Shown piece by piece: positions 1 through 64,000 of a stretch of 64,000 nt of DNA (the first letter of the stretch is position 1; every line of letters starts with the position of its first letter). The DNA lies in assembly GCF_012726265.1 (NCBI RefSeq), contig NZ_JAASAG010000011.1, positions 1-64,000 of the forward strand, read 5' to 3'. Source of the stretch: Streptomyces sp. HNM0575. GTDB taxonomy: Bacteria > Actinomycetota > Actinomycetes > Streptomycetales > Streptomycetaceae. A program made the position numbers and the translations under genes. The notes beneath the pieces were generated by a model that had not been told where the DNA came from, did not search any database, and saw nothing but the letters and a program-made list of their open reading frames with translations.

Positions 1-43
1 CATCCAGGCCGAGGAAGACGCCGATGTCACTGGTGTCGATCAC
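1..43 (-). CDS. IS110-family transposase, N-terminal 14 codons only
   Basis: Read on the minus strand from a GTG at 43, the frame gives VIDTSDIGVFLGLD and then leaves the window. This is the usual start of Streptomyces IS110-family recombinases, where the first conserved aspartate of the DEDD (RuvC-like) catalytic domain sits in the GLD motif. Only the start is visible, so whether the element is intact or broken cannot be judged. The sequence on the upstream side (44 to about 250) has no convincing gene and fits the long non-coding left end of this family. Identification rests on 14 residues and the non-coding flank, so it is good but not certain. Confidence 0.7.
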   Translation of the reverse strand, partial: MIDTSDIGVFLGLD

Positions 44-250
44 GTGCACTCTCCGGTCGTACCCGCCCGGCCGTCCCACGGCACCGATCGCCACATCCAC
101 ATTACGAAGAGCCTCCCGACCCGCGAAGAAGCCGGTGGCCATGTCCCTCATCAGCGGTCTGTCAGTGCCTCCGGAACCGGTGACACCACCCCCCAGGCCA
201 TGCACTCGACAGGGGGACTCAGTCATGCCAGCTCCAGAGACCGGGAGCCC
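1..250 (-). mobile_element. Left end of an IS110-family insertion sequence (partial)
   Basis: The transposase start at 43 is preceded by about 200-250 bases with no supported gene before the HTH-TOBE gene ends at 292. IS110 elements lack terminal inverted repeats and carry a structured bridge RNA in the non-coding end next to the recombinase start, so this flank is where that RNA would lie. The outer boundary cannot be fixed without the other end or an empty site; 250 is an estimate. The short plus-strand ORFs that cross this stretch have no recognisable product and are treated as chance frames. Confidence 0.5.
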
Positions 251-291
251 CATTGCAGGGCCACGAAAAAGGTAATGGGGGGGCACGGGGC

Positions 292-687
292 TCAGGTGCG
301 GTCGATGTGCACGCTGGTCGACTTCACGCGGGCGGTGGCCTGCATGCCGACCTCCAGGCCCAGTTCCTCGACGGCCTCCCGGGTCAAGAGGGACACCAGA
401 CGGTGCGGACCGGCCTGGATCTCCACCTGAGCCGCGACGTCGCCGACCTTGACCGCCGTCACGATGCCGGGGAAGGCGTTGCGGGCCGACGTGTAGGAGG
501 CTTCCTCCTCGCCGATTCCGCCCTGGCCCATCTCCACCGAGAAGGCGGCCAGATCCTTGCCGTCGATGAGACGACGGCCTCCGTCGTCGCGGTGCGTCGC
601 GACTCTGCCGGCGTCGGCCCAGCGGCGGGCGGTGTCGGGGCTTACGCCGAGCAGGCGGGCCGCTTGACCGATCGTGTAGCTCTGCAT
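292..687 (-). CDS. Helix-turn-helix/TOBE molybdate-responsive regulator
   Basis: A 131-residue protein. Residues 1-50 form a MerR/excisionase-like helix-turn-helix (SYTIGQAARLLGVSPDTA, then RRWADAGRV). The last 65 residues are a TOBE/Mop domain (FPGIVTAVKVGDVAAQVEI, VSLLTREAVEELGL, ending ARVKSTSVHIDRT) that binds molybdate or tungstate in this family. The ATG at 687 was chosen because the longer frame only reaches a TTG at 708 and the DNA-binding domain begins right after this methionine; there is no clear ribosome site, so the transcript may be leaderless. It diverges from a di-TOBE protein at 890 and probably controls it or itself in response to molybdate. The DNA target is inferred, not shown. 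Confidence 0.8.
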   Translation of the reverse strand: MQSYTIGQAARLLGVSPDTARRWADAGRVATHRDDGGRRLIDGKDLAAFSVEMGQGGIGEEEASYTSARNAFPGIVTAVKVGDVAAQVEIQAGPHRLVSLLTREAVEELGLEVGMQATARVKSTSVHIDRT

Positions 688-710
688 GCGCGCAAGGTAA
701 GCACACAATC

Positions 711-747
711 TCGCATCTGCAAGACATCAGGAGCAATCGCACTGCAA
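711..747. promoter_or_regulatory. Possible operator: direct repeat between the two TOBE genes
   Basis: TCGCATCTGCAA (711-722) and TCGCACTGCAA (737-747) are near-identical direct repeats in the gap between the divergent HTH-TOBE and di-TOBE genes, just upstream of the regulator's start. Position and repetition make them candidate binding sites for the HTH-TOBE protein. No published consensus was matched, so this is inference only. Confidence 0.22.
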
Positions 748-889
748 ATGCAATCCGTTGCCGGGGACCGGATCGCAGATGACCGGCGCTGAGGCGGAGT
801 TGGGCGGCGCGGGAGGCCGGCGTGAGGTCGCTTACGGTTGAGACATACGCGACAAGTCAGGCCCTTCTTCCCTTTTCGAGGTGATCCTC

Positions 890-1309
890 ATGACCCTGAG
901 TATCCGTAACCGGCTCAACGGCACCGTCATCGACGTCGCGGCCGGTGAGGCGATGGCGGCGGTCAAGGTCCGGCTCGACGGCGGGCAGGTGGTCACGGCG
1001 GCGGTCACGGCCGACGCGGTGGAGGAGCTGAACCTCGCCAAGGGCTCGCCCGTCCGGGCCCTGATCAAGTCGACCGAGGTCTCCCTCGCCACCGAACCCG
1101 TGACGGGCCTGAGCATTCGCAATCAGCTCCCCGGCACCGTCACGGACGTGGCCCTCGGCCAGGCCATGGCGCGCGTCAACGTCGATGCCGAGGGCAGCCG
1201 GCTGACCGCCGCGATCACGAGGGATTCCGCCGTCGAACTGGGGCTCTCGCCCGGTTCGTCCGTAACGGTGCTGATCAAGTCCACGGAGGTCGCCCTCGAC
1301 ACCGTCTGA
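890..1309 (+). CDS. Di-TOBE (Mop-type) molybdate-binding protein
   Basis: A 139-residue protein made of two tandem TOBE/Mop domains, each about 68 residues and clearly duplicated: the first starts LSIRNRLNGTVIDV and ends VRALIKSTEVSLATE, the second starts LSIRNQLPGTVTDV and ends VTVLIKSTEVALDTV. Stand-alone di-Mop proteins of this size (molbindin/ModG type) store or buffer molybdate or tungstate in the cytoplasm. The ATG at 890 is preceded by GAGGTG at 879-884; an in-frame GTG at 881 lies inside that ribosome site and is less likely. It faces away from the HTH-TOBE regulator and lies next to a Moco enzyme, so the group reads as molybdate sensing and supply. No modABC transporter is present in the window. 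Confidence 0.85.
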   Translation: MTLSIRNRLNGTVIDVAAGEAMAAVKVRLDGGQVVTAAVTADAVEELNLAKGSPVRALIKSTEVSLATEPVTGLSIRNQLPGTVTDVALGQAMARVNVDAEGSRLTAAITRDSAVELGLSPGSSVTVLIKSTEVALDTV

Positions 1310-1403
1310 CGGGCGGGAAGAGGGACGGGGAGACGGAAGACAGGTGGGGAGACGGGCGGCAAGAGGGGCCGTGCGGCGACTGCGGCCTACGCGCCTACGC
1401 GCC

Positions 1404-1952
1404 CTACGCGCCTACCGGCACGGCGGGGACGGCGTCGTGAGCTGGGAACGGGGCCGGCGCACCCACCCAGATGCTCGTGATCGCACTGATGTAACGGGCT
1501 CCGCAGCGGTCCCACGGCACGACCAACTGGCTTCCCGTGAGGTCGAGTTCGCGCCCGTCCATCTCGGTGGCGAGGAGTACGGGCGCGTTGCCGAAGTCGG
1601 TGTCGATCTCTCCCCAGGAGAGGACCGTGTGATGACCGTCGCCACCGGTGACGGCCAGCATGAACCGCAAGCGGTCCTTGCGCTGCGTGGCGTCGAAGCG
1701 CGGCCCGGCCTCGGCGAGCACCTCACGAAGGAGCGGCCCGGAGAAGGTGTGGTGCTGCGGCCCGCTGCTGGCGCAGTGGAAGACCACGTCCGCCTGCTGC
1801 TGTGCCCAGCCGTCCCGAAGGTCGGCGACCGTCAGCGTCGCCGGCTTCGCGAGCTCACCCGTGAGCGAGAGCCTCTTGACTGGTGGTGCCTGGCGCGGGC
1901 TGCCGAGTCCGCTCATCGCCGCCCCCAGAGAGCTGTCGGAAACGTGACGCAT
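1404..1952 (-). CDS. Molybdopterin-dependent oxidoreductase (sulfite-oxidase fold)
   Basis: A 182-residue, single-domain member of the oxidoreductase molybdopterin-binding family. It shows the fold's opening (LSLTGELAKPATLTVADL), a conserved cysteine in VVFHCASSGP that would be the molybdenum ligand, GPLLREVLAEAG, and the C-terminal substrate-pocket region (LVVPWDRCGARYISAITSIW). It lacks the dimerisation domain of full sulfite oxidases and has no signal peptide, so it should be cytoplasmic; the substrate is unknown. The start is uncertain: ATG at 1952 (used here), ATG at 1916 with a G-rich site upstream, or 2036. It diverges from a LysR-type regulator at 2118, which may control it, and lies beside two TOBE proteins, a fitting context for a Moco enzyme. 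Confidence 0.7.
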   Translation of the reverse strand: MRHVSDSSLGAAMSGLGSPRQAPPVKRLSLTGELAKPATLTVADLRDGWAQQQADVVFHCASSGPQHHTFSGPLLREVLAEAGPRFDATQRKDRLRFMLAVTGGDGHHTVLSWGEIDTDFGNAPVLLATEMDGRELDLTGSQLVVPWDRCGARYISAITSIWVGAPAPFPAHDAVPAVPVGA

Positions 1953-2117
1953 CCTTCCCGGATATGCCCCACTGTCGTCCCGGGGAACCGCAGAAGCAAG
2001 CCCAAGTTGCAACTCTCCCGACACTTGCCAACCCAACGGCGAGGGACGCCTTGCATTCTCGGTCGGGGCCCGGTCTCATCACTGGACTGTGATCGATCGG
2101 TGTGCACATGCTGAGGC

Positions 2118-3050
2118 ATGCTGCTTCGCCAGTTGGAATACCTGGTCGCCCTGGCACGCGAAGAGCACTTCGCGCGTGCCGCCGCGGCGTGCTTCGTCTC
2201 GCAGCCGTCGCTGTCGGCGGGCATACGGAAGCTGGAGAGCGACCTGGACGTACCGCTCGTTCAGCATGGGGCGCGCTTCGAGGGGCTGACTCCGGAGGGC
2301 GAACGTGTGCTGCGGCGTGCCCGCCGCATCCTCAGCGAGCGGGACGCGCTCCAGCAGGAACTGGCGGAGATGCGCGGGCAGTTGACGGGAACGCTGCGTC
2401 TGGGAGCCATCCCGACCGCGATGACCGTCGCATCGCTGCTCACGACGCCGTTCTGTGAGCGCCACCGGCAGGTGACCGTCGGTCTGGAGTCGCTGTCCTC
2501 GCGCGACATCATGCGGCGGCTGGCCGAGTTCGAGATCGACGCCGCCCTCACGTACCTGGACGACGAGGCTCTTCAGGGCGTCCGCAAGTTCCCCCTCTAC
2601 GAGGAGCGGTATCTGCTGCTCACGCCGGTGGACGGGCCGTACGCCACACAGACGGAGGTGAGCTGGGCCCAGGCGGCGAAGCTGCCGCTGGTGCTGCTTC
2701 CCCGGAGGATGCGCAACCGCCGCATCCTGGATGAGTTCTTCGCCGCCGAGGGCGTGGCGGCGTTCGCCGCCGTCGAGACCGACACGCTCGACGCCCTGTA
2801 CGCACACCTCGCATCCGGCCGCTGGTCGAGCGTGATCTCCCATGCCTGGCTGCACATGTTCGGAATCCCCGACGGGATGAGAGTCGTGCGGCTGGGGGAG
2901 GCCGACGATGCCCACCGTCCCGGCGTCGGCCTCGTCGTCACTCCGCATGCGCGGGAATCCGCGATGGTGCGTGCCCTGCTGACCGTGGCCGGGGGAGCGG
3001 GAGTACGCGACGCTCTCGACACCTTGCTTGAGGCACACCTGGAGTCATAG
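2118..3050 (+). CDS. LysR-family transcriptional regulator
   Basis: A 310-residue protein with the standard LysR layout. Residues 1-60 are the winged helix-turn-helix (LRQLEYLVALAREEHFARAA, SQPSLSAGIRKLE). Residues 90-300 are the substrate-binding effector domain (GTLRLGAIPTAMTVASLL, RYLLLTPVDGPYA). ATG 2118 follows GAGG closely and is the only start that gives the usual LysR amino end. It is transcribed away from the Moco oxidoreductase that ends at 1404, sharing about 165 bp or less of regulatory DNA, the arrangement expected for LysR autoregulation and control of the divergent gene. The effector cannot be told from sequence. Confidence 0.88.
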   Translation: MLLRQLEYLVALAREEHFARAAAACFVSQPSLSAGIRKLESDLDVPLVQHGARFEGLTPEGERVLRRARRILSERDALQQELAEMRGQLTGTLRLGAIPTAMTVASLLTTPFCERHRQVTVGLESLSSRDIMRRLAEFEIDAALTYLDDEALQGVRKFPLYEERYLLLTPVDGPYATQTEVSWAQAAKLPLVLLPRRMRNRRILDEFFAAEGVAAFAAVETDTLDALYAHLASGRWSSVISHAWLHMFGIPDGMRVVRLGEADDAHRPGVGLVVTPHARESAMVRALLTVAGGAGVRDALDTLLEAHLES

Positions 3051-3117
3051 CGGCACGGGACGGTCGCGGCGGGCCGCGGCGTCGGCGGTGGCCGTGGTGT
3101 CAACGGCGGCCGCGGCG

Positions 3118-4815
3118 TCAGCGGTTGCCCTCCGCCGATCCCGTCCGGCTTCGCCCCGCCCTGCCGCGCCCCTTCGCGGCCCGCACCAGGTCGGCGGGGG
3201 CTCCGTCGGCCGGGGTGTGGAAGAGATCCGCGACGGTGCCCTGCTGAACGCAGCGTCCGGCCTCGAAGACGGCCACCCGGTGGGTGAGCCGGCGTACGGC
3301 TTCGAGGTCGTGGCTGATGAACAGCAGCGCGGTGCGGGCGGGTGCCAGCAGTCCGGGGAGGGCGCCCAGCACGCGTTCACGCGAGATGACGTCCAGCGCG
3401 GAGGTCGCCTCGTCGCACACCAGCAGCACTGGGCGGGCCAGCAGCGCCCGCACGAGCGCGCAGCGTTGCAGCTGACCGCCCGAGAGCCGCCCGGGCGTCC
3501 GGTGGAGCAACTCCTCGTCCAGGCCGAAGAGATCCGCGGTGAGGCGTGTCTCCGCTTCGGCGGCAGCGGGCGTCACCGCGCGCAGCAGCCGTCCCGTGGC
3601 GGCGAGTTGGCCGAGCAGCGGCTTTCCGGGCTCGAACGACTCGGAACTGCTCTGGTGCACGTACTGAACGGCCCTGCGCTGAGCGGGACTTCGCGCTTCG
3701 ACGCGGCGGGGCAGGCGTACGCCGTCCCACGTCAGCTCGCCCCCGGTCGCCCGGGTGAGCCCCGCCAGCAGCCTTGCGAAGGTCGTCTTGCCGGAGCCGG
3801 ACGGCCCGATCAGGGCGGTCGTGCTCCCCGGCGGGAAGGACAGGGTGACCGGCCCGGTCAGCAGATCGCCGCCGCCGCGCCGCCGTACGGCCACGCCGGT
3901 GGCGGCGACGCCCTCGCTTTCGCCCGGTCCAGGCGGGGTTGGGGCTGCCGCGGGTCCGTCGCCCGATCGTGTGCCGGGTGCGCCGGGCATGCCGACTGTG
4001 CCGCGCTCGGCGGCGAGCAGCCCGCGGGTCAGCGGATGCATGGAGCGCTCCGCGGCACCGAGGACCTCACGCGCTGGCCCTTCCTCCACGGCGCGCCCCC
4101 GCTCCAGCACCGTGACGTGGGCGGCCAGTTCGCGTACGAGTTCCAGGTCGTGGCTGAGCAGCACGATGCCGGCGCCGCCGTCCGCGAGAGTCCGCAGCCG
4201 TGCCATGAGCGCGGACGTCGACGCGGGGTCGAGGCCGCTGGTGGGCTCGTCCAGTACCAGCAGCCGCGCGCCGGTGACGACGGCCGACGCCAGCGCCACC
4301 CGCTGCTGCTCACCGCCCGACAGCTGGTGCGGGAGCCTCCGCCGCATCTCCGTCCCGGGCAGGCCCGCCGCCTCCAGCGCGGCGCGTACGGACTCCGAGC
4401 GGTCACCGGGCGCTCCCTGACGCAGCGCCGCCAGCTCCCGGAGAGCGCGGCCGACGCGTCGCAGCGGGTCCAGCACGGTCTCCGGGTGCTGTGCCAGGTG
4501 TCCGGCGGTTCCGGAGCGCAGCGCCCGGCGGCGTGGCTCGTCGAGTGCCAGCAAGTCCTCGCCTTCCAGGAGCACTTCGCCCTGGAGGCGTACTCCGGGC
4601 CGTGAGGCGCCGAGCGCGCCCAGCCCGAGGGTGGTCTTGCCGCTGCCCGACGGGCCGACGACCGCGGTGACGCGTCCGGCGGGAACGGTGAGCGAGACGT
4701 CGCACAGCAGCGGGCGTGCCGCCGTCGCGGCGTGCGCCGACAGCCGGCGGACCTCCATGAGGGGTGCACGCGGCGTCATCCGGCGGTCCTCCATGAGGGG
4801 TGCGGGCGGCGTCAT
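3118..4815 (-). CDS. Fused double ABC ATPase of a peptide/nickel-type importer
   Basis: A 565-residue protein with two complete ATP-binding domains in one chain, doing the job of separate DppD/DppF or NikD/NikE subunits. Domain 1 has Walker A GPSGSGKT, signature LSGGEQQR and Walker B LLVLDEPTSG. After a Pro/Gly-rich linker, domain 2 has GPSGSGKTT, LSGGQLQR and LLVCDEATSALD. The ATG at 4815 overlaps the stop of the upstream permease (ATGA), indicating translational coupling. The first 24 codons are a 36-bp duplication that repeats the start region. It is the last gene of the riboswitch-led operon 8187-3118 and powers uptake of the ligand bound by the lipoprotein, probably cobalt or a related compound. 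The longer frame continuing to 6120 is a shadow of the permeases. Confidence 0.88.
   Translation of the reverse strand: MTPPAPLMEDRRMTPRAPLMEVRRLSAHAATAARPLLCDVSLTVPAGRVTAVVGPSGSGKTTLGLGALGASRPGVRLQGEVLLEGEDLLALDEPRRRALRSGTAGHLAQHPETVLDPLRRVGRALRELAALRQGAPGDRSESVRAALEAAGLPGTEMRRRLPHQLSGGEQQRVALASAVVTGARLLVLDEPTSGLDPASTSALMARLRTLADGGAGIVLLSHDLELVRELAAHVTVLERGRAVEEGPAREVLGAAERSMHPLTRGLLAAERGTVGMPGAPGTRSGDGPAAAPTPPGPGESEGVAATGVAVRRRGGGDLLTGPVTLSFPPGSTTALIGPSGSGKTTFARLLAGLTRATGGELTWDGVRLPRRVEARSPAQRRAVQYVHQSSSESFEPGKPLLGQLAATGRLLRAVTPAAAEAETRLTADLFGLDEELLHRTPGRLSGGQLQRCALVRALLARPVLLVCDEATSALDVISRERVLGALPGLLAPARTALLFISHDLEAVRRLTHRVAVFEAGRCVQQGTVADLFHTPADGAPADLVRAAKGRGRAGRSRTGSAEGNR
4744..4815 (-). 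repeat. 36-bp tandem duplication over the ATPase start codon
   Basis: Two adjacent 36-bp units (4780-4815 and 4744-4779) encode MTPPAPLMEDRR and MTPRAPLMEVRR. Each copy carries the sequence upstream of the start plus two in-frame ATG codons, so the gene has four possible AUG starts within 60 bases. The first one is the only start coupled to the permease stop. Confidence 0.85.
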
Positions 4816-5687
4816 CCGGCGGTCCTCCTGCGGGCCAGCGCCCGGTCGACGCACAGGTTTCCGCCGACGCACAGCGACATCAGAAGTCCGGCGGGTACGA
4901 GCACGGCGGCGGGTTGGGTGAAGAGGGCGTCGCTGTTGCGCTCGATGAGCACGGACCAGTCCGGCGAGGACGAAGGCAGCCCCAGGCCGAGGAAGTTCGC
5001 GGAGGCCATCAGATAGAGCACGCCGGAGAAGCGGGCCCCGGCGTCGGTGGCGAGCGGCCCGGCCAACTCGCGGGTGAGATGGCGCAGATGGATGTATGCC
5101 CAGCCGCGCCCCTGCATCCGCAGCGCCTCGACGACGGTGCGGCATCCCGGGGCCAGCGCCGCGGCCCGCACCAGCCTTGCGACGTACGGCAGTTGGAGCG
5201 CGGCCGTGACCGCGATCAGCCAGCCCGAGCTGGAGCGTCCGGTGGCCGCCAGCGTCAGCAGGATCATCAGTCCCGGCAGCGCCAGCAGCAGGTCGAGGGC
5301 GCGCATCACCGTCTCGTCCAGCGGGCGGCGCGTCCCGGCGGCCAGCAGCCCCAGCGGAACCGCGATCGCATAGCTCAGCAGCAGAGCCGCGAGCGTGCCG
5401 CCGAGGACGGAGGAACCGCCGCGGAGCACCAGCGAGAGCACGTCGCGGCCCAGTACGTCCGTGCCCAACGGGTGCCCGGCGCCCGGTGGTTGGGACGGCA
5501 GCGCCACCGAGTCCGGTGGAGGTTCCCCCGTACCCGCCACGAGCGGGCCGATCAGGGCCACCAGCACCGGCAGGCCGAGCAGCACGGCGGCCGGCAGGTC
5601 GGCGGCCGTCGTACCGGGGCGGATGCCGGAACCGTCCCGCCGCCGCAGGGGAGCGATGGCGGCCGCGATCGCCTCGTGCCGCGTCAC
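4812..5687 (-). CDS. ABC transporter permease (DppC/NikC type)
   Basis: A 291-residue inner-membrane permease with about six hydrophobic segments, a short soluble N-terminus (the extra segment typical of the C-type subunit) and the family motif region LGTDVLGRDVLSLVLRGG near residue 70. The EAA-like cytoplasmic loop that contacts the ATPase is EALRMQGRGWAYIHLRHL. The GTG start at 5687 overlaps the stop of the upstream permease (GTGA), so the two are co-translated; no other start gives a family-like N-terminus. It forms the second half of the membrane pore with the 5684-6631 product. Confidence 0.87.
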   Translation of the reverse strand: MTRHEAIAAAIAPLRRRDGSGIRPGTTAADLPAAVLLGLPVLVALIGPLVAGTGEPPPDSVALPSQPPGAGHPLGTDVLGRDVLSLVLRGGSSVLGGTLAALLLSYAIAVPLGLLAAGTRRPLDETVMRALDLLLALPGLMILLTLAATGRSSSGWLIAVTAALQLPYVARLVRAAALAPGCRTVVEALRMQGRGWAYIHLRHLTRELAGPLATDAGARFSGVLYLMASANFLGLGLPSSSPDWSVLIERNSDALFTQPAAVLVPAGLLMSLCVGGNLCVDRALARRRTAG

Positions 5688-6631
5688 GCCGACGCCTCCT
5701 TGCTGGGCGCCAGCCGGTGCGAGACGAGGTCGCCCGCGAGGTTGACCACGACGACCGTGCCCGCGAACAGCAGGGCGTACGTCTGCACTTGAGGCGTGTC
5801 GCGGTTCTGCACCGCCTGGATGAAGCCCGTGCCGACACCCTGGACGCTGAAGAGCGACTCGACGACGAGCGCCCCGCCGAGCAGCCCCTCCACGCAGCGG
5901 GCGAACTGCTGACTCGCCGGTGCGAGCGCGTTGGGCAGCACGTGGCGCAGCACGACCCGCCGCTCCGGCAGCCCCAGCAGCCGCAGATGCTCGGCCGGTG
6001 CGCTGCCGCGCTGTTCGGCGACGCCGACCCGTATCTGCCGTGCCAGGTCGCACAGTTGGCGAGCGGTGAGCACGAGCACGGGCAGTACCAGCACGCTCGG
6101 CTGTGCCAGCAGGCCCGCACCGTCGAGCCCCGCGGCGGTCGCGGGCAGCAGGCCCGCGGCGACGGACAGCGAGGCGATCAGCAGCATCGCCAGCACGAAC
6201 TCCGGCACCGAATGCAGTAGCACTGCGGCCGCGCTCAGCGCCCGGTCGAGACGCGTGCCCTCCCGCAGGCCCGCGACGACGCCCAGCGCCGGCGCCAGCA
6301 ACGCCACCAGCGCGAGGGCCGGGAGCGCGAGCACGACGGAGACGGCCAGGCGGCGGCCGATCTCGTCGCCCACGGGAAGGCCCGTCACCAGCGAACGGCC
6401 GGGGTCACCCGCGAGCAGCGAGCCCAGCCAGTGCCAGAACCGCTGCCAGGCAGGCTCGTCCAGGCCCAGCCTGTCCCGGAGCGCTGCCGCCTGCTGCGGG
6501 TTCCCGTGGTCCCCCTGGAGGACGTCGGCGGTGTCGCCGGGCACCAGGGAGTCCAGGGCGAAGACGACCACGAGCGCGAAGAAGCACTGCCCGAGGGCCA
6601 GTGCGCTCCTGCGTGCGACATAGCGGTGCAA
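5684..6631 (-). CDS. ABC transporter permease (DppB/NikB type)
   Basis: A 315-residue permease: the first transmembrane segment follows the start directly (ALALGQCFFALVVVFALDSL), a long outside loop begins at VPGDTADVLQGDHG, and five more segments follow. The coupling loop is SAPAEHLRLLGLPERRVVLR and the segment VLPNALAPASQQFARCVEGL matches the B-type subunit family. The best start is TTG at 6631, two bases after the stop of the binding-protein gene; no ATG or GTG exists in frame there, and the longer frame to 6745 lies inside that gene. Pairs with the next permease to form the channel. Confidence 0.85.
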   Translation of the reverse strand: MHRYVARRSALALGQCFFALVVVFALDSLVPGDTADVLQGDHGNPQQAAALRDRLGLDEPAWQRFWHWLGSLLAGDPGRSLVTGLPVGDEIGRRLAVSVVLALPALALVALLAPALGVVAGLREGTRLDRALSAAAVLLHSVPEFVLAMLLIASLSVAAGLLPATAAGLDGAGLLAQPSVLVLPVLVLTARQLCDLARQIRVGVAEQRGSAPAEHLRLLGLPERRVVLRHVLPNALAPASQQFARCVEGLLGGALVVESLFSVQGVGTGFIQAVQNRDTPQVQTYALLFAGTVVVVNLAGDLVSHRLAPSKEASA

Positions 6632-6633
6632 TG

Positions 6634-8187
6634 TCAGCTCGGTTCGACGTCGTCGAAGCGGGCCCAGAAATGGGAGTTGGGGACCGCGGAACGCAACCCC
6701 TTCACCGACGCGGAGACTCCGTCGTGCGCGTCCGAGAACCCCCATACGAGCATGCCGGATTCGTCACGCGCGATGCGCTGCGCCCGGTGCAGCAGCCCGA
6801 GCCGCTCCTTCTCTTCCCGCGTGGAGCGCGCCCGGTCCATCAGCTCGTCGAAGCGCCCGGAGTCGAACCCGGTCAGGTTCCGTGCGACGCCGCTGCGCAG
6901 CCGCTGCTGCAAGAAGTCCGAAACGGGCAGCGTGGACGTGGTGTTGAGGGCGGCGACCCCCTTCTCCTTGATCTCGCTGAAGTACGTGGTGGAGGCCCGC
7001 TTGCGGGGCGTGACGTGCAGGCCGACGTCGCCGAGCTGCCGCGCGATGAGCGTGGAGGCCGACTCCCACGAGGCGTCGACCGTGCTGGTCTCCAGCGTGA
7101 AGGAGAGCCCCTTGGCGCCTGCTTCGCGTACGAGGTCCCGCGCGCGCTCCACGTCCCGCTCACGCTGGGGCAGTTCAGCCGGATAGCCCCGAAGACCCTT
7201 GCCGAACAGGTCGTTTCCGACCGTGCCCCGGCCCGCCAGGGCGACTCGTACCAGCGCCTCCCTGTCGACGCCCAGCAGCAGCGCCTCCACGAGCTTCGGG
7301 TCGTCGAACGGCGCACGCCCGGTGCGCAGCAGCAACTGCTGCGCCGTGGCCCCGCGGGAGGTCAGTACGCGTACCGCGTCGGCGTGTTCGAGGCGGTCGA
7401 TGAAGGATCCGGAGATGTCGCCCGCGTACTGGACCTGTCCGGACAGCAGCGCGTTGACCCGCGCCGACTCCTCGTTGACGGGCACGATCTCCAGATCGCT
7501 GATCCGCGGCGCCCCGGCCCAGTGGCCCTTCCAGCGCACGAAGTGCGCTATGCCTCCCGGCTTGAACGAGGCATAGCGGAACGGGCCCGAGCCGACGGGG
7601 TGGCGGAAGCTGGTCGTGCCCTCCGGGACGATCTCCGTGCCCGGACCCGCGAACGCGGTGGGGAACTCGAAGTCCGGGTCCTTCAGCACCAGCGTCAGCT
7701 CCCGCGCGCCGGAAGCGCGGCTCTTCCCGAAGTCCACGGCGGACAGCAGCTGTTGGGAGGGGGAGCCGGTCTTCGGATCGGCCGCGCGGCGGTAGCTGTA
7801 GAGGACGTCCTTCGCCGTCACCGGCTCACCGTCGTGGAAGGAGGCCTTGCGCAGACGTATGTGCCAGCGCCGGCCCGAGGCGTCGCTCTCCCACGACTCC
7901 GCGAGACGCCCCCGCACCGACATGTCGTCGTTGTACGTGGCGAGGGTGTCGAACAGGGCCTTCGCGCGGGCCTGATCCACGAAGTTCGGCGCGACGTGCG
8001 GATCGAGCGTCTCCTGCGAACCGCCCGCGGTGAACGCCGCACGGAAGCGCCCGGACCTTCCCCCGCCGTCTCCCGGCGGGCATCCCGTCAGCAGCCCCGC
8101 TGCTGCCACTGCCCCGGCACCCGCCAGCAGGGTGCGCCTGTTCGGTCCTCGGCCACTGGCTGCGCGTATCCCGGCACGACCAGGCAT
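6634..8187 (-). CDS. Periplasmic-type solute-binding lipoprotein (SBP family 5)
   Basis: A 517-residue extracytoplasmic binding protein of the oligopeptide/nickel class. Residues 17-36 hold a twin-arginine-like RRTLLAGAG hydrophobic signal ending in the lipobox LLTGC, so it should be lipid-anchored outside the membrane. The SBP_bac_5 region follows (TLDPHVAPNFVDQ, LAESWESDASGRRWHIRL, HDGEPVTAKDVLYSYRRA). It is the first gene after a cobalamin riboswitch, so its expression should drop when B12 is plentiful. This argues that the ligand is cobalt, a cobalt chelate or a corrin precursor rather than a peptide; nickel is a weaker alternative given the urease genes nearby. Confidence 0.87.
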   Translation of the reverse strand: MPGRAGIRAASGRGPNRRTLLAGAGAVAAAGLLTGCPPGDGGGRSGRFRAAFTAGGSQETLDPHVAPNFVDQARAKALFDTLATYNDDMSVRGRLAESWESDASGRRWHIRLRKASFHDGEPVTAKDVLYSYRRAADPKTGSPSQQLLSAVDFGKSRASGARELTLVLKDPDFEFPTAFAGPGTEIVPEGTTSFRHPVGSGPFRYASFKPGGIAHFVRWKGHWAGAPRISDLEIVPVNEESARVNALLSGQVQYAGDISGSFIDRLEHADAVRVLTSRGATAQQLLLRTGRAPFDDPKLVEALLLGVDREALVRVALAGRGTVGNDLFGKGLRGYPAELPQRERDVERARDLVREAGAKGLSFTLETSTVDASWESASTLIARQLGDVGLHVTPRKRASTTYFSEIKEKGVAALNTTSTLPVSDFLQQRLRSGVARNLTGFDSGRFDELMDRARSTREEKERLGLLHRAQRIARDESGMLVWGFSDAHDGVSASVKGLRSAVPNSHFWARFDDVEPS

Positions 8188-8224
8188 CGCGATCCTTCCC
8201 GGGGTGTCCTCGCCCCAGTCGGTG

Positions 8225-8412
8225 GACAGCGACGGGTCAGTCTCCTGACTCCCGGATCACCGCTCGCCCCTGCCTTCCAGCCCGTGCAACCACAGGCCGT
8301 GGCATCGCTGGGGTCCGCTCCCCGGTCACAGTGGCGGGACCGTGCCGGAATCACACCGGCTTCCTGATCCCCGTCGCCCTGCCCGGACATTGTGACGCAC
8401 GACAGGCACCCG
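8225..8412 (-). promoter_or_regulatory. Cobalamin riboswitch ahead of the ABC transporter operon
   Basis: On the minus strand the leader of the lipoprotein gene begins with GGTGCC (8405-8410) and runs through the conserved core AAGCCGGTGTGATTCCGGCA and GGTCCCGCCACTGTGA. It ends with the B12 box AGTCAGGAGACTGACCCG (8233-8250). These are the hallmark elements of adenosylcobalamin riboswitches, in the right order and spacing. The expression region then leads to GGGAAGG shortly before the start at 8187, so control of translation is likely. It places the whole transporter under B12 repression. Confidence 0.93.
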
Positions 8413-8489
8413 GTCCGCGGCCCCGGGTCGGGTTCGATCGGTCACACGGGCGGGCGGGGCTTGACAGGGCCTGGCAGACGGGGTTCTCG

Positions 8490-8672
8490 GTGCCGTCGTC
8501 GTGGGCGCCACCGTCCGGTGATGGCCCGGGGAAGACCCTCAAGGACCTGTACAACCCCGTGCGGCTCGACGTCCTGCTGCGCCTCAACACGGTGCTCGCC
8601 GCAGACCACACGGTGCTCGCCGCGGACGCGGACGCGGAGGCGGGCGCCGAGGCGGAGGCGGAACAGGCCTAG
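8490..8672 (+). CDS. Possible small protein of 60 residues, no known family
   Basis: A GTG-started frame ending in LKDLYNPVRLDVLLRLNTVL, AADHTVLAAD and an acidic alanine/glutamate tail. Codon use over the last 45 codons is strongly actinomycete-like (almost every third base G or C), and the tail contains a short internal repeat (TVLAAD twice). There is no good ribosome site before GTG 8490; an earlier start is possible. It lies between the divergent riboswitch leader and the NCS1 permease. Function unknown; it could also be a chance frame in GC-rich DNA. Confidence 0.3.
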   Translation: MPSSWAPPSGDGPGKTLKDLYNPVRLDVLLRLNTVLAADHTVLAADADAEAGAEAEAEQA

Positions 8673-9079
8673 GGCGGGCGGGTCACGCGCGCACCGCGGA
8701 GGGCCCCGGCGGAGGGTGCCCGACGGAAACCGCCCGTCCTTCGCCCTGCAATCCCCGTGCAACAACGGATTCCTAGCGTGTCCCGCGGCCGGAGTCCGGT
8801 CGTGAGGCGGACGGATGTCTGACCCGCGTCCTGACGTGTGGACCGGACTCCGGCGACTCCGCGGGCCGCCGGCGTCCCGTGAGGGCCTTCCCCGTCCGAG
8901 CCCCGTCCGTGCCCCGTCCGTGCCGCGAACCAGCGCCGCCGCTCCCCGTGGCCGCCCGACGTCGAGGCGGTTCGCCGCACCCGCAACCGCCCCCGCTCCC
9001 GCACCCGCAACCGCTCCCGCACCACCGCACCCACAGCGCGACCGCGCCCCGGCGAGGTAATCGCGTCCATGGAGGCACC
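8673..9079 (+). other. 407-bp leader of the permease-urease group, repeat-rich
   Basis: No supported gene. The stretch 8985-9040 is a degenerate CCCGCACCCGCAACCG repeat that strongly skews base composition. TGCAAT-CCCCG-TGCAAC (near 8752-8768) is a spaced direct repeat that might be a regulatory site. The permease ribosome site GGAGG is at 9071-9075. No known promoter consensus was confirmed. Confidence 0.4.
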
Positions 9080-10783
9080 ATGAGCCAGCAGCAACTGACA
9101 GTGCACGAACCGGAGTCCGGGAGCACCGGACCGGGGCGGGCACAGCCGGACCAGGCACGCGAGACGCTGGAGGACTACACGCTCCGCTACGCGCCGCGCA
9201 GTTACCGGCGCTGGACGCCGGCGGTCGTGGCGACGACCGCGCTCGGCGGCATCGCGTATCTGGCCGACTTCTCCATCGGCGCGGGCATCGGTCTCGCCCA
9301 CGGGACCGGCAACGCGCTCGCCGCCATCGGGGTCGCCGCCGTGGTCATCTTCGTCACGGGACTGCCGCTCGCGTACTACGCGGCCAGGTACAACATCGAC
9401 CTCGACCTCATCACGCGCGGCTCCGGCTTCGGCTACTACGGCTCGGTGCTCACCAGCGTCATCTTCGCCAGCTTCACCTTCATCTTCTTCGCCCTCGAAG
9501 GCTCGATCATGGCCCAGGGGCTGCGGATCGGGCTCCAACTGCCGCTCTGGCTGGGGTACTTGGTCTCCACGCTGCTGGTGATACCGCTGGTCGTCTACGG
9601 CATGAAGGCGCTCAGCAGGCTCCAGGTGTGGACCACGCCGCTGTGGCTGCTGCTGATGGTGGGGCCCCTGGTCTACCTGGTGAGCACCGATCCCGGCTCG
9701 GTGCACCGCTTCCTGGCGTACGAGGGGACGGACGGCCACGGCGGGATCGGCATCGGCCCCGTGCTGCTCGGGGCGGGCGTCTGTCTCTCGCTGATCGCCC
9801 AGATCGGCGAGCAGATCGACTATCTGCGCTTCATGCCGCCCAAGACGCCGGGCAACCGCGTCTCGTGGTGGACGGCTGTGATCACCGCAGGTCCCGGTTG
9901 GGTGGTGCTGGGGGCGCTGAAGCAGGCCGCGGGCGTCTTCCTCGCCGTGTACGTGCTGGCGGAGGTGGGCCCGGCCTCGGCGACGGAGCCCATCGAGCAG
10001 TTCCGCGGAGCGCTCGGTGCGACGCTGCCGTCGTGGCTGGTGATCCCCGTCGCCGTGGTGCTCGTCGTGATCAGCCAGATAAAGATCAACGTCACGAACG
10101 CCTACTCGGGCTCCCTTGCGTGGACCAACTCCTTCACCAGGGTCACCAAGCGCTATCCGGGCCGGCTCGTCTTCGTCGTGGTCAACCTCGCCATCGCGCT
10201 GACGCTGATGGAGGCCGACATGTTCAGCTTCCTCAACGGCATCCTGGGCTTCTACTCGAACTGCGCCATCGCGTGGGTCGTCACCGTCGCCACGGACATC
10301 GTCGTCAACAAGTACGTGCTCGGACTCTCCCCGAAGACACCGGAGTTCAGGCGCGGCATGCTGCACGCGGTCAACCCGGTGGGGACCGTCGCCTTCGTCG
10401 CGGCGTCGGGCCTGTCGATCGCCGCGTACTTCGGTGCGTTCGGCGAGGGCCTCCAGCCGTTCTCGCCCCTCGCCGCGGTGCTGATCGCCTTCGTCCTCAC
10501 ACCGGTCACGGCGCTCCTCACCCGGGGCCGCTACTACCTCCGCCGCTCCGACGACGGCATCCCCGAGCCGCGCCTGGACGCGGACGGCAACCCCAGCGCC
10601 GCGGGCTACGAGTGCCACGTGTGCCGCCAGCGGTACGAGCGCCCCGACGTGACGGCCTCCCCGGCGCACGGCCACGAGGCCGTCGTCTGCTCCCTGTGCC
10701 TGAGCACGGACAGGACGGGCGACCACGTCCTCCCTCCGACTCCGGTCACAGCGCCGCTGCCGGTGACTTCTCCTGAGCGTTAA
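9080..10783 (+). CDS. NCS1-family permease with C-terminal zinc-ribbon-like tail
   Basis: A 567-residue membrane protein with about 12 hydrophobic segments, matching the nucleobase:cation symporter-1 family (purines, pyrimidines, allantoin, hydantoins). Features include RYAPRSYRRWTPAVVATTAL at the start and MFSFLNGILGFYSNCAIAWV near the end of the core. The last 60 residues are soluble and hold two CxxC pairs (YECHVCRQRY and VVCSLCLSTD), a possible zinc site unusual for this family. ATG 9080 follows GGAGG. It lies just upstream of urease on the same strand, which suggests uptake of a urea-yielding compound such as allantoin or a purine. Substrate is inferred only from context. Confidence 0.8.
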   Translation: MSQQQLTVHEPESGSTGPGRAQPDQARETLEDYTLRYAPRSYRRWTPAVVATTALGGIAYLADFSIGAGIGLAHGTGNALAAIGVAAVVIFVTGLPLAYYAARYNIDLDLITRGSGFGYYGSVLTSVIFASFTFIFFALEGSIMAQGLRIGLQLPLWLGYLVSTLLVIPLVVYGMKALSRLQVWTTPLWLLLMVGPLVYLVSTDPGSVHRFLAYEGTDGHGGIGIGPVLLGAGVCLSLIAQIGEQIDYLRFMPPKTPGNRVSWWTAVITAGPGWVVLGALKQAAGVFLAVYVLAEVGPASATEPIEQFRGALGATLPSWLVIPVAVVLVVISQIKINVTNAYSGSLAWTNSFTRVTKRYPGRLVFVVVNLAIALTLMEADMFSFLNGILGFYSNCAIAWVVTVATDIVVNKYVLGLSPKTPEFRRGMLHAVNPVGTVAFVAASGLSIAAYFGAFGEGLQPFSPLAAVLIAFVLTPVTALLTRGRYYLRRSDDGIPEPRLDADGNPSAAGYECHVCRQRYERPDVTASPAHGHEAVVCSLCLSTDRTGDHVLPPTPVTAPLPVTSPER

Positions 10784-10795
10784 CGCCGCTGAAAC
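10780..10795 (+). promoter_or_regulatory. Possible GlnR half-site before ureA
   Basis: TTAAC-(6 bases)-GAAAC overlaps the permease stop codon and lies about 90 bp before ureA. It matches one half of the actinobacterial GlnR box (gTnAC-n6-GaAAc). A second half is weak: ATAAC at 10805-10809 is spaced 9 rather than 6 bases away. GlnR is known to control urease genes in Streptomyces, so the site makes sense but remains a visual match. Confidence 0.35.
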
Positions 10796-10882
10796 GCTCC
10801 CGGCATAACCTGCCCCGACCGGCGCTGCGAGCAGCCCTGTGCCGCGGGCCGGGACCGGCGAGAAGGCGCGGAGTGGGAGACG

Positions 10883-11185
10883 ATGCAACTGACACCGCAC
10901 GAGCAGGAACGCCTGCTCATCCACGTCGCCGCCGACGTCGCCGCACGGCGGAGGGAACGCGGCCTGCGGCTCAACCACCCCGAGGCCGTCGCGCTGATCA
11001 CCTCCCACGTGCTGGAGGGCGCCAGGGACGGCCGGTCCGTCACGGAGCTGATGGACTCGGGCCGCGAAGTCCTCAGCCGCGACGACGTCATGGACGGGGT
11101 GCCCGAGATGCTCCGGGACGTGCAGGTCGAGGCCACGTTCCCCGACGGCACGAAGCTCGTCACGGTCCACCGGCCCGTGCCGTGA
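10883..11185 (+). CDS. ureA: Urease subunit gamma
   Basis: A 100-residue protein, the usual length of UreA. It has the family start [20 protein letters not shown] and [10 protein letters not shown], the mid-section [20 protein letters not shown] and [20 protein letters not shown], all near-consensus. With UreB and UreC it builds the nickel urease that splits urea to ammonia and carbamate in the cytoplasm. ATG 10883 is preceded by a GGGAG-type ribosome site. First gene of ureABCFGD. Confidence 0.97.
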
Positions 11186-11219
11186 CCCGGACCCGTACGT
11201 GCGGAAGGAGCCTCGCCAC

Positions 11220-11579
11220 GTGATTCCCGGAGAGATCGTCCACGGCGACGGCCCGGTGCGGCTCAACGAGGGCGCCGACGTCATCACGCTCACCGTGCTC
11301 AACTCCGCCGACCGGCCCGTGCAGGTCGGTTCCCACTACCACTTCGCGGAGGCCAACCCGGGGCTCGGCTTCGACCGGGCCGCCGCTCGCGGCAGACGCC
11401 TCGCCGTCGCCGCGGGCACGGCCGTACGGTTCGAGCCGGGCATCCCCGTCGAGGTCGCGCTCGTACCGCTCGGCGGCAGGCGCGTGGTCGCCGGGCTGCG
11501 CGGAGAGACGGGCGGACCGCTCGACGGCGGCGAGGTCGCCCCGGAAGGCCCGGAAGGCGGTGCCTCCGATGACCGATGA
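11220..11579 (+). CDS. ureB: Urease subunit beta
   Basis: A 119-residue UreB. The GTG at 11220, 9 bases after GGAAGGAG, gives the family start [20 protein letters not shown]. The conserved [18 protein letters not shown] and [11 protein letters not shown] segments are present. Length is typical (about 100-130). The C-terminal 20 residues are a variable Gly/Glu-rich tail. Its stop lies 11 bases inside ureC, so translation of the two is coupled. Structural subunit that holds the trimeric urease assembly together with UreA and UreC. Confidence 0.96.
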
Positions 11580-13302
11580 CAGCGGAGTGCTCTCCCGTGC
11601 CGTCTACGCCGACCTGTTCGGCCCGACCACCGGCGACAGGGTGCGGCTCGCCGACACCGGCCTGCTCGTCGAGGTCGAGGAGGACCGCTGCGGAGGTCCC
11701 GGACGTGCGGGAGACGAGGCCGTCTTCGGCGGCGGCAAGGTCATCCGCGAGTCCATGGGCCAGGCGCGCACGACACGAGCGGAGGGTGCGCCCGACACCG
11801 TCGTCACCGGTGCCCTGGTGCTCGACCACTGGGGCGTGGTCAAGGCGGACATCGGCATCCGCGACGGGCGGATCACCGCCCTCGGCAAGGCCGGGAACCC
11901 GGACACGATGGACGGCGTGCACCCGGATCTCGTCATCGGGCCCGAGACCGAGATCATCGCCGGCAACGGCCGGATCCTCACCGCGGGCGGCGTCGACACC
12001 CACGTCCACTTCGTGTGTCCGCAGCTCATCGACGAAGCGCTGGCCTCCGGCGTCACGACACTGGTCGGGGGCGGTACGGGACCGGCGGAGGGCAGCAAGG
12101 CGACCACGATCACGCCGGGGCCCTGGCACCTGGCCCGTACCCTCGCCGCCATGGACGACATGCCCGTGAACGTGGGGCTGCTCGGCAAGGGGAACACCGT
12201 CTCGCGGGAGGCGTTCCGCAGCCAACTGCGCGGCGGCGCCGTGGGATTCAAGATCCACGAGGACTGGGGGGCGACGCCCGCGGCCATCGACGCGTGCCTC
12301 GCGGCCTGTGAGGAGACCGGCGCCCAGCTCGCCATCCACACGGACACGCTCAACGAAGCGGGCTTCGTCGGGGACACCCTGGCCGCGATCGCGGGGCGGG
12401 GCATCCACGCGTACCACACCGAGGGGGCGGGAGGGGGCCACGCACCCGACATCATCACCGTCGTCGGCCACCCCAACGTGCTGCCCTCCTCGACCAACCC
12501 CACCCGCCCGCACACCGTCAACACCGTCGACGAACACCTCGACATGCTGATGGTCTGCCACCACCTCAACCCGGCCGTTCCCGAGGACCTCGCCTTCGCC
12601 GAGTCCCGCATCAGGCCGTCCACCATCGCCGCCGAGGACGTCCTGCACGACATGGGCGCCATCTCGATCATCTCCTCCGACTCCCAGGCCATGGGCCGCA
12701 TCGGGGAAGTGGTGCTGCGCACCTGGCAGACCGCGCACGTGATGAAGCAGCGCCGCGGCTCCCTGCCGGGGGACGGCCGCGCCGACAACGTCCGCGCCCG
12801 CCGCTACGTCGCCAAGTACACCGTCAACCCGGCCGCCGCCCAGGGACTGGACGCGGAGATCGGCTCCGTCGAACCGGGCAAACTCGCCGACCTGGTGCTG
12901 TGGGATCCCGCCTTCTTCGGGGTGAAGCCCCAACTCGTCCTGAAGGGCGGCCAGATCGCGTACGCGCAGATGGGCGACGCCAACGCGTCCATCCCCACGC
13001 CCCAACCCGTGTTGCCCCGGCCGATGTTCGGGGCCACGGGGCGCGCTCCGGCGGCCAACTCCCTCAACTTCGTCAACGCGGCCGCACTTGAGGACGGACT
13101 GCCCGAACGGCTCGGACTCGGCAAGCAGTTCGCCGCCGCCCGCGACACCCGCGCCGTCACCAAGGCGGACATGCACGGCAACGACGCGCTGCCGGACGTC
13201 GCCGTCGACGCGGACACCTTCACCGTCACCATCGACGGCGAACCTGTCGACCCTGCTCCGGCCACCGAACTGCCCATGTCGCAGCGGTACTTCCTCTTCT
13301 GA
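11569..13302 (+). CDS. ureC: Urease subunit alpha (catalytic)
   Basis: A 577-residue catalytic subunit of the amidohydrolase superfamily. Visible active-site parts: the nickel-binding HVHF motif, the lysine (K228) in GFKIHEDWG that is carbamylated to bridge the two nickels, [19 protein letters not shown], and the flap MVCHHLN with C330-H331-H332. The C-terminus MSQRYFLF is the standard UreC ending. ATG 11569 was preferred over the GTG at 11560 because GGAAGG at 11552-11557 is better spaced to it. It overlaps ureB by 11 bases and its TGA shares a base with the ureF ATG. Confidence 0.97.
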
Positions 13303-14069
13303 TGCCGCCTGTTCTGATGCCGCAGCAGCCCGGAAGGTCCCCCGACTCCGCGCCTCCCGCGGACGACCACCCTCGTGAGGGCCGGGACACGGGTCAGGAC
13401 ACCGGGGCGAACACCGCGGCCCTCCTGGTCCTCGCGGACGGGCGTTTCCCGGCGGGGTCGCACGCGCATTCCGGCGGAGCCGAGGCCGCGGTGCGGGCCG
13501 GGCGCATCGTCGACGCCGGGACGCTCGCGGAGTTCTGCCGGGGCCGTCTGCACACGGCGGGCCTGACCGCCTCCGGCCTGGCCGCCGCTGCCGCCCACGG
13601 CCACGATCCCCTCGGCCTCGACGGCGCGGCCGACGCCCGCACGCCGTCGCCCGCGCTGCGCCGTACGTCCCGGAAGCTCGGCCGTCAGCTGATGCGGGCA
13701 GGGCGTGCGACGTGGCCGTCGGCGGGGCTCGACGACCTGGCACGGGCGCGTCCTGGCGGGGCACATCAGCCCGTGGTGCTCGGCCTCGTGGCCGCGGCCG
13801 CCGGGCTCACACCGCTGCAAGCCGCGTACGCCGCCGCGTACGAGGCGGTCTCGGGCCCGGCCGGTGCGGCGGTGCGGCTTCTCGGCCTCGACCCCTTCGA
13901 AGCCTCCGCGGTGCTCGCCCGGCTCGTCCCCGACGTCGACGGGATCGCCGGAGAGGCGGCACGAGCCGCACGCGGACCCGTCGACTCCCTCCCGGCCGCC
14001 GCCGCTCCGCTGCTTGAGATCACCGCGGAGGACCACGCCAGTTGGGCGGTCCGTCTCTTCGCCTCGTAG
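13302..14069 (+). CDS. ureF: Urease accessory protein UreF
   Basis: A 255-residue, mostly helical accessory protein. The core begins at about residue 38 (AALLVLADGRFPAGSHAHSG, the usual UreF start motif), and later has LGRQLMRAGRATWP and HQPVVLGLVAAAAGL. UreF joins UreD and UreG on apo-urease and helps direct nickel and carbon dioxide into the active site. The first 37 residues are a poorly conserved proline/aspartate-rich leader. ATG 13302 overlaps the ureC stop (TGATG), so it is translationally coupled; a later start inside the leader is possible. Confidence 0.93.
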   Translation: MPPVLMPQQPGRSPDSAPPADDHPREGRDTGQDTGANTAALLVLADGRFPAGSHAHSGGAEAAVRAGRIVDAGTLAEFCRGRLHTAGLTASGLAAAAAHGHDPLGLDGAADARTPSPALRRTSRKLGRQLMRAGRATWPSAGLDDLARARPGGAHQPVVLGLVAAAAGLTPLQAAYAAAYEAVSGPAGAAVRLLGLDPFEASAVLARLVPDVDGIAGEAARAARGPVDSLPAAAAPLLEITAEDHASWAVRLFAS

Positions 14070-14231
14070 CGGCGGATCGCACCTTCGCGACGGGAGACGC
14101 ACCGCCGCCCGCCCCTCCCGTACCGGCGTCGGCACCGGCCCCGGCACCTGGCACCCGAAGAGCCACCCGACCCCGACCCGACCCCCACCCCCGCCTCCCC
14201 CGCACAGCACCTCCCGGAAGGAGCCCGCACC

Positions 14232-14935
<704 letters not shown>

Positions 14936-14939
<4 letters not shown>

Positions 14940-15778
14940 GCGGCGCCACGGCCGAGGGCGGCACGGCGGCGGCACCCGTCGGCGGCGGTGCGGGAGCCCG
15001 TGCGCCGCTGCCCCGCGCGTCAGCCGTGCGGGCCGCGGCCCGCGTCACCGCCGTCGCCGACGGCCGGGGCGGTACCGCCGTGCCGCTGATCAGCGGCAGC
15101 GGACCGCTCGCCCCGCGCCTCACGCGGGCCGCGGCGGACGGCGAGGCGGGCGAGGCCCGCGTCACCCTCGTCGGCGCGATGAGCGCACCGCTCGGCGGCG
15201 ACCGGCTGGCGATCGAGGTACGGGTCGAGGCCGGGGCGAGGCTGCGGATGGACGCCGCCGCGGCCACTCTCGCCCTGCCCGGCCGCGGCGACGACGCCGC
15301 CCGCTACGACGTACGGCTGACCGTGGGCGAGCAGGCACACCTGCGGTGGTTGCCCGGCCCGGTCATCTCGGCCGCGGGCAGCCGCCTGCGGCAGACCGTC
15401 CGGGTCGAACTCGCCCCCACCGCCCGCCTGGAGCTGACGGACGTCCTGGTGCTGGGACGCAGCGGCGAGGAACCCGGCCGCCTCACCACCAGGCTCACCG
15501 TGGACCGCGCCGGACACACCCTCCTCGACCAGCAGCTCGACACCGGCGCGGGCGCACCCGGCTGGAACAGCGCCGCCGTGCTGGGACCGCACCGGGCCGT
15601 CGGGCAACTGCTCGTCGTCGACCCGGATCTGTCCGCGGACCCTGCCGAGCCGTCCCTGCCGTCCCCACACGCCGTCGTCACGCCGCTGGAGGGACCGGCG
15701 GTGCTCGTCACCGCCCTAGGTGCGGACGCCCTGGCCGTGACGCCGCTGCTGCGGTGGCCGCCGACGCCCGCGAAGTGA
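14936..15778 (+). CDS. ureD: Urease accessory protein UreD (UreH)
   Basis: A 280-residue UreD. Family traits are [49 protein letters not shown] and the C-terminal [14 protein letters not shown]. UreD is the scaffold that first binds apo-urease and recruits UreF and UreG; nickel may pass through its tunnel. The GTG start at 14936 overlaps the ureG stop (GTGA), indicating coupling. The first 30 residues are a low-complexity Gly/Ala stretch. The order ureABCFGD is the usual streptomycete layout. Confidence 0.93.
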
Positions 15779-15792
15779 CCGGAGGCGCCCCG

Positions 15793-15846
15793 GAGTTCGC
15801 CGAGTTCGCCGAGTTCGCCGAGTTCGCCGAGTTCGCCGAGTTCGCC
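15793..15846. repeat. Six perfect 9-bp tandem repeats (GAGTTCGCC) after ureD
   Basis: GAGTTCGCC is repeated six times without error, then once as GAGTCCGGC, in the 123-bp gap between the convergent ureD and sfnB genes. On the plus strand it reads Glu-Phe-Ala in a frame opened by a GTG that overlaps the ureD stop (see findings). Perfect repetition points to recent expansion by slippage. Confidence 0.95.
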
Positions 15847-15901
15847 GAGTCCGGCGCCTTTGCCACCCTTGAGCAGTCGCCGGCCGATGCGGCGCGTGCG
15901 C

Positions 15902-17146
15902 TCACAGCAGTCCGTGCCGGGGTGGCCGCGTGCCGTTGAGTACGTGCCGGCCCAGGTGCTGGATCTTCCAGCGGGCCGGGTCGTGGAGGGTGTGGGTGCG
16001 GGCGTCGCGCCAGTGGCGGTGGAGGTTGAGCCCGTCCAGGGCGGAGCGGGTGCCCGCCACCTCGAAGAGGGCGCTGCCCGCTTCCACCGCCGCCTCGCCC
16101 GCGCGTACCTTCGCCGCCGCCACGGCCAGCGACGCCTCGGCTGCGCTGTCGTCGGTGAGTTCGGCGTCCGCGGCGTCCACGGTGCGTGCCGCGACGTCGA
16201 GAAGGGCCTCCGCGGCCCGCACCTGGAGGGAGAGTTCGCCGAAGCGCTGGATGAGCAGCGGGTCCTCGGCGGCCGTGGCGTGGCCGCTCTCGAACCACGG
16301 GCGGCTCTTGGTGCGTACGAACTCCGCCGCCTCGGCCAGCGCGCCGGCCGCGATCCCGGCGTCGATTGCGGCGTGCAGCAACTGTGCGACGGCGCCGTGC
16401 AGTTGAGGGCCCTCGAAGGTCAGGTGGTGGGGCACGACACGGTCCGCGGGCACGTGGACGTGGTCCAGACGGACCGTGCCGCTGGCCGTGGTGCGCTGGC
16501 CCATGCCGTCCCAGTCGTCCTCGACGGTGACGCCCGGTGCGTCCCGCGGTACGTACGCGACGTGGAGCGCGCCGTCCGCGTGGGCGGCGCGGGCGAGCAC
16601 GGGGATCCAGTCGGCGAAGAGTGCGCCGGTCGAGTAGTGCTTCACGCCGGTGAGTACGAAGCCGCCGTTGCCTTCCCCGCTGCTGGCGTCCCCGCTGCCG
16701 CCGTCGGCTTCAAGGGGCTCGGCCGGTTCGAGGCGGGTGCGGAAGTCCTGGACGTGCCTGGTGCCGCGCTCCGACTGCGCGTTGCCGAACCGGCGCCCTG
16801 CCAGCACCTCCGCGAAGAAGAACCGCTGCTGCGCCGGACTCCCCTGCCGGCGCAGCACGTTGACGTAGACGAAATGGCTCTGCGGGATCTGCGCCAGGCT
16901 GGCGTCGCCGGTGGCAAGCAGCCGGAAGACCTCCGCCAGCGTCCGTACCGGGACGTCCGCTCCGCCGTGCTCGGCGGGCACCGTGATGCCCAGCAGACCG
17001 CCGGCGGAGAGCCGCTCCAGCTCCTCGCGCGGGAGCAGCCGCTCCGCGTCGCGCTTCGCGGCGTTCGCACGGAAGACGTCCGCCAACTCGGCGGCGGCAG
17101 CGAGCGCTTCCGCACTGCCCGAGATGACGTGTGCGGGGGCGCTCAC
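15902..17146 (-). CDS. sfnB: SfnB-type flavin-dependent sulfur-acquisition oxidoreductase
   Basis: A 414-residue protein of the acyl-CoA-dehydrogenase fold, in the SfnB/DszC monooxygenase branch. N-terminal helical domain: ERLSAGGLLGITVPAEHGGA and DASLAQIPQSHFVYVNVLRR. Middle beta domain: FGNAQSERGTRHVQ, LTGVKHYSTGALFADWIPVL. C-terminal helices: DARTHTLHDPARWKIQHLG. SfnB-like enzymes use reduced flavin and oxygen in use of organosulfur compounds. The GTG at 17146 overlaps the stop of the upstream FMN reductase, which would supply reduced flavin. Last gene of the sfnG operon. The exact substrate is unknown. Confidence 0.85.
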   Translation of the reverse strand: MSAPAHVISGSAEALAAAAELADVFRANAAKRDAERLLPREELERLSAGGLLGITVPAEHGGADVPVRTLAEVFRLLATGDASLAQIPQSHFVYVNVLRRQGSPAQQRFFFAEVLAGRRFGNAQSERGTRHVQDFRTRLEPAEPLEADGGSGDASSGEGNGGFVLTGVKHYSTGALFADWIPVLARAAHADGALHVAYVPRDAPGVTVEDDWDGMGQRTTASGTVRLDHVHVPADRVVPHHLTFEGPQLHGAVAQLLHAAIDAGIAAGALAEAAEFVRTKSRPWFESGHATAAEDPLLIQRFGELSLQVRAAEALLDVAARTVDAADAELTDDSAAEASLAVAAAKVRAGEAAVEAGSALFEVAGTRSALDGLNLHRHWRDARTHTLHDPARWKIQHLGRHVLNGTRPPRHGLL

Positions 17147-17697
17147 GCCGCTGCCGCCCTCGGCCTGCCGTCCTTCAGCGCGGCCGAGAACTGGGCGAGG
17201 ACCACGTCCAGGGCCTCCTGCGTGGCCACGTCGACGGAGACCGCGTCGTCCTCCCGTATCGCGATGTCCTTGTCGAGCACGAACCATCCCTGGACGATGT
17301 GCGCCGCGCCCATGGAGGCGAGCACGGGCCGCAGCGCGTAGTCGATGGCCAGCACATGCGCGACCGTGCCCCCGGTGGCCAGCGGCAGCACGGTCTTGCC
17401 GGTCAGCACGGCCTGCGGGAGCAGATCCAGCAGCGACTTCAGAAGCCCCGAGTAGGCGGCCTTGTAGACGGGTGTGCCGACGACGATGCCGTCGGCCTGC
17501 TCGAACAGCCTCCTGGCCTCGACGATCGCCGGATGCCCGAAGTCGGCCCGTAGCAGGGCCTCGGCCGGCAGCGACCGTACGTCCAGCGGGACCACGTCGT
17601 GCCCTTCGGCGGCGAGCGTGCCGTCGAGATGGCGCAGCAGCCGGGCCGTGCGGGAGACGGGGGAGGGACTTCCCGATACGGAGAGGATCGTGGCCAT
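17143..17697 (-). CDS. NADPH-dependent FMN reductase (SsuE/MsuE type)
   Basis: A 184-residue flavodoxin-fold reductase: ILSVSGSPSPVSRTARLL forms the FMN phosphate loop, and ADGIVVGTPVYKAAYSGLLK and LLPQAVLTGKTVLPLATGGT are the SsuE/MsuE signature regions. It reduces free FMN with NAD(P)H and hands it to flavin-dependent monooxygenases. Its neighbours on both sides (SfnG and SfnB) need exactly this cofactor. ATG 17697 follows GAGGTG with a 7-base gap. Confidence 0.9.
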   Translation of the reverse strand: MATILSVSGSPSPVSRTARLLRHLDGTLAAEGHDVVPLDVRSLPAEALLRADFGHPAIVEARRLFEQADGIVVGTPVYKAAYSGLLKSLLDLLPQAVLTGKTVLPLATGGTVAHVLAIDYALRPVLASMGAAHIVQGWFVLDKDIAIREDDAVSVDVATQEALDVVLAQFSAALKDGRPRAAAA

Positions 17698-17821
17698 CGG
17701 AGGTCACCTCGTCCGTTCGTCGGGTGCGAAGGTGCTGGTGCTCAAGTCCGTTCTCCTTCGGGTTCGTTCACGGATGCGGAGCCGGGCAGCGGGGGCGCCG
17801 GGGAGCGGGAGAGCGGGGGAA

Positions 17822-18985
17822 TCAGGCGCGCACCGCGGCGGCGTCCGCCCCGAAGTCCGCCCCGTCCTGGGGCAGTTCGGCCTCCAGCTCGCGCACCAGC
17901 GGCAGTACGCGCCTGCCGAAGTACTCGACATCCTCCAGGTAGTGCAGGAAGCCGAGGAGGAAGAGGTCGACGCCGAGACGCTTGTAGGCGACGATCCGCT
18001 CCGCGATCTGCTCGGGCGTCCCGATCAGTCCCGTGCGGAACCCGTCGTTGTACTGGATCAGGTCCTCGAACGAGGAGTCCTGCCACATCCCCTTGCCGTC
18101 GGACGCCGACGCGCCGGCCTGCTGGACGGCGGACTCGAAGCCGCGTACCGCCTCGGTGTCCGCCTTGGCGACGATCTCCCGCAGCACTTCGCGGGCCTCG
18201 GCCTCGGTGTCGCGGGCGATCAGGAAGCCGTTGAGACCGAAGCGCGGTGCGGTGCGCCCGGCCGCGGCGGCGGACGCCCGTACGTCCTGGATCTGCTCGG
18301 TGACGCCGTCGAAGTCCTTGCCGTTGCTGAAGTACCAGTCGGAGACGCGGCCGGCCATCTGCCGTGCGGCGGTGGAGTTGCCGCCCTGGAAGATCTCCGG
18401 ATGCGGGCGCTCGACGCTGTTGAGCGGCTTCGGCTTCAGGGAGAAGTCCCTGATCCGGTAGAAGTCGCCGGCCACTTCGGCGTGGTCCTCGGTCCAGATG
18501 GTGCGCAGCGTCCGGATGAACTCCTCCGAGCGGCGGTAGCGCTCGTCGTGCTCCAGCCAGTGCTCACCGAGTGCCGTGAACTCGCCCTTGAACCATCCGC
18601 TGACGACGTTCACGGCGAACCGGCCGCCGGACAACTGGTCGGCGGTGGCGCCCAGTTTGGCCAGCACCCCGGGGTGCCACAGCCCGGGGTGCACGGCGGC
18701 GATGACCTTGAGCCGCTCGGTGGCGAGCAGGAGGGCGAGGCTGAAGCTCGTCGACTCGTGCTGGTACTCCGCGCCGTAGCTGGCCATGTAGCGGACCTGG
18801 CTCAGCGCGTAGTCGAAGCCGTTGTTCTCGGCTAGGACGGCCAGTTCGCGGTTGTAGTCGTAACCCCAGTCGGTGCGCTGCTCGACCTTGCTGGTGACCA
18901 GGCCGCCGCTGACGTTGGGCACCCAGTACGCGAAGCGAGCGGGCTCGGAGACGGAAGAGACGGAAGAGGCGGAGGGGACGGACAT
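17822..18985 (-). CDS. sfnG: Dimethylsulfone monooxygenase SfnG
   Basis: A 387-residue bacterial-luciferase-like (LLM) monooxygenase closely resembling SfnG: FAYWVPNVSGGLVTSKVEQR at the start, DWGYDYNRELAVLAE, HPGVLAKLGATADQLSGGRF, VNVVSGWFKGEFTALGEHWL, and IFQGGNSTAARQMAGRVSDW. SfnG uses FMNH2 and oxygen to split dimethylsulfone to methanesulfinate, part of sulfur scavenging. It heads the operon sfnG-FMN reductase-sfnB, with about 240 bases of leader that include a cysteine-type leader peptide (19229-19318), so the operon is expected to be induced when cysteine is short. Confidence 0.92.
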   Translation of the reverse strand: MSVPSASSVSSVSEPARFAYWVPNVSGGLVTSKVEQRTDWGYDYNRELAVLAENNGFDYALSQVRYMASYGAEYQHESTSFSLALLLATERLKVIAAVHPGLWHPGVLAKLGATADQLSGGRFAVNVVSGWFKGEFTALGEHWLEHDERYRRSEEFIRTLRTIWTEDHAEVAGDFYRIRDFSLKPKPLNSVERPHPEIFQGGNSTAARQMAGRVSDWYFSNGKDFDGVTEQIQDVRASAAAAGRTAPRFGLNGFLIARDTEAEAREVLREIVAKADTEAVRGFESAVQQAGASASDGKGMWQDSSFEDLIQYNDGFRTGLIGTPEQIAERIVAYKRLGVDLFLLGFLHYLEDVEYFGRRVLPLVRELEAELPQDGADFGADAAAVRA

Positions 18986-19228
18986 GAATTACTCCCTGGG
19001 AAGCAGAGGGCGTTGCGCAGAGGAATCAAGAAAAGGGGTCCACGGCCCGCGGTAATGACCGCGAGGGGCAAGGGAATTGATTCCGCTGATATTTCGCAGG
19101 CCTGCAATGCGCCGTTCATGAAATGAGGCGCCGGGCCGTGACGGCGTTCGTGCAGGCGCGTTCATGGATGGGTGACGGGCCCGCCCTTAAAGGGCCGGCA
19201 GGCGGCTTCAGTCAGCCTTCAACGCAGG

Positions 19229-19318
19229 TCACACACAGGGAGCATGACGACATGAAGCGCTGAAGACACGCGCCAGATCGACGTGGCGCCGGCGCGTGAG
19301 TCCGTACGACTTCATCAT
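19229..19318 (-). CDS. Cysteine-responsive leader peptide upstream of sfnG
   Basis: A 29-codon minus-strand ORF encoding MMKSYGLTRRRHVDLARV followed by FSASCRHAPCV and TGA. It matches the actinobacterial sulfur-gene leader family, whose core is a basic RRRHVDL-RV segment followed by one or more cysteines near the stop. These uORFs are known to couple ribosome stalling at Cys codons to expression of downstream sulfur genes. It lies about 240 bases before sfnG. Two starts (19318 and 19315) are possible. It is too short for ordinary gene calling but its motif, strand and place all agree. Confidence 0.8.
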   Translation of the reverse strand: MMKSYGLTRRRHVDLARVFSASCRHAPCV

Positions 19319-19520
19319 GCCGCCGATCAAAGCAGGTGCCCGCGCGCAGCGTCAACAGCATCAAGGAATACCCGGAGGGGCGGCCGCAGCCCGTCCTCGG
19401 TGTTCTCCGCCCGAATCTTCCCGTGTCGTCGTCCGAAGGCCGTTCAGGGATTCTCTCCAGAGCGCCGGCGGGGAATCGGGCGACTCCACGAAGTTGCAAT
19501 ACGCCCGCAACACAATGCTG

Positions 19521-19549
19521 TTGACCGGGACGCCCGGTACGCGCAGCAT
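19521..19549 (+). promoter_or_regulatory. Candidate promoter for the leader-TauD operon
   Basis: TTGACC (19521-19526), a 17-base spacer and CAGCAT (19544-19549) resemble a housekeeping sigma promoter and would start transcription near 19556, about 50 bases before the plus-strand leader ORF. The match is moderate and was made by eye. Confidence 0.35.
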
Positions 19550-19608
19550 CGACCGTGAGGAACGCTCCACGATCCGGCGGAGCCGTCCACGGGACCGAGG
19601 GGGTCGCG

Positions 19609-19731
19609 ATGCAGTGCCGCGAGCGGTCGCAGGCATACGACGCCGCCCTCGGCCGGATCCGCGACCCGCGCCTGACCGTGCGCCGCCACATCGATCTGCA
19701 CCGGGTCTCCAGCGCCGTCTGTCACGCCTGA
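19609..19731 (+). CDS. Cysteine-responsive leader peptide upstream of the TauD operon
   Basis: A 40-codon ORF whose C-terminal half is DPRLTVRRHIDLHRVSS followed by AVCHA and TGA, the same RRH-DL-RV plus near-terminal cysteine pattern as the minus-strand leader at 19229-19318 and as annotated streptomycete 'putative leader peptides'. The ATG at 19609 may be too early, since most family members are about 20-30 residues long, but the family core and stop are clear. It ends 153 bases before the dioxygenase start, leaving room for an attenuator or anti-Shine-Dalgarno structure. Confidence 0.8.
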   Translation: MQCRERSQAYDAALGRIRDPRLTVRRHIDLHRVSSAVCHA

Positions 19732-19884
19732 CCGCTTCCGGCTGCCGGCAGACCGTGCGCGGCCCGCGCCTCCCGCGCTCGTCCCGTTGCCCGTTCGTCG
19801 CTCCGGAACTCCGCCGTCCCGCTTTCCCCGCCGCAGGTACGGCCGCGACGCCGTACGCACGGCCACGACACATGGAGACCACCC

Positions 19885-20856
19885 GTGTCCGTTACCGCCG
19901 AGAACACGAACACGCTCACCGTCCGCCCCGTCGCGGGCCACATCGGCGCCGACATCTCAGGCGTCGACCTTTCCCAGCCGCTCCAGCCCGAGGAGATCGC
20001 CCGGATACGCGCGGCCCTGCTGCGCTGGAAGGTCGTCTTCTTCCGCGGTCAGCAGCTCGACCATGCCTCGCAGATCGCGTTCGCCCGCGGCTTCGGCGAG
20101 CTGACCTACGCGCACCCGCACGACGCCACTCCGCCCGAGGGCTACCCGGAGATCTTCACCATCGACCCGGAGCGCTTCGAGCGGCGCTACACCGACGGCC
20201 TCCAGCAGCAGCACAACAGGCGCAAGTACAGCTACTTCGGCGGGTGGCACACCGACGTCACCCCCGCCGTCAATCCGCCCGCGGGATCGATCCTGCGCGC
20301 CGAGACCGTCCCCGAGCACGGCGGCGACACGACCTGGACCAACACCGTCGCCGCGTACGAGGGGCTGTCGGCCCCCGTCCGCGCCTTCGTCGACGGGCTG
20401 CGCGCCGAACACCGTTACGGCGCCGACCAGGCGCCCGTGGGCGAGAGCGGCTATGCCCGCCGGGTCAACGACAACCTGCTGGTCGCCCATCACCCCGTGG
20501 TGCGCGTACACCCGGAGACGGGCGAGCGGGCGCTGTTCGTCTCCCCGGGCTTCACCAGCCACATCCTCGACGTGACCCCGCGCGAGAGCCGTGCGCTGCT
20601 CCAGCTGCTGTACGAGCAGCTGACCCGGCCCGAGTACACGGTGCGCTTCCGCTGGGAGCCGGGCAGCGTGGCCTTCTGGGACAACCGTGCCACCGCCCAC
20701 CTCGCCCCGAACGACCTGGACCATCTCGACGTGGAACGGCGGCTGCACCGCGTCACGTTGATCGGCGACGTCCCGGTGGGGCCCGACGGACGCGAGTCCG
20801 AGCTGATCTCCGGCAAGCCGTTCACGGCTGATCACCGGGTGGTGGTCAGCACCTGA
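19885..20856 (+). CDS. TauD/TfdA-family Fe(II)/2-oxoglutarate dioxygenase
   Basis: A 323-residue TauD-family enzyme. The iron-binding triad is visible as H-x-D in FGGWHTDVTP and a distal histidine in FWDNRATAHLAPND; the 2-oxoglutarate-binding arginine region is DVERRLHRVTLIGD. TauD-type enzymes hydroxylate sulfonates or sulfate esters so that sulfite or sulfate is released; the family also includes herbicide dioxygenases. The GTG start at 19885 follows GGAG. It leads a run of four flavin monooxygenases and sits behind a cysteine leader peptide, so a sulfur-releasing role is strongly suggested; sulfonate versus alkyl sulfate cannot be decided. Confidence 0.88.
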   Translation: MSVTAENTNTLTVRPVAGHIGADISGVDLSQPLQPEEIARIRAALLRWKVVFFRGQQLDHASQIAFARGFGELTYAHPHDATPPEGYPEIFTIDPERFERRYTDGLQQQHNRRKYSYFGGWHTDVTPAVNPPAGSILRAETVPEHGGDTTWTNTVAAYEGLSAPVRAFVDGLRAEHRYGADQAPVGESGYARRVNDNLLVAHHPVVRVHPETGERALFVSPGFTSHILDVTPRESRALLQLLYEQLTRPEYTVRFRWEPGSVAFWDNRATAHLAPNDLDHLDVERRLHRVTLIGDVPVGPDGRESELISGKPFTADHRVVVST

Positions 20857-20900
20857 CGGTGCGGCCGGGCGGACCGGGCGGACCTGGCGGGCACGGGCCG

Positions 20901-20918
20901 GACCGGCCGGGGCCGGTC
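20901..20918 (+). terminator. GC hairpin after the TauD gene
   Basis: GACCGGCC-GG-GGCCGGTC is a perfect 8-bp stem with a 2-base loop in the 256-bp gap between the dioxygenase and the next monooxygenase. No T-run follows, as is common in actinomycetes, so it may be a partial terminator, a processing site or simply GC-rich DNA. Apart from this, the gap shows no gene. Confidence 0.35.
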
Positions 20919-21112
20919 TCTCCGGGCGCTTCACCCGGCAGATCCCCGCGGGGGCCTCCTCGGAGATCTCCCGGGCGGAGCCCGGTCCGGGCCGCAGCCA
21001 CCGTGCCCGCGCCGACCGTGCCCGAGCCACCGCGCCCGCCAAGTCCGGGCCGCCCCGCCCCGCCGGACCGGCGACCTCGTATCCGTACGGACCTTCAGGA
21101 AGGCAGCCGCCC

Positions 21113-22369
21113 GTGTCCCCACCGCCCACCTCACCGCTGCATCTCGCCGTCGCCCTCGACGGCACCGGCCGGCACCCCGCGTCCTGGCGGGAGGCGGCGG
21201 CCCGCCCACGCGACCTGTTCACGGCCGGGTACTGGGCGGATCTGGTCGCCGAGGCCGAGCACGGCCTGCTCGACTTCGTGACCTTCGAGGACGGCCTGGG
21301 CCTCCAGTCCTCGCACGTCCTGGAGCCGGACGACCGCACCGACCAGGTACGCGGCCGCCTGGACGCCGTACTCGTCGCCGCCCGCATCGCCCCGCTCAGC
21401 AGCCGGATCGGCCTGGTGCCGACGACGGTGGTCACCCACACCGAGCCGTTCCATGTCTCCAAGGCGATCGCCACTCTCGACTACGTCAGCTCCGGGCGGG
21501 CGGGCCTGCGGGTGCGGGTCAGCGCGCGCCCGGACGAGGCCGCCCACTTCGGCCGCCGCACGATCCCCCGCGTCGGCTCCTTCGACGGCCCCGCCGCACG
21601 GGAGTTGACGGCCGGCCTCTTCGACGAGGCCGCCGACTATGTGGAGGTCGTACGGCGCCTGTGGGACAGCTGGGAGGACGACGCGGAGATCCGGGACGTG
21701 GCCACCGGCCGCTTCATCGACCGGCACAAGCTCCACTACATCGACTTCGAGGGCGGGCACTTCAGCGTGAAGGGCCCGTCCATCACACCCCGCCCGCCAC
21801 AGGGCCAGCCGGTCGTCAGCGCCCTCGCCCACCGGACCGCCTCGTACCGGCTGCTGGCCCGGCAGACCGACGTCGGCTACGTCACGCCGCACCACGCCGC
21901 GCAGGCCGCGGCGATCGTCGCGGAGATACGCGCCGAGCAGGAGGCGGCGGGACGCGCCGGTGAACCCCTGCACGTCTTCGGCGACCTGGTGGTCTTCCTC
22001 GACGAGACCACCGGCGCGGCGGAGGCCCGGCGCGAGCGGCTCGACGGCCTCGCCGGCTCCCCGTACCGCGGCGACGCCCGCGTCTTCACCGGTACGGCCG
22101 CGCAACTCGCCGACCTGCTACAGGAGTTGCAGTCCGCGGGACTGAGCGGGTTCCGGCTCTGTCCGGCCGTACTCGGCCACGACCTTCCGGCGATCACCCG
22201 CGCCCTGGTGCCCGAACTCCAGCGGCGGGGCGCCTTCCGCCGCGCCTACGAGGCGGACACCCTGCGCGGACTGCTCGGCCTGTCCCGTCCCGCCAACCGC
22301 TACGCCGCCGGGCTCTCCGGGCAGGGGGGACCCTCCCCCGGGCTCTCCGAGCACGCGGGAAACCAGTGA
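21113..22369 (+). CDS. LLM-class flavin-dependent monooxygenase (organosulfur type) 1
   Basis: A 418-residue member of the luciferase-like superfamily, in the NtaA/SnaA/DszA-like branch: LHLAVALDGTGRHPASWREA, YWADLVAEAEHGLLDFVTFE, RIGLVPTTVVTHTEPFHVSK and GRAGLRVRVSARPDEAAHFG. The usual D-x-L-S-G-G-R motif is altered here to DYVSSGRAGLRV. Such enzymes need FMNH2 from a separate reductase. GTG 21113 is the first sensible start. In an operon-like run with three more LLM enzymes behind TauD; probably desulfurises an organic sulfur compound, substrate unknown. Confidence 0.8.
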   Translation: MSPPPTSPLHLAVALDGTGRHPASWREAAARPRDLFTAGYWADLVAEAEHGLLDFVTFEDGLGLQSSHVLEPDDRTDQVRGRLDAVLVAARIAPLSSRIGLVPTTVVTHTEPFHVSKAIATLDYVSSGRAGLRVRVSARPDEAAHFGRRTIPRVGSFDGPAARELTAGLFDEAADYVEVVRRLWDSWEDDAEIRDVATGRFIDRHKLHYIDFEGGHFSVKGPSITPRPPQGQPVVSALAHRTASYRLLARQTDVGYVTPHHAAQAAAIVAEIRAEQEAAGRAGEPLHVFGDLVVFLDETTGAAEARRERLDGLAGSPYRGDARVFTGTAAQLADLLQELQSAGLSGFRLCPAVLGHDLPAITRALVPELQRRGAFRRAYEADTLRGLLGLSRPANRYAAGLSGQGGPSPGLSEHAGNQ

Positions 22370-22397
22370 CAGCCCGAGCCGGAGGTTTCGCAGGACA

Positions 22398-23831
22398 ATG
22401 AGCAAGCCGCTGAAGCAGATCCACCTCGCAGCCCACTTCCCGGGCGTCAACAACACCACCGTGTGGAGCGACCCCGAGGCCGGGAGCCACATCGAGTTCA
22501 GCTCCTTCGCGCACTTCGCACGGACCGCCGAGCGCGCCAAGTTCGACTTCCTCTTCCTCGCCGAAGGGCTGCGGCTGCGCGAACAGGGCGGAGAGATCTA
22601 CGACTTGGACGTGGTCGGCCGCCCCGACACCTTCACCGTGCTCGCCGCGCTCGCCGCCGTCACCGACCGCCTCGGCCTCACCGGCACCATCAACTCCACC
22701 TTCAACGAGCCCTATGAGGTCGCCCGCCAGTTCGCCAGCCTCGACCACCTCTCGGGCGGGCGCTCCGCGTGGAACGTCGTCACGTCCTGGGACGCCTTCA
22801 CCGGCGAGAACTTCCGCCGCGGCGGCTTCCTGCCGCAGGACGAACGCTACTCACGCGCAGAGGAGTTCCTCGCCACGGCCAACGAGCTCTTCGACTCCTG
22901 GAACGGCGACGAGATCGTCGCCGACCAGGCGGGCGGCACCTTCCTGCGCGACGCGAAGGCCGGGTCCTTCGTGCACACCGGACGGCACTTCGACATTCAC
23001 GGCAGGTTCGACGTACCGCGCCCGCCGCAGGGCCGCCCGGTGATCTTCCAGGCCGGGGACTCCGACGAAGGGCGCGAGTTCGCGGCCTCCGACGCCGACG
23101 CGATCTTCAGCCGCCATGCCTCCCTGAAGGAGGGGCGGGCCTTCTACGCGGACGTCAAGGGCCGCCTCGCCAAGTACGGCCGTACACCGGACCAGTTGCT
23201 GATCCTGCCCGCCGCGACCTTCGTGCTCGGCGACACCGACGCCGAGGCGCGGGAACTGGCGAGGGAGGTGCGTCGCAAGCAGGTCAGCGGTGCCACGGCC
23301 ATCAAGCACCTGGAGTTCGTCTGGAACCGCGACCTGTCCGCCTACGACCCGGACGGCCCGCTCCCCGACGTCGACCCGGACCCCGGAGAGCACCGCATCG
23401 CCCGCGGCCGGGCCCAAGTGCGCATGTACCGCGATCCGTTGGCGACCGCCCGCGAGTGGCGGGAGCGCGCCGCGGCCAACAACTGGTCCATCCGCGACCT
23501 CGTCATCGAGACCGGCAACCGGCAGAGCTTCATCGGTTCCCCGGCCACCGTCGCCAAGACCATCGACGACCTCGTGCAGGCCGACGCGGCCGACGGCTTC
23601 ATCCTCGTCCCGCACATCACCCCGGGGGGGCTCGACGTCTTCGCCGACAAGGTCGTACCGCTGCTACAGGAACGGGGCGTCCACCGCACGGAATACGAGG
23701 GCGAGACCCTGCGCGACCACCTCGGCCTCGCCCACCCCGGCTCTCCGCTCCGCACGGGCGGGCCGCCCCGTACGGAAGGTGCGGGCCACGGCCTGCGGAA
23801 CGCCGTACGGGGCGAGGAGGCCGCCTCGTGA
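22398..23831 (+). CDS. NtaA/SnaA/DszA-family flavin monooxygenase 2
   Basis: A 477-residue LLM monooxygenase with the full family pattern: LKQIHLAAHFPGVNNTTVWS, FAHFARTAERAKFDFLFLAE, INSTFNEPYEVARQFASLDH then LSGGRSAWNVVTSWD, and GRPVIFQAGDSDEGREFAA. Family members cleave nitrilotriacetate, dibenzothiophene sulfone, methionine-related or other C-N/C-S bonds with FMNH2. The neighbourhood favours C-S cleavage. Its last 35 residues are a loose Gly/Pro/Arg tail. Its stop overlaps the GTG of the next gene (GTGA), so the pair is co-translated. Confidence 0.87.
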   Translation: MSKPLKQIHLAAHFPGVNNTTVWSDPEAGSHIEFSSFAHFARTAERAKFDFLFLAEGLRLREQGGEIYDLDVVGRPDTFTVLAALAAVTDRLGLTGTINSTFNEPYEVARQFASLDHLSGGRSAWNVVTSWDAFTGENFRRGGFLPQDERYSRAEEFLATANELFDSWNGDEIVADQAGGTFLRDAKAGSFVHTGRHFDIHGRFDVPRPPQGRPVIFQAGDSDEGREFAASDADAIFSRHASLKEGRAFYADVKGRLAKYGRTPDQLLILPAATFVLGDTDAEARELAREVRRKQVSGATAIKHLEFVWNRDLSAYDPDGPLPDVDPDPGEHRIARGRAQVRMYRDPLATAREWRERAAANNWSIRDLVIETGNRQSFIGSPATVAKTIDDLVQADAADGFILVPHITPGGLDVFADKVVPLLQERGVHRTEYEGETLRDHLGLAHPGSPLRTGGPPRTEGAGHGLRNAVRGEEAAS

Positions 23832-24919
23832 AGATCCTCGCCATCACGCTCATCGTGCACGCGCCGCACCCGGTGACCGGCGTGCGGAAGCCGACCGCCG
23901 AACGCTTCCGCGAGGTCCTCGACAACGCCCTGCTCGCCGAGGAGCTGGGCTTCGACGGGTTCGGCGTGGGGGAGCGGCACGAGCGGCCGTTCATCTCCTC
24001 CTCGCCGCCCGTCGTGCTCAGCCACATCGCGGCGCTGACGAAGCACATACGCCTGTTCACCGCCGTGACGACGCTCAGCCTGCTGGACCCCGTGCGGGCC
24101 TACGAGGACTACGCGACACTGGACCATCTCTCCGGCGGGCGCCTCGAATTGATCATCGGCAAGGGCAACGGCGCCGCGCAGCGCGAGCTGTTCCACGTCA
24201 CGCCGGAGGACCAGTGGGAGCGCAACGCCGAGAGCTACGAGGTGTTCCGGCGGATCTGGCGGCAGGACAAGGTCACCGCCAGGACGCGCTTCCGCCCGGA
24301 GCTGACGGACGCCGAGGTGTGGCCCAGGCCGCTGCAACAGCCGGTCCGCGTCTGGCACGGCAGCGCGACCAGCAAGGAGTCGGTCGACCTCGCGGCCCGC
24401 TACGGCGACCCGCTGTTCTCCGCGAACGTCACCAACCCCATAGAGCCGTATGCCGAGTTGATCCGCTACTACCGCGAGCGCTGGGAGCACCACGGTCACG
24501 ACCCGGCCGCCATCGCCGTCGGGGCGGGAACGGCAGGCCTCTACGCGGCCCGTACGTCGCAGGAGGCGATCGCCGCGTACCGGCCGGTGTTCGAGGGCAA
24601 TCTGGCGTTCCAGAGGCAGCTGGGCCTGGAGCCGGTCTTCCCGACTCTTGAGGACTTCGTCGAGCGCAGCTCGGCTCTGATCGGCAGCCCGCAGCAGATC
24701 GTCGACAAGGTGCGCCGCTACCACGAGCAGTTCGGTCACACGGTGCTGCATGTGCACGCGGACGCAAGCGGACTGACGGAGACGCAGCACCGGAGTTCGC
24801 TGGAGCTCTTCCAGTCCGAGGTCGCCCCTGTGCTGCGCCGCGAGATCCCCGACCCGCCGTTCGCCTGGGCACCCGTGCTTCCGGCGGCACCCAACTCCGA
24901 GGAGCCCGCCCATGTCTGA
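23828..24919 (+). CDS. LLM-class flavin-dependent oxidoreductase 3
   Basis: A 363-residue luciferase-like protein: VKILAITLIVHAPHPVTGVR, LAEELGFDGFGVGERHERPF, LDPVRAYEDYATLDHLSGGR and IIGKGNGAAQRELFHVT, with a C-terminal IGSPQQIVDKVRRYHEQFGH. It resembles the alkanal or sulfonate monooxygenase-like groups rather than DszA. GTG 23828 is coupled to the previous stop. The last codons overlap the next gene by 8 bases. Likely another sulfur-scavenging monooxygenase; activity unproven. Confidence 0.83.
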   Translation: MKILAITLIVHAPHPVTGVRKPTAERFREVLDNALLAEELGFDGFGVGERHERPFISSSPPVVLSHIAALTKHIRLFTAVTTLSLLDPVRAYEDYATLDHLSGGRLELIIGKGNGAAQRELFHVTPEDQWERNAESYEVFRRIWRQDKVTARTRFRPELTDAEVWPRPLQQPVRVWHGSATSKESVDLAARYGDPLFSANVTNPIEPYAELIRYYRERWEHHGHDPAAIAVGAGTAGLYAARTSQEAIAAYRPVFEGNLAFQRQLGLEPVFPTLEDFVERSSALIGSPQQIVDKVRRYHEQFGHTVLHVHADASGLTETQHRSSLELFQSEVAPVLRREIPDPPFAWAPVLPAAPNSEEPAHV

Positions 24920-26060
24920 CGTCCGTCTCGGCGTCCTCGACCTCGTACCGATCCCGTCCGGCTCGACGGCGGCCGACGCCCTGCACAACTCGATCGATCT
25001 CGCACAGCAGGCGGAGCGCTTCGGGTACTCCCGCTACTGGTTCGCCGAGCACCACCTCAACCCCGGGGTGGCCGGCACGTCCCCCGCCGTGGTCCTCGCC
25101 CTGACCGCCTCCGCGACCTCCGCGATCCGGCTCGGCTCCGGGGCGGTGCAGCTGGGGCACCGTACGGCGCTCTCGACGGTCGAGGAGTTCGGTCTGGTCG
25201 ACGCGTTGCACCCGGGCCGCATCGACCTGGGGCTGGGCCGCTCGGGGGGCCGCCCGCCGGGAGGGTCCGCGGCGCCGCCCAAGACCACCCCGGAGGTCGT
25301 CGACGGGCGGGCCCCGAACGGCCTGCTCATCCCGCCGCGCTTCTCCTTCGAGCACCTTCTCGGCTCGCCCCGTGTCGCCTTGCAGCGCAAGCTGCTCCAG
25401 CTGCCCGGCGCCGAATCGCAGGACTACGCCGAGCAGATCGACGACATCCTCGCGCTGCTGGCGGGCGACTACCGCTCGCCTGAGGGCGTCGAGGCGCATG
25501 TCGTGCCGGGCGAGGGCGCCGACGTGCAGGTGTGGATCCTGGGCAGCAGCGGCGGCGAGAGCGCCGAGGCCGCGGGCGCACGCGGCCTGCCGTTCGCCGC
25601 GAACTACCACGTCAGCCCGGCCACGGTCCTGGAGGCGGTGGAGGGCTACCGCGCCTTCTTCCAGCCGTCCGGGTTCCTCGACAAGCCGTACGTCAGCGTC
25701 TCCGCGGACGTCGTCGTCGCCGAGGACGACGCGACGGCGCTTGAACTCGCCACCGGCTACGGCCCGTGGGTCCGCAGCATCCGCACCGCGGAGGGCGCCA
25801 TCCGCTTCCCGACGCCCGACGAGGCGCGGGCCCACGTGTGGAGCGACGCGGACCGCGCTCTCGTCCAGGACCGCCTCGACACGCAGTTCACGGGCTCGCC
25901 CGGCCACGTCGCCGATCAGCTGGAACAGCTCCAAGAGGCCACGGACGCCGACGAGTTGCTCATCACGACGATCACGCACGACCACCGGGACCGGGTCCGC
26001 TCTTACGAACTGCTCGCCGGGGAGTGGAGGCGCCGCGGACACTCCCTGCGGGCGGGCTGA
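24912..26060 (+). CDS. LLM-class flavin-dependent oxidoreductase 4 (MsnO8-like)
   Basis: A 382-residue luciferase-like protein: LGVLDLVPIPSGSTAADALH, FGYSRYWFAEHHLNPGVAGT, IRLGSGAVQLGHRTALSTVE and ALHPGRIDLGLGRSGGRP. This N-terminus (SVLDLVP-type, then YWFAEHH) is typical of the 'MsnO8 family' LLM enzymes found in many sulfur operons. ATG 24912 overlaps the preceding gene by 8 bases. It ends the five-gene organosulfur operon; no transporter or reductase is encoded on this side, so reduced flavin probably comes from the product of 17143-17697. Confidence 0.85.
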   Translation: MSDVRLGVLDLVPIPSGSTAADALHNSIDLAQQAERFGYSRYWFAEHHLNPGVAGTSPAVVLALTASATSAIRLGSGAVQLGHRTALSTVEEFGLVDALHPGRIDLGLGRSGGRPPGGSAAPPKTTPEVVDGRAPNGLLIPPRFSFEHLLGSPRVALQRKLLQLPGAESQDYAEQIDDILALLAGDYRSPEGVEAHVVPGEGADVQVWILGSSGGESAEAAGARGLPFAANYHVSPATVLEAVEGYRAFFQPSGFLDKPYVSVSADVVVAEDDATALELATGYGPWVRSIRTAEGAIRFPTPDEARAHVWSDADRALVQDRLDTQFTGSPGHVADQLEQLQEATDADELLITTITHDHRDRVRSYELLAGEWRRRGHSLRAG

Positions 26061-26228
26061 ACGGCGACTCCCGGCCGGGTCGGCTGAGCGGTCGTTCCCT
26101 GCGGCCGCTCCGGCCCGGCGGCAGGAGCAGCGTGCGGAGGGCCCCGGCGGAGCCCGGCCGGGGGCGCGGAGCAGGCAGGTCAGTAGAGTGCGCTGCGGCC
26201 CTCGTTCGCAGCTCACAGGAATCAGGCA

Positions 26229-27716
26229 GTGACCAGTGCATCCGCGGAAGTGCCGCCCGTGACCGTCGTCGGGATCGGCGCGGACGGCTGGGACGGGCTC
26301 GCCGGCCGGTCCCGTGCGGCGCTACGGGACGCCGAGGTGGTCATCGGGGGAGAGCGCCAGCTGGCGCTGCTGCCGCCCGAGTGCGAGGGCGAGCGCATCC
26401 GCTGGCCGTCGCCGCTGCGTCCCGCCGTACCAGGCCTGTTCGCGGCGCACTCCGGCCGCCGTGTCGCCGTGCTCGCCAGCGGCGACCCCTTCTTCTACGG
26501 CATCGGCCGGACCCTGTGCGAGGAGCTGGGGCCCGGCGCCCTGCGGGTCCTGCCGCACCCCTCCTCCGTCTCCTACGCCTGCGCACGGCTCGGCTGGCCG
26601 CTGGAGGACACCGGGGTCGTCACCCTCGTGGGCCGTCCCGCCGCCCGGCTCGCCGCGGCGCTGCACGACGGGCGGCGGCTGCTGGTGCTCAGCGCCGGCT
26701 CCTCGACTCCGGGCGAGGTGGCCGGGCTGCTGCGGGACCGCGGGTTCGGGCCGAGCCGGATGCGGGTGCTCGGACGGCTCGGCGGCGAGACGGAGCACGT
26801 CACCTCCCCGGTCACGGCCGAGGACTGGCCCGGCACGCCCGTCGACGCGCTCAACGTCGTCGCGGTCGAGTGCCGCCGCGCTCCGGACGCGCTGCGGCTG
26901 GGCGCCGTGCCCGGACTGCCGGACGGCGCCTACGAGCACGACGGGCAGCTCACCAAGCGGCATGTGCGCGCCGCCACGCTCGCGGCCCTGGCCCCCGCTC
27001 CCGGCGAACTGCTGTGGGACGTCGGCGCGGGCTCCGGTTCGGTCGCGGTCGAGTGGATGCGTACTCACCCCTCCTGCGCGGCCGTCGCGGTCGAGCGTGA
27101 TCCCGTACGCGCCGGGCGCATCGAACGCAACGCGGAACGCCTCGGAGCGCCCGGCCTGCGCGTCGTCACCTCCGCGGCGCCGGAGTGCCTGCCCCGACTG
27201 CCCGTTCCCGACGCGGTGTTCATCGGCGGCGGGCTCACGGCGCCGGGCCTGCTGGAGGCGTGCTGGGAGCTGCTGCGCGCGGGCGGACGCCTCGTCGCCA
27301 ACACCGTGACGCTGGAGTCGGAGGCGCTGCTGGCCGATTGGCACAAGCGCCACGGCGGCGATCTCGTACGGCTGTCGGTGGCGCACGCCGCGCCCGTGGG
27401 CGGCTTCACGGGGTGGCGGCAGGCGATGCCGGTGACCCAGTGGGCCGTGGAGAAGGGCCGCGACCCGCGCGGAGAGACCCGGCGGACGGGCCCGGCGGCA
27501 GCGGGAGCGGTACCGGGGGCGGCACCGGAAACACCCCCCGGAACGGCGCCGGAAGCGACTGCGGAAACGACTGCGGAAACGACTGCGGAAACGACGCCGG
27601 GGACAGGACCGGAACCGGTACCGGAACCGGGGACGGAAGCGGAACCGGGGATGGAACCGGGACCGGGACCGGGGACGGAACCGGGACCGGGAACAGCACC
27701 AGGAGCGGACAAGTGA
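26229..27716 (+). CDS. cobL: Precorrin-6Y C5,15-methyltransferase (decarboxylating), CbiE-CbiT fusion
   Basis: A 495-residue CobL. Residues 10-210 are the CbiE tetrapyrrole methylase half (VTVVGIGADGWDGLAG, VAVLASGDPFFYGIGRTL). Residues 230-415 are the CbiT half (DGQLTKRHVRAATLAALAPA, LLWDVGAGSGSVAVEWMRTH for SAM binding). It adds methyl groups at C5 and C15 and removes the acetate carboxyl in aerobic corrin-ring synthesis. The last 75 residues are an unusual Thr/Glu/Pro/Gly repeat tail not needed by the family. The GTG start at 26229 gives the normal N-terminus. The stop overlaps the cobM start (GTGA). Confidence 0.93.
   Translation: MTSASAEVPPVTVVGIGADGWDGLAGRSRAALRDAEVVIGGERQLALLPPECEGERIRWPSPLRPAVPGLFAAHSGRRVAVLASGDPFFYGIGRTLCEELGPGALRVLPHPSSVSYACARLGWPLEDTGVVTLVGRPAARLAAALHDGRRLLVLSAGSSTPGEVAGLLRDRGFGPSRMRVLGRLGGETEHVTSPVTAEDWPGTPVDALNVVAVECRRAPDALRLGAVPGLPDGAYEHDGQLTKRHVRAATLAALAPAPGELLWDVGAGSGSVAVEWMRTHPSCAAVAVERDPVRAGRIERNAERLGAPGLRVVTSAAPECLPRLPVPDAVFIGGGLTAPGLLEACWELLRAGGRLVANTVTLESEALLADWHKRHGGDLVRLSVAHAAPVGGFTGWRQAMPVTQWAVEKGRDPRGETRRTGPAAAGAVPGAAPETPPGTAPEATAETTAETTAETTPGTGPEPVPEPGTEAEPGMEPGPGPGTEPGPGTAPGADK
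27558..27593 (+). repeat. Three 12-bp tandem repeats in the cobL tail
   Basis: ACTGCGGAAACG is repeated three times without error and encodes TAET-type units in the C-terminal tail. Looser GGAACCGGNAC-like repeats follow to 27700 and give PEPGTEPGPG-type sequence. Confidence 0.9.
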
Positions 27717-28462
27717 CCGTCTACTTCATCGGCGCCGGCCCCGGCGCCGCCGACCTGATCACCCTGCGCGGCGCCCGTACGCTCGCGGCCTGCCGGGTCT
27801 GCCTGTACGCGGGCAGCCTCGTACCGTCCGAACTGCTCGCCGAATGCCCGCCGGGCGCACGGCTGTTGGACACCGCGCGGCTCGACCTCGACGAGATCAC
27901 CGAGGCGCTGGTCGCCGCGCACGAGGACGGTCACGACGTGGCACGTCTGCACTCCGGGGACCCGTCCGTCTTCAGCGCGGTCGCCGAGCAGATGCGGCGG
28001 CTCGACGCGGCGGGCGTGCCCTACGAGATGGTCCCCGGCGTGCCCGCGTTCGCCGCTGCCGCCGCCGCCCTGAAGCGGGAGCTGACGGTACCCACGGTGG
28101 GCCAGACCGTCATCCTCACCCGGGTCGCGAACCGCGCCACGGCGATGCCCGAGAAGGAGGACCTGGCGACCCTCGGCCGCAGCGGGGCGCTGATCGTGCT
28201 GCACCTTGCCGCCCGTTACGTGGACCGCGTGGTCGGCGAACTGCTGCCGCACTACGGCGCCGACTGCCCCGCAGCCGTCGTCGCGTACGCCAGCCGCCCC
28301 GACGAGGTGGTGCTGCGCGGGACGCTCGGGGAGATCGCGGAGACGGTGAAGGCGGCGGACATCGTCCGTACCGCGGTCATCATGGTCGGACGCACGCTCG
28401 GCGCCGAGCAGTTCGGGGACAGCCACCTGTACTCGCCGGAGCGGGAGCGGCACGACTGCTGA
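27713..28462 (+). CDS. cobM: Precorrin-4 C11-methyltransferase
   Basis: A 249-residue SAM-dependent methylase: VYFIGAGPGAADLITLRGAR (first glycine-rich loop), CLYAGSLVPSELLAECPPGA, VARLHSGDPSVFSAVAEQMR, YEMVPGVPAFAAAAAALKRE and PTVGQTVILTRVANR are near-identical to CobM/CbiF. It methylates C11 of precorrin-4. The GTG at 27713 overlaps the cobL stop. Length fits the family (about 250). Confidence 0.95.
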   Translation: MTVYFIGAGPGAADLITLRGARTLAACRVCLYAGSLVPSELLAECPPGARLLDTARLDLDEITEALVAAHEDGHDVARLHSGDPSVFSAVAEQMRRLDAAGVPYEMVPGVPAFAAAAAALKRELTVPTVGQTVILTRVANRATAMPEKEDLATLGRSGALIVLHLAARYVDRVVGELLPHYGADCPAAVVAYASRPDEVVLRGTLGEIAETVKAADIVRTAVIMVGRTLGAEQFGDSHLYSPERERHDC

Positions 28463-28632
28463 ACCGTCCGCCGGGACCGCTGAACCGCCCGCCGGGCAGC
28501 CCGCGTTCTCCGGTCTGCGCGGCTTCCGGACACGCGGGACCTGCGCGATCCGCGTGCCTTACGAGGGAGCTGCGGCTTACGCGCGATCCTCGAGCCTTAC
28601 GCGGGACCTGCGCCCGACGCGCGATCCGCGCC

Positions 28633-29766
28633 CTACGCGGAGCCTCCGGGGCGAGAGGGGCCGCCCCGTCCGACGACGCGGCCCGCCCTGTCGATGCAGA
28701 TCACGTCCACTTCGACGGGCGCGCCGCGCAGCACGGACAGGGCCTGATCGCGGGCCGCGGCCGCCACCAGGTCGCCCAGCGGCACCCCGGCGGCCGACGC
28801 CAACTCCAGTGCCGCCAGGCCGGTGTTGGCGTGTGCGACCTGGTCGCCCAGCGCCTCGTCGGCGCCGCCTTCGCGCGCGAGGCGGGCGAGGAACGCCTTG
28901 TCGACCTGCGAGCGTCCCGAGTGCAGGTCGAGATGCCCGGCCGCCAGCTTCGAGAGCTTGGCGAAGCCGCCGCACAGCGTGAGCCGGTCCACCGGGTGAC
29001 GCCGGACGTACTTCAGCACCGCGCCCGCGAAGTCGCCCATGTCGAGGAGGGCGTCCTCGGGCAGCGCGTACTCGGCGACGACGGTCTTCTCGGACGTGGA
29101 ACCGGTGCACCCCGCGACATGACGCCGCCCCGCCGCCCGCGCCACGTCCACGCCGCGCCTGATCGAGTCGATCCACGCCGAGCAGGAGTACGGCACGACG
29201 ATCCCGGTGGTGCCGAGGATCGACAGTCCGCCGAGGATGCCGAGCCGCGGGTTCCAGGTGGAGCGGGCGATCTCCTCGCCGCCGTCCACGGAGAGGGTGA
29301 CCTCGAAGTCGCCGCCCGCTCCGTGGCGTCCGGCCACGAGCGCGATGTGGTCGCGTATGAGCTGCCGCGGTACGGGATTGACCGCGGGCTCACCCACGGG
29401 AAGGGGGAGCCCGGGGCGGGTGACCGTCCCCACTCCCGGCCCGGCCTCGAAGGTCACGCCCGCGCCGGCCGGCAGCGGCCTGACCGTGGCACGGACCAGC
29501 GCCCCGTGCGTGACGTCCGGGTCGTCGCCGGCGTCCTTCACGATTCCCGCCATGGCGTAGGTGCCGGTCAGCTCCTCGGCCGCGAGGGCGAAGGACGGCG
29601 TGTGCCCCTTGGGCAGCGTGATCGTCACCGGGTCGGGGAAGTCGCCCGTCAGCAGCGCGGTGCAGGCGGCGGTGGCGGCGGCGGTCGCACAGGCACCGGT
29701 CGTCCAGCCCGGCCGCAGACCCGTGTGCTTGAGTTGGGCACCGCGCCCGCCCTTCGCCTCATTCAT
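28633..29766 (-). CDS. cbiD: Precorrin-5B C1-methyltransferase CbiD
   Basis: A 377-residue CbiD: LRPGWTTGACATAAATAACT at the start, VTITLPKGHTPSFALAAEEL, YAMAGIVKDAGDDPDVTHGA, TGIVVPYSCSAWIDSIRRGV and LTLCGGFAKLSKLAAGHLDL. It installs the C1 methyl group and belongs to the pathway branch first described for anaerobic synthesis, yet here it sits with CobG of the oxygen-dependent branch; CobF is not seen in the window. ATG 29766 is the only start before the conserved motif. Its start is just 17 bp from the divergent cobK start. Confidence 0.94.
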   Translation of the reverse strand: MNEAKGGRGAQLKHTGLRPGWTTGACATAAATAACTALLTGDFPDPVTITLPKGHTPSFALAAEELTGTYAMAGIVKDAGDDPDVTHGALVRATVRPLPAGAGVTFEAGPGVGTVTRPGLPLPVGEPAVNPVPRQLIRDHIALVAGRHGAGGDFEVTLSVDGGEEIARSTWNPRLGILGGLSILGTTGIVVPYSCSAWIDSIRRGVDVARAAGRRHVAGCTGSTSEKTVVAEYALPEDALLDMGDFAGAVLKYVRRHPVDRLTLCGGFAKLSKLAAGHLDLHSGRSQVDKAFLARLAREGGADEALGDQVAHANTGLAALELASAAGVPLGDLVAAAARDQALSVLRGAPVEVDVICIDRAGRVVGRGGPSRPGGSA

Positions 29767-29783
29767 GAACGGATCCGGACCCT

Positions 29784-30659
29784 GTGCACGTGCTTCTTCT
29801 CGGCGGAACGACCGAGGCCAGGCGCCTGGCGGAGTCGCTGGACGCCGGTTCGCTGGACGCTGGGCCGCCGAAGGCCGGTTCGCTGGACGCCGGGCCGCCG
29901 AACGCCCGGCCGCCGAGGGCCGGTTCGCTCGACGGCGGCGGGACGGGCGGGATCCGCGAGCCGCGCGGGCTGCGCGTGACGTCGTCGCTCGCCGGCAGGG
30001 TCGCCTCGCCGCGGAGCCTGCCCGGGCAGGTGCGCGTCGGCGGCTTCGGCGGGGTGGACGGGCTCGCCCGGTGGCTGCGCGAGCACGATGTGGATGCACT
30101 CATCGACGCCACCCATCCCTTCGCCGAGACGATCAGTTTCAACGCGGCGCGGGCCGCCGCCCGAACCCATACTCCGCTGCTCGCTCTGCGCCGTCCCGGC
30201 TGGGTCCCCGGTGAGGGCGACGACTGGCGTCCTGCCGCCTCGCTGACGGAGGCCGCGACGCTGCTGCCGTCCGTCGGCCGCCGGGTCTTCCTCACCACCG
30301 GACGCACGGGCCTCGCCGCGTTCGCGCCCCTGGACGAGCTCTGGTTCCTCGTACGCTCCGTCGACCCGCCGGGCGCGCCGCACCCGCGCAACATGGAGGT
30401 GCTGCTTGAGCGCGGCCCCTTCGGCCTCGACCGCGAGCGCGAGCTGCTGCGCCGCTTCCGTATCGACGTGATGGTGACCAAGGACAGCGGCGGATCGGGC
30501 ACGGCGCCGAAGCTCGCCGCGGCACGCGAGGCGGGCCTGCCGGTGATCATGGTGCACAGGCCGCCGGTGCCCGAGGGCGTACCGGTCGTCCGGACCCCCG
30601 CCGAGGCGGTCTCGTGGCTCATGGAACGGCTCGGCGGCCGTGCGCCGGGAGACGGCTGA
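29784..30659 (+). CDS. cobK: Precorrin-6A reductase
   Basis: A 291-residue CobK: VHVLLLGGTTEARRLAESL (NADPH-binding start), GLRVTSSLAGRVASP, LPGQVRVGGFGGVDGLARWL, VDALIDATHPFAETISFNAA, and the C-terminal DVMVTKDSGGSGTAPKLAAA. It reduces precorrin-6A with NADPH. Between the first strand and GLRVTSS lies an insert of about 40 residues containing a 10-residue tandem repeat (AGSLDAGPPK, AGSLDAGPPN), absent from typical CobK. A GTG start at 29784 or 29790 is possible. Confidence 0.92.
   Translation: MHVLLLGGTTEARRLAESLDAGSLDAGPPKAGSLDAGPPNARPPRAGSLDGGGTGGIREPRGLRVTSSLAGRVASPRSLPGQVRVGGFGGVDGLARWLREHDVDALIDATHPFAETISFNAARAAARTHTPLLALRRPGWVPGEGDDWRPAASLTEAATLLPSVGRRVFLTTGRTGLAAFAPLDELWFLVRSVDPPGAPHPRNMEVLLERGPFGLDRERELLRRFRIDVMVTKDSGGSGTAPKLAAAREAGLPVIMVHRPPVPEGVPVVRTPAEAVSWLMERLGGRAPGDG
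29844..29936 (+). repeat. 30-bp tandem repeat inside cobK
   Basis: Two 30-bp copies (29844-29873 and 29874-29903) differ at only two or so bases, followed by a partial third. They keep the reading frame and lengthen a surface loop of CobK near residue 20. Confidence 0.9.
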
Positions 30660-30770
30660 GGTCCGCGGAACGCCCGGAAGGCCCGGAACGCCGGGAACAC
30701 CCGGAACGCCGCCGCCTCACGCGGGCGGGCAACGCCCGGGTGGATCACGGGCGTTGCCTAAGCTCCCGCC

Positions 30771-31301
30771 ATGAACGACACCGCACCCGGCATACGGATC
30801 AGACCCGGCGGCCCGGCCGACGCACCGGCCATCGTCGGCATGCTCGACTCGGCCGTGGCCTGGATGAACGCCCGCGGCAACACCGAGCAGTGGGGCACGG
30901 CCCCGTGGTCGAGCAGGCCCGGCGGGGTGGCGCGGGTCGAGCGGTACACGACCGAACAATCCCCGTTCATCGCGGAGTCGGACGGGGCACCTCGCGGAGC
31001 GCTGGTGCTGGGCTCCGGGCCCAGCCCGCAACTGCCCATCGCGCCCGCCGGGGAGCCCGAGCGGTACGTCCGGCTTCTGGTCTCCGACCGGCGGTACGCG
31101 GGACTGGGCATCGGCGCGGCGTTGCTGGCCCACGCCGCGGAGGAGGCCCGGCGCGCCGGCGTCGGGCTGCTGCGGGTCGACTGCTGGGCGGGCGGCGGAC
31201 GCGAGTTGGTCGCGTTCTACGAGCGCAACGGTTTCACCGCCACCGACCGCTTCACGCACGGGGACTGGCCGGGACAGGTGCTGGCCCGGCGCGTTACCTG
31301 A
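30771..31301 (+). CDS. GNAT-family N-acetyltransferase
   Basis: A 176-residue acetyltransferase: IRIRPGGPADAPAIVGMLDS starts the fold, RYVRLLVSDRRYAGLGIGAA is the acetyl-CoA pyrophosphate loop (R-x-x-G-x-G/A type), and GRELVAFYERNGFTATDRFT ends it. The substrate is unknown. ATG 30771 is the clear start. It lies between cobK and the convergent cobIJ gene but nothing suggests a role in B12 synthesis. Confidence 0.85.
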   Translation: MNDTAPGIRIRPGGPADAPAIVGMLDSAVAWMNARGNTEQWGTAPWSSRPGGVARVERYTTEQSPFIAESDGAPRGALVLGSGPSPQLPIAPAGEPERYVRLLVSDRRYAGLGIGAALLAHAAEEARRAGVGLLRVDCWAGGGRELVAFYERNGFTATDRFTHGDWPGQVLARRVT

Positions 31302-31347
31302 CACGGCGGTACGAGCGGGGCCGGGCACGCAACCCGCGGGACGCGCG

Positions 31348-32907
31348 CTAGGGGGCCTCCCCCTGTTCGTACCGGCGGGGTGTCCAGACGATCTGCTCGC
31401 CGTCGCCGCGCCGTACCGCACGGGTCTGGGAGGAGCCGACGAGGAGGATCGTGCGCATGCCGACCTCGGCGGGCTCCAGCTCCGCGAGGCGCACGATCCG
31501 CACGTCCTCGCCGGGGCCGCCGACGTCGGTGGCCAGCACGACGGGCGTGTCCGGCGCCCGGTGCTCCAGCAGCAGCTCACGGGCCTTGCCGACCTGCCAG
31601 GTGCGGCTCTGCGAACCGGGGTTGTAGAGGGCGAGTACCAGGTCCGCGGAGGCGGCGGCGTGCAGGCGGGCGGCGATGACGTCCCACGGTTTGAGCCGGT
31701 CGGAGAGCGAGATGCTGGCGTAGTCGTGGCCGAGGGGCGCGCCCGCGCGGGCCGCCGCGGCGCTGGCGGCGGTCACGCCGGGCAGCACCCGTACGGGAAT
31801 CTCCGTGTACGGCTCCCGCGACGCCGCCTCCAGCACGGCGGTGGCCATGGCGAACACCCCCGGGTCGCCACCGGAGACCACGGCGACCCGTCTGCCCTGC
31901 CGTGCCAAGTCCAGTGCGAACTCCGCGCGTTCGGACTCCACGCGATTGCCGGAGCCGTGCCTGCGCTGGCCGCTGCGCACGGGGACGCGGTCCAGGTAGG
32001 TCGTATAGCCGACGAGGTCGTCCGCCGTGGCGAGGGCGCCCCGCGACTCCGGGGTCAGCCACAGCGGCCCGGCCGGACCGGTGCCGACGACCACGACCTC
32101 GCCCCGCTCACCGTCGCGCTCCGCCGGGCCCCGTTCACCGTCGCGCTCAGCGCCCCGCTCCGCCGTCCCGGCGCCCGCCCGGCTCGGCAGCACGGCCACC
32201 GAGAAGTACGGGACCGATCCCGGCTCGACGTCGGCCAGTTCGCCGGTGCGTTCCCCGGCCATGGTGGCCCGCTCCACGTAACGCGCCTCGGGAAGGCGTC
32301 CCGAACTCTCCAGCGCCCGGCGGGTCTTGGCGAACGTACGGCCCAGCTTCATCACCACCGCCGGATCGGCCGAGGCCATGCGCGCCGTCAGCTCCTCCTC
32401 CGGCAGGGTGCCGGGCAGGATCGTCAGCACCTCCTCGCCCTCGGCGAGCGGCGTGCCCAGCCGCGCCGACGCGGCGCTGACGGACGTGACGCCCGGCACG
32501 ACCTCCGTGGGACAGCGGCCGGCCAGCCGCTTGTGCATGTGCATGTACGAGCCGTAGAAGAGCGGATCGCCCTCGGCGAGCACCGCGACCGTACGGCCCG
32601 CGTCGAGGTGTGCGGCGAGCCGTTCCGAGGCCTCGGCGTAGAAGTCCTCCAACGCGCCCCGGTAGCCGCCGGGATGGTCGGTGCCCTCGGTCGTCACCGG
32701 GTAGACCAGGGGCTCCTCGATGTGGTCCTCGCGGATGTGCGCTGCCGCGATGGAGCGGGCGATCGACGGCTTGGTCCGTGCGCTGTGGTAGGCGATCACG
32801 TCCGCCTCGGCGATGACTTCGACGGCCCGTACGGTCATCAGCGACGGATCGCCGGGGCCGAGCCCGACACCGTAGAGCCTGCCGGTGGTCTGCTTGGACT
32901 CGGTCAC
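31348..32907 (-). CDS. cobIJ: Fused precorrin-2 C20- and precorrin-3B C17-methyltransferase
   Basis: A 519-residue bifunctional methylase. Residues 1-245 are CobI ([60 protein letters not shown]). After a charged linker ([17 protein letters not shown], itself repetitive), residues 275-519 are CobJ ([80 protein letters not shown]). It carries out two successive ring methylations. The GTG at 32907 overlaps the cobH stop. Such fusions are usual in Streptomyces. Confidence 0.95.
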
Positions 32908-33545
32908 TCTTCCTCGCTCGCTGTCGCGTTGAGCGCCGCGGCGGCGATGGCGCTTCCTCCGCGCCGCCCGCGCACGACCAGATGTTCCAGCCCCGAAGGG
33001 TGAGCGGCCAGCGCGTCCTTGGACTCGGCGGCCCCGACGAAGCCCACGGGGACGCCGATGACCGCGGCCGGCCGCGGAGCACCCTCCTCGATCATCTCCA
33101 GGAGCCGGAAGAGCGCCGTGGGCGCGTTGCCCACGGCGACTACCGCTCCGGCCATGCGGTCCCGCCACAGTTCGAGGGCGGCGGCGCTGCGGGTGGTGCC
33201 CAGCTTCGCGGCGAGCGCCGGCACAGCCGGGTCGGACAGCGTGCACACCACCTCGTTGTCCGCGGGCAGCCGCCTGCGGGTGACTCCGCTGGCGACCATC
33301 GAGACGTCGCAGAGGACGGGCGCGCCCGCCCGCAGCGCCTCGCGTGCCCGTGCCACGACCGTGGGCGTGAAGGCCAGATCGCGTACGAGATCGGTCATCC
33401 CGCAGGCGTGGATCATCCGGACGGCGACCTGGCTCACGTCGGGCGGCAGGCCCGCGAGGTCCGCCTCGGCGCGGATGGTGGCGAAGGAGCGCCGGTAGAT
33501 GGACGCGCCGTCCTTCTCGTAGTCGGACACTGTGCTCTCACTCAT
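32904..33545 (-). CDS. cobH: Precorrin-8X methylmutase
   Basis: A 213-residue CobH/Cbi[41 protein letters not shown] with the catalytic histidine, [40 protein letters not shown] and [18 protein letters not shown]. It moves the C11 methyl group to C12 to give hydrogenobyrinate. The ATG at 33545 overlaps the cobG stop (ATGA), and its own stop overlaps cobIJ, so cobG-cobH-cobIJ is one tightly coupled operon. Confidence 0.95.
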
Positions 33546-34981
33546 CGGTTCACCGCTGTCGGGGCTGTGGGGCGGCTCGTGCGCGCCTGTGCGACGTGGC
33601 CGGCGGCTCCGGCCCGGTCGGTCGTGACGGTGGAGCGGACCTGCCCGTCGCGCACGACCGAGACCCGGTAGCCCTCCGGGACCGCCACCGACTCCACGCG
33701 GTCGCCCCGCGGGTGGCCGCAGCGGCGTTCGCAGCCGGACCAGTACACGGGGAGGGGGCCGGGCGGCGTGAGCGCTGCCGCGTCCGCCCGTACGTCGGCC
33801 AGCGAAGCGGCACATCCGGGCCGCCCGATGCAGGCGCCCACTCCGGCGTGGGGCGAGGCGGGATCGGTGATCAGACCGGCGGCGCCGAGCAGGCGCATCC
33901 GCTCGTCGGCACGGGCCGCGGGCACGCCGGTCAGGACGAGGCCGCGCCACGGTGTCAGCCGCAGCTCGCCTCCTTCTTCGCGATCGGCGACGGACACGAG
34001 CGGCTCCGGCGGCGGCTCCCCCGGAGACTCCCGCGGCGTCTCCCGAAGTGTCTTCCGCAGCGTCTCCCATTGGGCGGCTTCGATGCGGCCCATCGGAGCG
34101 AGCACCGACAGCGCCGCCTCGCAGCGCCCGCCGGTCACCACTCCGGGCTGCGGGGCGGACGAGCGGGCCACGGGCGGCCCCGGCACCTGGGACATCGTGC
34201 CCGTGTCACCGGCCGTTGCACGGGCAGTCACACCGGCCGCGCGCAGACGGCGGACCACGTCGTCGGTCAACTCATCGGGCCCGTCCGGCAGTTCACCGAT
34301 CCGCCAGGCCCGCCCGTGCCGTACGGCAGCGGTCTGAAGGAACGCTTCGGCAGCGAGGAGCGCGGCCAACGGGGCGTACGCGGAGGGAACTTGAACCGCG
34401 GCGGTGCTTCCACGCTCCCCGGGACCGAGCCGCAGCCACGCCGTGCCGTGCGCACCGGCGGTCAGCGTGACGTCCGCCCCGAGGCCCGCCATGTCGCCGC
34501 GGCCGTCGTCGAGGGCGAAGAGAAAGCGCCCGGAAAGAGCGTGAGTCGAATCACTCCCGCACACCATCCCGTCCAACGCCCGCAGCCACGGCCGAAGATC
34601 GCCGTGCCCGTGGCCGTCGAGACCCGCGAGCGGCGAGGCCACGATGTTGCGGACCCGTTCGTGGCGGTGGGAGGGAAGCAGACCGGCGGGACCGAGGATC
34701 TCCGCCAACTCCCGCCCGCAGCCCGCCTCCAGCCCCCGCAGCTGCACATTGCCGCGGGAGGTGAGATGAAGATCTCCGTCGCCCAGGCGCCGGGCGGCGG
34801 TGCCGAGCGCCTCGGCCTGTACGGGCAGGAGAACACCGCCCGGCACGCGCACCCGGGCGAGCGCTCCGTCGTCCGCCTCGTGCAGGCGCAGCGTCCCCGG
34901 GCATGCGTCACCACGGTCCCGAATCGGCGTCGTGTCCTGGGCGGATGGCCGGACGGGGGCGGTGGACATGGCGGCGAGCAT
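33542..34981 (-). CDS. cobG: Precorrin-3B synthase (monooxygenase)
   Basis: A 479-residue protein of the nitrite/sulfite reductase-like family: an N-terminal ferredoxin-like half-domain ([32 protein letters not shown]), and a C-terminal domain with the 4Fe-4S/siroheme-type cysteines in [15 protein letters not shown] and [10 protein letters not shown]. CobG uses oxygen to make precorrin-3B, marking the aerobic B12 route. The ATG at 34981 lies 10 bases after AGGAGG; a GTG at 34987 and an ATG at 34969 are alternatives. First gene of cobG-cobH-cobIJ, divergent from the riboswitch-led cobN. Confidence 0.9.
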
Positions 34982-35034
34982 ACCCACAGGGCCTCCTGGG
35001 TCGTATGCCCCGTATCACCTCGACGGCCCTTACT

Positions 35035-35175
35035 ATGCTTCTCGGCGGATCCACAGGTCCGCCGACGCCAAGACGGCGATCAGGGAGGAAGCCCGGTGCG
35101 AATCCGGCGCGGTCCCGCCACTGTGAGCCCGGCCCCGACGGCCGGGCGAGCCAGGAACTCCCGCCGTCCGACACC
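35035..35175 (+). promoter_or_regulatory. Cobalamin riboswitch ahead of cobN
   Basis: The cobN leader holds GGAAGCCCGGTGCGAATCCG, GCGGTCCCGCCACTGTGA and the B12 box GAGCCAGGAACTCCCGCC (near 35149-35166), the core order of cobalamin riboswitches. The cobN ribosome site GAGGAAGG (35196-35203) follows within a GC-rich segment, so B12 probably blocks translation. The 5' P1 strand is not well conserved, so the left edge is approximate. Confidence 0.92.
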
Positions 35176-35214
35176 ACCCGGGGCGCGGATACCCCGAGGA
35201 AGGCCAGACGCCGC

Positions 35215-38805
<3,591 letters not shown>

Positions 38806-38836
38806 GCCTCGGGGCCGCGGACGGATGAGCCGGGGC

Positions 38837-39724
38837 TCAGCCGTGCGGGACGACCGCGACCGGGCGGGCCGAGTGGTGCAGCAGCGCGTGTACTACCGGG
38901 CCGACGCGGGTGGGGAAGGGGTGGCCGCGCAGCCGGCGCCCGACGGCCAGGACCGCGGCGTCGGAGGCGACTTGGAGCAGGTACGGGGCGACCGCCTCCC
39001 CCTCGCACCGGATCTCGGTGTCGACTTCCGGGAAGCGTTCGCGCCACGGCGTGAGCAGCCGTTCCAGCGCCCGCTCGGAGTCGGCCCCGGCCTGTGCCGT
39101 AATTCGCGGGTCGGGTAGCGCCGAGGGATAGGAGTACACGTGGCGCACGCTCCACGCGTGCGCCACCCGGAGGGTCCGCTTCTGAGCTGACGCCGTACGG
39201 AACGCGAAGCCGAGCACCTCCTCGTGGCCGTCGTGCAGATCCACTCCCGCGACTACGGGACCCGTCTCCGCGGCGGCGCCCGCGGGCATCCGGCCGCGTA
39301 CGGCGACCACCGGCCGCCGGGAGTGCGCGATCACCGACAGGCCCACCGAGCCGAGGACGTAGCCCTCGACGGAGCCCAGGCCGCGGGATCCGAGCACGAG
39401 GAGCGCGGCTTCCCCGCCGGCCGCCATCAGCGCCTTCACCGGGGAGTCGCAGACCGCGTCCTCGGTGATCGCGAGCGACGGGTACAGCTCCGCGGCGAGC
39501 CGGTGCGCGGCGTGCAGTTGGTCCTGCGGCCACGGCTCCCACTCGCCGGGGCCGTGGGACTTCCGCCGTGCGCACACGATCCACAGCGGTACGTCGCGGG
39601 AGACCGCGTCCGCGCCCGCCCACTCGACCGCGGCCAGGCTCTCCGCGGAGCCGTCGACCCCGACGGCCACGGGACGGCGGTCGGCGCTGCGGCCGGCCCG
39701 GTCCCGGTCTGCTGCTTCGGTCAT
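38837..39724 (-). CDS. Universal stress protein, tandem Usp domains
   Basis: A 295-residue protein with two Usp domains. Domain 1 (about 15-155): VAVGVDGSAESLAAVEWAGA and LVLGSRGLGSVEGYVLGSVG, which keeps the ATP-binding G-x2-G-x9-G(S/T) pattern. Domain 2 (about 160-295): VVAGVDLHDGHEEVLGFAF and AVLAVGRRLRG, ending HHSARPVAVVPHG. ATG 39724 was chosen because the longer frame to 39823 adds an Arg-rich, unconserved extension. Double-Usp proteins of this type are abundant in the DosR/Osd dormancy regulons, and this one begins the stress island. Confidence 0.9.
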   Translation of the reverse strand: MTEAADRDRAGRSADRRPVAVGVDGSAESLAAVEWAGADAVSRDVPLWIVCARRKSHGPGEWEPWPQDQLHAAHRLAAELYPSLAITEDAVCDSPVKALMAAGGEAALLVLGSRGLGSVEGYVLGSVGLSVIAHSRRPVVAVRGRMPAGAAAETGPVVAGVDLHDGHEEVLGFAFRTASAQKRTLRVAHAWSVRHVYSYPSALPDPRITAQAGADSERALERLLTPWRERFPEVDTEIRCEGEAVAPYLLQVASDAAVLAVGRRLRGHPFPTRVGPVVHALLHHSARPVAVVPHG

Positions 39725-39838
39725 GGCGCACCTTCGCTTTCGGCTTCGCCCTCCGCCTTCCGCCCTCCGCCGGGCGCGGGGGCACGAGCGATTCCGTACG
39801 GTTCGTACGGGCGGCCCGTACATGAACGGCCATTACGC

Positions 39839-39913
39839 GGACGGCCAGTCCGGGAACGGCCAGTCCGTGAACGGCCAGTCCGTGAACGGCCAGTCCGTGA
39901 ACGGCCCGTTCAC
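39839..39913. repeat. 15-bp tandem repeats upstream of the Usp gene
   Basis: GAACGGCCAGTCCGT occurs three times exactly (39854-39898), with a diverged copy before and a partial copy after. It lies in the 378-bp gap between the Usp and DUF1876 genes, which shows no convincing gene; the repeat-encoded frames (NGQSV on plus, TDWPF on minus) look like by-products. Confidence 0.92.
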
Positions 39914-39967
39914 GGGCGGTCCGTACGCGGGCGGCCCGCATACGAACGATCCGTGCAGGAGCCGACC

Positions 39968-39982
39968 GGGACGCCGCGTCCC
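39968..39982. promoter_or_regulatory. Perfect palindrome, possible DevR/Osd-like site
   Basis: GGGACG-CCG-CGTCCC is a perfect 15-bp palindrome about 245 bases upstream of the Usp start. Its GGGAC...GTCCC half-sites match those of the boxes near 42965 and 54892, but the centre differs, so the assignment is weak. Confidence 0.3.
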
Positions 39983-40102
39983 GGCGCACCGGAACCGGCA
40001 CCAGGGCGCCCGCGTCACGGCGTACAGCCCTCTGTCACGACCCCCGTCACGACGGCAGTCGTTGTACCGCGTCGGCGTCAGGCCGTTCCGTGAACGGCTC
40101 CG

Positions 40103-40402
40103 TCACACCGACACGTCGGGCCAGCCGAAGGCGGCGCGCGCCTTGGGCGGCAGCGGACCCGCGCCCACGCCCTGGAGGTCGCGGTCGGCCGCGCGCATCA
40201 TCTGCCGGCCGAGCTCCGCCATGGCGCGGCTCGCGGCGAGTTCGTCGCCGATCTCGGGGACGTCGACGTCCTCGGGATTGCAGCGGGCGACCCCTCTGCC
40301 GGTGAGCGTCGTGTCGCCGGAGTCGAGGACCGCTCGTGCTGTGGTCGTCCCCTCGTCCTCGTAGAGGAAGATCCGTACGTTCCATTCGCGTGTGTTCGGC
40401 AT
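40103..40402 (-). CDS. DUF1876 domain protein
   Basis: A 99-residue protein: EWNVRIFLYEDEGTTTARAV, LTGRGVARCNPEDVDVPEIG, DELAASRAMAELGRQMMRAA. This DUF1876 family (dsRBD-like fold) has no settled function but is repeatedly found beside Usp and nicotinate phosphoribosyltransferase genes in actinomycete stress islands and in the DosR regulon (Rv2632c-like). ATG 40402 lies 22 bases after the pncB stop, so it is probably the last gene of Usp-pncB-DUF1876. Confidence 0.88.
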   Translation of the reverse strand: MPNTREWNVRIFLYEDEGTTTARAVLDSGDTTLTGRGVARCNPEDVDVPEIGDELAASRAMAELGRQMMRAADRDLQGVGAGPLPPKARAAFGWPDVSV

Positions 40403-40424
40403 GGCGGCCTCCTTCTCTCGGACC

Positions 40425-41768
40425 TCAGACCCGCTCCGGGGCGAGGATCTCGCTTTCGATGCGGTGCCTGACCTGCTCGGTCAGTGCCTTCAACTGGTCG
40501 GAGAAGACGGGCTGCTGAGGCAGCGGCCCCGTGATCCGGCGTGACTCCGGCGGCAGTTGGGCGACCTCGGCGGTGAAGCGCTCCCGGGCCTCGCCCAGCG
40601 GCGGCGGCTCGGTGACGCGCCGCCCGTGACGCATCACGGGGCGCAGCAGCGGCCGTACGTCGGACGCGGGGTGCTCGTGCCGCAGCGCGATCACGTCCGA
40701 GCCGCCGTGGCTGCGGAAGACCTGCTTCGGACCGGGGGCGGTGACCTTCGTGGAGGAGAGCTTCATCACGGGGCGCCCGTCGTAGGCGACCATCTTGTAC
40801 GCGGAGTCCAGGTACGGCGCGTCCGCCGCGACGCCGACCCGGGTGCCCACGGCGTAGACGTCGATCGGCGCCTGCCGGCGCACCAGCCGGTCCACGCCGT
40901 ACTCGTCGAGCCCGCCGCTCGCGACGATCCGCACGTCCGTCAGCCCGGCGGCGTCCAGGATGCCCCGCGCCAGCACGGCCTGCTCGCCCAGGTCGCCGCT
41001 GTCCAGCCGGATCGCCGAACCGGCGTACGGGCCCTGGGACTTGAGCACGCGCGCGGCGGTGCGCACGCCCGTCCCGGTGTCGTAGGTGTCGACGAGAAGC
41101 GTCACCGGACGCCCGGGGTGTGCGCGGGAGAAGGCGCGGAAGGCGCTCTCCTCGGAGGGGAACGCCTCCACGTACGAGTGCGCCATCGTGCCGATCGCGG
41201 GCAGCCCGAGCGAGGCCGCCGCTGCGACGTTGCTCGTACCGGCGAAGCCGACGAGGGCTCCCGTGCGGGCGGCGTCGCGGGCCGCTTCCAGCCCGTGCGT
41301 CCTGCGCATCGAGAAGTCCATGACGGGACGCCCGGCCGCCGCCAGCATGCACCGGGCCGCCTTGGAGGCGACTGCCGTCTGGTGGCTGACCAGGTTGAGC
41401 AGGTACGTCTCGACGAGCTGTGCCACGGGCAGCGGCGCGGTGACCTCCAGCAGCGGCTCGTTGGCGAAGACGACGGTGCCTTCGGGGACGGCGCGGACCT
41501 CGCCGTCGAAGGTCGTGCCGAGCAGCGGCACGAGATCGCGCGACGGGCGTCCGAGCGCCGCACCGAAGGCGTCCAGATCGGCGGGGCCGATGCGGAAGGC
41601 GCCGAGGTAGTCGAGCGCGGGCTCCAGACCGGCGGCCACGAGGAAGCCCCGCTCGGGCGGCAGATCACGGACGAAGAGGCTGAAGGTCGCGGGCTCCGTC
41701 ATCCCTTCGTGTACGTACGACATCGCCATGGTCAGCTCGTACAGGTCCGTGTTCGTCGCCTCGGACAT
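40425..41768 (-). CDS. pncB: Nicotinate phosphoribosyltransferase
   Basis: A 447-residue NAPRTase: TDLYELTMAMSYVHEGMTEP at the start, FANEPLLEVTAPLPVAQLVE, DFSMRRTHGLEAARDAARTG, GTSNVAAAASLGLPAIGTMA, HSYVEAFPSEESAFRAFSRA with the phosphorylated-histidine region, and AIRLDSGDLGEQAVLARGIL. It makes nicotinate mononucleotide from nicotinate, PRPP and ATP for NAD salvage. The mycobacterial paralogue pncB2 belongs to the DosR regulon, matching this setting between a Usp and DUF1876. The spacing to both neighbours is short, favouring one operon. Confidence 0.94.
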   Translation of the reverse strand: MSEATNTDLYELTMAMSYVHEGMTEPATFSLFVRDLPPERGFLVAAGLEPALDYLGAFRIGPADLDAFGAALGRPSRDLVPLLGTTFDGEVRAVPEGTVVFANEPLLEVTAPLPVAQLVETYLLNLVSHQTAVASKAARCMLAAAGRPVMDFSMRRTHGLEAARDAARTGALVGFAGTSNVAAAASLGLPAIGTMAHSYVEAFPSEESAFRAFSRAHPGRPVTLLVDTYDTGTGVRTAARVLKSQGPYAGSAIRLDSGDLGEQAVLARGILDAAGLTDVRIVASGGLDEYGVDRLVRRQAPIDVYAVGTRVGVAADAPYLDSAYKMVAYDGRPVMKLSSTKVTAPGPKQVFRSHGGSDVIALRHEHPASDVRPLLRPVMRHGRRVTEPPPLGEARERFTAEVAQLPPESRRITGPLPQQPVFSDQLKALTEQVRHRIESEILAPERV

Positions 41769-41819
41769 CTGTGAGCACCTCCCGGTGTCTGCCCGTCCCG
41801 CGTCTGCCGGACGGGCTTG

Positions 41820-42824
41820 TCAGTCGTGCGGCACGACGGCGACCGGCGTGTGCGCGTGGTGCATGACGGCGTGGGTGACGGTGCCGACGTGGGTGCCGAG
41901 CCGCGAGCGGCGGTTGCGGCGCCCGACGATCAGCATCGACGCCTCCGACGCGGCCTCCACCAGCAGCCGCGACGGCTGCCCGATGACGGCCTCGGACTGC
42001 ACCTTGACCTCGGGCTGAGCGTCCTGCCAGGGGCGCAGCGCGGCGGAGAGCGCCTGGTTCTGCGCGGCCAGCAGCTCGTTGGTCATGGCGGGCGGCACGG
42101 GCAGGGGCCGCATCCCGTAGGTCGGCGGCAGGTCCCAGGCGTGCAGCACCCGCAGCTGCGCCGAGCGGCGGGCCGCGGTGTCGAAGGCGAAGGCGATCAG
42201 TTCGTCGCAGGGGCGGCCGAGGTCGAGGCCGAGGACGATGTCGCCGCCGGGGGTCTCGGACGCCGGGTAGCGGTGGGGGTGTTCCTCGCCGATCTCGAAC
42301 TCGCCCCCGATCCCGCCCGGTTCACCGGGCTCGTGCCCGTGCTCGCGGTCCTTGGCCCCGTGTTCCCGGGACTCGTCGGATCCGTGTTCCCGGGACTCGT
42401 CGTCCTCGGGCCGGGCCCGTACGAGCACCACGGGGCACACGGTGTGCGCGACGGTCGGCAGCGCGGTCGAGCCGACGATGAAGCCCAGGACGCTGCCCAG
42501 GCCCCGTGAGCCGAGGACCAGCAGGTCCGTCTCGGCGGACCCGTCGGCCAGTACGTGTGCGGGCCGGCCCGCGACCATGTCGACGTCGACGGGGAGCTCC
42601 GGCATGCGGGCGTTGAGGTCGTCGAGGGCCTCGCTGGTGATGGTCTGTGCCCATTCACGCTCGACCTCGTCGTCGGCTATGGGCGAGTACGGATAGGCGC
42701 CCGTCTCCCGGACCTGGATGAGCCGCAGCGTGACGCCCCGCAGCAGAGCCTCGCGCCCCGCCCAGTCGACGGCGGCCAGGCTCTCGCGCGTACCGTCCAG
42801 GCCCACCGTCACGGTCTGGAACAT
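41820..42824 (-). CDS. Universal stress protein, tandem Usp domains with charged linker
   Basis: A 334-residue double-Usp protein. Domain 1: VTVGLDGTRESLAAVDWAGR and LLVLGSRGLGSVLGFIVGST. The linker (about 150-195) is a His/Glu/Asp-rich, repetitive insert (SREHGSDESREHGAKDREHG). Domain 2: IVLGLDLGRPCDELIAFAFD and MLIVGRRNRRSRLGTHVGTV, ending HHAHTPVAVVPHD. ATG 42824 follows GGAGGCGG. It shares its upstream region with the divergent alcohol dehydrogenase, where a DevR-like box lies at 42965. Probably the first gene of Usp-pncB-DUF1876. The His-rich linker might bind metal; that is speculation. Confidence 0.9.
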   Translation of the reverse strand: MFQTVTVGLDGTRESLAAVDWAGREALLRGVTLRLIQVRETGAYPYSPIADDEVEREWAQTITSEALDDLNARMPELPVDVDMVAGRPAHVLADGSAETDLLVLGSRGLGSVLGFIVGSTALPTVAHTVCPVVLVRARPEDDESREHGSDESREHGAKDREHGHEPGEPGGIGGEFEIGEEHPHRYPASETPGGDIVLGLDLGRPCDELIAFAFDTAARRSAQLRVLHAWDLPPTYGMRPLPVPPAMTNELLAAQNQALSAALRPWQDAQPEVKVQSEAVIGQPSRLLVEAASEASMLIVGRRNRRSRLGTHVGTVTHAVMHHAHTPVAVVPHD

Positions 42825-42964
42825 GCCGCCTCCCTCCGTGTGCCGGGCCGCCCCACCGCGGGAACGCCCGTACCGCCCGCACCGTGCGCACGGGGCGTGC
42901 GCTCTCAGTTGAAGAGTGCTGCGCGGCGGCCGCGGGGCCGAGAGGCCGGGCGGCTCCGGGAAGT

Positions 42965-42978
42965 GGGCCGAAGGTCCC
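42965..42978. promoter_or_regulatory. DevR/Osd-like box between Usp and alcohol dehydrogenase
   Basis: GGGCCGAAGGTCCC lies 141 bases upstream of the Usp start on one side and 127 bases before the dehydrogenase on the other. It resembles the DevR/DosR target (GGGAC-n4-GTCCC) and recurs, slightly changed, at 52598 and 54892-54926, always before genes of DosR-type families. The DevR-like regulator at 51756 is the obvious candidate to bind it. Confidence 0.55.
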
Positions 42979-43104
42979 TGCGCCCTCGCCGTGCCGGGCC
43001 GCTCGGCCGGCCGCCGTGGGCCGGGCGGCCCATGCGGTCGCGGCGGGCCGGGGCCCAGCCTGGGGTCAGGACCCCGGCAGCGACGGGACGGGAGGAGAAC
43101 GACC

Positions 43105-44208
43105 ATGAAGGCACTGGTCTTTCACGAGCCCGGCAGGGCCGCCTGGGAGAGCGTGCCCGACCCGGACGTACAGGACCCGCAGGACGTCGTCGTACGGGTG
43201 GAGACGACCAGCATCTGCGGCACCGATCTGAACATCCTCGGCGGCGAGGTCCCGAGGGTGGAGTCCGGCACCGTACTGGGGCACGAGGCCGTCGGCGAGG
43301 TCGTCGAGGCCGGCCGCGACGTGCGGACCGTACGCCCCGGCGACCGCGTGCTGGTCTCCTGCATCAGCGCGTGCGGCCGGTGCCGCTACTGCCGTGAGGG
43401 CTCCTACGGCCAGTGCCGCGGCGGCGGTGGCTGGATACTCGGGCACCTCATCGACGGTACGCAGGCCGAGTACGTGCGCGTGCCCTTCGCCGACCACTCG
43501 CTGCACCTGCTGCCCGGCGGCATCTCCAGCGAGGACGCGGTGCTGTTCGCCGACATCTACCCCACGGGCTACGAGGTGGGAGTGCTCAACGGGCAGGTCG
43601 CGCCCGGCGACACCGTGGTCGTGGTGGGCGCGGGGCCGGTGGGGCTCGCCGCGATCGCCACGACCCGGCTGTACTCGCCGGACCGCGTCGTCGCCGTCGA
43701 TCTGACACCGGGGCGGCTGGATGCCGCCGGCCGGTTCGGCGCGGACGCGAGGGTGCTCGCCTCCGACAAGCCCGAGCAGCTCGTCGACGACCTGACGGGC
43801 GGTCTCGGGGCTGACGTGACGATCGAGGCGGTGGGCGTCCCGGAGACGTTCGAGATGTGCACGCGCATGGTGCGCCCGGGCGGGCACGTGGCCAACATCG
43901 GCGTACACGGGAAGCCCGCGGCGCTGCACCTGGAAGACCTGTGGATCAAGGACCTGACGATACGGATGGGCCTGGTCGACACCTCGTCGACGCCGATGTT
44001 GCTGAGCATGCTGGCCGCCGGAAGGCTCCCGGCGTCCTCGCTCGTCACGCATGTCTTCGAACTGGGCGCCATGGAGGAGGCGTACGAGGTCTTCGCGGGT
44101 GCCGCCGACACCGGTGCGCTGAAGGTCGCCCTCAAGGGAGAGCAGGTCTACCGGGCGGACAGCTCCTCGCTGGTGACGACCGCGGGCGGCGGGCCGGTGC
44201 CCGGCTGA
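43105..44208 (+). CDS. Zinc-dependent alcohol dehydrogenase
   Basis: A 367-residue medium-chain dehydrogenase. Catalytic zinc ligands are visible in SICGTDLNIL and GHEAVGEVVEAG, four structural zinc cysteines in CGRCRYCREGSYGQC, and the NAD-binding fold in VVVVGAGPVGLAAIATTRLY. It interconverts alcohols and aldehydes with NAD(H); in the Osd setting it may help redox balance during oxygen limitation. ATG 43105 follows GGAGGAG. Expression is probably shared with the divergent Usp operon through the box at 42965. Confidence 0.92.
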   Translation: MKALVFHEPGRAAWESVPDPDVQDPQDVVVRVETTSICGTDLNILGGEVPRVESGTVLGHEAVGEVVEAGRDVRTVRPGDRVLVSCISACGRCRYCREGSYGQCRGGGGWILGHLIDGTQAEYVRVPFADHSLHLLPGGISSEDAVLFADIYPTGYEVGVLNGQVAPGDTVVVVGAGPVGLAAIATTRLYSPDRVVAVDLTPGRLDAAGRFGADARVLASDKPEQLVDDLTGGLGADVTIEAVGVPETFEMCTRMVRPGGHVANIGVHGKPAALHLEDLWIKDLTIRMGLVDTSSTPMLLSMLAAGRLPASSLVTHVFELGAMEEAYEVFAGAADTGALKVALKGEQVYRADSSSLVTTAGGGPVPG

Positions 44209-44274
44209 TCTCCCGTCCCCGACACCCGCGGCAGCGGGACGTCGGCGCGTAGGACGCCCCCGTCAGACGCCCTG

Positions 44275-44739
44275 TCAGACGCCCGGTGCGCTGCCCTGCG
44301 GTCCGTACAGGTCGAGCAGTCTCGTACGGGAGGCGTGCAGGCGCCGGGCGATGATCCAGGCGACCTGCTGGTAGAGGATCCGCCCGAGCACGGGGTCCTC
44401 CTCGCACAGGTCGCGCACCTCTCCCGCGTCGAACTCCAGCGCCCGCACGGGCGAGGTCGCCGTGGCGCCCAGTTGCCAGACGTACGGCGGGAACATCCAG
44501 GACCAGCCGAGCAGATCGTCCGTGCCGAGGGTCTCGACGGTCGCCGCGCGCCGCCCCGGCACGTGCAGGTCGAGGGTGACCGAGCCGCTGCGGACGACCC
44601 AGAACCTGTCCGCGCGCCGGCCCTCCTCGAAGATCCGGCTGCCGCCGGGGAACTGCACCTGCGTGGCCAGCCGCATCAGCAGGGCGCGCCTCTCGGGCGG
44701 CAGCGCGTTGATCAGCTGCGGACGTGCGGTGGTCGTCAT
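44275..44739 (-). CDS. Crp/Fnr-type cyclic-nucleotide-binding-domain protein without DNA-binding domain
   Basis: A 154-residue protein consisting almost only of a cNMP-binding barrel: LMRLATQVQFPGGSRIFEEG, RADRFWVVRSGSVTLDLHVP, VETLGTDDLLGWSWMFPPYV, VRALEFDAGEVRDLCEEDP, then a helix ARRLHASRTRLLDLYG. Full Crp proteins have a further winged helix of about 75 residues that is missing here, so it probably acts as a sensor or partner protein rather than a direct transcription factor. Similar short proteins occur in Streptomyces stress islands. ATG 44739 is the natural start. No cysteines for an Fnr iron-sulfur cluster are evident. Confidence 0.82.
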   Translation of the reverse strand: MTTTARPQLINALPPERRALLMRLATQVQFPGGSRIFEEGRRADRFWVVRSGSVTLDLHVPGRRAATVETLGTDDLLGWSWMFPPYVWQLGATATSPVRALEFDAGEVRDLCEEDPVLGRILYQQVAWIIARRLHASRTRLLDLYGPQGSAPGV

Positions 44740-44867
44740 GGGTTCACGATGTGGCGGCGGTACGGGGCCCGCAACTCGGTTCCGCAGCCGGAATCCGGCC
44801 CCTGACCAGTCCCTGACCGACCCCTGACCGGGCTCGAACGGACCGCCCGGTTCCGTGCCGCGCGGCG

Positions 44868-46523
44868 TCATTCGCCCTCCGAGTGCTCCGGGTGATGGAG
44901 GTCGAAGGCGGGCGACTCGGAGCGGATGCGCGGCAGGGCGCCGAAGTTGTGCCGCGGCGGCGGGCAGCTCGTGGCCCACTCCAGGGAACGGCCGAAGCCC
45001 CAGGGGTCGTACGACTCGGTCTTCTGCCCGTGGACGGCGGTCCGCCACACGTTGTAGAGGAACGGCAGCGTGGACAGGCCGAGCACGAAGGCCCCGATCG
45101 TGGACACCATGTTGAGGGCGGTGAATCCGTCGGCGGCGAGATAGTCCGCGTACCTGCGCGGCATCCCCTCGGCCCCGAGCCAGTGCTGCACGAGGAAGGT
45201 GGTGTGGAAGCCGATGAAGAGCGTCCAGAAGTGGATCTTTCCGAGTCTCTCGTCGAGCATCCGCCCGGTGAACTTGGGCCACCAGAAGTAGAAGCCGGCG
45301 AACATCGCGAAGACGACCGTGCCGAAGACGACGTAGTGGAAGTGGGCCACGACGAAATAGCTGTCGGTGACGTGGAAGTCCATCGGCGGCGACGCCAGCA
45401 GCACCCCCGTCAGACCGCCGAAGAGGAACGTCACGAGGAAGCCCACGCTCCACAGCATCGGCGTCTCGAACGACAGCGACCCCCGCCACAGGGTGCCGAT
45501 CCAGTTGAAGAACTTCACGCCCGTCGGCACGGCGATGAGGAACGACATGAAGGAGAAGAACGGCAGCAGCACACCGCCCGTGGCGAACATGTGGTGCGCC
45601 CAAACCGTCACGGACAGCCCGGTGATGGCGATGGTCGCGCCGACGAGACCGACGTAGCCGAAGATCGGCTTGCGGCTGAAGACGGGGAAGATCTCCGTCA
45701 CGATCCCGAAGAACGGCAGCGCGATGATGTACACCTCGGGATGGCCGAAGAACCAGAACAGGTGCTGCCACAGCAGAGCCCCGCCGTTGGCCGTGTCATA
45801 GATGTGCGCACCGAACTTGCGGTCGGCCTCCAGCGCGAACAGCGCGGCTGCGAGCACCGGGAAGGCGAGCAGCACCAGCACGCTCGTCAGCAGGATGTTC
45901 CAGGTGAAGATCGGCATCCGGAACATCGTCATGCCGGGCGCGCGCATGCAGATGATCGTGGTGATGAAGTTGACCGCGCCGAGGATCGTCCCGAAGCCCG
46001 ACAGGGCCAGGCCCATCACCCACAGGTCGCCGCCGAGGTTCGGCGAGTGCTCCGAGTTGGAGAGCGGCGTATAGGCGAACCAGCCGAAGTCGGCCGCGCC
46101 GCCGGGCGTCAGGAAGCCGATCAGGGAGATGAGCCCGCCGAAGAGGTAGAACCAGTACGACAGCATGTTCAGGCGGGGGAACGCCACGTCGGGAGAGCCG
46201 ATCTGGAGCGGCATGATCGCGTTGGCGAACCCGGCGAAGAGCGGGGTCGCGAAGAACAGCATCATGATCGTGCCGTGCATGGTGAACGCCTGGTTGTACT
46301 GCTCGGCGGAGATCAACTGCATTCCGGGGCGGGCCAGTTCGGCCCTCATCACCAGCGCCAGCACGCCGCCGATCAGGAAGAAGACGAAACCGCTCGCCAT
46401 GTAGAGCGAGCCGATCTTCTTGTGGTCCGTCGTCGAGAGCCAGTCGACCATCATCGCGCCAGGCCGCCGCTGACGGCGGCGGGGCGGCGCTTCCCTCGGG
46501 GGCGGTTCGGTCACTACGGGCAT
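44868..46523 (-). CDS. ctaD: Cytochrome c oxidase subunit I (orphan copy)
   Basis: A 551-residue haem-copper oxidase subunit with about 12 membrane segments. Haem and copper ligands are visible: [10 protein letters not shown] (low-spin haem His), [18 protein letters not shown] (CuB His and cross-linked Tyr), [10 protein letters not shown] (two CuB His) and [11 protein letters not shown] (haem His pair). The K- and D-channel context looks like a standard aa3-type enzyme. It stands alone, with no subunit II, III or haem-assembly genes nearby, so it is probably an accessory copy using partners made elsewhere. Its place within the dormancy island suggests use under low oxygen or stress. ATG 46523 starts before [17 protein letters not shown]. 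Confidence 0.95.
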
Positions 46524-46877
46524 GAGGCGGGCCTTTCGGTGGCGGGCGGTACGGCGGTGGTACGCGCGGTGCGGGCTGTACGGCGGTTGGTCGGTCGTCG
46601 GGCGGTCCTGCGGCGGTACGGGCGAGCCGGGCGCCGTGGCTCCGGTCTCCGTCGGCTCCGGTCCGCGCCGCTCGGGTCTCCACGGCCACGGGCCGCCGGG
46701 CTCCAACGCGGGCCGGAACGCAGCACGTTCGTACCGCTCGCCGCATGCGAAGCGCGCATTTCACTCGTAAGTGGGCCGTTCGCGCAGATCTCGTGGGAGG
46801 TCCGTCACACGGGGATCCGGCGAGGCCGCCCCGGGTACGCGGGGGCCCGGCGTCTGCGGAACTCGGAGGGGAGACCC

Positions 46878-48101
46878 GTGACACAGATCCCGGCGACGTC
46901 CGTGCGGGCCTCGGCGGCGGCACCGGCCCGTACGGCCCGGCTGCTCAAGTGGCTGCACAGGGCGAGGAATCCGAACAGCAGCGAGCGGCAGACGCTGACG
47001 GTCGTCGGCAAGAGCACGCTCGTCGCGAGCATCGCCTGGTACATCGGACACGATCTGATGGATGCGCAGAGCCCGGCGTTCGCCTCCTTCTCGGCCGTGC
47101 TGACGGTGCAGATCACGGCGTACCAGTCGGTGCTCCAGGCGCTGCGCTACATGGGCGCGGTGTCGGTCGGCGTCTCGCTCCAGGGCGCCTTCGGAGCCCT
47201 GGCCGGGCCGAACCTGCTGAGCTTCGTACTCGTCGCGCTGGGCGCCCTCGTCATCGGCCGGTGGAAGCGGCTGGGAGAGCAGGGCTCGCAGGTGGCGACG
47301 GCGGCCTTCTTCGCCTTCGCCATCTACGCCGGGGCGGCGAGCCAGACCCAGGGCCTGTGGGAGCTGGGCCAGATCGTGCTGCTCGTCCTGATCGGCTGCG
47401 GCGTCGGGACGCTGGTGAACGTTCTGGTGCTGCCGCCGATGCGCTACCGCAGCGCCGAGTACGGCATCCACGTGCTGGGCGACTCCCTGCGCGACCTGGC
47501 CTGCGACATGTGCGGCGCCCTGAACGCGGGGGAGCTGCCCAGGGAGCGCACCCAGCGTTGGTGCCACCGCGCGACGCAGCTGGGGCCGCCCGCCGCGCAG
47601 GCGCAGGCGTCCGTGCAGACCGCGTGGGAGAGCGCCAACTACCACCCGTGGCGGCTGCTGAGCCGCAGCCGTCGCCGTCGCCGCCCCAGCTTCACGGGCT
47701 ATCAGCAGGTCACCGACGCCCTGGAGCGGATCACACACCAGGTGGCGTCGATGACCCGCAGCTTCGACCAGTGGCACGACAGCGGCGACGGCCCGGAGTT
47801 CCGGCCCTTCCTGGAGCGTTACGCGGACTTCTTGTCGTGCTTCGCCGCCGTCGCCGAGGTCTTCGGACGGCTCGACGAGGACAGGCTCGACGAGCAGTGC
47901 CAGGAGCTGAAGAACGCGGTGGCCGAGCTGGGGCGGGCACGCGGCCGGCTGGCCGATGCGGGGGAGAGCGGAGCGCCGCTGCCGGTCGGCGACCCGTCCG
48001 AGCCCTTCGGGATCCTCCTGGCGGAGGCCGTGCGGCTGCTGGACGAGGCCGAGCACGCGCGCGAGGTGCTGGAGAGGGGCTTCGAGCGGCACGGGCCATG
48101 A
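46878..48101 (+). CDS. FUSC/aromatic-acid-exporter-like membrane protein
   Basis: A 407-residue protein with an N-terminal membrane region of five or six segments (VVGKSTLVASIAWYIGHDLM, AFASFSAVLTVQITAYQSVL, NLLSFVLVALGALVIGRWKR) and a long soluble helical half (residues 190-407). This is the FUSC/ArAE layout also seen in putative aromatic acid exporters. GTG 46878 follows GGAGGGGAG; the much longer open frame upstream is an antisense shadow of ctaD. It diverges from ctaD across a 354-bp gap that shows no gene and no clear regulator box. Substrate unknown. Confidence 0.8.
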   Translation: MTQIPATSVRASAAAPARTARLLKWLHRARNPNSSERQTLTVVGKSTLVASIAWYIGHDLMDAQSPAFASFSAVLTVQITAYQSVLQALRYMGAVSVGVSLQGAFGALAGPNLLSFVLVALGALVIGRWKRLGEQGSQVATAAFFAFAIYAGAASQTQGLWELGQIVLLVLIGCGVGTLVNVLVLPPMRYRSAEYGIHVLGDSLRDLACDMCGALNAGELPRERTQRWCHRATQLGPPAAQAQASVQTAWESANYHPWRLLSRSRRRRRPSFTGYQQVTDALERITHQVASMTRSFDQWHDSGDGPEFRPFLERYADFLSCFAAVAEVFGRLDEDRLDEQCQELKNAVAELGRARGRLADAGESGAPLPVGDPSEPFGILLAEAVRLLDEAEHAREVLERGFERHGP

Positions 48102-48327
48102 GGCGACGGACACCGGCGGGCACCGGGCGGCGGGTGTCGGACCGCGCGCCCGCGGTCACCCGTCCGTCGGCGGCGTATGAGCCGTGTACGGCCCCGCGGA
48201 CGAACGTGGCGGACCAGCGTTACGGACGCGCGTGACCGGCGAACGTCACGGACGGACGTGCACGGATCGGCCGTGCGTACACGCCCGTACGCGGCGAACC
48301 TCGGACCCGGAGGGGATGGCAGGAGCG

Positions 48328-48759
48328 ATGCGCTACGAGGAGTTCACCGGACAGGTGCAGGCCCGCGCCGACCTCGGCAGCAGGCAGGCGGCGGAGCAGG
48401 CCGTGCGCGCCACGCTGGAGACCGTCGGGGAGCGCGTGCCCGGCGGGGTGGCCGACCACCTCGCCGCGCAGCTCCCGCACGAGGCGGCCGAGTCGCTGCG
48501 CCGGGTCGTCGCCGTGCACGAGACCTCGCCGCACGAGCGCGCCGAGGCCAGGACCAGCGGGGAAGGCTTCGACCTGCCGGTGTTCGCCGCCCGCGTGGCC
48601 TGGCGCGACGAGACCTCCGAGGAGGAGGCCCTTCGCCGTGCGGGCGCGGTACTGGAGGTGCTGGACGCGGCGGTCGCGCCCGAGCTGATGCAGAAGCTGG
48701 AGCAGGTCCTCCCGCCGGACATCCGCGACGTGCTGCCCTCGGGGCGCGCCGAAGGGTGA
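48328..48759 (+). CDS. DUF2267 domain protein
   Basis: A 143-residue, mainly helical protein with the DUF2267 pattern: MRYEEFTGQVQARADLGSRQ, AEQAVRATLETVGERVPGGV, ADHLAAQLPHEAAESLRRVV, then a second half FDLPVFAARVAWRDETSEEE. The family's function is unsettled; members are common next to stress genes and Usp proteins. ATG 48328 gives the family's usual start; an ATG at 48316 adds four residues. The 226 bases upstream show no gene. Confidence 0.85.
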   Translation: MRYEEFTGQVQARADLGSRQAAEQAVRATLETVGERVPGGVADHLAAQLPHEAAESLRRVVAVHETSPHERAEARTSGEGFDLPVFAARVAWRDETSEEEALRRAGAVLEVLDAAVAPELMQKLEQVLPPDIRDVLPSGRAEG

Positions 48760-48848
48760 CGTACGGGGCCGTACGACCGGATCTCCGGAAGGACCAGGCT
48801 CGGGAGAACCGGAGGTCCGGTGAGGACCGGCGACGAGAGGAATCCGTG

Positions 48849-50069
48849 ATGACCCCTGAACCCGAGACCGGCGGACCCGAGACCGGCGGACCCGAACGCG
48901 GCGAATCCGAACGCGGCGGACCCGAACGCGGCGGACCCGAATCCGGCGGACCCGAATCCGGCGCTTCCGCCGCGCGCACCGGCGGCCCCGGACTGCGCGT
49001 CGTCGTGGTCGGCGCCACCGGCAACGTCGGCACGAGCGTGGTGCGCGCCCTCTCCGGCGACCCGCGGGTCGGCTCCGTGGTGGGCGTCGCGCGCCGCGTC
49101 CCCGGCTGGTCGCCGCCGAAGACGACGTGGGTCTCCGCGGACATCGGCCGCGAGGACACCCGGTACGACGGCCGTACGGACGGACTGACCCGGCTCTTCC
49201 GCGGTGCCGACGCCGTCGTGCACCTGGCGTGGATCTTCCAGCCGACGCACCGCCCGTCGACGACCTGGCGCACCAACGTCCTCGGCGCCCTGCGCGTGTT
49301 CCGCGCCGTCGCCGACGCCGGGGTGCCCGCGCTGGTGCACGCCTCGTCGGTGGGCGCGTACTCGCCGGGACCCAAGGACCGCCGGGTGGACGAGAGTTGG
49401 CCGACGCACGGCTGGCCCGAGGCGGCCTACTGCCGTGAGAAGTCCTATCTGGAGCGCGCCCTGGACAGCTTCGAACGCGAGCACCCCGGCGTCCGCGTCG
49501 TACGGATGCGTCCCGGCTTCCTCTTCAAGCGGGAGGCGGCGAGCGAGCAGCGGCGGCTGTTCGCGGGGCCGTTCCTGCCGCAGCGGCTCGTACGTCCGGG
49601 CCTGGTGCCGGTCGTGCCGGACCTGCCCGGGCTGCGGATGCAGACGCTGCACACCGACGACGCCGCCGAGGCCTACCGGCTCGCGGTCGCCGGCACCGCG
49701 CGCGGCGCCTTCAACCTCGCGGCCGATCCGGTCGTCGACGCCGAGGTGCTGGCGGGGCTGCTGGACGCCCGGGTCGTACGGGTGCCGCTGCGGCCCCTGC
49801 GCACCGCGCTCGCCGCGAGCTGGCACTCGCATCTGCTGCCCGCCTCGCCGCATCTCTTCGACGCGGTGCTGCGGCTGCCGCTGATGGACGCGGAACGGGC
49901 CCGTGGCGAGCTGGGCTGGTCGCCGCGTTGGACGGCGGACGAGGCGGTGGCCGCCTTCCTGACCGGCCTGCGGAACGTGGCCGGAATGGACACCCCGACA
50001 CTGGCACGGAGCCTGCCGGGCGGCGGCAGGCTGCGTGAGCTGCGCACGGGCGTCGGCGAACGCCCCTGA
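48849..50069 (+). CDS. NAD-dependent epimerase/dehydratase (extended SDR)
   Basis: A 406-residue SDR. The Rossmann start LRVVVVGATGNVGTSVVRAL (G-x-x-G-x-x-G) lies at about residue 50, followed by DAVVHLAWIFQPTHRPSTT and the catalytic serine/tyrosine region VHASSVGAYSPGPKD and AAYCREKSYLERAL (YxxxK-like, here Y-C-R-E-K). The first 45 residues are a repetitive, acidic GGPE(T/R/S)-type leader with no family match. The product is uncharacterised; membership of the stress island is positional. ATG 48849 or the adjacent GTG 48846. Confidence 0.87.
   Translation: MTPEPETGGPETGGPERGESERGGPERGGPESGGPESGASAARTGGPGLRVVVVGATGNVGTSVVRALSGDPRVGSVVGVARRVPGWSPPKTTWVSADIGREDTRYDGRTDGLTRLFRGADAVVHLAWIFQPTHRPSTTWRTNVLGALRVFRAVADAGVPALVHASSVGAYSPGPKDRRVDESWPTHGWPEAAYCREKSYLERALDSFEREHPGVRVVRMRPGFLFKREAASEQRRLFAGPFLPQRLVRPGLVPVVPDLPGLRMQTLHTDDAAEAYRLAVAGTARGAFNLAADPVVDAEVLAGLLDARVVRVPLRPLRTALAASWHSHLLPASPHLFDAVLRLPLMDAERARGELGWSPRWTADEAVAAFLTGLRNVAGMDTPTLARSLPGGGRLRELRTGVGERP
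48858..48968 (+). repeat. 15-bp degenerate repeats at the start of the epimerase gene
   Basis: Units of the type GGCGGACCCGAACGC, each encoding GGPE(R/T/S), recur about seven times and form the unstructured N-terminus of the epimerase. All preserve frame. Confidence 0.85.
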
Positions 50070-50340
50070 GAGTCCTGAGCGGCCTTCCCCGGCCAGCCGT
50101 CTCCGAGCGGCCTCGGGCCGGGCCCGATCCGGCTCCCGCCCGGGCCCGATCCGGCTCCCGTCCGCAGAGACCCGTACGTACGGTCCGCACGGACGCTCCG
50201 TACGGACGGCCTGTACGGACGGTCCGTACGGTCAGTCCGCTGGTCCCGGAAGACCCCGCTGCCCGTGCCGTCCGGCCCACCCAGCGGTTACTTTTGGACT
50301 AGGGAAACGGGCAAATCCTCCCAATTCATGCGGAGGGTCG
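50070..50340. other. 271-bp gap with two kinds of short repeats, no gene
   Basis: GGGCCCGATCCGGCTCCCG-type units occur twice in tandem near 50120-50165, and GTACGGACGG/CCGTACGG-type inverted repeats cluster at 50171-50235, able to form several hairpins between the epimerase and the histidine kinase. They could end transcription from the epimerase. The kinase ribosome site GGAGG is at 50332-50336. Confidence 0.5.
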
Positions 50341-51762
50341 ATGAGCGGCACAGTGCAGCACCACGCGGACGGCGACGGCCAGGGCCGGCTGCCCCGTACG
50401 CACCTCGACGACCTGCTGGCGGAGCTCCGGGCACGCGGGACGGTCCCGCAGTCCCTCGCCACCGCGGCCGGTGTCGCCGTCGAGAACGCCCGCCTCTACG
50501 AGGAGGCCCGCTACCGCCAGCGCTGGATAGAGGCGAACGCCGAGGTCACGCGGGTGCTGCTGTCCGGCGTCGAGGAGCGCAGCGTGCTCGCCCTGATCGT
50601 CGAGCTGGCCCGCGCCATCCTCTCCGCGGATCTCGGCGTGCTCGCCGTTCCGGAGAACGGCGGCGAGACCCTCAGGGTCGCGGTCGCCGCGGGCACCGAC
50701 GCCGAGCACCACAGGGCGCTGCGGCTGCCGCGCGACGGCTCCTTCGCGGGTGCCGCCATGGAGGCCGGCCAGGTCACGACGAGCGCCGACATCGAGAACG
50801 ACCCGCGCGTCACGGATCCCTCGCCCCGCTGGGACGGGCTGGGGCCGGCCGTGGCCGTGCCGATGATCGCCGACGACGCGGCCAGGGGCGTACTGCTGCT
50901 CGCGCGCGCCAAGCCCTGCCGCCCCTTCGGCGAACCGCAGATCGCGCCGCTGAGCGCCTTCGCGGGACAGGCCGCCGTCGCCATGGAGCTCGCCGAGCGA
51001 CGCCGCGACGCCGAGCAGATCACGCTCCTCGAAGACCGCGACCGCATCGCCCGCGACCTGCACGACCTGGCGATCCAGCGGCTCTTCGCGACGGGCATGA
51101 CCCTCCAGAGCGCCGAGCGCTTCGTCGACCACCCCAAGGCGCGCGAGCGGCTGCTGCGGGCCGTCGACGATCTCGATGCCACCATCAAGATCATCCGGTC
51201 GACCATCTTCGGCCTGCGCGCCCACGACAACGACTCCGGAGGCGGCGAGGGACTGCGCGCCCGGATCGCGGGAGCCGTGCAGGACGTGGCGTCCGCCCTG
51301 GGCTTCACGCCCTTGCTGCGCATGGAGGGCCTGCTCGACACCGAGGTGCCCGCGGAGGTCGCCGACGACGCGGTGGCGGCGCTGCGGGAGGCCCTCTCCA
51401 ACGTCGCGCGCCATGCCGGTGCGCACAACGTGCAGGTGACGGCGGAGACGTCGGGAGGCACGTTCACCCTGAGCGTCGTGGACGACGGCTCCGGCATTCC
51501 CGAGGGCGCCCGCCACAGCGGACTGCACAACCTGTCGGAGCGGGCGGAGCGGCTGGACGGCACCCTGCGGCTGGACTCGCCACCGGGCGGCGGTACGAGC
51601 CTGAACTGGCACGTTCCGCTGAACGTCGAGAGCACGGACACGGACATCGGCACGGGCACGGGCACGGACACCGGCACGGGTACGCGCACGGACACGGTTC
51701 AGGACATCGCCGAGGACCTCGGCGCGGGCTCCGGCCGGATCCCCGGCGCCGACGTTCAGTGA
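50341..51762 (+). CDS. GAF-domain sensor histidine kinase (DevS/OsdK-like), first GAF domain missing
   Basis: A 473-residue kinase. Residues 45-60 ([20 protein letters not shown]) are the exit helix that in related two-GAF kinases ends GAF-A, but the preceding 130 or so residues of that domain are absent and the N-terminal helix ([14 protein letters not shown]) runs straight into it. A full GAF-B follows (about 75-225), then the HisKA_3 helix [18 protein letters not shown] with the phosphorylated H241, and the ATPase domain ([18 protein letters not shown]). The C-terminus carries a Gly/Thr/Asp repeat tail. In DevS/DosS, GAF-A holds the oxygen-sensing haem, so this protein may sense something else. 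Ends overlapping the convergent regulator gene. Confidence 0.88.
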
Positions 51763-52466
51763 CGCCTGTGCCGCTCCCTCTCCTGTGAGTGCGCCTGCGC
51801 CTGCGTGGCCATCACGGCCGCCTGCACGCGTCGCTCCACGCCCAGCTTCGCCAGGAGCCGGGAGATGTGGTTCTTCACCGTCTTCTCCGACAGGAAGAGC
51901 CGCTTGCCGATCTCCTGGTTCGTCATCCCCTCGCCGATCAGGTCGAGGATGTCCCGCTCCCGCGGGGACAGGCCCGCGAACGCGTCGTCCTGCCGCTCCT
52001 CCTCGTGCCCGTCCGGACCGCGAAGGCTCCCCATCAGCCGGGCCGTGGTCGCCGGGTCGAGCATGGACTGGCCCGCCGCGACCGTGCGTACGGCCGAGAC
52101 CAGGTCGGAGCCCTTGATCTGCTTGAGCACGTAGCCGGAGGCGCCGGCCATGATGGCGTCCAGCAGCGCGTCGTCGTCGTCGAAGGACGTCAGCATCAGG
52201 CACGCCAGCTCCGGCATGCGTGAGCGCAGCTCGCGGCAGACGGTCACGCCGTCGCCGTCGGGCAGCCGCACGTCCAGCACGGCCACGTGCGGACGGAGCG
52301 CCGGGCCGCGGGCGAGCGCCTGCTCCGCGGTGGCGGCCTCGCCGATGACGTCGATGTCGGTCTCGGCCTCCAGCAGATCGTGCACGCCCCGCCGTACCAC
52401 CTCGTGGTCGTCGAGGAGCAGGACCCTGATGGGGTTCTGCTCGGAGAACTCCGGCAGATCGCTCAT
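51756..52466 (-). CDS. DevR/OsdR-like response regulator (NarL/LuxR type)
   Basis: A 236-residue regulator. The receiver domain has the acidic pair [12 protein letters not shown], the phosphorylated D65 in [12 protein letters not shown], and the DosR-typical [20 protein letters not shown]. The LuxR-type helix-turn-helix is [20 protein letters not shown] and [20 protein letters not shown] with QAAV, very close to the DosR DNA-binding domain. It should bind the GGGCC/GGTCC-type boxes in this island. The gene is convergent with the kinase and their stops overlap by 7 bases, so the two cannot be in one operon and their 3' ends are antisense. An upstream box lies at 52598. Confidence 0.92.
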
Positions 52467-52597
52467 GTCGCACTGCTTCCCCTCGTGATCCCCCTGGTAG
52501 CGCCGCTGCCCGCATCGTCGCTCCGCCGCTCAACGCCCGGATAGGGCCGAACGGGCCCGGCGGGCCGGTGGAGGGGGCCACCCGTACCGGCATCGCT

Positions 52598-52613
52598 GGA
52601 CCTTTCGGCCCCC
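52598..52613. promoter_or_regulatory. DevR/Osd-like box between the regulator and the Rv1733c-like gene
   Basis: On the minus strand this reads GGGGGCCGAAAGGTCC, the same motif as at 42965 with one extra central A. It lies 131 bases upstream of the regulator start and 66 bases before the divergent membrane-protein gene, suitable for autoregulation plus control of 52680. Confidence 0.55.
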
Positions 52614-52679
52614 TTAGCCCGCGCCCGGCAGATCACCTCGCTCCCGTGGCCGGTTTGCCGCCGTGAGGGGAGTCGGCAC

Positions 52680-53246
52680 ATGAGTACGAGGAGATGGCTG
52701 TGGCGCTGGCGGAGGAATCCGCTCCGGCGCCGCTCCGACCGTGCCGAGGCATGGGCGGGGCTGGCAGCCGGGCTGATCATGGCGGTGACCGCGCCGCTCA
52801 CCGGGGCGATGACCTCGGACGCGGTCACGGGACACCTCCGTGACCAGCCGGGTCTCCACCGGACGTCCGCGGTGCTGCGCGAGGACGCGCCCACGACGGA
52901 CGGCATCTCCACTGTCTCCGACGACCCCACGGTCCTCACCGAGGTCGGCTGGAGGACGGCGGACGGCCGCTGGCATACGGGACGCGCACCGGTCGAGGCC
53001 GGGACCCGCGAGGGCGCGCATGTGCCGCTGTGGCTGGACCGCCAGGGCATGCCGCACCAGCCGCCGCCCGACTCGAGCGAGGTGAGCGTGGAGAGCGGTG
53101 CCGCAGGCGGCGCGGTGGCCGTGGCCACGTGCTTCCTGGTGGGGAGCGGCCGCTGGCTGCTGCGGCGGCGGCTGGACGCCGTACGGGACACGGAGTGGGA
53201 GCGCGAGTGGGCCACGGTCGGCCCGAGGTGGAGCCGCCGCGACTGA
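52680..53246 (+). CDS. Rv1733c-like membrane protein
   Basis: A 188-residue protein: a basic N-terminus (RRWLWRWRRNPLRRRSDRAE), a membrane segment (AWAGLAAGLIMAVTAPLTGA), an extracytoplasmic region of about 95 residues (HRTSAVLREDAPTT, VGWRTADGRWHTGRAPVEAG, VPLWLDRQGM), a second membrane segment near residue 145 (GGAVAVATCFLVGSG) and a short basic tail. This is the pattern of the Rv1733c family, a DosR-regulated antigen of unknown function in mycobacteria. It diverges from the DevR-like regulator with a box between them. Confidence 0.88.
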   Translation: MSTRRWLWRWRRNPLRRRSDRAEAWAGLAAGLIMAVTAPLTGAMTSDAVTGHLRDQPGLHRTSAVLREDAPTTDGISTVSDDPTVLTEVGWRTADGRWHTGRAPVEAGTREGAHVPLWLDRQGMPHQPPPDSSEVSVESGAAGGAVAVATCFLVGSGRWLLRRRLDAVRDTEWEREWATVGPRWSRRD

Positions 53247-53364
53247 GCGCCCCTGCGGTCCGACTGAGCGCGCCTTGCGGTCCGGGCCCTGCCCGCCGCC
53301 CGGGCCTCGCGAGAGCTCCGGGGTCTCACGCCCCAAGCCCTTCTCTTCAAGCTCTTCAGGCCCT

Positions 53365-54615
53365 TCAGGGAACGAAGTCGAGCACGTCCCGCATCGGAAG
53401 GCGCTGCGTCGCCGGGCTCAGCGGTCCGTATCCCAGGCGGACCACCATCTGCACCGGTCCCGCGCCCCACACCGGGTCGCGCAGTAGCCAGCGCAGCTCG
53501 GAACGTTCCAGGGCCTGTGTGACGAAGGAGGTCGCCAGGCCCTCCTTGGTGGCCGTCAGCAGCATCCGCTCCATGGCCTGGCCCGCGATCAGCCAGTCGT
53601 AAGGGTGGTCGTGCTCGGTGCAGAGCAGGCCCAGGTGGGGCATGTGCCCGAGTTCGCCGGTGCCGGTGCCGGTGCCGGTCGCCGTGCCCGGTGCCGTGCC
53701 GGGCACGGTCCCTGCGCGCATGCCGGCCTCGGCACCGCTTCCCGTGCGCGGTCCGGCACCCACGCCCGGTCCGGCGTTCGCCTCCGGTCCGGCGGTCGCG
53801 CCCGGGCGGGTGCCCGCGTCCGGGCTCATGTCCGCTCGCGCTCCCGCACCCGCGCTCGCCGTCGCGTCCGCGACCGTCTCCCCTTCGGCTTCGCGTCCGG
53901 ATGCGCCGCCGGGCTGCGGCCCCGCATCGGCGCCGTGGCGACCGTGGGCCAGGTCGCTCACCGTGGCCCTGCCGTCGCCCTCGCGGGACCCGAAGCCGTA
54001 CTCGGGGACCCCGTCCGCGATGGCGTCCGAGATCTTCACGCCCGTACGGACCCACAGGCGCTCGTCCGGGTCGCCCGCGTGCCCCGCGCTCAGTTCGGCC
54101 TCCTCGATGACGTCGAGCACGAGGGACAGATGCCAGCCGGAGAGGAACGCCAGCCGTGCGCCCTCCGCGCGGGCCTGCTCGATCAGCCGGTTCGCCAGCG
54201 CCGCCGGTATCGGACGTTCCGCGAACGGATAGCGGCTCGTGCGCCGTTCCGGGATCGCCCTGTGGAGCAGCGCCAGGTCCGAGTCGACCGTCTCCGCGGA
54301 CTCGCCCAGCGACACCGACGCCAGCGTCTGCCGGTCCTCGGGGTCCGGCAGCAGCGTCACGACGGGGCGGAACCCGGCGCTCTGCGCGGCCACCCGCAGG
54401 TTGAACAGGGCCGCGCCGCAGCCGAGATGCATCCCGCGCAGTTCGGGATCGGCGTGCGGCTCGGCTCGTTCCGGGACGGCATGCAGCACGATCGACTCAT
54501 CGGCGCGGCTGTAGCTGAAGTGCCATGGCTGGGCGTTGTGCATGGACGGCGCCATACAGGCGTCGCGGACGAGATTCTCCACCACCTCGCCGCGGCGGGT
54601 GGAGGCAGAAGGCAT
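53365..54615 (-). CDS. Acg-family nitroreductase-like FMN protein
   Basis: A 416-residue protein of the Acg (Rv2032) group of nitroreductase-like proteins: LVRDACMAPSMHNAQPWHFS, LGCGAALFNLRVAAQSAGFR, IPERRTSRYPFAERPIPAAL, and near the end LLTATKEGLATSFVTQALER and RLGYGPLSPATQRLPMRDV. Between about residues 215 and 325 it carries a long Ala/Gly/Thr/Pro insert (units such as PGTAPGTATGTGTGTG) absent from usual family members of about 330 residues. Acg proteins may sequester FMN during dormancy; enzyme activity is unproven. ATG 54615 is the clear start. Two DevR-like boxes lie about 280-310 bases upstream. Confidence 0.88.
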   Translation of the reverse strand: MPSASTRRGEVVENLVRDACMAPSMHNAQPWHFSYSRADESIVLHAVPERAEPHADPELRGMHLGCGAALFNLRVAAQSAGFRPVVTLLPDPEDRQTLASVSLGESAETVDSDLALLHRAIPERRTSRYPFAERPIPAALANRLIEQARAEGARLAFLSGWHLSLVLDVIEEAELSAGHAGDPDERLWVRTGVKISDAIADGVPEYGFGSREGDGRATVSDLAHGRHGADAGPQPGGASGREAEGETVADATASAGAGARADMSPDAGTRPGATAGPEANAGPGVGAGPRTGSGAEAGMRAGTVPGTAPGTATGTGTGTGELGHMPHLGLLCTEHDHPYDWLIAGQAMERMLLTATKEGLATSFVTQALERSELRWLLRDPVWGAGPVQMVVRLGYGPLSPATQRLPMRDVLDFVP

Positions 54616-54692
54616 GAGGACCGGCTCCCTGGGATTCCTGTCGTTGGCGGACGTTCTCCGACGACGAACCGTCGGGCATGGACTGCCGATGC

Positions 54693-54724
54693 GCACCTGC
54701 GCATCTCCGCACCTGCGCATCTCC
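54693..54724. repeat. 16-bp perfect tandem duplication
   Basis: GCACCTGCGCATCTCC occurs twice back to back in the leader of the nitroreductase gene, within the 452-bp gap 54616-55067. No gene is seen in this gap; its other features are the boxes at 54892-54926. Confidence 0.9.
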
Positions 54725-54891
54725 GCACGGGTCACGGACCTGTACGGGCCGACCGGCACGGGACCGAGGACCGGCCCCGCGGCGCCAGCCCGCACGCTGC
54801 GCGCACCTGCTCCTGACGTGCGCCGCGTGCGCTCCGTATGACGTGTTCGCGTCTCACTGGCCAGGCTCCTGCCGGTGCCGCGCGGCGCCGA

Positions 54892-54926
54892 GGGACCTTC
54901 GGTCCCGAAGAGCGGCCGAAGGTCCC
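54892..54926. promoter_or_regulatory. Pair of DevR/Osd-like boxes upstream of the nitroreductase
   Basis: GGGACCTTCGGTCCC (54892-54906) is a perfect palindrome, and GGCCGAAGGTCCC (54914-54926) follows 7 bases later. Two closely spaced boxes are typical of strong DosR targets in mycobacteria. They match the single boxes at 42965 and 52598. Confidence 0.6.
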
Positions 54927-55067
54927 AACCGCACACACCGGCGCCCCGCCCTCCGCCGAGGACGGGGCGCCGCCGCGCCGCTCCCGGACCGCCCGGCGGC
55001 CAGGGCCGGACGCCCAGCCCGGGGCCGGATCGGAGCCGGACCGGCCCAGCCCGGACCGGGCCGTTGG

Positions 55068-56924
55068 TCAGTAGCCCAGCCCGTGCCCGAATTCGTAGAG
55101 CGTCCCGTCCGCCTCGTCGAGCGCCGGAATGGAGACCGGGAGCCTGCCGCCCGGGGCGATGTCGCCGTACAAGGCCCGTACGACGGACGCCAGCGACGGC
55201 TTGCCGTACGAGAAGGTCGCCAGGAAGGCGGGCACGTCCGGGAAGCGGCGGATGTCGTACGCGTTGCGCACCGCGACCGCCACGACCGGCTTGCCGGTCT
55301 TCACCAGCGCCTTGACCAGGCCGGCCTGCGCCGCGCCCTGGTCCGTGGCGGACGCGGCGGCGTTGGTCAGCACGACGGTCACGTCGTGCTCGCCGGCCGC
55401 CGTGACGGCCTCCTCCGTCTTCTCCTTGCCGGGCGCCGCCCCGGTCGCCAGCGCAGTGGCCTTCTGGCGCGACCGCTTCGCGACCGTGGCGGCGACGGTG
55501 CCGACCTGGTCGGCGTCCCAGCCGGTGACCAGTACGGTGCGGGCCGCTCCGGACAGCGGCAGCGTGCCCTTCTCGTTGCGTACGAGGGTGACGGTGCGGT
55601 CGGTGATGCGCGCGGCGTCCGCGGTGTGGCGGCGGCTGCCGACGACGCGCGCCGCCCGGTCCTCGTCGACGTACGGGCGGGGGAAGAGCCCGTTGCGCAG
55701 CTTGTGTTCGAGGATGCGCAGCACCGACGCGTCGAGCTGCTCCTCGGAGACCTCGCCGCTTTCGACGGCCTTCAGCACGGCGGCGTGCGCGGTGTCGGCC
55801 TTCGGCGCGAGCACCAGCTGGTCGCAGCCCGCCTTCAGGGCCCGTACGGGGGCGACGTCCGGCGGGAAGTCCTCGGTGGCCCCGCCCATGTCGAGCGCGT
55901 CGGTGACGATCAGCCCGCCGAAGCCCAGCTCTTCGCGCAGCAGCCCGGTCACGATGGGCTTCGACATGGTGGCCGGGACGCCGCTGGAGTCGAGGGACGG
56001 TACGACGATGTGCGCCGTCATGATCGTGTCGACGCCCCGGGCGATGGCGGCACGGAAGGGCGGCAGGTCGGTCTTCTCCAGCTGCTCGCGCGTGTGCTTG
56101 ATGACGGGCAGCCCGGTGTGGCTGTCGACGTCGGTGTCGCCGTGACCGGGGAAGTGCTTTGCTGCGCTGGCCACTTCGCCCCGGTGGTAGCCGCGTACGG
56201 ACTCGGCGACCAGCTGCGCGCACAGGTCCGGGTCGGAGCCGAAGGAGCGGACGCCGATGATCGGGTTGTCCGGGTTGATGTTGACGTCGGCGACCGGCGC
56301 GTAGTTCTGGTTGATGCCCATCGCGGCCAGCTCGGAGCCGATGATCTCGGACGAGCGGCGCACGTCCGCGCGCGAACGGCCCGCCGCCAGCGCCATGTTG
56401 CCCGGCAGCTGTGTCGCGGGCTCGAGCATGCGGTAGACGACGCTGCCGCCCTCCTGGTCGATGGAGACCAGCAAGGGGATGCGGGCACCGGTACGCAGGG
56501 CCGCGCGCTGAAGCCCGTTGGAGAGCCCGGCGACCTGGCGCGGGGTGTGGAGATTGTCGGGGCCGCGGCGGGCGTCGAAGTAGATGACGCCGCCCGGGCG
56601 GTACTTGGCGATCACCTCCGCCGGCGTCGAAACCCCGTACAGCTCCTTGTTCTTGGCGTGTGAGGAGTTCGCCGCCGTCCCGTAGACCTCGACGACGAAG
56701 AGCTGGCCGGTCTTCTCCTTCAGCGACATCCGGCGGAGCAGTGCACGGGCCGCGCGCTCGGTGTCTCCCCGGGCGCGGGAGCCATGTGCGTCCTCGTCGG
56801 GGGCGGCCGTGGCCGCGTGCGCCGTGCCTGCCGGGAGGGCGAAGGCCGCGGCGACGCCGGCGGCTCCGGCCCCGGCGAGGATCCGTCTGCGAGTGGTGGA
56901 CTGCGGGGGCGGCGTCTGATGCAT
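55068..56924 (-). CDS. Secreted GH3 beta-N-acetylhexosaminidase-like hydrolase
   Basis: A 618-residue glycoside hydrolase family 3 protein. The N-terminus has a twin-arginine-type signal (TTRRRILAGAG, then a hydrophobic stretch to AHA near residue 37), so it is exported folded. The catalytic domain shows MSLKEKTGQLFVVEVYGTAA, GGVIYFDARRGPDN, LLVSIDQEGGSVVYRMLE, and the NagZ-type acid/base loop KHFPGHGDTDVDSH, with the nucleophile region LIVTDALDMGG. A C-terminal GH3 domain follows (residues 380-618). Likely splits N-acetylglucosamine or related sugars from chitin or cell-wall fragments. ATG 56924 follows GAGGAG. Not part of the dormancy island by function. Confidence 0.9.
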   Translation of the reverse strand: MHQTPPPQSTTRRRILAGAGAAGVAAAFALPAGTAHAATAAPDEDAHGSRARGDTERAARALLRRMSLKEKTGQLFVVEVYGTAANSSHAKNKELYGVSTPAEVIAKYRPGGVIYFDARRGPDNLHTPRQVAGLSNGLQRAALRTGARIPLLVSIDQEGGSVVYRMLEPATQLPGNMALAAGRSRADVRRSSEIIGSELAAMGINQNYAPVADVNINPDNPIIGVRSFGSDPDLCAQLVAESVRGYHRGEVASAAKHFPGHGDTDVDSHTGLPVIKHTREQLEKTDLPPFRAAIARGVDTIMTAHIVVPSLDSSGVPATMSKPIVTGLLREELGFGGLIVTDALDMGGATEDFPPDVAPVRALKAGCDQLVLAPKADTAHAAVLKAVESGEVSEEQLDASVLRILEHKLRNGLFPRPYVDEDRAARVVGSRRHTADAARITDRTVTLVRNEKGTLPLSGAARTVLVTGWDADQVGTVAATVAKRSRQKATALATGAAPGKEKTEEAVTAAGEHDVTVVLTNAAASATDQGAAQAGLVKALVKTGKPVVAVAVRNAYDIRRFPDVPAFLATFSYGKPSLASVVRALYGDIAPGGRLPVSIPALDEADGTLYEFGHGLGY

Positions 56925-57231
56925 ACGAGTGCTCCTCACACGGGGCCGCATGGACCCGGTCATACGGGCTTACGGGCATACGGGAGCGCACATCGTTGCA
57001 GCGGGGTGTGGGCAGGACCAGACGCCGCGCGGAAGTTCATCGGTCCAGTCCACTGGCGGGCGGGCGGCGCCGGAGCAGGCGTCGGAGCAAGTGCCGGAAG
57101 GGGCGTCGGACGGGCGTCGGCGGGGTGCGTGCGGGGCGGGGGCGCGGGGCCGCGGCGACGTCGGTACGGGCGCCGGCCGGGTGGCACGCGGCCCCGGGCG
57201 CGGTGCCCGGGGCCGCGTACCACGAGGACCG
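56925..57231. other. 307-bp gap without a gene
   Basis: Between the GH3 start and the WrbA stop. It holds repetitive GGAGCAGGCGTCGGAGCAAG-like sequence (57060-57120) and GC-rich palindromes near 57170-57225 that could end the WrbA transcript. No ORF with credible coding character was found. Confidence 0.4.
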
Positions 57232-57876
57232 TCAGACGGAGAGCCCCGCCTTCACCGCCCGTGCGATCCGGACCACGCGCTCGGCCTGGATGCGCGCGGC
57301 GGTACGGGCGGTCTCGTCCACCGGCTTGTCGCCCTGGGCGTCGACGTGCGAGGTGCCGTAGGGGTTGCCGTCGGCGAACTTCGCCGGGTCCGTGTAGCCG
57401 GGGGCGACGATGAGGCCGCCGAAGTGGTGGATCGTGTTGTAGAGCGCGAGCAGGGTCGACTCCTGGCCGCCGTGCAGGGTCGCGGAGGAGGCGAAGCCGC
57501 TGTAGACCTTGTCGGCCAGCCTCCCCTCGCCCCACAGGCCGCCGAGCTGGTCGAGCACCTGCTTGAGCTGCGACGAGACGTTGCCGAAGCGGGTCGGCGT
57601 GCCGAAGAGCACGGCGTCGGCCCAGTCGACGTCGTCGGGCGTGGCCTCGGGTATGCCCGCCGTGGCCCGCTGGTTCTCGGCCCACGCGGGGTTGGAGTCG
57701 ATCCCGGACTGCGGCGCCAGCTCGGGTGCGCGGCGCAGCCGGATCTCGGCGCCGGCCTTCTCCGCGGCCTCGCTGATCTCCTTGGCGAGGGCGGCGACGG
57801 TGCCGGTCGAGGAGTAGTAGACGACGGCGACCTTGACCTGCTCGGAGCCGGCGCCGGCCGGTGTCGGGGTGCTCAT
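57232..57876 (-). CDS. WrbA-like NAD(P)H:quinone oxidoreductase
   Basis: A 214-residue flavodoxin-fold protein of the WrbA family: VKVAVVYYSSTGTVAALAKE is the FMN phosphate loop, DVDWADAVLFGTPTRFGNVS and SQLKQVLDQLGGLWGEGRLA the second FMN contact, and FASSATLHGGQESTLLALYN then HHFGGLIVAPGY the third. It reduces quinones by two electrons and protects from oxidative or electrophile stress. ATG 57876 is the natural start. Its leader contains a tandem 18-bp operator-like repeat (58026-58061), suggesting control by a one-component repressor. Confidence 0.92.
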   Translation of the reverse strand: MSTPTPAGAGSEQVKVAVVYYSSTGTVAALAKEISEAAEKAGAEIRLRRAPELAPQSGIDSNPAWAENQRATAGIPEATPDDVDWADAVLFGTPTRFGNVSSQLKQVLDQLGGLWGEGRLADKVYSGFASSATLHGGQESTLLALYNTIHHFGGLIVAPGYTDPAKFADGNPYGTSHVDAQGDKPVDETARTAARIQAERVVRIARAVKAGLSV

Positions 57877-58025
57877 GGAACTCCTGTCCAAGTGACTTGC
57901 TGTTTCGCTGAGTTCGCGCGTTCGCGCGCGCTCTCGGTGTTCGCTGTCTCCGCGGTGCTGCGGTGCCACGGACACGCGTCTTTACGCACGCTCTCGCGAG
58001 GAGAGTGAGTCCGTGTTCGCGTGTT

Positions 58026-58061
58026 CGTTGAAGACGCAACTACCGTTGAAGGCCCAACTAC
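58026..58061 (-). promoter_or_regulatory. Tandem 18-bp operator-like repeats upstream of the WrbA-like gene
   Basis: CGTTGAAGACGCAACTAC (58026-58043) and CGTTGAAGGCCCAACTAC (58044-58061) are directly adjacent and differ at two bases. Each contains the inverted pair GTTG...CAAC. Placement 150-185 bases before the WrbA start fits a MarR-, PadR- or HxlR-type repressor site, but no regulator gene is adjacent in the window. Confidence 0.5.
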
Positions 58062-58574
58062 CCACTGCCTGCCGCGAATCACTGGCGGATCGCTGTGACT
58101 CGGGGCACAAGGAGTGTTCTCGAGTGGCACAGGAGACGCGGGAGACGCCGGAGATCTGAAGCGGAAGAGGGGCGTACGGCATCTACCGGGCGGCCGCCGG
58201 CGACGGGACCGGCGGGAGAATGGCCGGATGCGGCCCCACCGGTTCCGGTTGGCCCGCGGGGAGAAGATCCCTCCCGGCATCGAGCCGTGCGCGGGGCCGG
58301 TTTTTCCGTACGAGCCGGGGCAGGCGTGCAACCAATGGCCCCTCCGAGTCGTCTCTAGGGGGAGAGCAGTCAGTCATGCCGCTGCTCAGCGGCTGTGGCG
58401 AACGGTGCCGAAGACGGTGGACGGCTCGCCGTGCGGAGTCCGCGAGGACCGCGCGGGCCTTCGGAACTTCCCCCCGGCACCCGCTCCGGCCAGGCCTCCA
58501 GCGCCGTATCCGCTGTCCCTCCCCGGGGCGGCCGGACAGGGTACTGCATGATCAGGAAAATGACGCGGCGGTTG

Positions 58575-58600
58575 GGAATTAAGTCCGGTTTCCGCTCGTT
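58575..58600 (+). promoter_or_regulatory. SigR-type promoter of the hrdD-like gene
   Basis: GGAAT (58575-58579), exactly 18 bases, then GTT (58598-58600) is a perfect match to the SigR consensus GGAAT-N18-GTT of thiol-stress promoters. It lies about 75 bases before the sigma gene start, leaving a normal leader. The hrdD gene of Streptomyces coelicolor is known to have a SigR-dependent promoter. The rest of the 57877-58682 gap has no supported gene. Confidence 0.78.
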
Positions 58601-58682
58601 GATTCCTACGGATGGGGGCACCCGATGAGTGCCCGGCAAGCCACCGACCAGTTTGATTGAGTCCACTCGCAAGGGAGCACGC

Positions 58683-59699
58683 ATGGCAACCCGTGCCGTC
58701 GCCCGTCGTCAGGCCACCACGACCGGTGCCACTGACACGGCAAGCAGTGTTCGCGCCGCTGGCAGCGAAGTCGCGGACCGCGACCTGGTCGGCATGTATC
58801 TCGACGAGATCGCGCGCACACCGCTGCTCGACGCGGCCAAGGAGGTCGAGCTGTCGCTCGCCATCGAGGCGGGGGTCTACGCCCGGCGAATACTGGACAA
58901 GGCGGAGGAGCCGCTGAGCGACGACTCGGCGAGCGCGACCGCGACCCGCGAGGAGCTGGAAGCGATCGTCGCCGAGGGCGAGCGCGCCAAGGACGTCTTC
59001 ATCCGCTCCAACCTGCGCCTCGTCGTCGCCGTCGCCAGGCGCTATCCGCGCAGCGGGCTGCCCCTGCTGGACCTGATCCAGGAGGGCAATGCCGGCCTGG
59101 TCCGCGCGGTCGAGAAGTTCGACTACCGCAAGGGCTTCAAGTTCTCCACGTACGCGACGTGGTGGATCCGTCAGGCCATCACGCGTTCCATCGCCGACCA
59201 GTCCCGGACCATCCGGCTTCCCGTGCACCTCGTGGAGGAGCTGGGCCGCATCCGTCGCGTCCAGCGCGAGTTCAACAGGGAGCACGGGCGTGAGCCGGAG
59301 CCCGAGGAGGTCGCGGCAGAGCTGAGCTCCACGCCCGAGCGCATCGTCGACGTCCTGGACTGGGCACGCGACCCGGTCAGCCTGAACATGTCGGTCGACG
59401 ACGAGGGCGAGACGCAGTTCGGCGACCTGCTGGAGGACACCTCCGCCGATTCGCCCGAGCAGTCGGTGCTGACGCTGCTGCGCCGTGAGGAGCTGGACGG
59501 GCTCATCGGCCGCCTCGACTCCCGTACCGCCTCGATCATCAAGGCGCGCTACGGCATGGTCGACGGGCGTGAGCGCACGCTGACCGAGGTCGGCAAGCAG
59601 CACGGTCTGACGCGTGAGCGCATCCGGCAGATCGAGAAGCACGCGCTGCTGGAGCTGAAGAAGCTCGCCACGGACACCGGCTTCGACGCGGCGGCCTGA
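58683..59699 (+). CDS. hrdD: Group 2 RNA polymerase sigma factor (HrdD-like)
   Basis: A 338-residue sigma-70 factor with regions 1.2 (DRDLVGMYLDEIARTPLLDA), 2 (FIRSNLRLVVAVARRYPRSG, LDLIQEGNAGLVRAVEKFDY, FSTYATWWIRQAITRSIADQ), 3 (IRLPVHLVEELGRIRRVQRE) and 4 (ERTLTEVGKQHGLTRERIRQ). The N-terminus MATRAVARRQ and the short region 1.1 match HrdD rather than the essential HrdB. It is a non-essential relative of the housekeeping sigma factor. ATG 58683 follows AGGGAG. The SigR-type promoter upstream predicts induction by disulfide stress. Confidence 0.9.
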   Translation: MATRAVARRQATTTGATDTASSVRAAGSEVADRDLVGMYLDEIARTPLLDAAKEVELSLAIEAGVYARRILDKAEEPLSDDSASATATREELEAIVAEGERAKDVFIRSNLRLVVAVARRYPRSGLPLLDLIQEGNAGLVRAVEKFDYRKGFKFSTYATWWIRQAITRSIADQSRTIRLPVHLVEELGRIRRVQREFNREHGREPEPEEVAAELSSTPERIVDVLDWARDPVSLNMSVDDEGETQFGDLLEDTSADSPEQSVLTLLRREELDGLIGRLDSRTASIIKARYGMVDGRERTLTEVGKQHGLTRERIRQIEKHALLELKKLATDTGFDAAA

Positions 59700-60020
59700 C
59701 GCGGCGGTCTGACGCGGCGGTCTGACCGGCGCGGAGGCCTGTGCGTGGCGAAGTGCACAGTGAGGTGCGCGGTGAGGTGCGCGGTGTACGGACGGCTGAG
59801 CGCGCGGTGAGCAGCGGCCGCCGAGCCGCTTCAGATACGGGTCCCGGTGCCTTCCCCCGAGCGCCGGGACTCTTCTCTGCCCGGATCTTCGCCTCCCTCC
59901 GGTGTCCGTGTGTGTCCGTTCTCGCGCCCAGGTGTGCCCGGATGTGTTTACTTTCCGCTTCGGCGGCCGTAACGTGCCCGCGAAGTGACACGTCCGGGCA
60001 TGGAACGGAACCGAAGCCAC
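59700..60020. other. 321-bp gap between hrdD and the fructose operon
   Basis: No supported gene. Just after hrdD, GACGCGGCGGTCT-like units occur about twice in tandem (59699-59725), then GTGAGGTGCGCGGTGAGGTG-type repeats (59758-59785). The segment GTGTTTACTTTCC (59943-59955) is the least GC-rich part and may hold the promoter of the fructose operon. Confidence 0.4.
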
Positions 60021-60782
60021 ATGTACGCACCGGAGCGCCAGCAGGAGATCCTCCGGCTCGCACAGCAGCGAGGCCGAGTCGAAGTGCTCGCGCTCGCGCA
60101 GGAGTTCCAGGTCACGGCCGAGACCGTACGGCGTGATCTGAAGGCCCTCGACCGGGCCGGCGTGATCCGGCGTGTGCACGGCGGCGCCATACCCGCAGGC
60201 CGCCTCGACTTCGAACCCGACCTCAACGAACGCGAAACCGCCGCCCCCGACGAAAAGGACCGCATCGCGCGGGCCGCCCTCGGTGAACTGCCGTCCGAGG
60301 GCAGCGTCCTCCTCGACGCCGGGTCGACGACCGGACGCCTCGCCGCGTCGGTCCCCGTCGACGCCGCGCTCACGGTCGTCACCCACGCCCTCCCGCTGGC
60401 CGCCAGGCTGGCCGACCATCCGGGGATCGACCTGCACATCGTGGGCGGCCGCGTACGTCACCGCACCCGCGCCGCCGTCGACGCGTGGGCCCTGCGCACC
60501 TACGGCGAGATCAACGCCGACCTCCTCTTCCTCGCCACCAACGGCTTCTCCCTGGAAGGCGGCCTCACCACCCCCGATCTGGCCGAGGCCGCCGTCAAAC
60601 GCGCGGTGAGGGCGGCAGCGCGCAGGGTCGTGCTGCTCGCCGATTCCAGCAAGTACGGGCGTGAGCACTTCGCCCGCTTTGGCGGCCTCGACGACGTCGA
60701 CCTGCTCATCACCGACACCGGCCTCGCCGCGGAGGACGCCCGCGCGATCGAGAGCAAGGGGACGGAGGTGAGGCGGGTATGA
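60021..60782 (+). CDS. fruR: DeoR-family repressor of the fructose operon
   Basis: A 253-residue DeoR-type regulator: N-terminal winged helix (YAPERQQEILRLAQQRGRVE, ALAQEFQVTAETVRRDLKAL, GVIRRVHGGAIPAG) and a C-terminal sugar-phosphate-binding domain (SVLLDAGSTTGRLAASV, DLLFLATNGFSLEGGLTTPD, VVLLADSSKYGREHFARFGG). ATG 60021 gives the family start; upstream GTG 59985 is less likely. Its stop overlaps the fruK start (ATGA). Probably represses fruRKA until fructose 1-phosphate is present. Confidence 0.93.
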   Translation: MYAPERQQEILRLAQQRGRVEVLALAQEFQVTAETVRRDLKALDRAGVIRRVHGGAIPAGRLDFEPDLNERETAAPDEKDRIARAALGELPSEGSVLLDAGSTTGRLAASVPVDAALTVVTHALPLAARLADHPGIDLHIVGGRVRHRTRAAVDAWALRTYGEINADLLFLATNGFSLEGGLTTPDLAEAAVKRAVRAAARRVVLLADSSKYGREHFARFGGLDDVDLLITDTGLAAEDARAIESKGTEVRRV

Positions 60783-61981
60783 GCGGCGACCAGGCAGAGC
60801 ACGGCCCGGGGCCCGCGGCCTCCCGCGCCTCCGGCGAGGAGGACGCTGCGGAGACCGGCGGTCCGGCCGGTACTGCCGGTCCTGCCGGTGCCGTCGTCAC
60901 CGTCACCCCCAACCCCAGCCTGGACCGTACGTACGAGATCGCCGGGCTGGCCCGCGGAGCCGTGCTGCGTGCCGAAGCGGACCGTGTCGACCCCGGCGGC
61001 AAGGGCGTCAACGTCTCTCGTGCCCTGGCCGCCGCGGGAAGCAGCACGGTCGCCGTGCTGCCGCTCGGCGGGCCCGAAGGCGCCCTGCTCGCCCAGCTGT
61101 TGGGGCGCAGGGGCATCGAGGTGGCCGGTGTGCCCGTACGCGAGTCGACCCGTGTCAACATCTCGCTGGCCGAACCCGACGGCAGCCTCACCAAGATCAA
61201 CGCGCCCGGTCCGCAGCTCAGCGCCGATGAGGCCGAGGCGCTGCTGGAGGCGGCGGGAGAACGCGCCACAGGTGCGGGGGCCTCCTGGATCGTGTGCAGC
61301 GGCAGCCTTCCCCGCGGGCTGCCTCCCGGCTGGTACGCGGGGCTCGTCGCGCGCGTGCACGAGCACGGCGTACGCATCGCCCTGGACACGTCCGGGCCCG
61401 CCCTACGCGCCGCCCTGCGGGAGCGGCCGGACGTGATCAAACCCAACGCCGGCGAACTCGCCGAGGCCGTCGGCCGTCCCCTGGCCACCGTGGGCGACGC
61501 GGTGAAGGCCGCGGAGGAACTGCGCGGCGCCGGTGCCGGAGCTGTACTCGCCAGCCTCGGAGCCACCGGGCAACTGCTGGTCGACGCGAGCGGAACGTAC
61601 TTCGGCAGCGCACCGTCCGTCCCCGTACGCAGCGATGTGGGCGCCGGTGACGCTTCGCTCGCCGGATTCCTCGGCGCCGGCGGCGCCGGGCCGCGGGCCC
61701 TGGCCCCCGCGGTGGCACACGGTCTGGCGGCGGTGCAACTGCCGGGCAGCGAGATGCCACGTCCCGCCGATCTCCGTCCCGGCCAGGTGACAGTGACGGC
61801 AGAACCACCCCTCGACCATCCCCTCGGCCGGCCGCTGGACCACCCCGTGGACCACCGCGGCCGGAACGAGGACCACAACCAGGACCAGGGCCCGGGCCGG
61901 GGCCCGGGCCGGGGCCCGGACCACGACGTGCACCACCCCTTGAGCCGTCCCCTGCCCGACAGCGCCGATGGAGCCGTGTGA
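60779..61981 (+). CDS. fruK: 1-Phosphofructokinase
   Basis: A 400-residue PfkB-family kinase: VVTVTPNPSLDRTYEIAGLA, VDPGGKGVNVSRALAAAG (first PfkB signature), VIKPNAGELAEAVGRPL, and VRSDVGAGDASLAGFLGAGG with the catalytic aspartate (second signature). It phosphorylates fructose 1-phosphate made by the PTS. An N-terminal extension of about 35 residues and a C-terminal His/Asp/Gly/Pro tail of about 60 residues (DHPLGRPLDHPVDH, GPGRGPGRGPDHD) are not part of the usual 310-residue enzyme. The ATG is coupled to fruR; the stop shares a base with the fruA ATG. Confidence 0.94.
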   Translation: MSGDQAEHGPGPAASRASGEEDAAETGGPAGTAGPAGAVVTVTPNPSLDRTYEIAGLARGAVLRAEADRVDPGGKGVNVSRALAAAGSSTVAVLPLGGPEGALLAQLLGRRGIEVAGVPVRESTRVNISLAEPDGSLTKINAPGPQLSADEAEALLEAAGERATGAGASWIVCSGSLPRGLPPGWYAGLVARVHEHGVRIALDTSGPALRAALRERPDVIKPNAGELAEAVGRPLATVGDAVKAAEELRGAGAGAVLASLGATGQLLVDASGTYFGSAPSVPVRSDVGAGDASLAGFLGAGGAGPRALAPAVAHGLAAVQLPGSEMPRPADLRPGQVTVTAEPPLDHPLGRPLDHPVDHRGRNEDHNQDQGPGRGPGRGPDHDVHHPLSRPLPDSADGAV

Positions 61982-64000
61982 TGAGCCAGTTGATCAAAGC
62001 GGAGCTGGTCGACCTCGACCTGACCGCCGACACCAAGGACGAAGCCGCACGTTCGCTCGCGGAGCGGATGCTCGCCGAGGGGCGGATCACCGACCTCGAC
62101 GGATTCCTGGAGGACGTGGCCGCCAGGGAGGCCCAGATGCCCACGGGACTCGAAGGTGGGATCGGGATACCCCACTGCCGCAGCGCACACGTGACCCAAC
62201 CCACGCTGGCCTTCGGCCGCGCGGCGGCACCCGTCGACTTCGGGGCCGAGGACGGGCCGGCCGACCTGATCTTCCTGATCGCCGCACCCGACGGGGCCGA
62301 CAGCGACCACCTCGGCATACTCTCCCGGCTCGCCAGGCACCTCGCCGACGAGGACTTCGCCCGGGTCCTGCGCTCCGTCGCCGACCCCGAACGGGCCGCG
62401 GCCCTCATACGCGGCGACGCGACGGCGGACGACGCCGGAAGCCCGGAAGCCGGATCGCCGGGGGACGAGACCCCAGAAGAGACCCCACCCGAGCCGACGC
62501 CGGAGCCGAAGCCGGCCTCGGAGCGGGAAGCGGAGCCCGGGACGGCACCGGAGCCGGTCCCGGAACCGGCGGGCACCGGGGGCGGGCCGGAGAGCGAAGG
62601 CGGCGCCTCGGGCCGCCCCTTCCGCATCGTCGCCGTGACCTCCTGCCCCACCGGGATCGCCCACACGTACATGGCCGCCGAGTCCCTGGAGCGCGCCGGG
62701 CGCGAAGCCGGTGCCGAAGTCACCGTCGAGACACAGGGATCCGCGGGATTCGAGCGCCTGGACCCGGCCGTCATCGCCGCCGCGGACGGCGTGATCTTCG
62801 CGCACGACGTGGAGGTCCGCGAACGGGAACGCTTCGGGGGCAAGCCCACTGTCGACGCGGGCGTCAAGTCCGCGATCAACCGTCCCGCCGAACTCGTCGC
62901 CGAGGTACGGGCCAAGGCCGAACGCGGAGAGGTCTCCGGGACCGCCACCCGCACGGGGGGCGGCGCTGACGCACCCGTGGACCGCGCGGGAGAACCGGGT
63001 GACGGTTACGGCACCCGCCTTCGCAAGTGGCTGATGACGGGCGTGAGTTACATGGTCCCGTTCGTCGCCGCAGGGGGTCTGCTCATCGCCATCTCCTTCG
63101 CGGTCGGCGGCTACCACATCACCGACGCCAAGTCCGTCGCCGACCACTTCGCATGGGCCGAACTCCACAGCTGGGCGGCCCTGTTCAACCAGGTCGGGCA
63201 GCTCGCCTTCAGCTTCCTCGTGCCGGTGCTCGCCGGATACATCGCCTACGGCATGGCCGACCGGCCGGGACTGGTGCCGGGCTTCGTCGGCGGCGCCGTG
63301 GCCGTCCAGATCGAAGCCGGCTTCCTCGGCGGACTGGTCGCCGGTCTCCTGGCGGGCGCACTCGTGAGGAGCATCCAACGCATCGACGTACCACGCGTGT
63401 TGCGGGGCATCATGCCCGTGGTGGTGATCCCGCTGCTGTCCTCGGCCGTCGTCGGCACGCTCATGTTCGTGGTCATCGGCAAGCCGGTGGCCACCGCGCA
63501 GAAGGCCATGACCGACTGGCTCGGCTCCCTCACCGGCGCCAACGCCGTACTGCTCGGGCTCCTCATCGGGCTGATGATGTGCTTCGACCTGGGCGGCCCG
63601 GTCAACAAGGTCGCCTACACCTTCGCCACCGGAGGCATCGCCACCTCCGACCCGGGCAACGGCAGCCTGACCGTGATGGCTGCCGCCATGGCCGCCGGAA
63701 TGGTGCCGCCGCTCGGCATGGCTCTCGCGACCGTCGTACGCGGCAGGCTCTTCACCACCGCTGAGCGCGAGAACGGCAAGGCCGCCTGGGTGCTCGGGGC
63801 CTCCTTCATCACGGAGGGCGCCATCCCCTTCGCCGCCGCCGACCCGCTGCGAGTGATCCCCTCGTCCATGGCGGGCGGTGCCGTGACGGGCGCACTGACG
63901 ATGGCCTTCGGCAGCACGCTGCGGGCACCTCACGGCGGTGTGTTCGTCGTGCCGCTCATCGGCTCCCCGTTGCAGTACCTCCTGGCGATCGCCGTCGGTA
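61981..64000 (+). CDS. fruA: Fructose PTS permease, EIIABC (3' end outside the window)
   Basis: The first 673 residues are present. Residues 1-145 are EIIA with the phosphorylated histidine in GIGIPHCRSAHVT. A Pro/Glu-rich linker (about 150-210) precedes EIIB with its phosphocysteine in VTSCPTGIAHTYMAAESLE. EIIC begins near residue 340 (LMTGVSYMVPFVAAGGLLIA) and runs to the window edge (ITEGAIPFAAADPLRVIPSS, HGGVFVVPLIGSP). It imports and phosphorylates fructose to fructose 1-phosphate, feeding FruK. ATG 61981 overlaps the fruK stop (TGATG). The missing end should be only a short stretch of the EIIC domain. Confidence 0.94.
   Translation, partial: MSQLIKAELVDLDLTADTKDEAARSLAERMLAEGRITDLDGFLEDVAAREAQMPTGLEGGIGIPHCRSAHVTQPTLAFGRAAAPVDFGAEDGPADLIFLIAAPDGADSDHLGILSRLARHLADEDFARVLRSVADPERAAALIRGDATADDAGSPEAGSPGDETPEETPPEPTPEPKPASEREAEPGTAPEPVPEPAGTGGGPESEGGASGRPFRIVAVTSCPTGIAHTYMAAESLERAGREAGAEVTVETQGSAGFERLDPAVIAAADGVIFAHDVEVRERERFGGKPTVDAGVKSAINRPAELVAEVRAKAERGEVSGTATRTGGGADAPVDRAGEPGDGYGTRLRKWLMTGVSYMVPFVAAGGLLIAISFAVGGYHITDAKSVADHFAWAELHSWAALFNQVGQLAFSFLVPVLAGYIAYGMADRPGLVPGFVGGAVAVQIEAGFLGGLVAGLLAGALVRSIQRIDVPRVLRGIMPVVVIPLLSSAVVGTLMFVVIGKPVATAQKAMTDWLGSLTGANAVLLGLLIGLMMCFDLGGPVNKVAYTFATGGIATSDPGNGSLTVMAAAMAAGMVPPLGMALATVVRGRLFTTAERENGKAAWVLGASFITEGAIPFAAADPLRVIPSSMAGGAVTGALTMAFGSTLRAPHGGVFVVPLIGSPLQYLLAIAVG

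Follow-up and report, generated by a model that had tools for sequence, protein, structure and literature searches.

The 64,000-nucleotide stretch of DNA analysed here (the window) carries two operons of predicted desulfurisation genes arranged back to back, as the preliminary description had proposed. SfnG, a reductase and SfnB are encoded on the minus strand, and a TauD-like dioxygenase followed by four LLM enzymes on the plus strand:

15902 to 17107 (start approximate), minus strand: sfnB-type sulfur acquisition oxidoreductase (TIGR04022)
17143 to 17697, minus strand: NADPH-dependent FMN reductase, SsuE type (TIGR03567)
17822 to 18985, minus strand: sfnG, dimethylsulfone monooxygenase (TIGR04021, 624 bits)
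19885 to 20856, plus strand: TauD-like dioxygenase (PRK09553 taurine dioxygenase model, 246 bits, below its cut-off of 313)
21113 to 22369, plus strand: LLM monooxygenase, NtaA/DmoA-like (254 bits, cut-off 280)
22398 to 23831, plus strand: LLM monooxygenase, NtaA/DmoA family (TIGR03860, above cut-off)
23834 to 24919 (start approximate), plus strand: LLM monooxygenase, CE1758-like
24912 to 26060, plus strand: LLM oxidoreductase, MsnO8 family (TIGR03558)

Between sfnG and the tauD-like gene lie 900 nt, and within them two short ORFs, one towards each operon, both present where they had previously been placed. These ORFs and the elements around them are as follows:

19229 to 19318, minus strand (read 19318-19229): sfnG leader ORF, 29 aa, 25.3 bits with the model NF042934 (cut-off 27)
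19250 to 19252, minus strand: conserved Cys codon UGU (codon 23), proposed stall site of the sfnG leader
19235 to 19237, minus strand: second Cys codon UGU (PCV) of the sfnG leader, position not conserved
19350 to 19355, minus strand: TTGACG, -35-like element of the sfnG leader
19326 to 19331, minus strand: TTTGAT, promoter-like element of the sfnG leader, 7 nt to the ATG
19609 to 19731, plus strand: tauD leader ORF, 40 aa, 32.2 bits with NF042934, above the cut-off of 27
19720 to 19722, plus strand: conserved Cys codon UGU (codon 38), proposed stall site of the tauD leader
19521 to 19526, plus strand: TTGACC, -35-like element 5' of the tauD leader, by consensus only

The minus-strand peptide reads MMKSYGLTRRRHVDLARVFSASCRHAPCV, with the core LTRRRHVDLARVFSASC, and the plus-strand peptide reads MQCRERSQAYDAALGRIRDPRLTVRRHIDLHRVSSAVCHA, with the core LTVRRHIDLHRVSSAVC; common to both is L-x-x-R-x-[H/A]-[V/I/M]-D-L-x-R-x5-C. 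NF042934 (NCBIfam, cis_reg_atten, "putative leader peptide") is a known but little-studied family found 5' of sulfur genes. In a six-frame search of the organism's own genome with this model, the plus and minus leaders were recovered at E = 1.6e-6 and 2.4e-4 per whole genome, and two matches about 400 nt apart with such E-values are not due to chance, which bears out the core reported earlier for both strands. The window leaders share with the family its core, its length and its place 5' of sulfur genes, but the minus copy is 1.7 bits short of the cut-off; as the whole core is present in its sfnG relatives, we regard it as a divergent relative that the model itself does not certify. A Pfam search of the two leaders gave no match and a plasmid search nothing further on them. 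At gathering thresholds Rfam returned no known riboswitch at the leader site. Elsewhere in the window it placed two cobalamin riboswitches (RF00174; 8218-8402, minus strand, and 35029-35179, plus strand) and a 5_ureB_sRNA match (11742-12037, minus strand) antisense to the urease gene at 11560-13302, which may reflect coding conservation and not an RNA.

The preliminary description had given the minus leader two Cys codons, which is correct, and the plus leader just one, which is not, for a further Cys (TGC) stands at codon 3. A single Cys of each window leader sits at the conserved position of the family, and the PCV Cys of the minus leader has no fixed counterpart among other sfnG leaders, which often have CC or CxC directly after the conserved Cys. 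It is questionable to forecast from the number of Cys codons that the two leaders differ in sensitivity, given that the family as a whole requires just one Cys. Upstream of the sfnG leader, TTGACG and TTTGAT, with 7 nt from the latter to the ATG, suggest a leaderless mRNA as judged from promoter-like sequence; a TTGAC-like element was found in 46 of the 55 related sfnG leaders having an ATG.

Matches to NF042934 occur in all 61 genus genomes searched (61/61), with 2-13 per genome, and at class level at least one was found in 144 of 197 genomes; the organism's own genome has 10 at E up to 0.001, the window pair among them. We collected 118 Streptomyces leader loci, of which 117 had the core (L022, with no core, was dropped) and 87 were unique over their 51-nt cores; L140 was left out as it had no downstream gene, and three Streptomycetaceae leaders were kept out of the non-Streptomyces count. 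Since the leaders were drawn from best-first lists, weak family members are under-sampled. The 86 proteins encoded downstream of unique Streptomyces leaders included 23 PALP proteins (CysK/CBS-like), 17 luciferase-like monooxygenases, 15 cysteine dioxygenases, 13 sulfatases, 7 sulfite/nitrite reductases, 2 rhodanese-domain proteins and 1 TauD. Leaders before cysteine dioxygenase genes are odd, because this enzyme consumes cysteine; several of them (L010, L026, L117, L123 and similar ones) end in CCGTCCTGC, which is complementary to the SD CAGGACGG.

A comparative search for both ORFs upstream of homologues, as proposed in the preliminary description, showed the sfnG leader to be conserved and the tauD leader to be rare. 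The sfnG gene is present in 36 of 150 genus genomes, and a scored scan found a leader 5' of it in 30/30 fetched Streptomyces loci, with scores of 11-12; opposite-strand scores were at most 7, save two (12 and 11) that we ascribe to the facing leaders of the window itself. This score also accepts RLH-type and D-F leaders, and a simple regular expression reached 28/30 loci. In a named set, a leader was detected in 63/80 sfnG loci, including those of Nocardia, Saccharothrix and Actinacidiphila, and 17/80 fell below the score threshold, among them the near-misses L368 and L374, which also have TGT. Seven Actinomadura loci (L351, L355, L357, L359, L360, L362 and L367) were all sub-threshold, with no detectable leader, and their enzyme is 82-85% identical. 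We have not added up the named and unnamed counts, because the genomes may coincide. The tauD leader was found in 2/30 tauD-like loci, namely that of the window and that of L070, a relative at 90% identity whose leader is likewise 40 aa; identity is only 55-58% for the remaining 28, which are perhaps not orthologues. In L070, the ORF before the tauD leader (minus strand, 3957 to 2877) reads by eye like a cystathionine beta-synthase/cysteine synthase.

Relative to the core Asp (0), the conserved residues are Leu/Phe at -7, Arg at -4, His/Ala at -2, Val/Ile/Met at -1, Leu at 1, Arg at 3 and Cys at 9, with constant spacing among the 87 unique Streptomyces cores. The codon at the last of these positions is fixed. 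Among the leaders listed best-first, the conserved Cys is TGT in 187/188 unique leaders from 27 families, the sole exception having lost the Cys; by group, this amounts to 86/87 in Streptomyces, where the exception is a cysK-type leader of the organism's own genome with GGG, and 100/100 in 26 other families. Clustering at 80% identity left TGT in 55/56 representatives from 17 families. The named sfnG leaders had TGT at this position in 63/63 (their other Cys codons being TGC 39 and TGT 20), and all 11 own-genome matches with E up to 0.0025 comprised 10 TGT and one GGG. For comparison, TGT accounts for 46 of 374 Cys codons (12%; TGC 328) in 166 ORFs of these loci, for 12/95 of the other Cys codons inside Streptomyces leaders (13%; TGC 83) and for 35/169 of those inside leaders of other families (21%; TGC 134). 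At other invariant residues third positions drift: in the 56 representatives, the third base of the Arg -4 codon is C (21), G (13), A (12) or T (10), and the core Asp is GAC in 41 and GAT in 15. This free wobble elsewhere, together with the fixed TGT, implies that selection acts on the peptide in the core and on the codon at the Cys site. There is further synonymous bias in the Val-Ser-Ser of sfnG leaders, mostly GTC TCC AGY, and the base following the conserved TGT is a pyrimidine in 178/187 leaders vs. 193/244 for other Cys codons. The exceptional own-genome leader (L001/L099, G000:C1:120566-120619) lies 5' of a cysK-like gene; its core is intact and its frame open, but GGG (Gly) replaces the conserved UGU, and it may be an attenuator that has decayed or changed.

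A single tRNA-Cys gene turned up in a pattern search, its GCA anticodon being confirmed with ARAGORN; none with an ACA anticodon was seen with these patterns, which are not exhaustive. With this single tRNA-Cys(GCA), UGU would be decoded by G-U wobble. In E. coli, the choice of attenuator codons has been explained, in the excerpts of one study (PMC1183508), via competing isoacceptors. Such competition or selective charging would not explain the UGU here, a single tRNA-Cys having been found. The fixed UGU behind a constrained nascent peptide points to the decoding of this single codon as the sensor, and we infer that UGU is weakly decoded at a primed ribosome. We put forward tentatively, with somewhat more doubt than belief, that priming of the ribosome by the nascent peptide lets one wobble-read UGU suffice to sense cysteine, in place of the codon runs on which classical attenuators depend.

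It seems to us probable that both ORFs encode leader peptides acting in cis, each reporting the cysteine supply to its operon. Translation of the core would bring the ribosome to the single UGU, to be wobble-read by tRNA-Cys(GCA), at which point a distance of some 6-13 residues would separate R-x-H-V-D-L-x-R from the peptidyl-transferase centre and the nascent chain may slow the step. If Cys-tRNA is lowered, the ribosome would stall at the UGU; the footprint of a stalled ribosome runs from about 18 nt upstream to 11 nt downstream of the codon, and such a ribosome would shield nearby leader codons and turn the operon on, either by preventing the leader from pairing with the downstream SD or by blocking the loading of Rho on the C-rich UTR. 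When cysteine is plentiful, the leader would be completed and the genes for sulfone and sulfonate scavenging would stay low. Both operons should respond to the one signal.

Each window leader contains a stretch complementary to the SD of its own operon:

19236 to 19243, minus strand: GCTCCCTG, candidate anti-SD in the sfnG leader, complementary to the sfnG SD, including one wobble
18992 to 18998, minus strand: CAGGGAG, SD of sfnG
19704 to 19710, plus strand: GGTCTCC, candidate anti-SD in the tauD leader, complementary to the tauD SD
19874 to 19880, plus strand: GGAGACC, SD of tauD

The sfnG pairing was matched in 30/5000 dinucleotide shuffles and 216/5000 random windows, and the tauD pairing in 41/5000 and 50/5000, respectively, and such pairing in both loci is suggestive of SD sequestration. 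In full-length folds at the window, the SD pairings were not dominant, and the sfnG anti-SD, 9-16 nt past the conserved UGU, would be only partly covered by a ribosome stalled there. Across the collected loci, pairing at the 5% level was seen in 23/117 entries (with the window's two loci counted twice) and in 27/63 named sfnG loci, mostly of one clade; this test is weakened because downstream genes and starts were picked by heuristics and some are surely wrong. In one sfnG clade the Cys-codon region pairs with the SD across up to 10-11 nt, with CTCCTGTTGC facing the SD GCAACAGGAG, and covariation is mixed: a few of the changes are compensated (L051, L056), but several are not (L064, L343). As a general output, SD sequestration was set aside, the pairing being undetected in most loci. 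With respect to Rho, the (C-G)/(C+G) skew after the leader stop is 0.23 for tauD and 0.17 for sfnG (95th percentile of random windows), the C-rich, G-poor composition looked for in a Rho site. The median was 0.28 in 63 sfnG UTRs and 0.26 in 56 other UTRs of relatives vs. -0.04 upstream of 28 tauD-like genes and 0.06 in 28 intergenic sides of the window, its two leader UTRs included. Rho loading sites resemble such C-rich UTRs, and output through Rho is possible on compositional grounds. Rho was proposed for mycobacterial cys leaders in 2005, as excerpts of that paper indicate (PMC1262725).

An alternative that we hold to be unlikely is that RNA structure fixes the UGU and the peptide is secondary, either with the GUY of UGU-Y pairing to the GAY of the Asp codon or with the Cys-codon region acting as the anti-SD. 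Of 55 representatives, 91% do allow GAY and GUY to form their three pairs, and the sfnG clade described above and the GTC TCC AGY favoured in sfnG leaders also speak for this alternative. However, the pair next to GAY/GUY is found in 49% vs. 52% of shuffled sequences, without covariation, and there is thus no extension of the stem; moreover, no fixed downstream partner was found (best 22%), the position of the anti-SD shifts among loci and is mostly undetected, and the other wobble bases of the core are free. An RNA stem as the cause of the UGU was rejected on the shuffles, which show neither extension nor covariation. We also give little credence to a true arrest peptide that would sense a sulfur metabolite bound in the ribosome in place of responding to Cys-tRNA charging, in the manner of TnaC, which senses tryptophan. 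The strict core at a constant distance from the stall site would accord with such an arrest, but a sensing chain alone leaves the fixed synonymous codon unexplained, and it is Cys that is invariant at the site, with downstream genes that make or release sulfur for Cys. It is very improbable that the peptides are trans-acting small proteins, for which the conserved amino-acid core and an annotation as merely putative leaders might speak, given their location before sulfur operons, the 2-13 matches that each of 61 genomes contains and their variable ends, and given that a released peptide cannot account for a fixed synonymous codon.

Control via Cys codons, as the preliminary description had predicted, is supported by the family, the sulfur genes downstream, the conservation of the sfnG leader, the constrained core and the fixed UGU, and a Cys-codon-dependent leader-peptide attenuator is the best reading of both ORFs, with the regulation itself deduced from sequence. 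Against a cysteine sensor are the following: 1) only one Cys is obligatory, unlike the codon runs of classical attenuators; 2) the tauD leader is rare; and 3) one leader of the organism's own genome is Cys-less.

The idea of Cys attenuation is itself not new in kind. TnaC-type arrest peptides work with Rho, and the window leaders resemble them in having conserved residues some 6-13 behind the proposed stall and a C-rich UTR, but the signal proposed here is Cys-tRNA, and arrest and Rho action are hypothetical. Mycobacterial Cys-rich leaders show ribosome occupancy (excerpts of PMC4633059), and the attenuators of Canestrari et al. 2020 are reported to be cysteine-responsive by papers citing that work (excerpts of PMC9031893, PMC9094748 and PMC13236596). 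The window leaders belong to this broad kind. As far as the citing papers tell, the polycysteine leaderless ORFs Ms4527A and Ms5788A likewise put a Cys leader before sulfur genes; with their models the window leaders score 24.2/21.8 and 17/13.6 bits, below the 45-bit cut-offs. Ms4527A and Ms5788A have a run of Cys, whereas the window leaders have one conserved Cys and scattered others; a leaderless-type promoter spacing is suggested for the sfnG leader only, the tauD leader appearing to have its own SD. The Rhodobacterales cysS uORF (uORFC-8-2; excerpts of PMC8632094) is likewise a short upstream ORF containing Cys codons, but these are tandem, mostly UGC, and come with an intrinsic terminator, in contrast to the one conserved UGU here. 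Excerpts of the S. lividans reannotation name eight leader peptides, none of them called Cys-dependent. Literature listings and excerpts searched for an earlier description of the UGU rule, or for work on Cys leaders in Streptomyces, yielded none, and Canestrari et al. 2020 may contain such a mention; the string RRHVDL led to one unrelated hepatitis C paper. What our comparison of sequences adds to the known family is the fixed UGU at the conserved Cys, of which NF042934, as a protein-level model, carries no record.

If this reading is true, the locus would put the scavenging of dimethylsulfone and sulfonates under cysteine-sensing leaders on both of its arms. With its synonym frequent elsewhere in the same ORFs, a codon kept invariant next to a constrained nascent peptide would be a natural experiment on what makes a single hungry codon a sensitive sensor. 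Should the one-codon reading prove true, the spelling of a single codon has been held across at least 27 actinomycete families.
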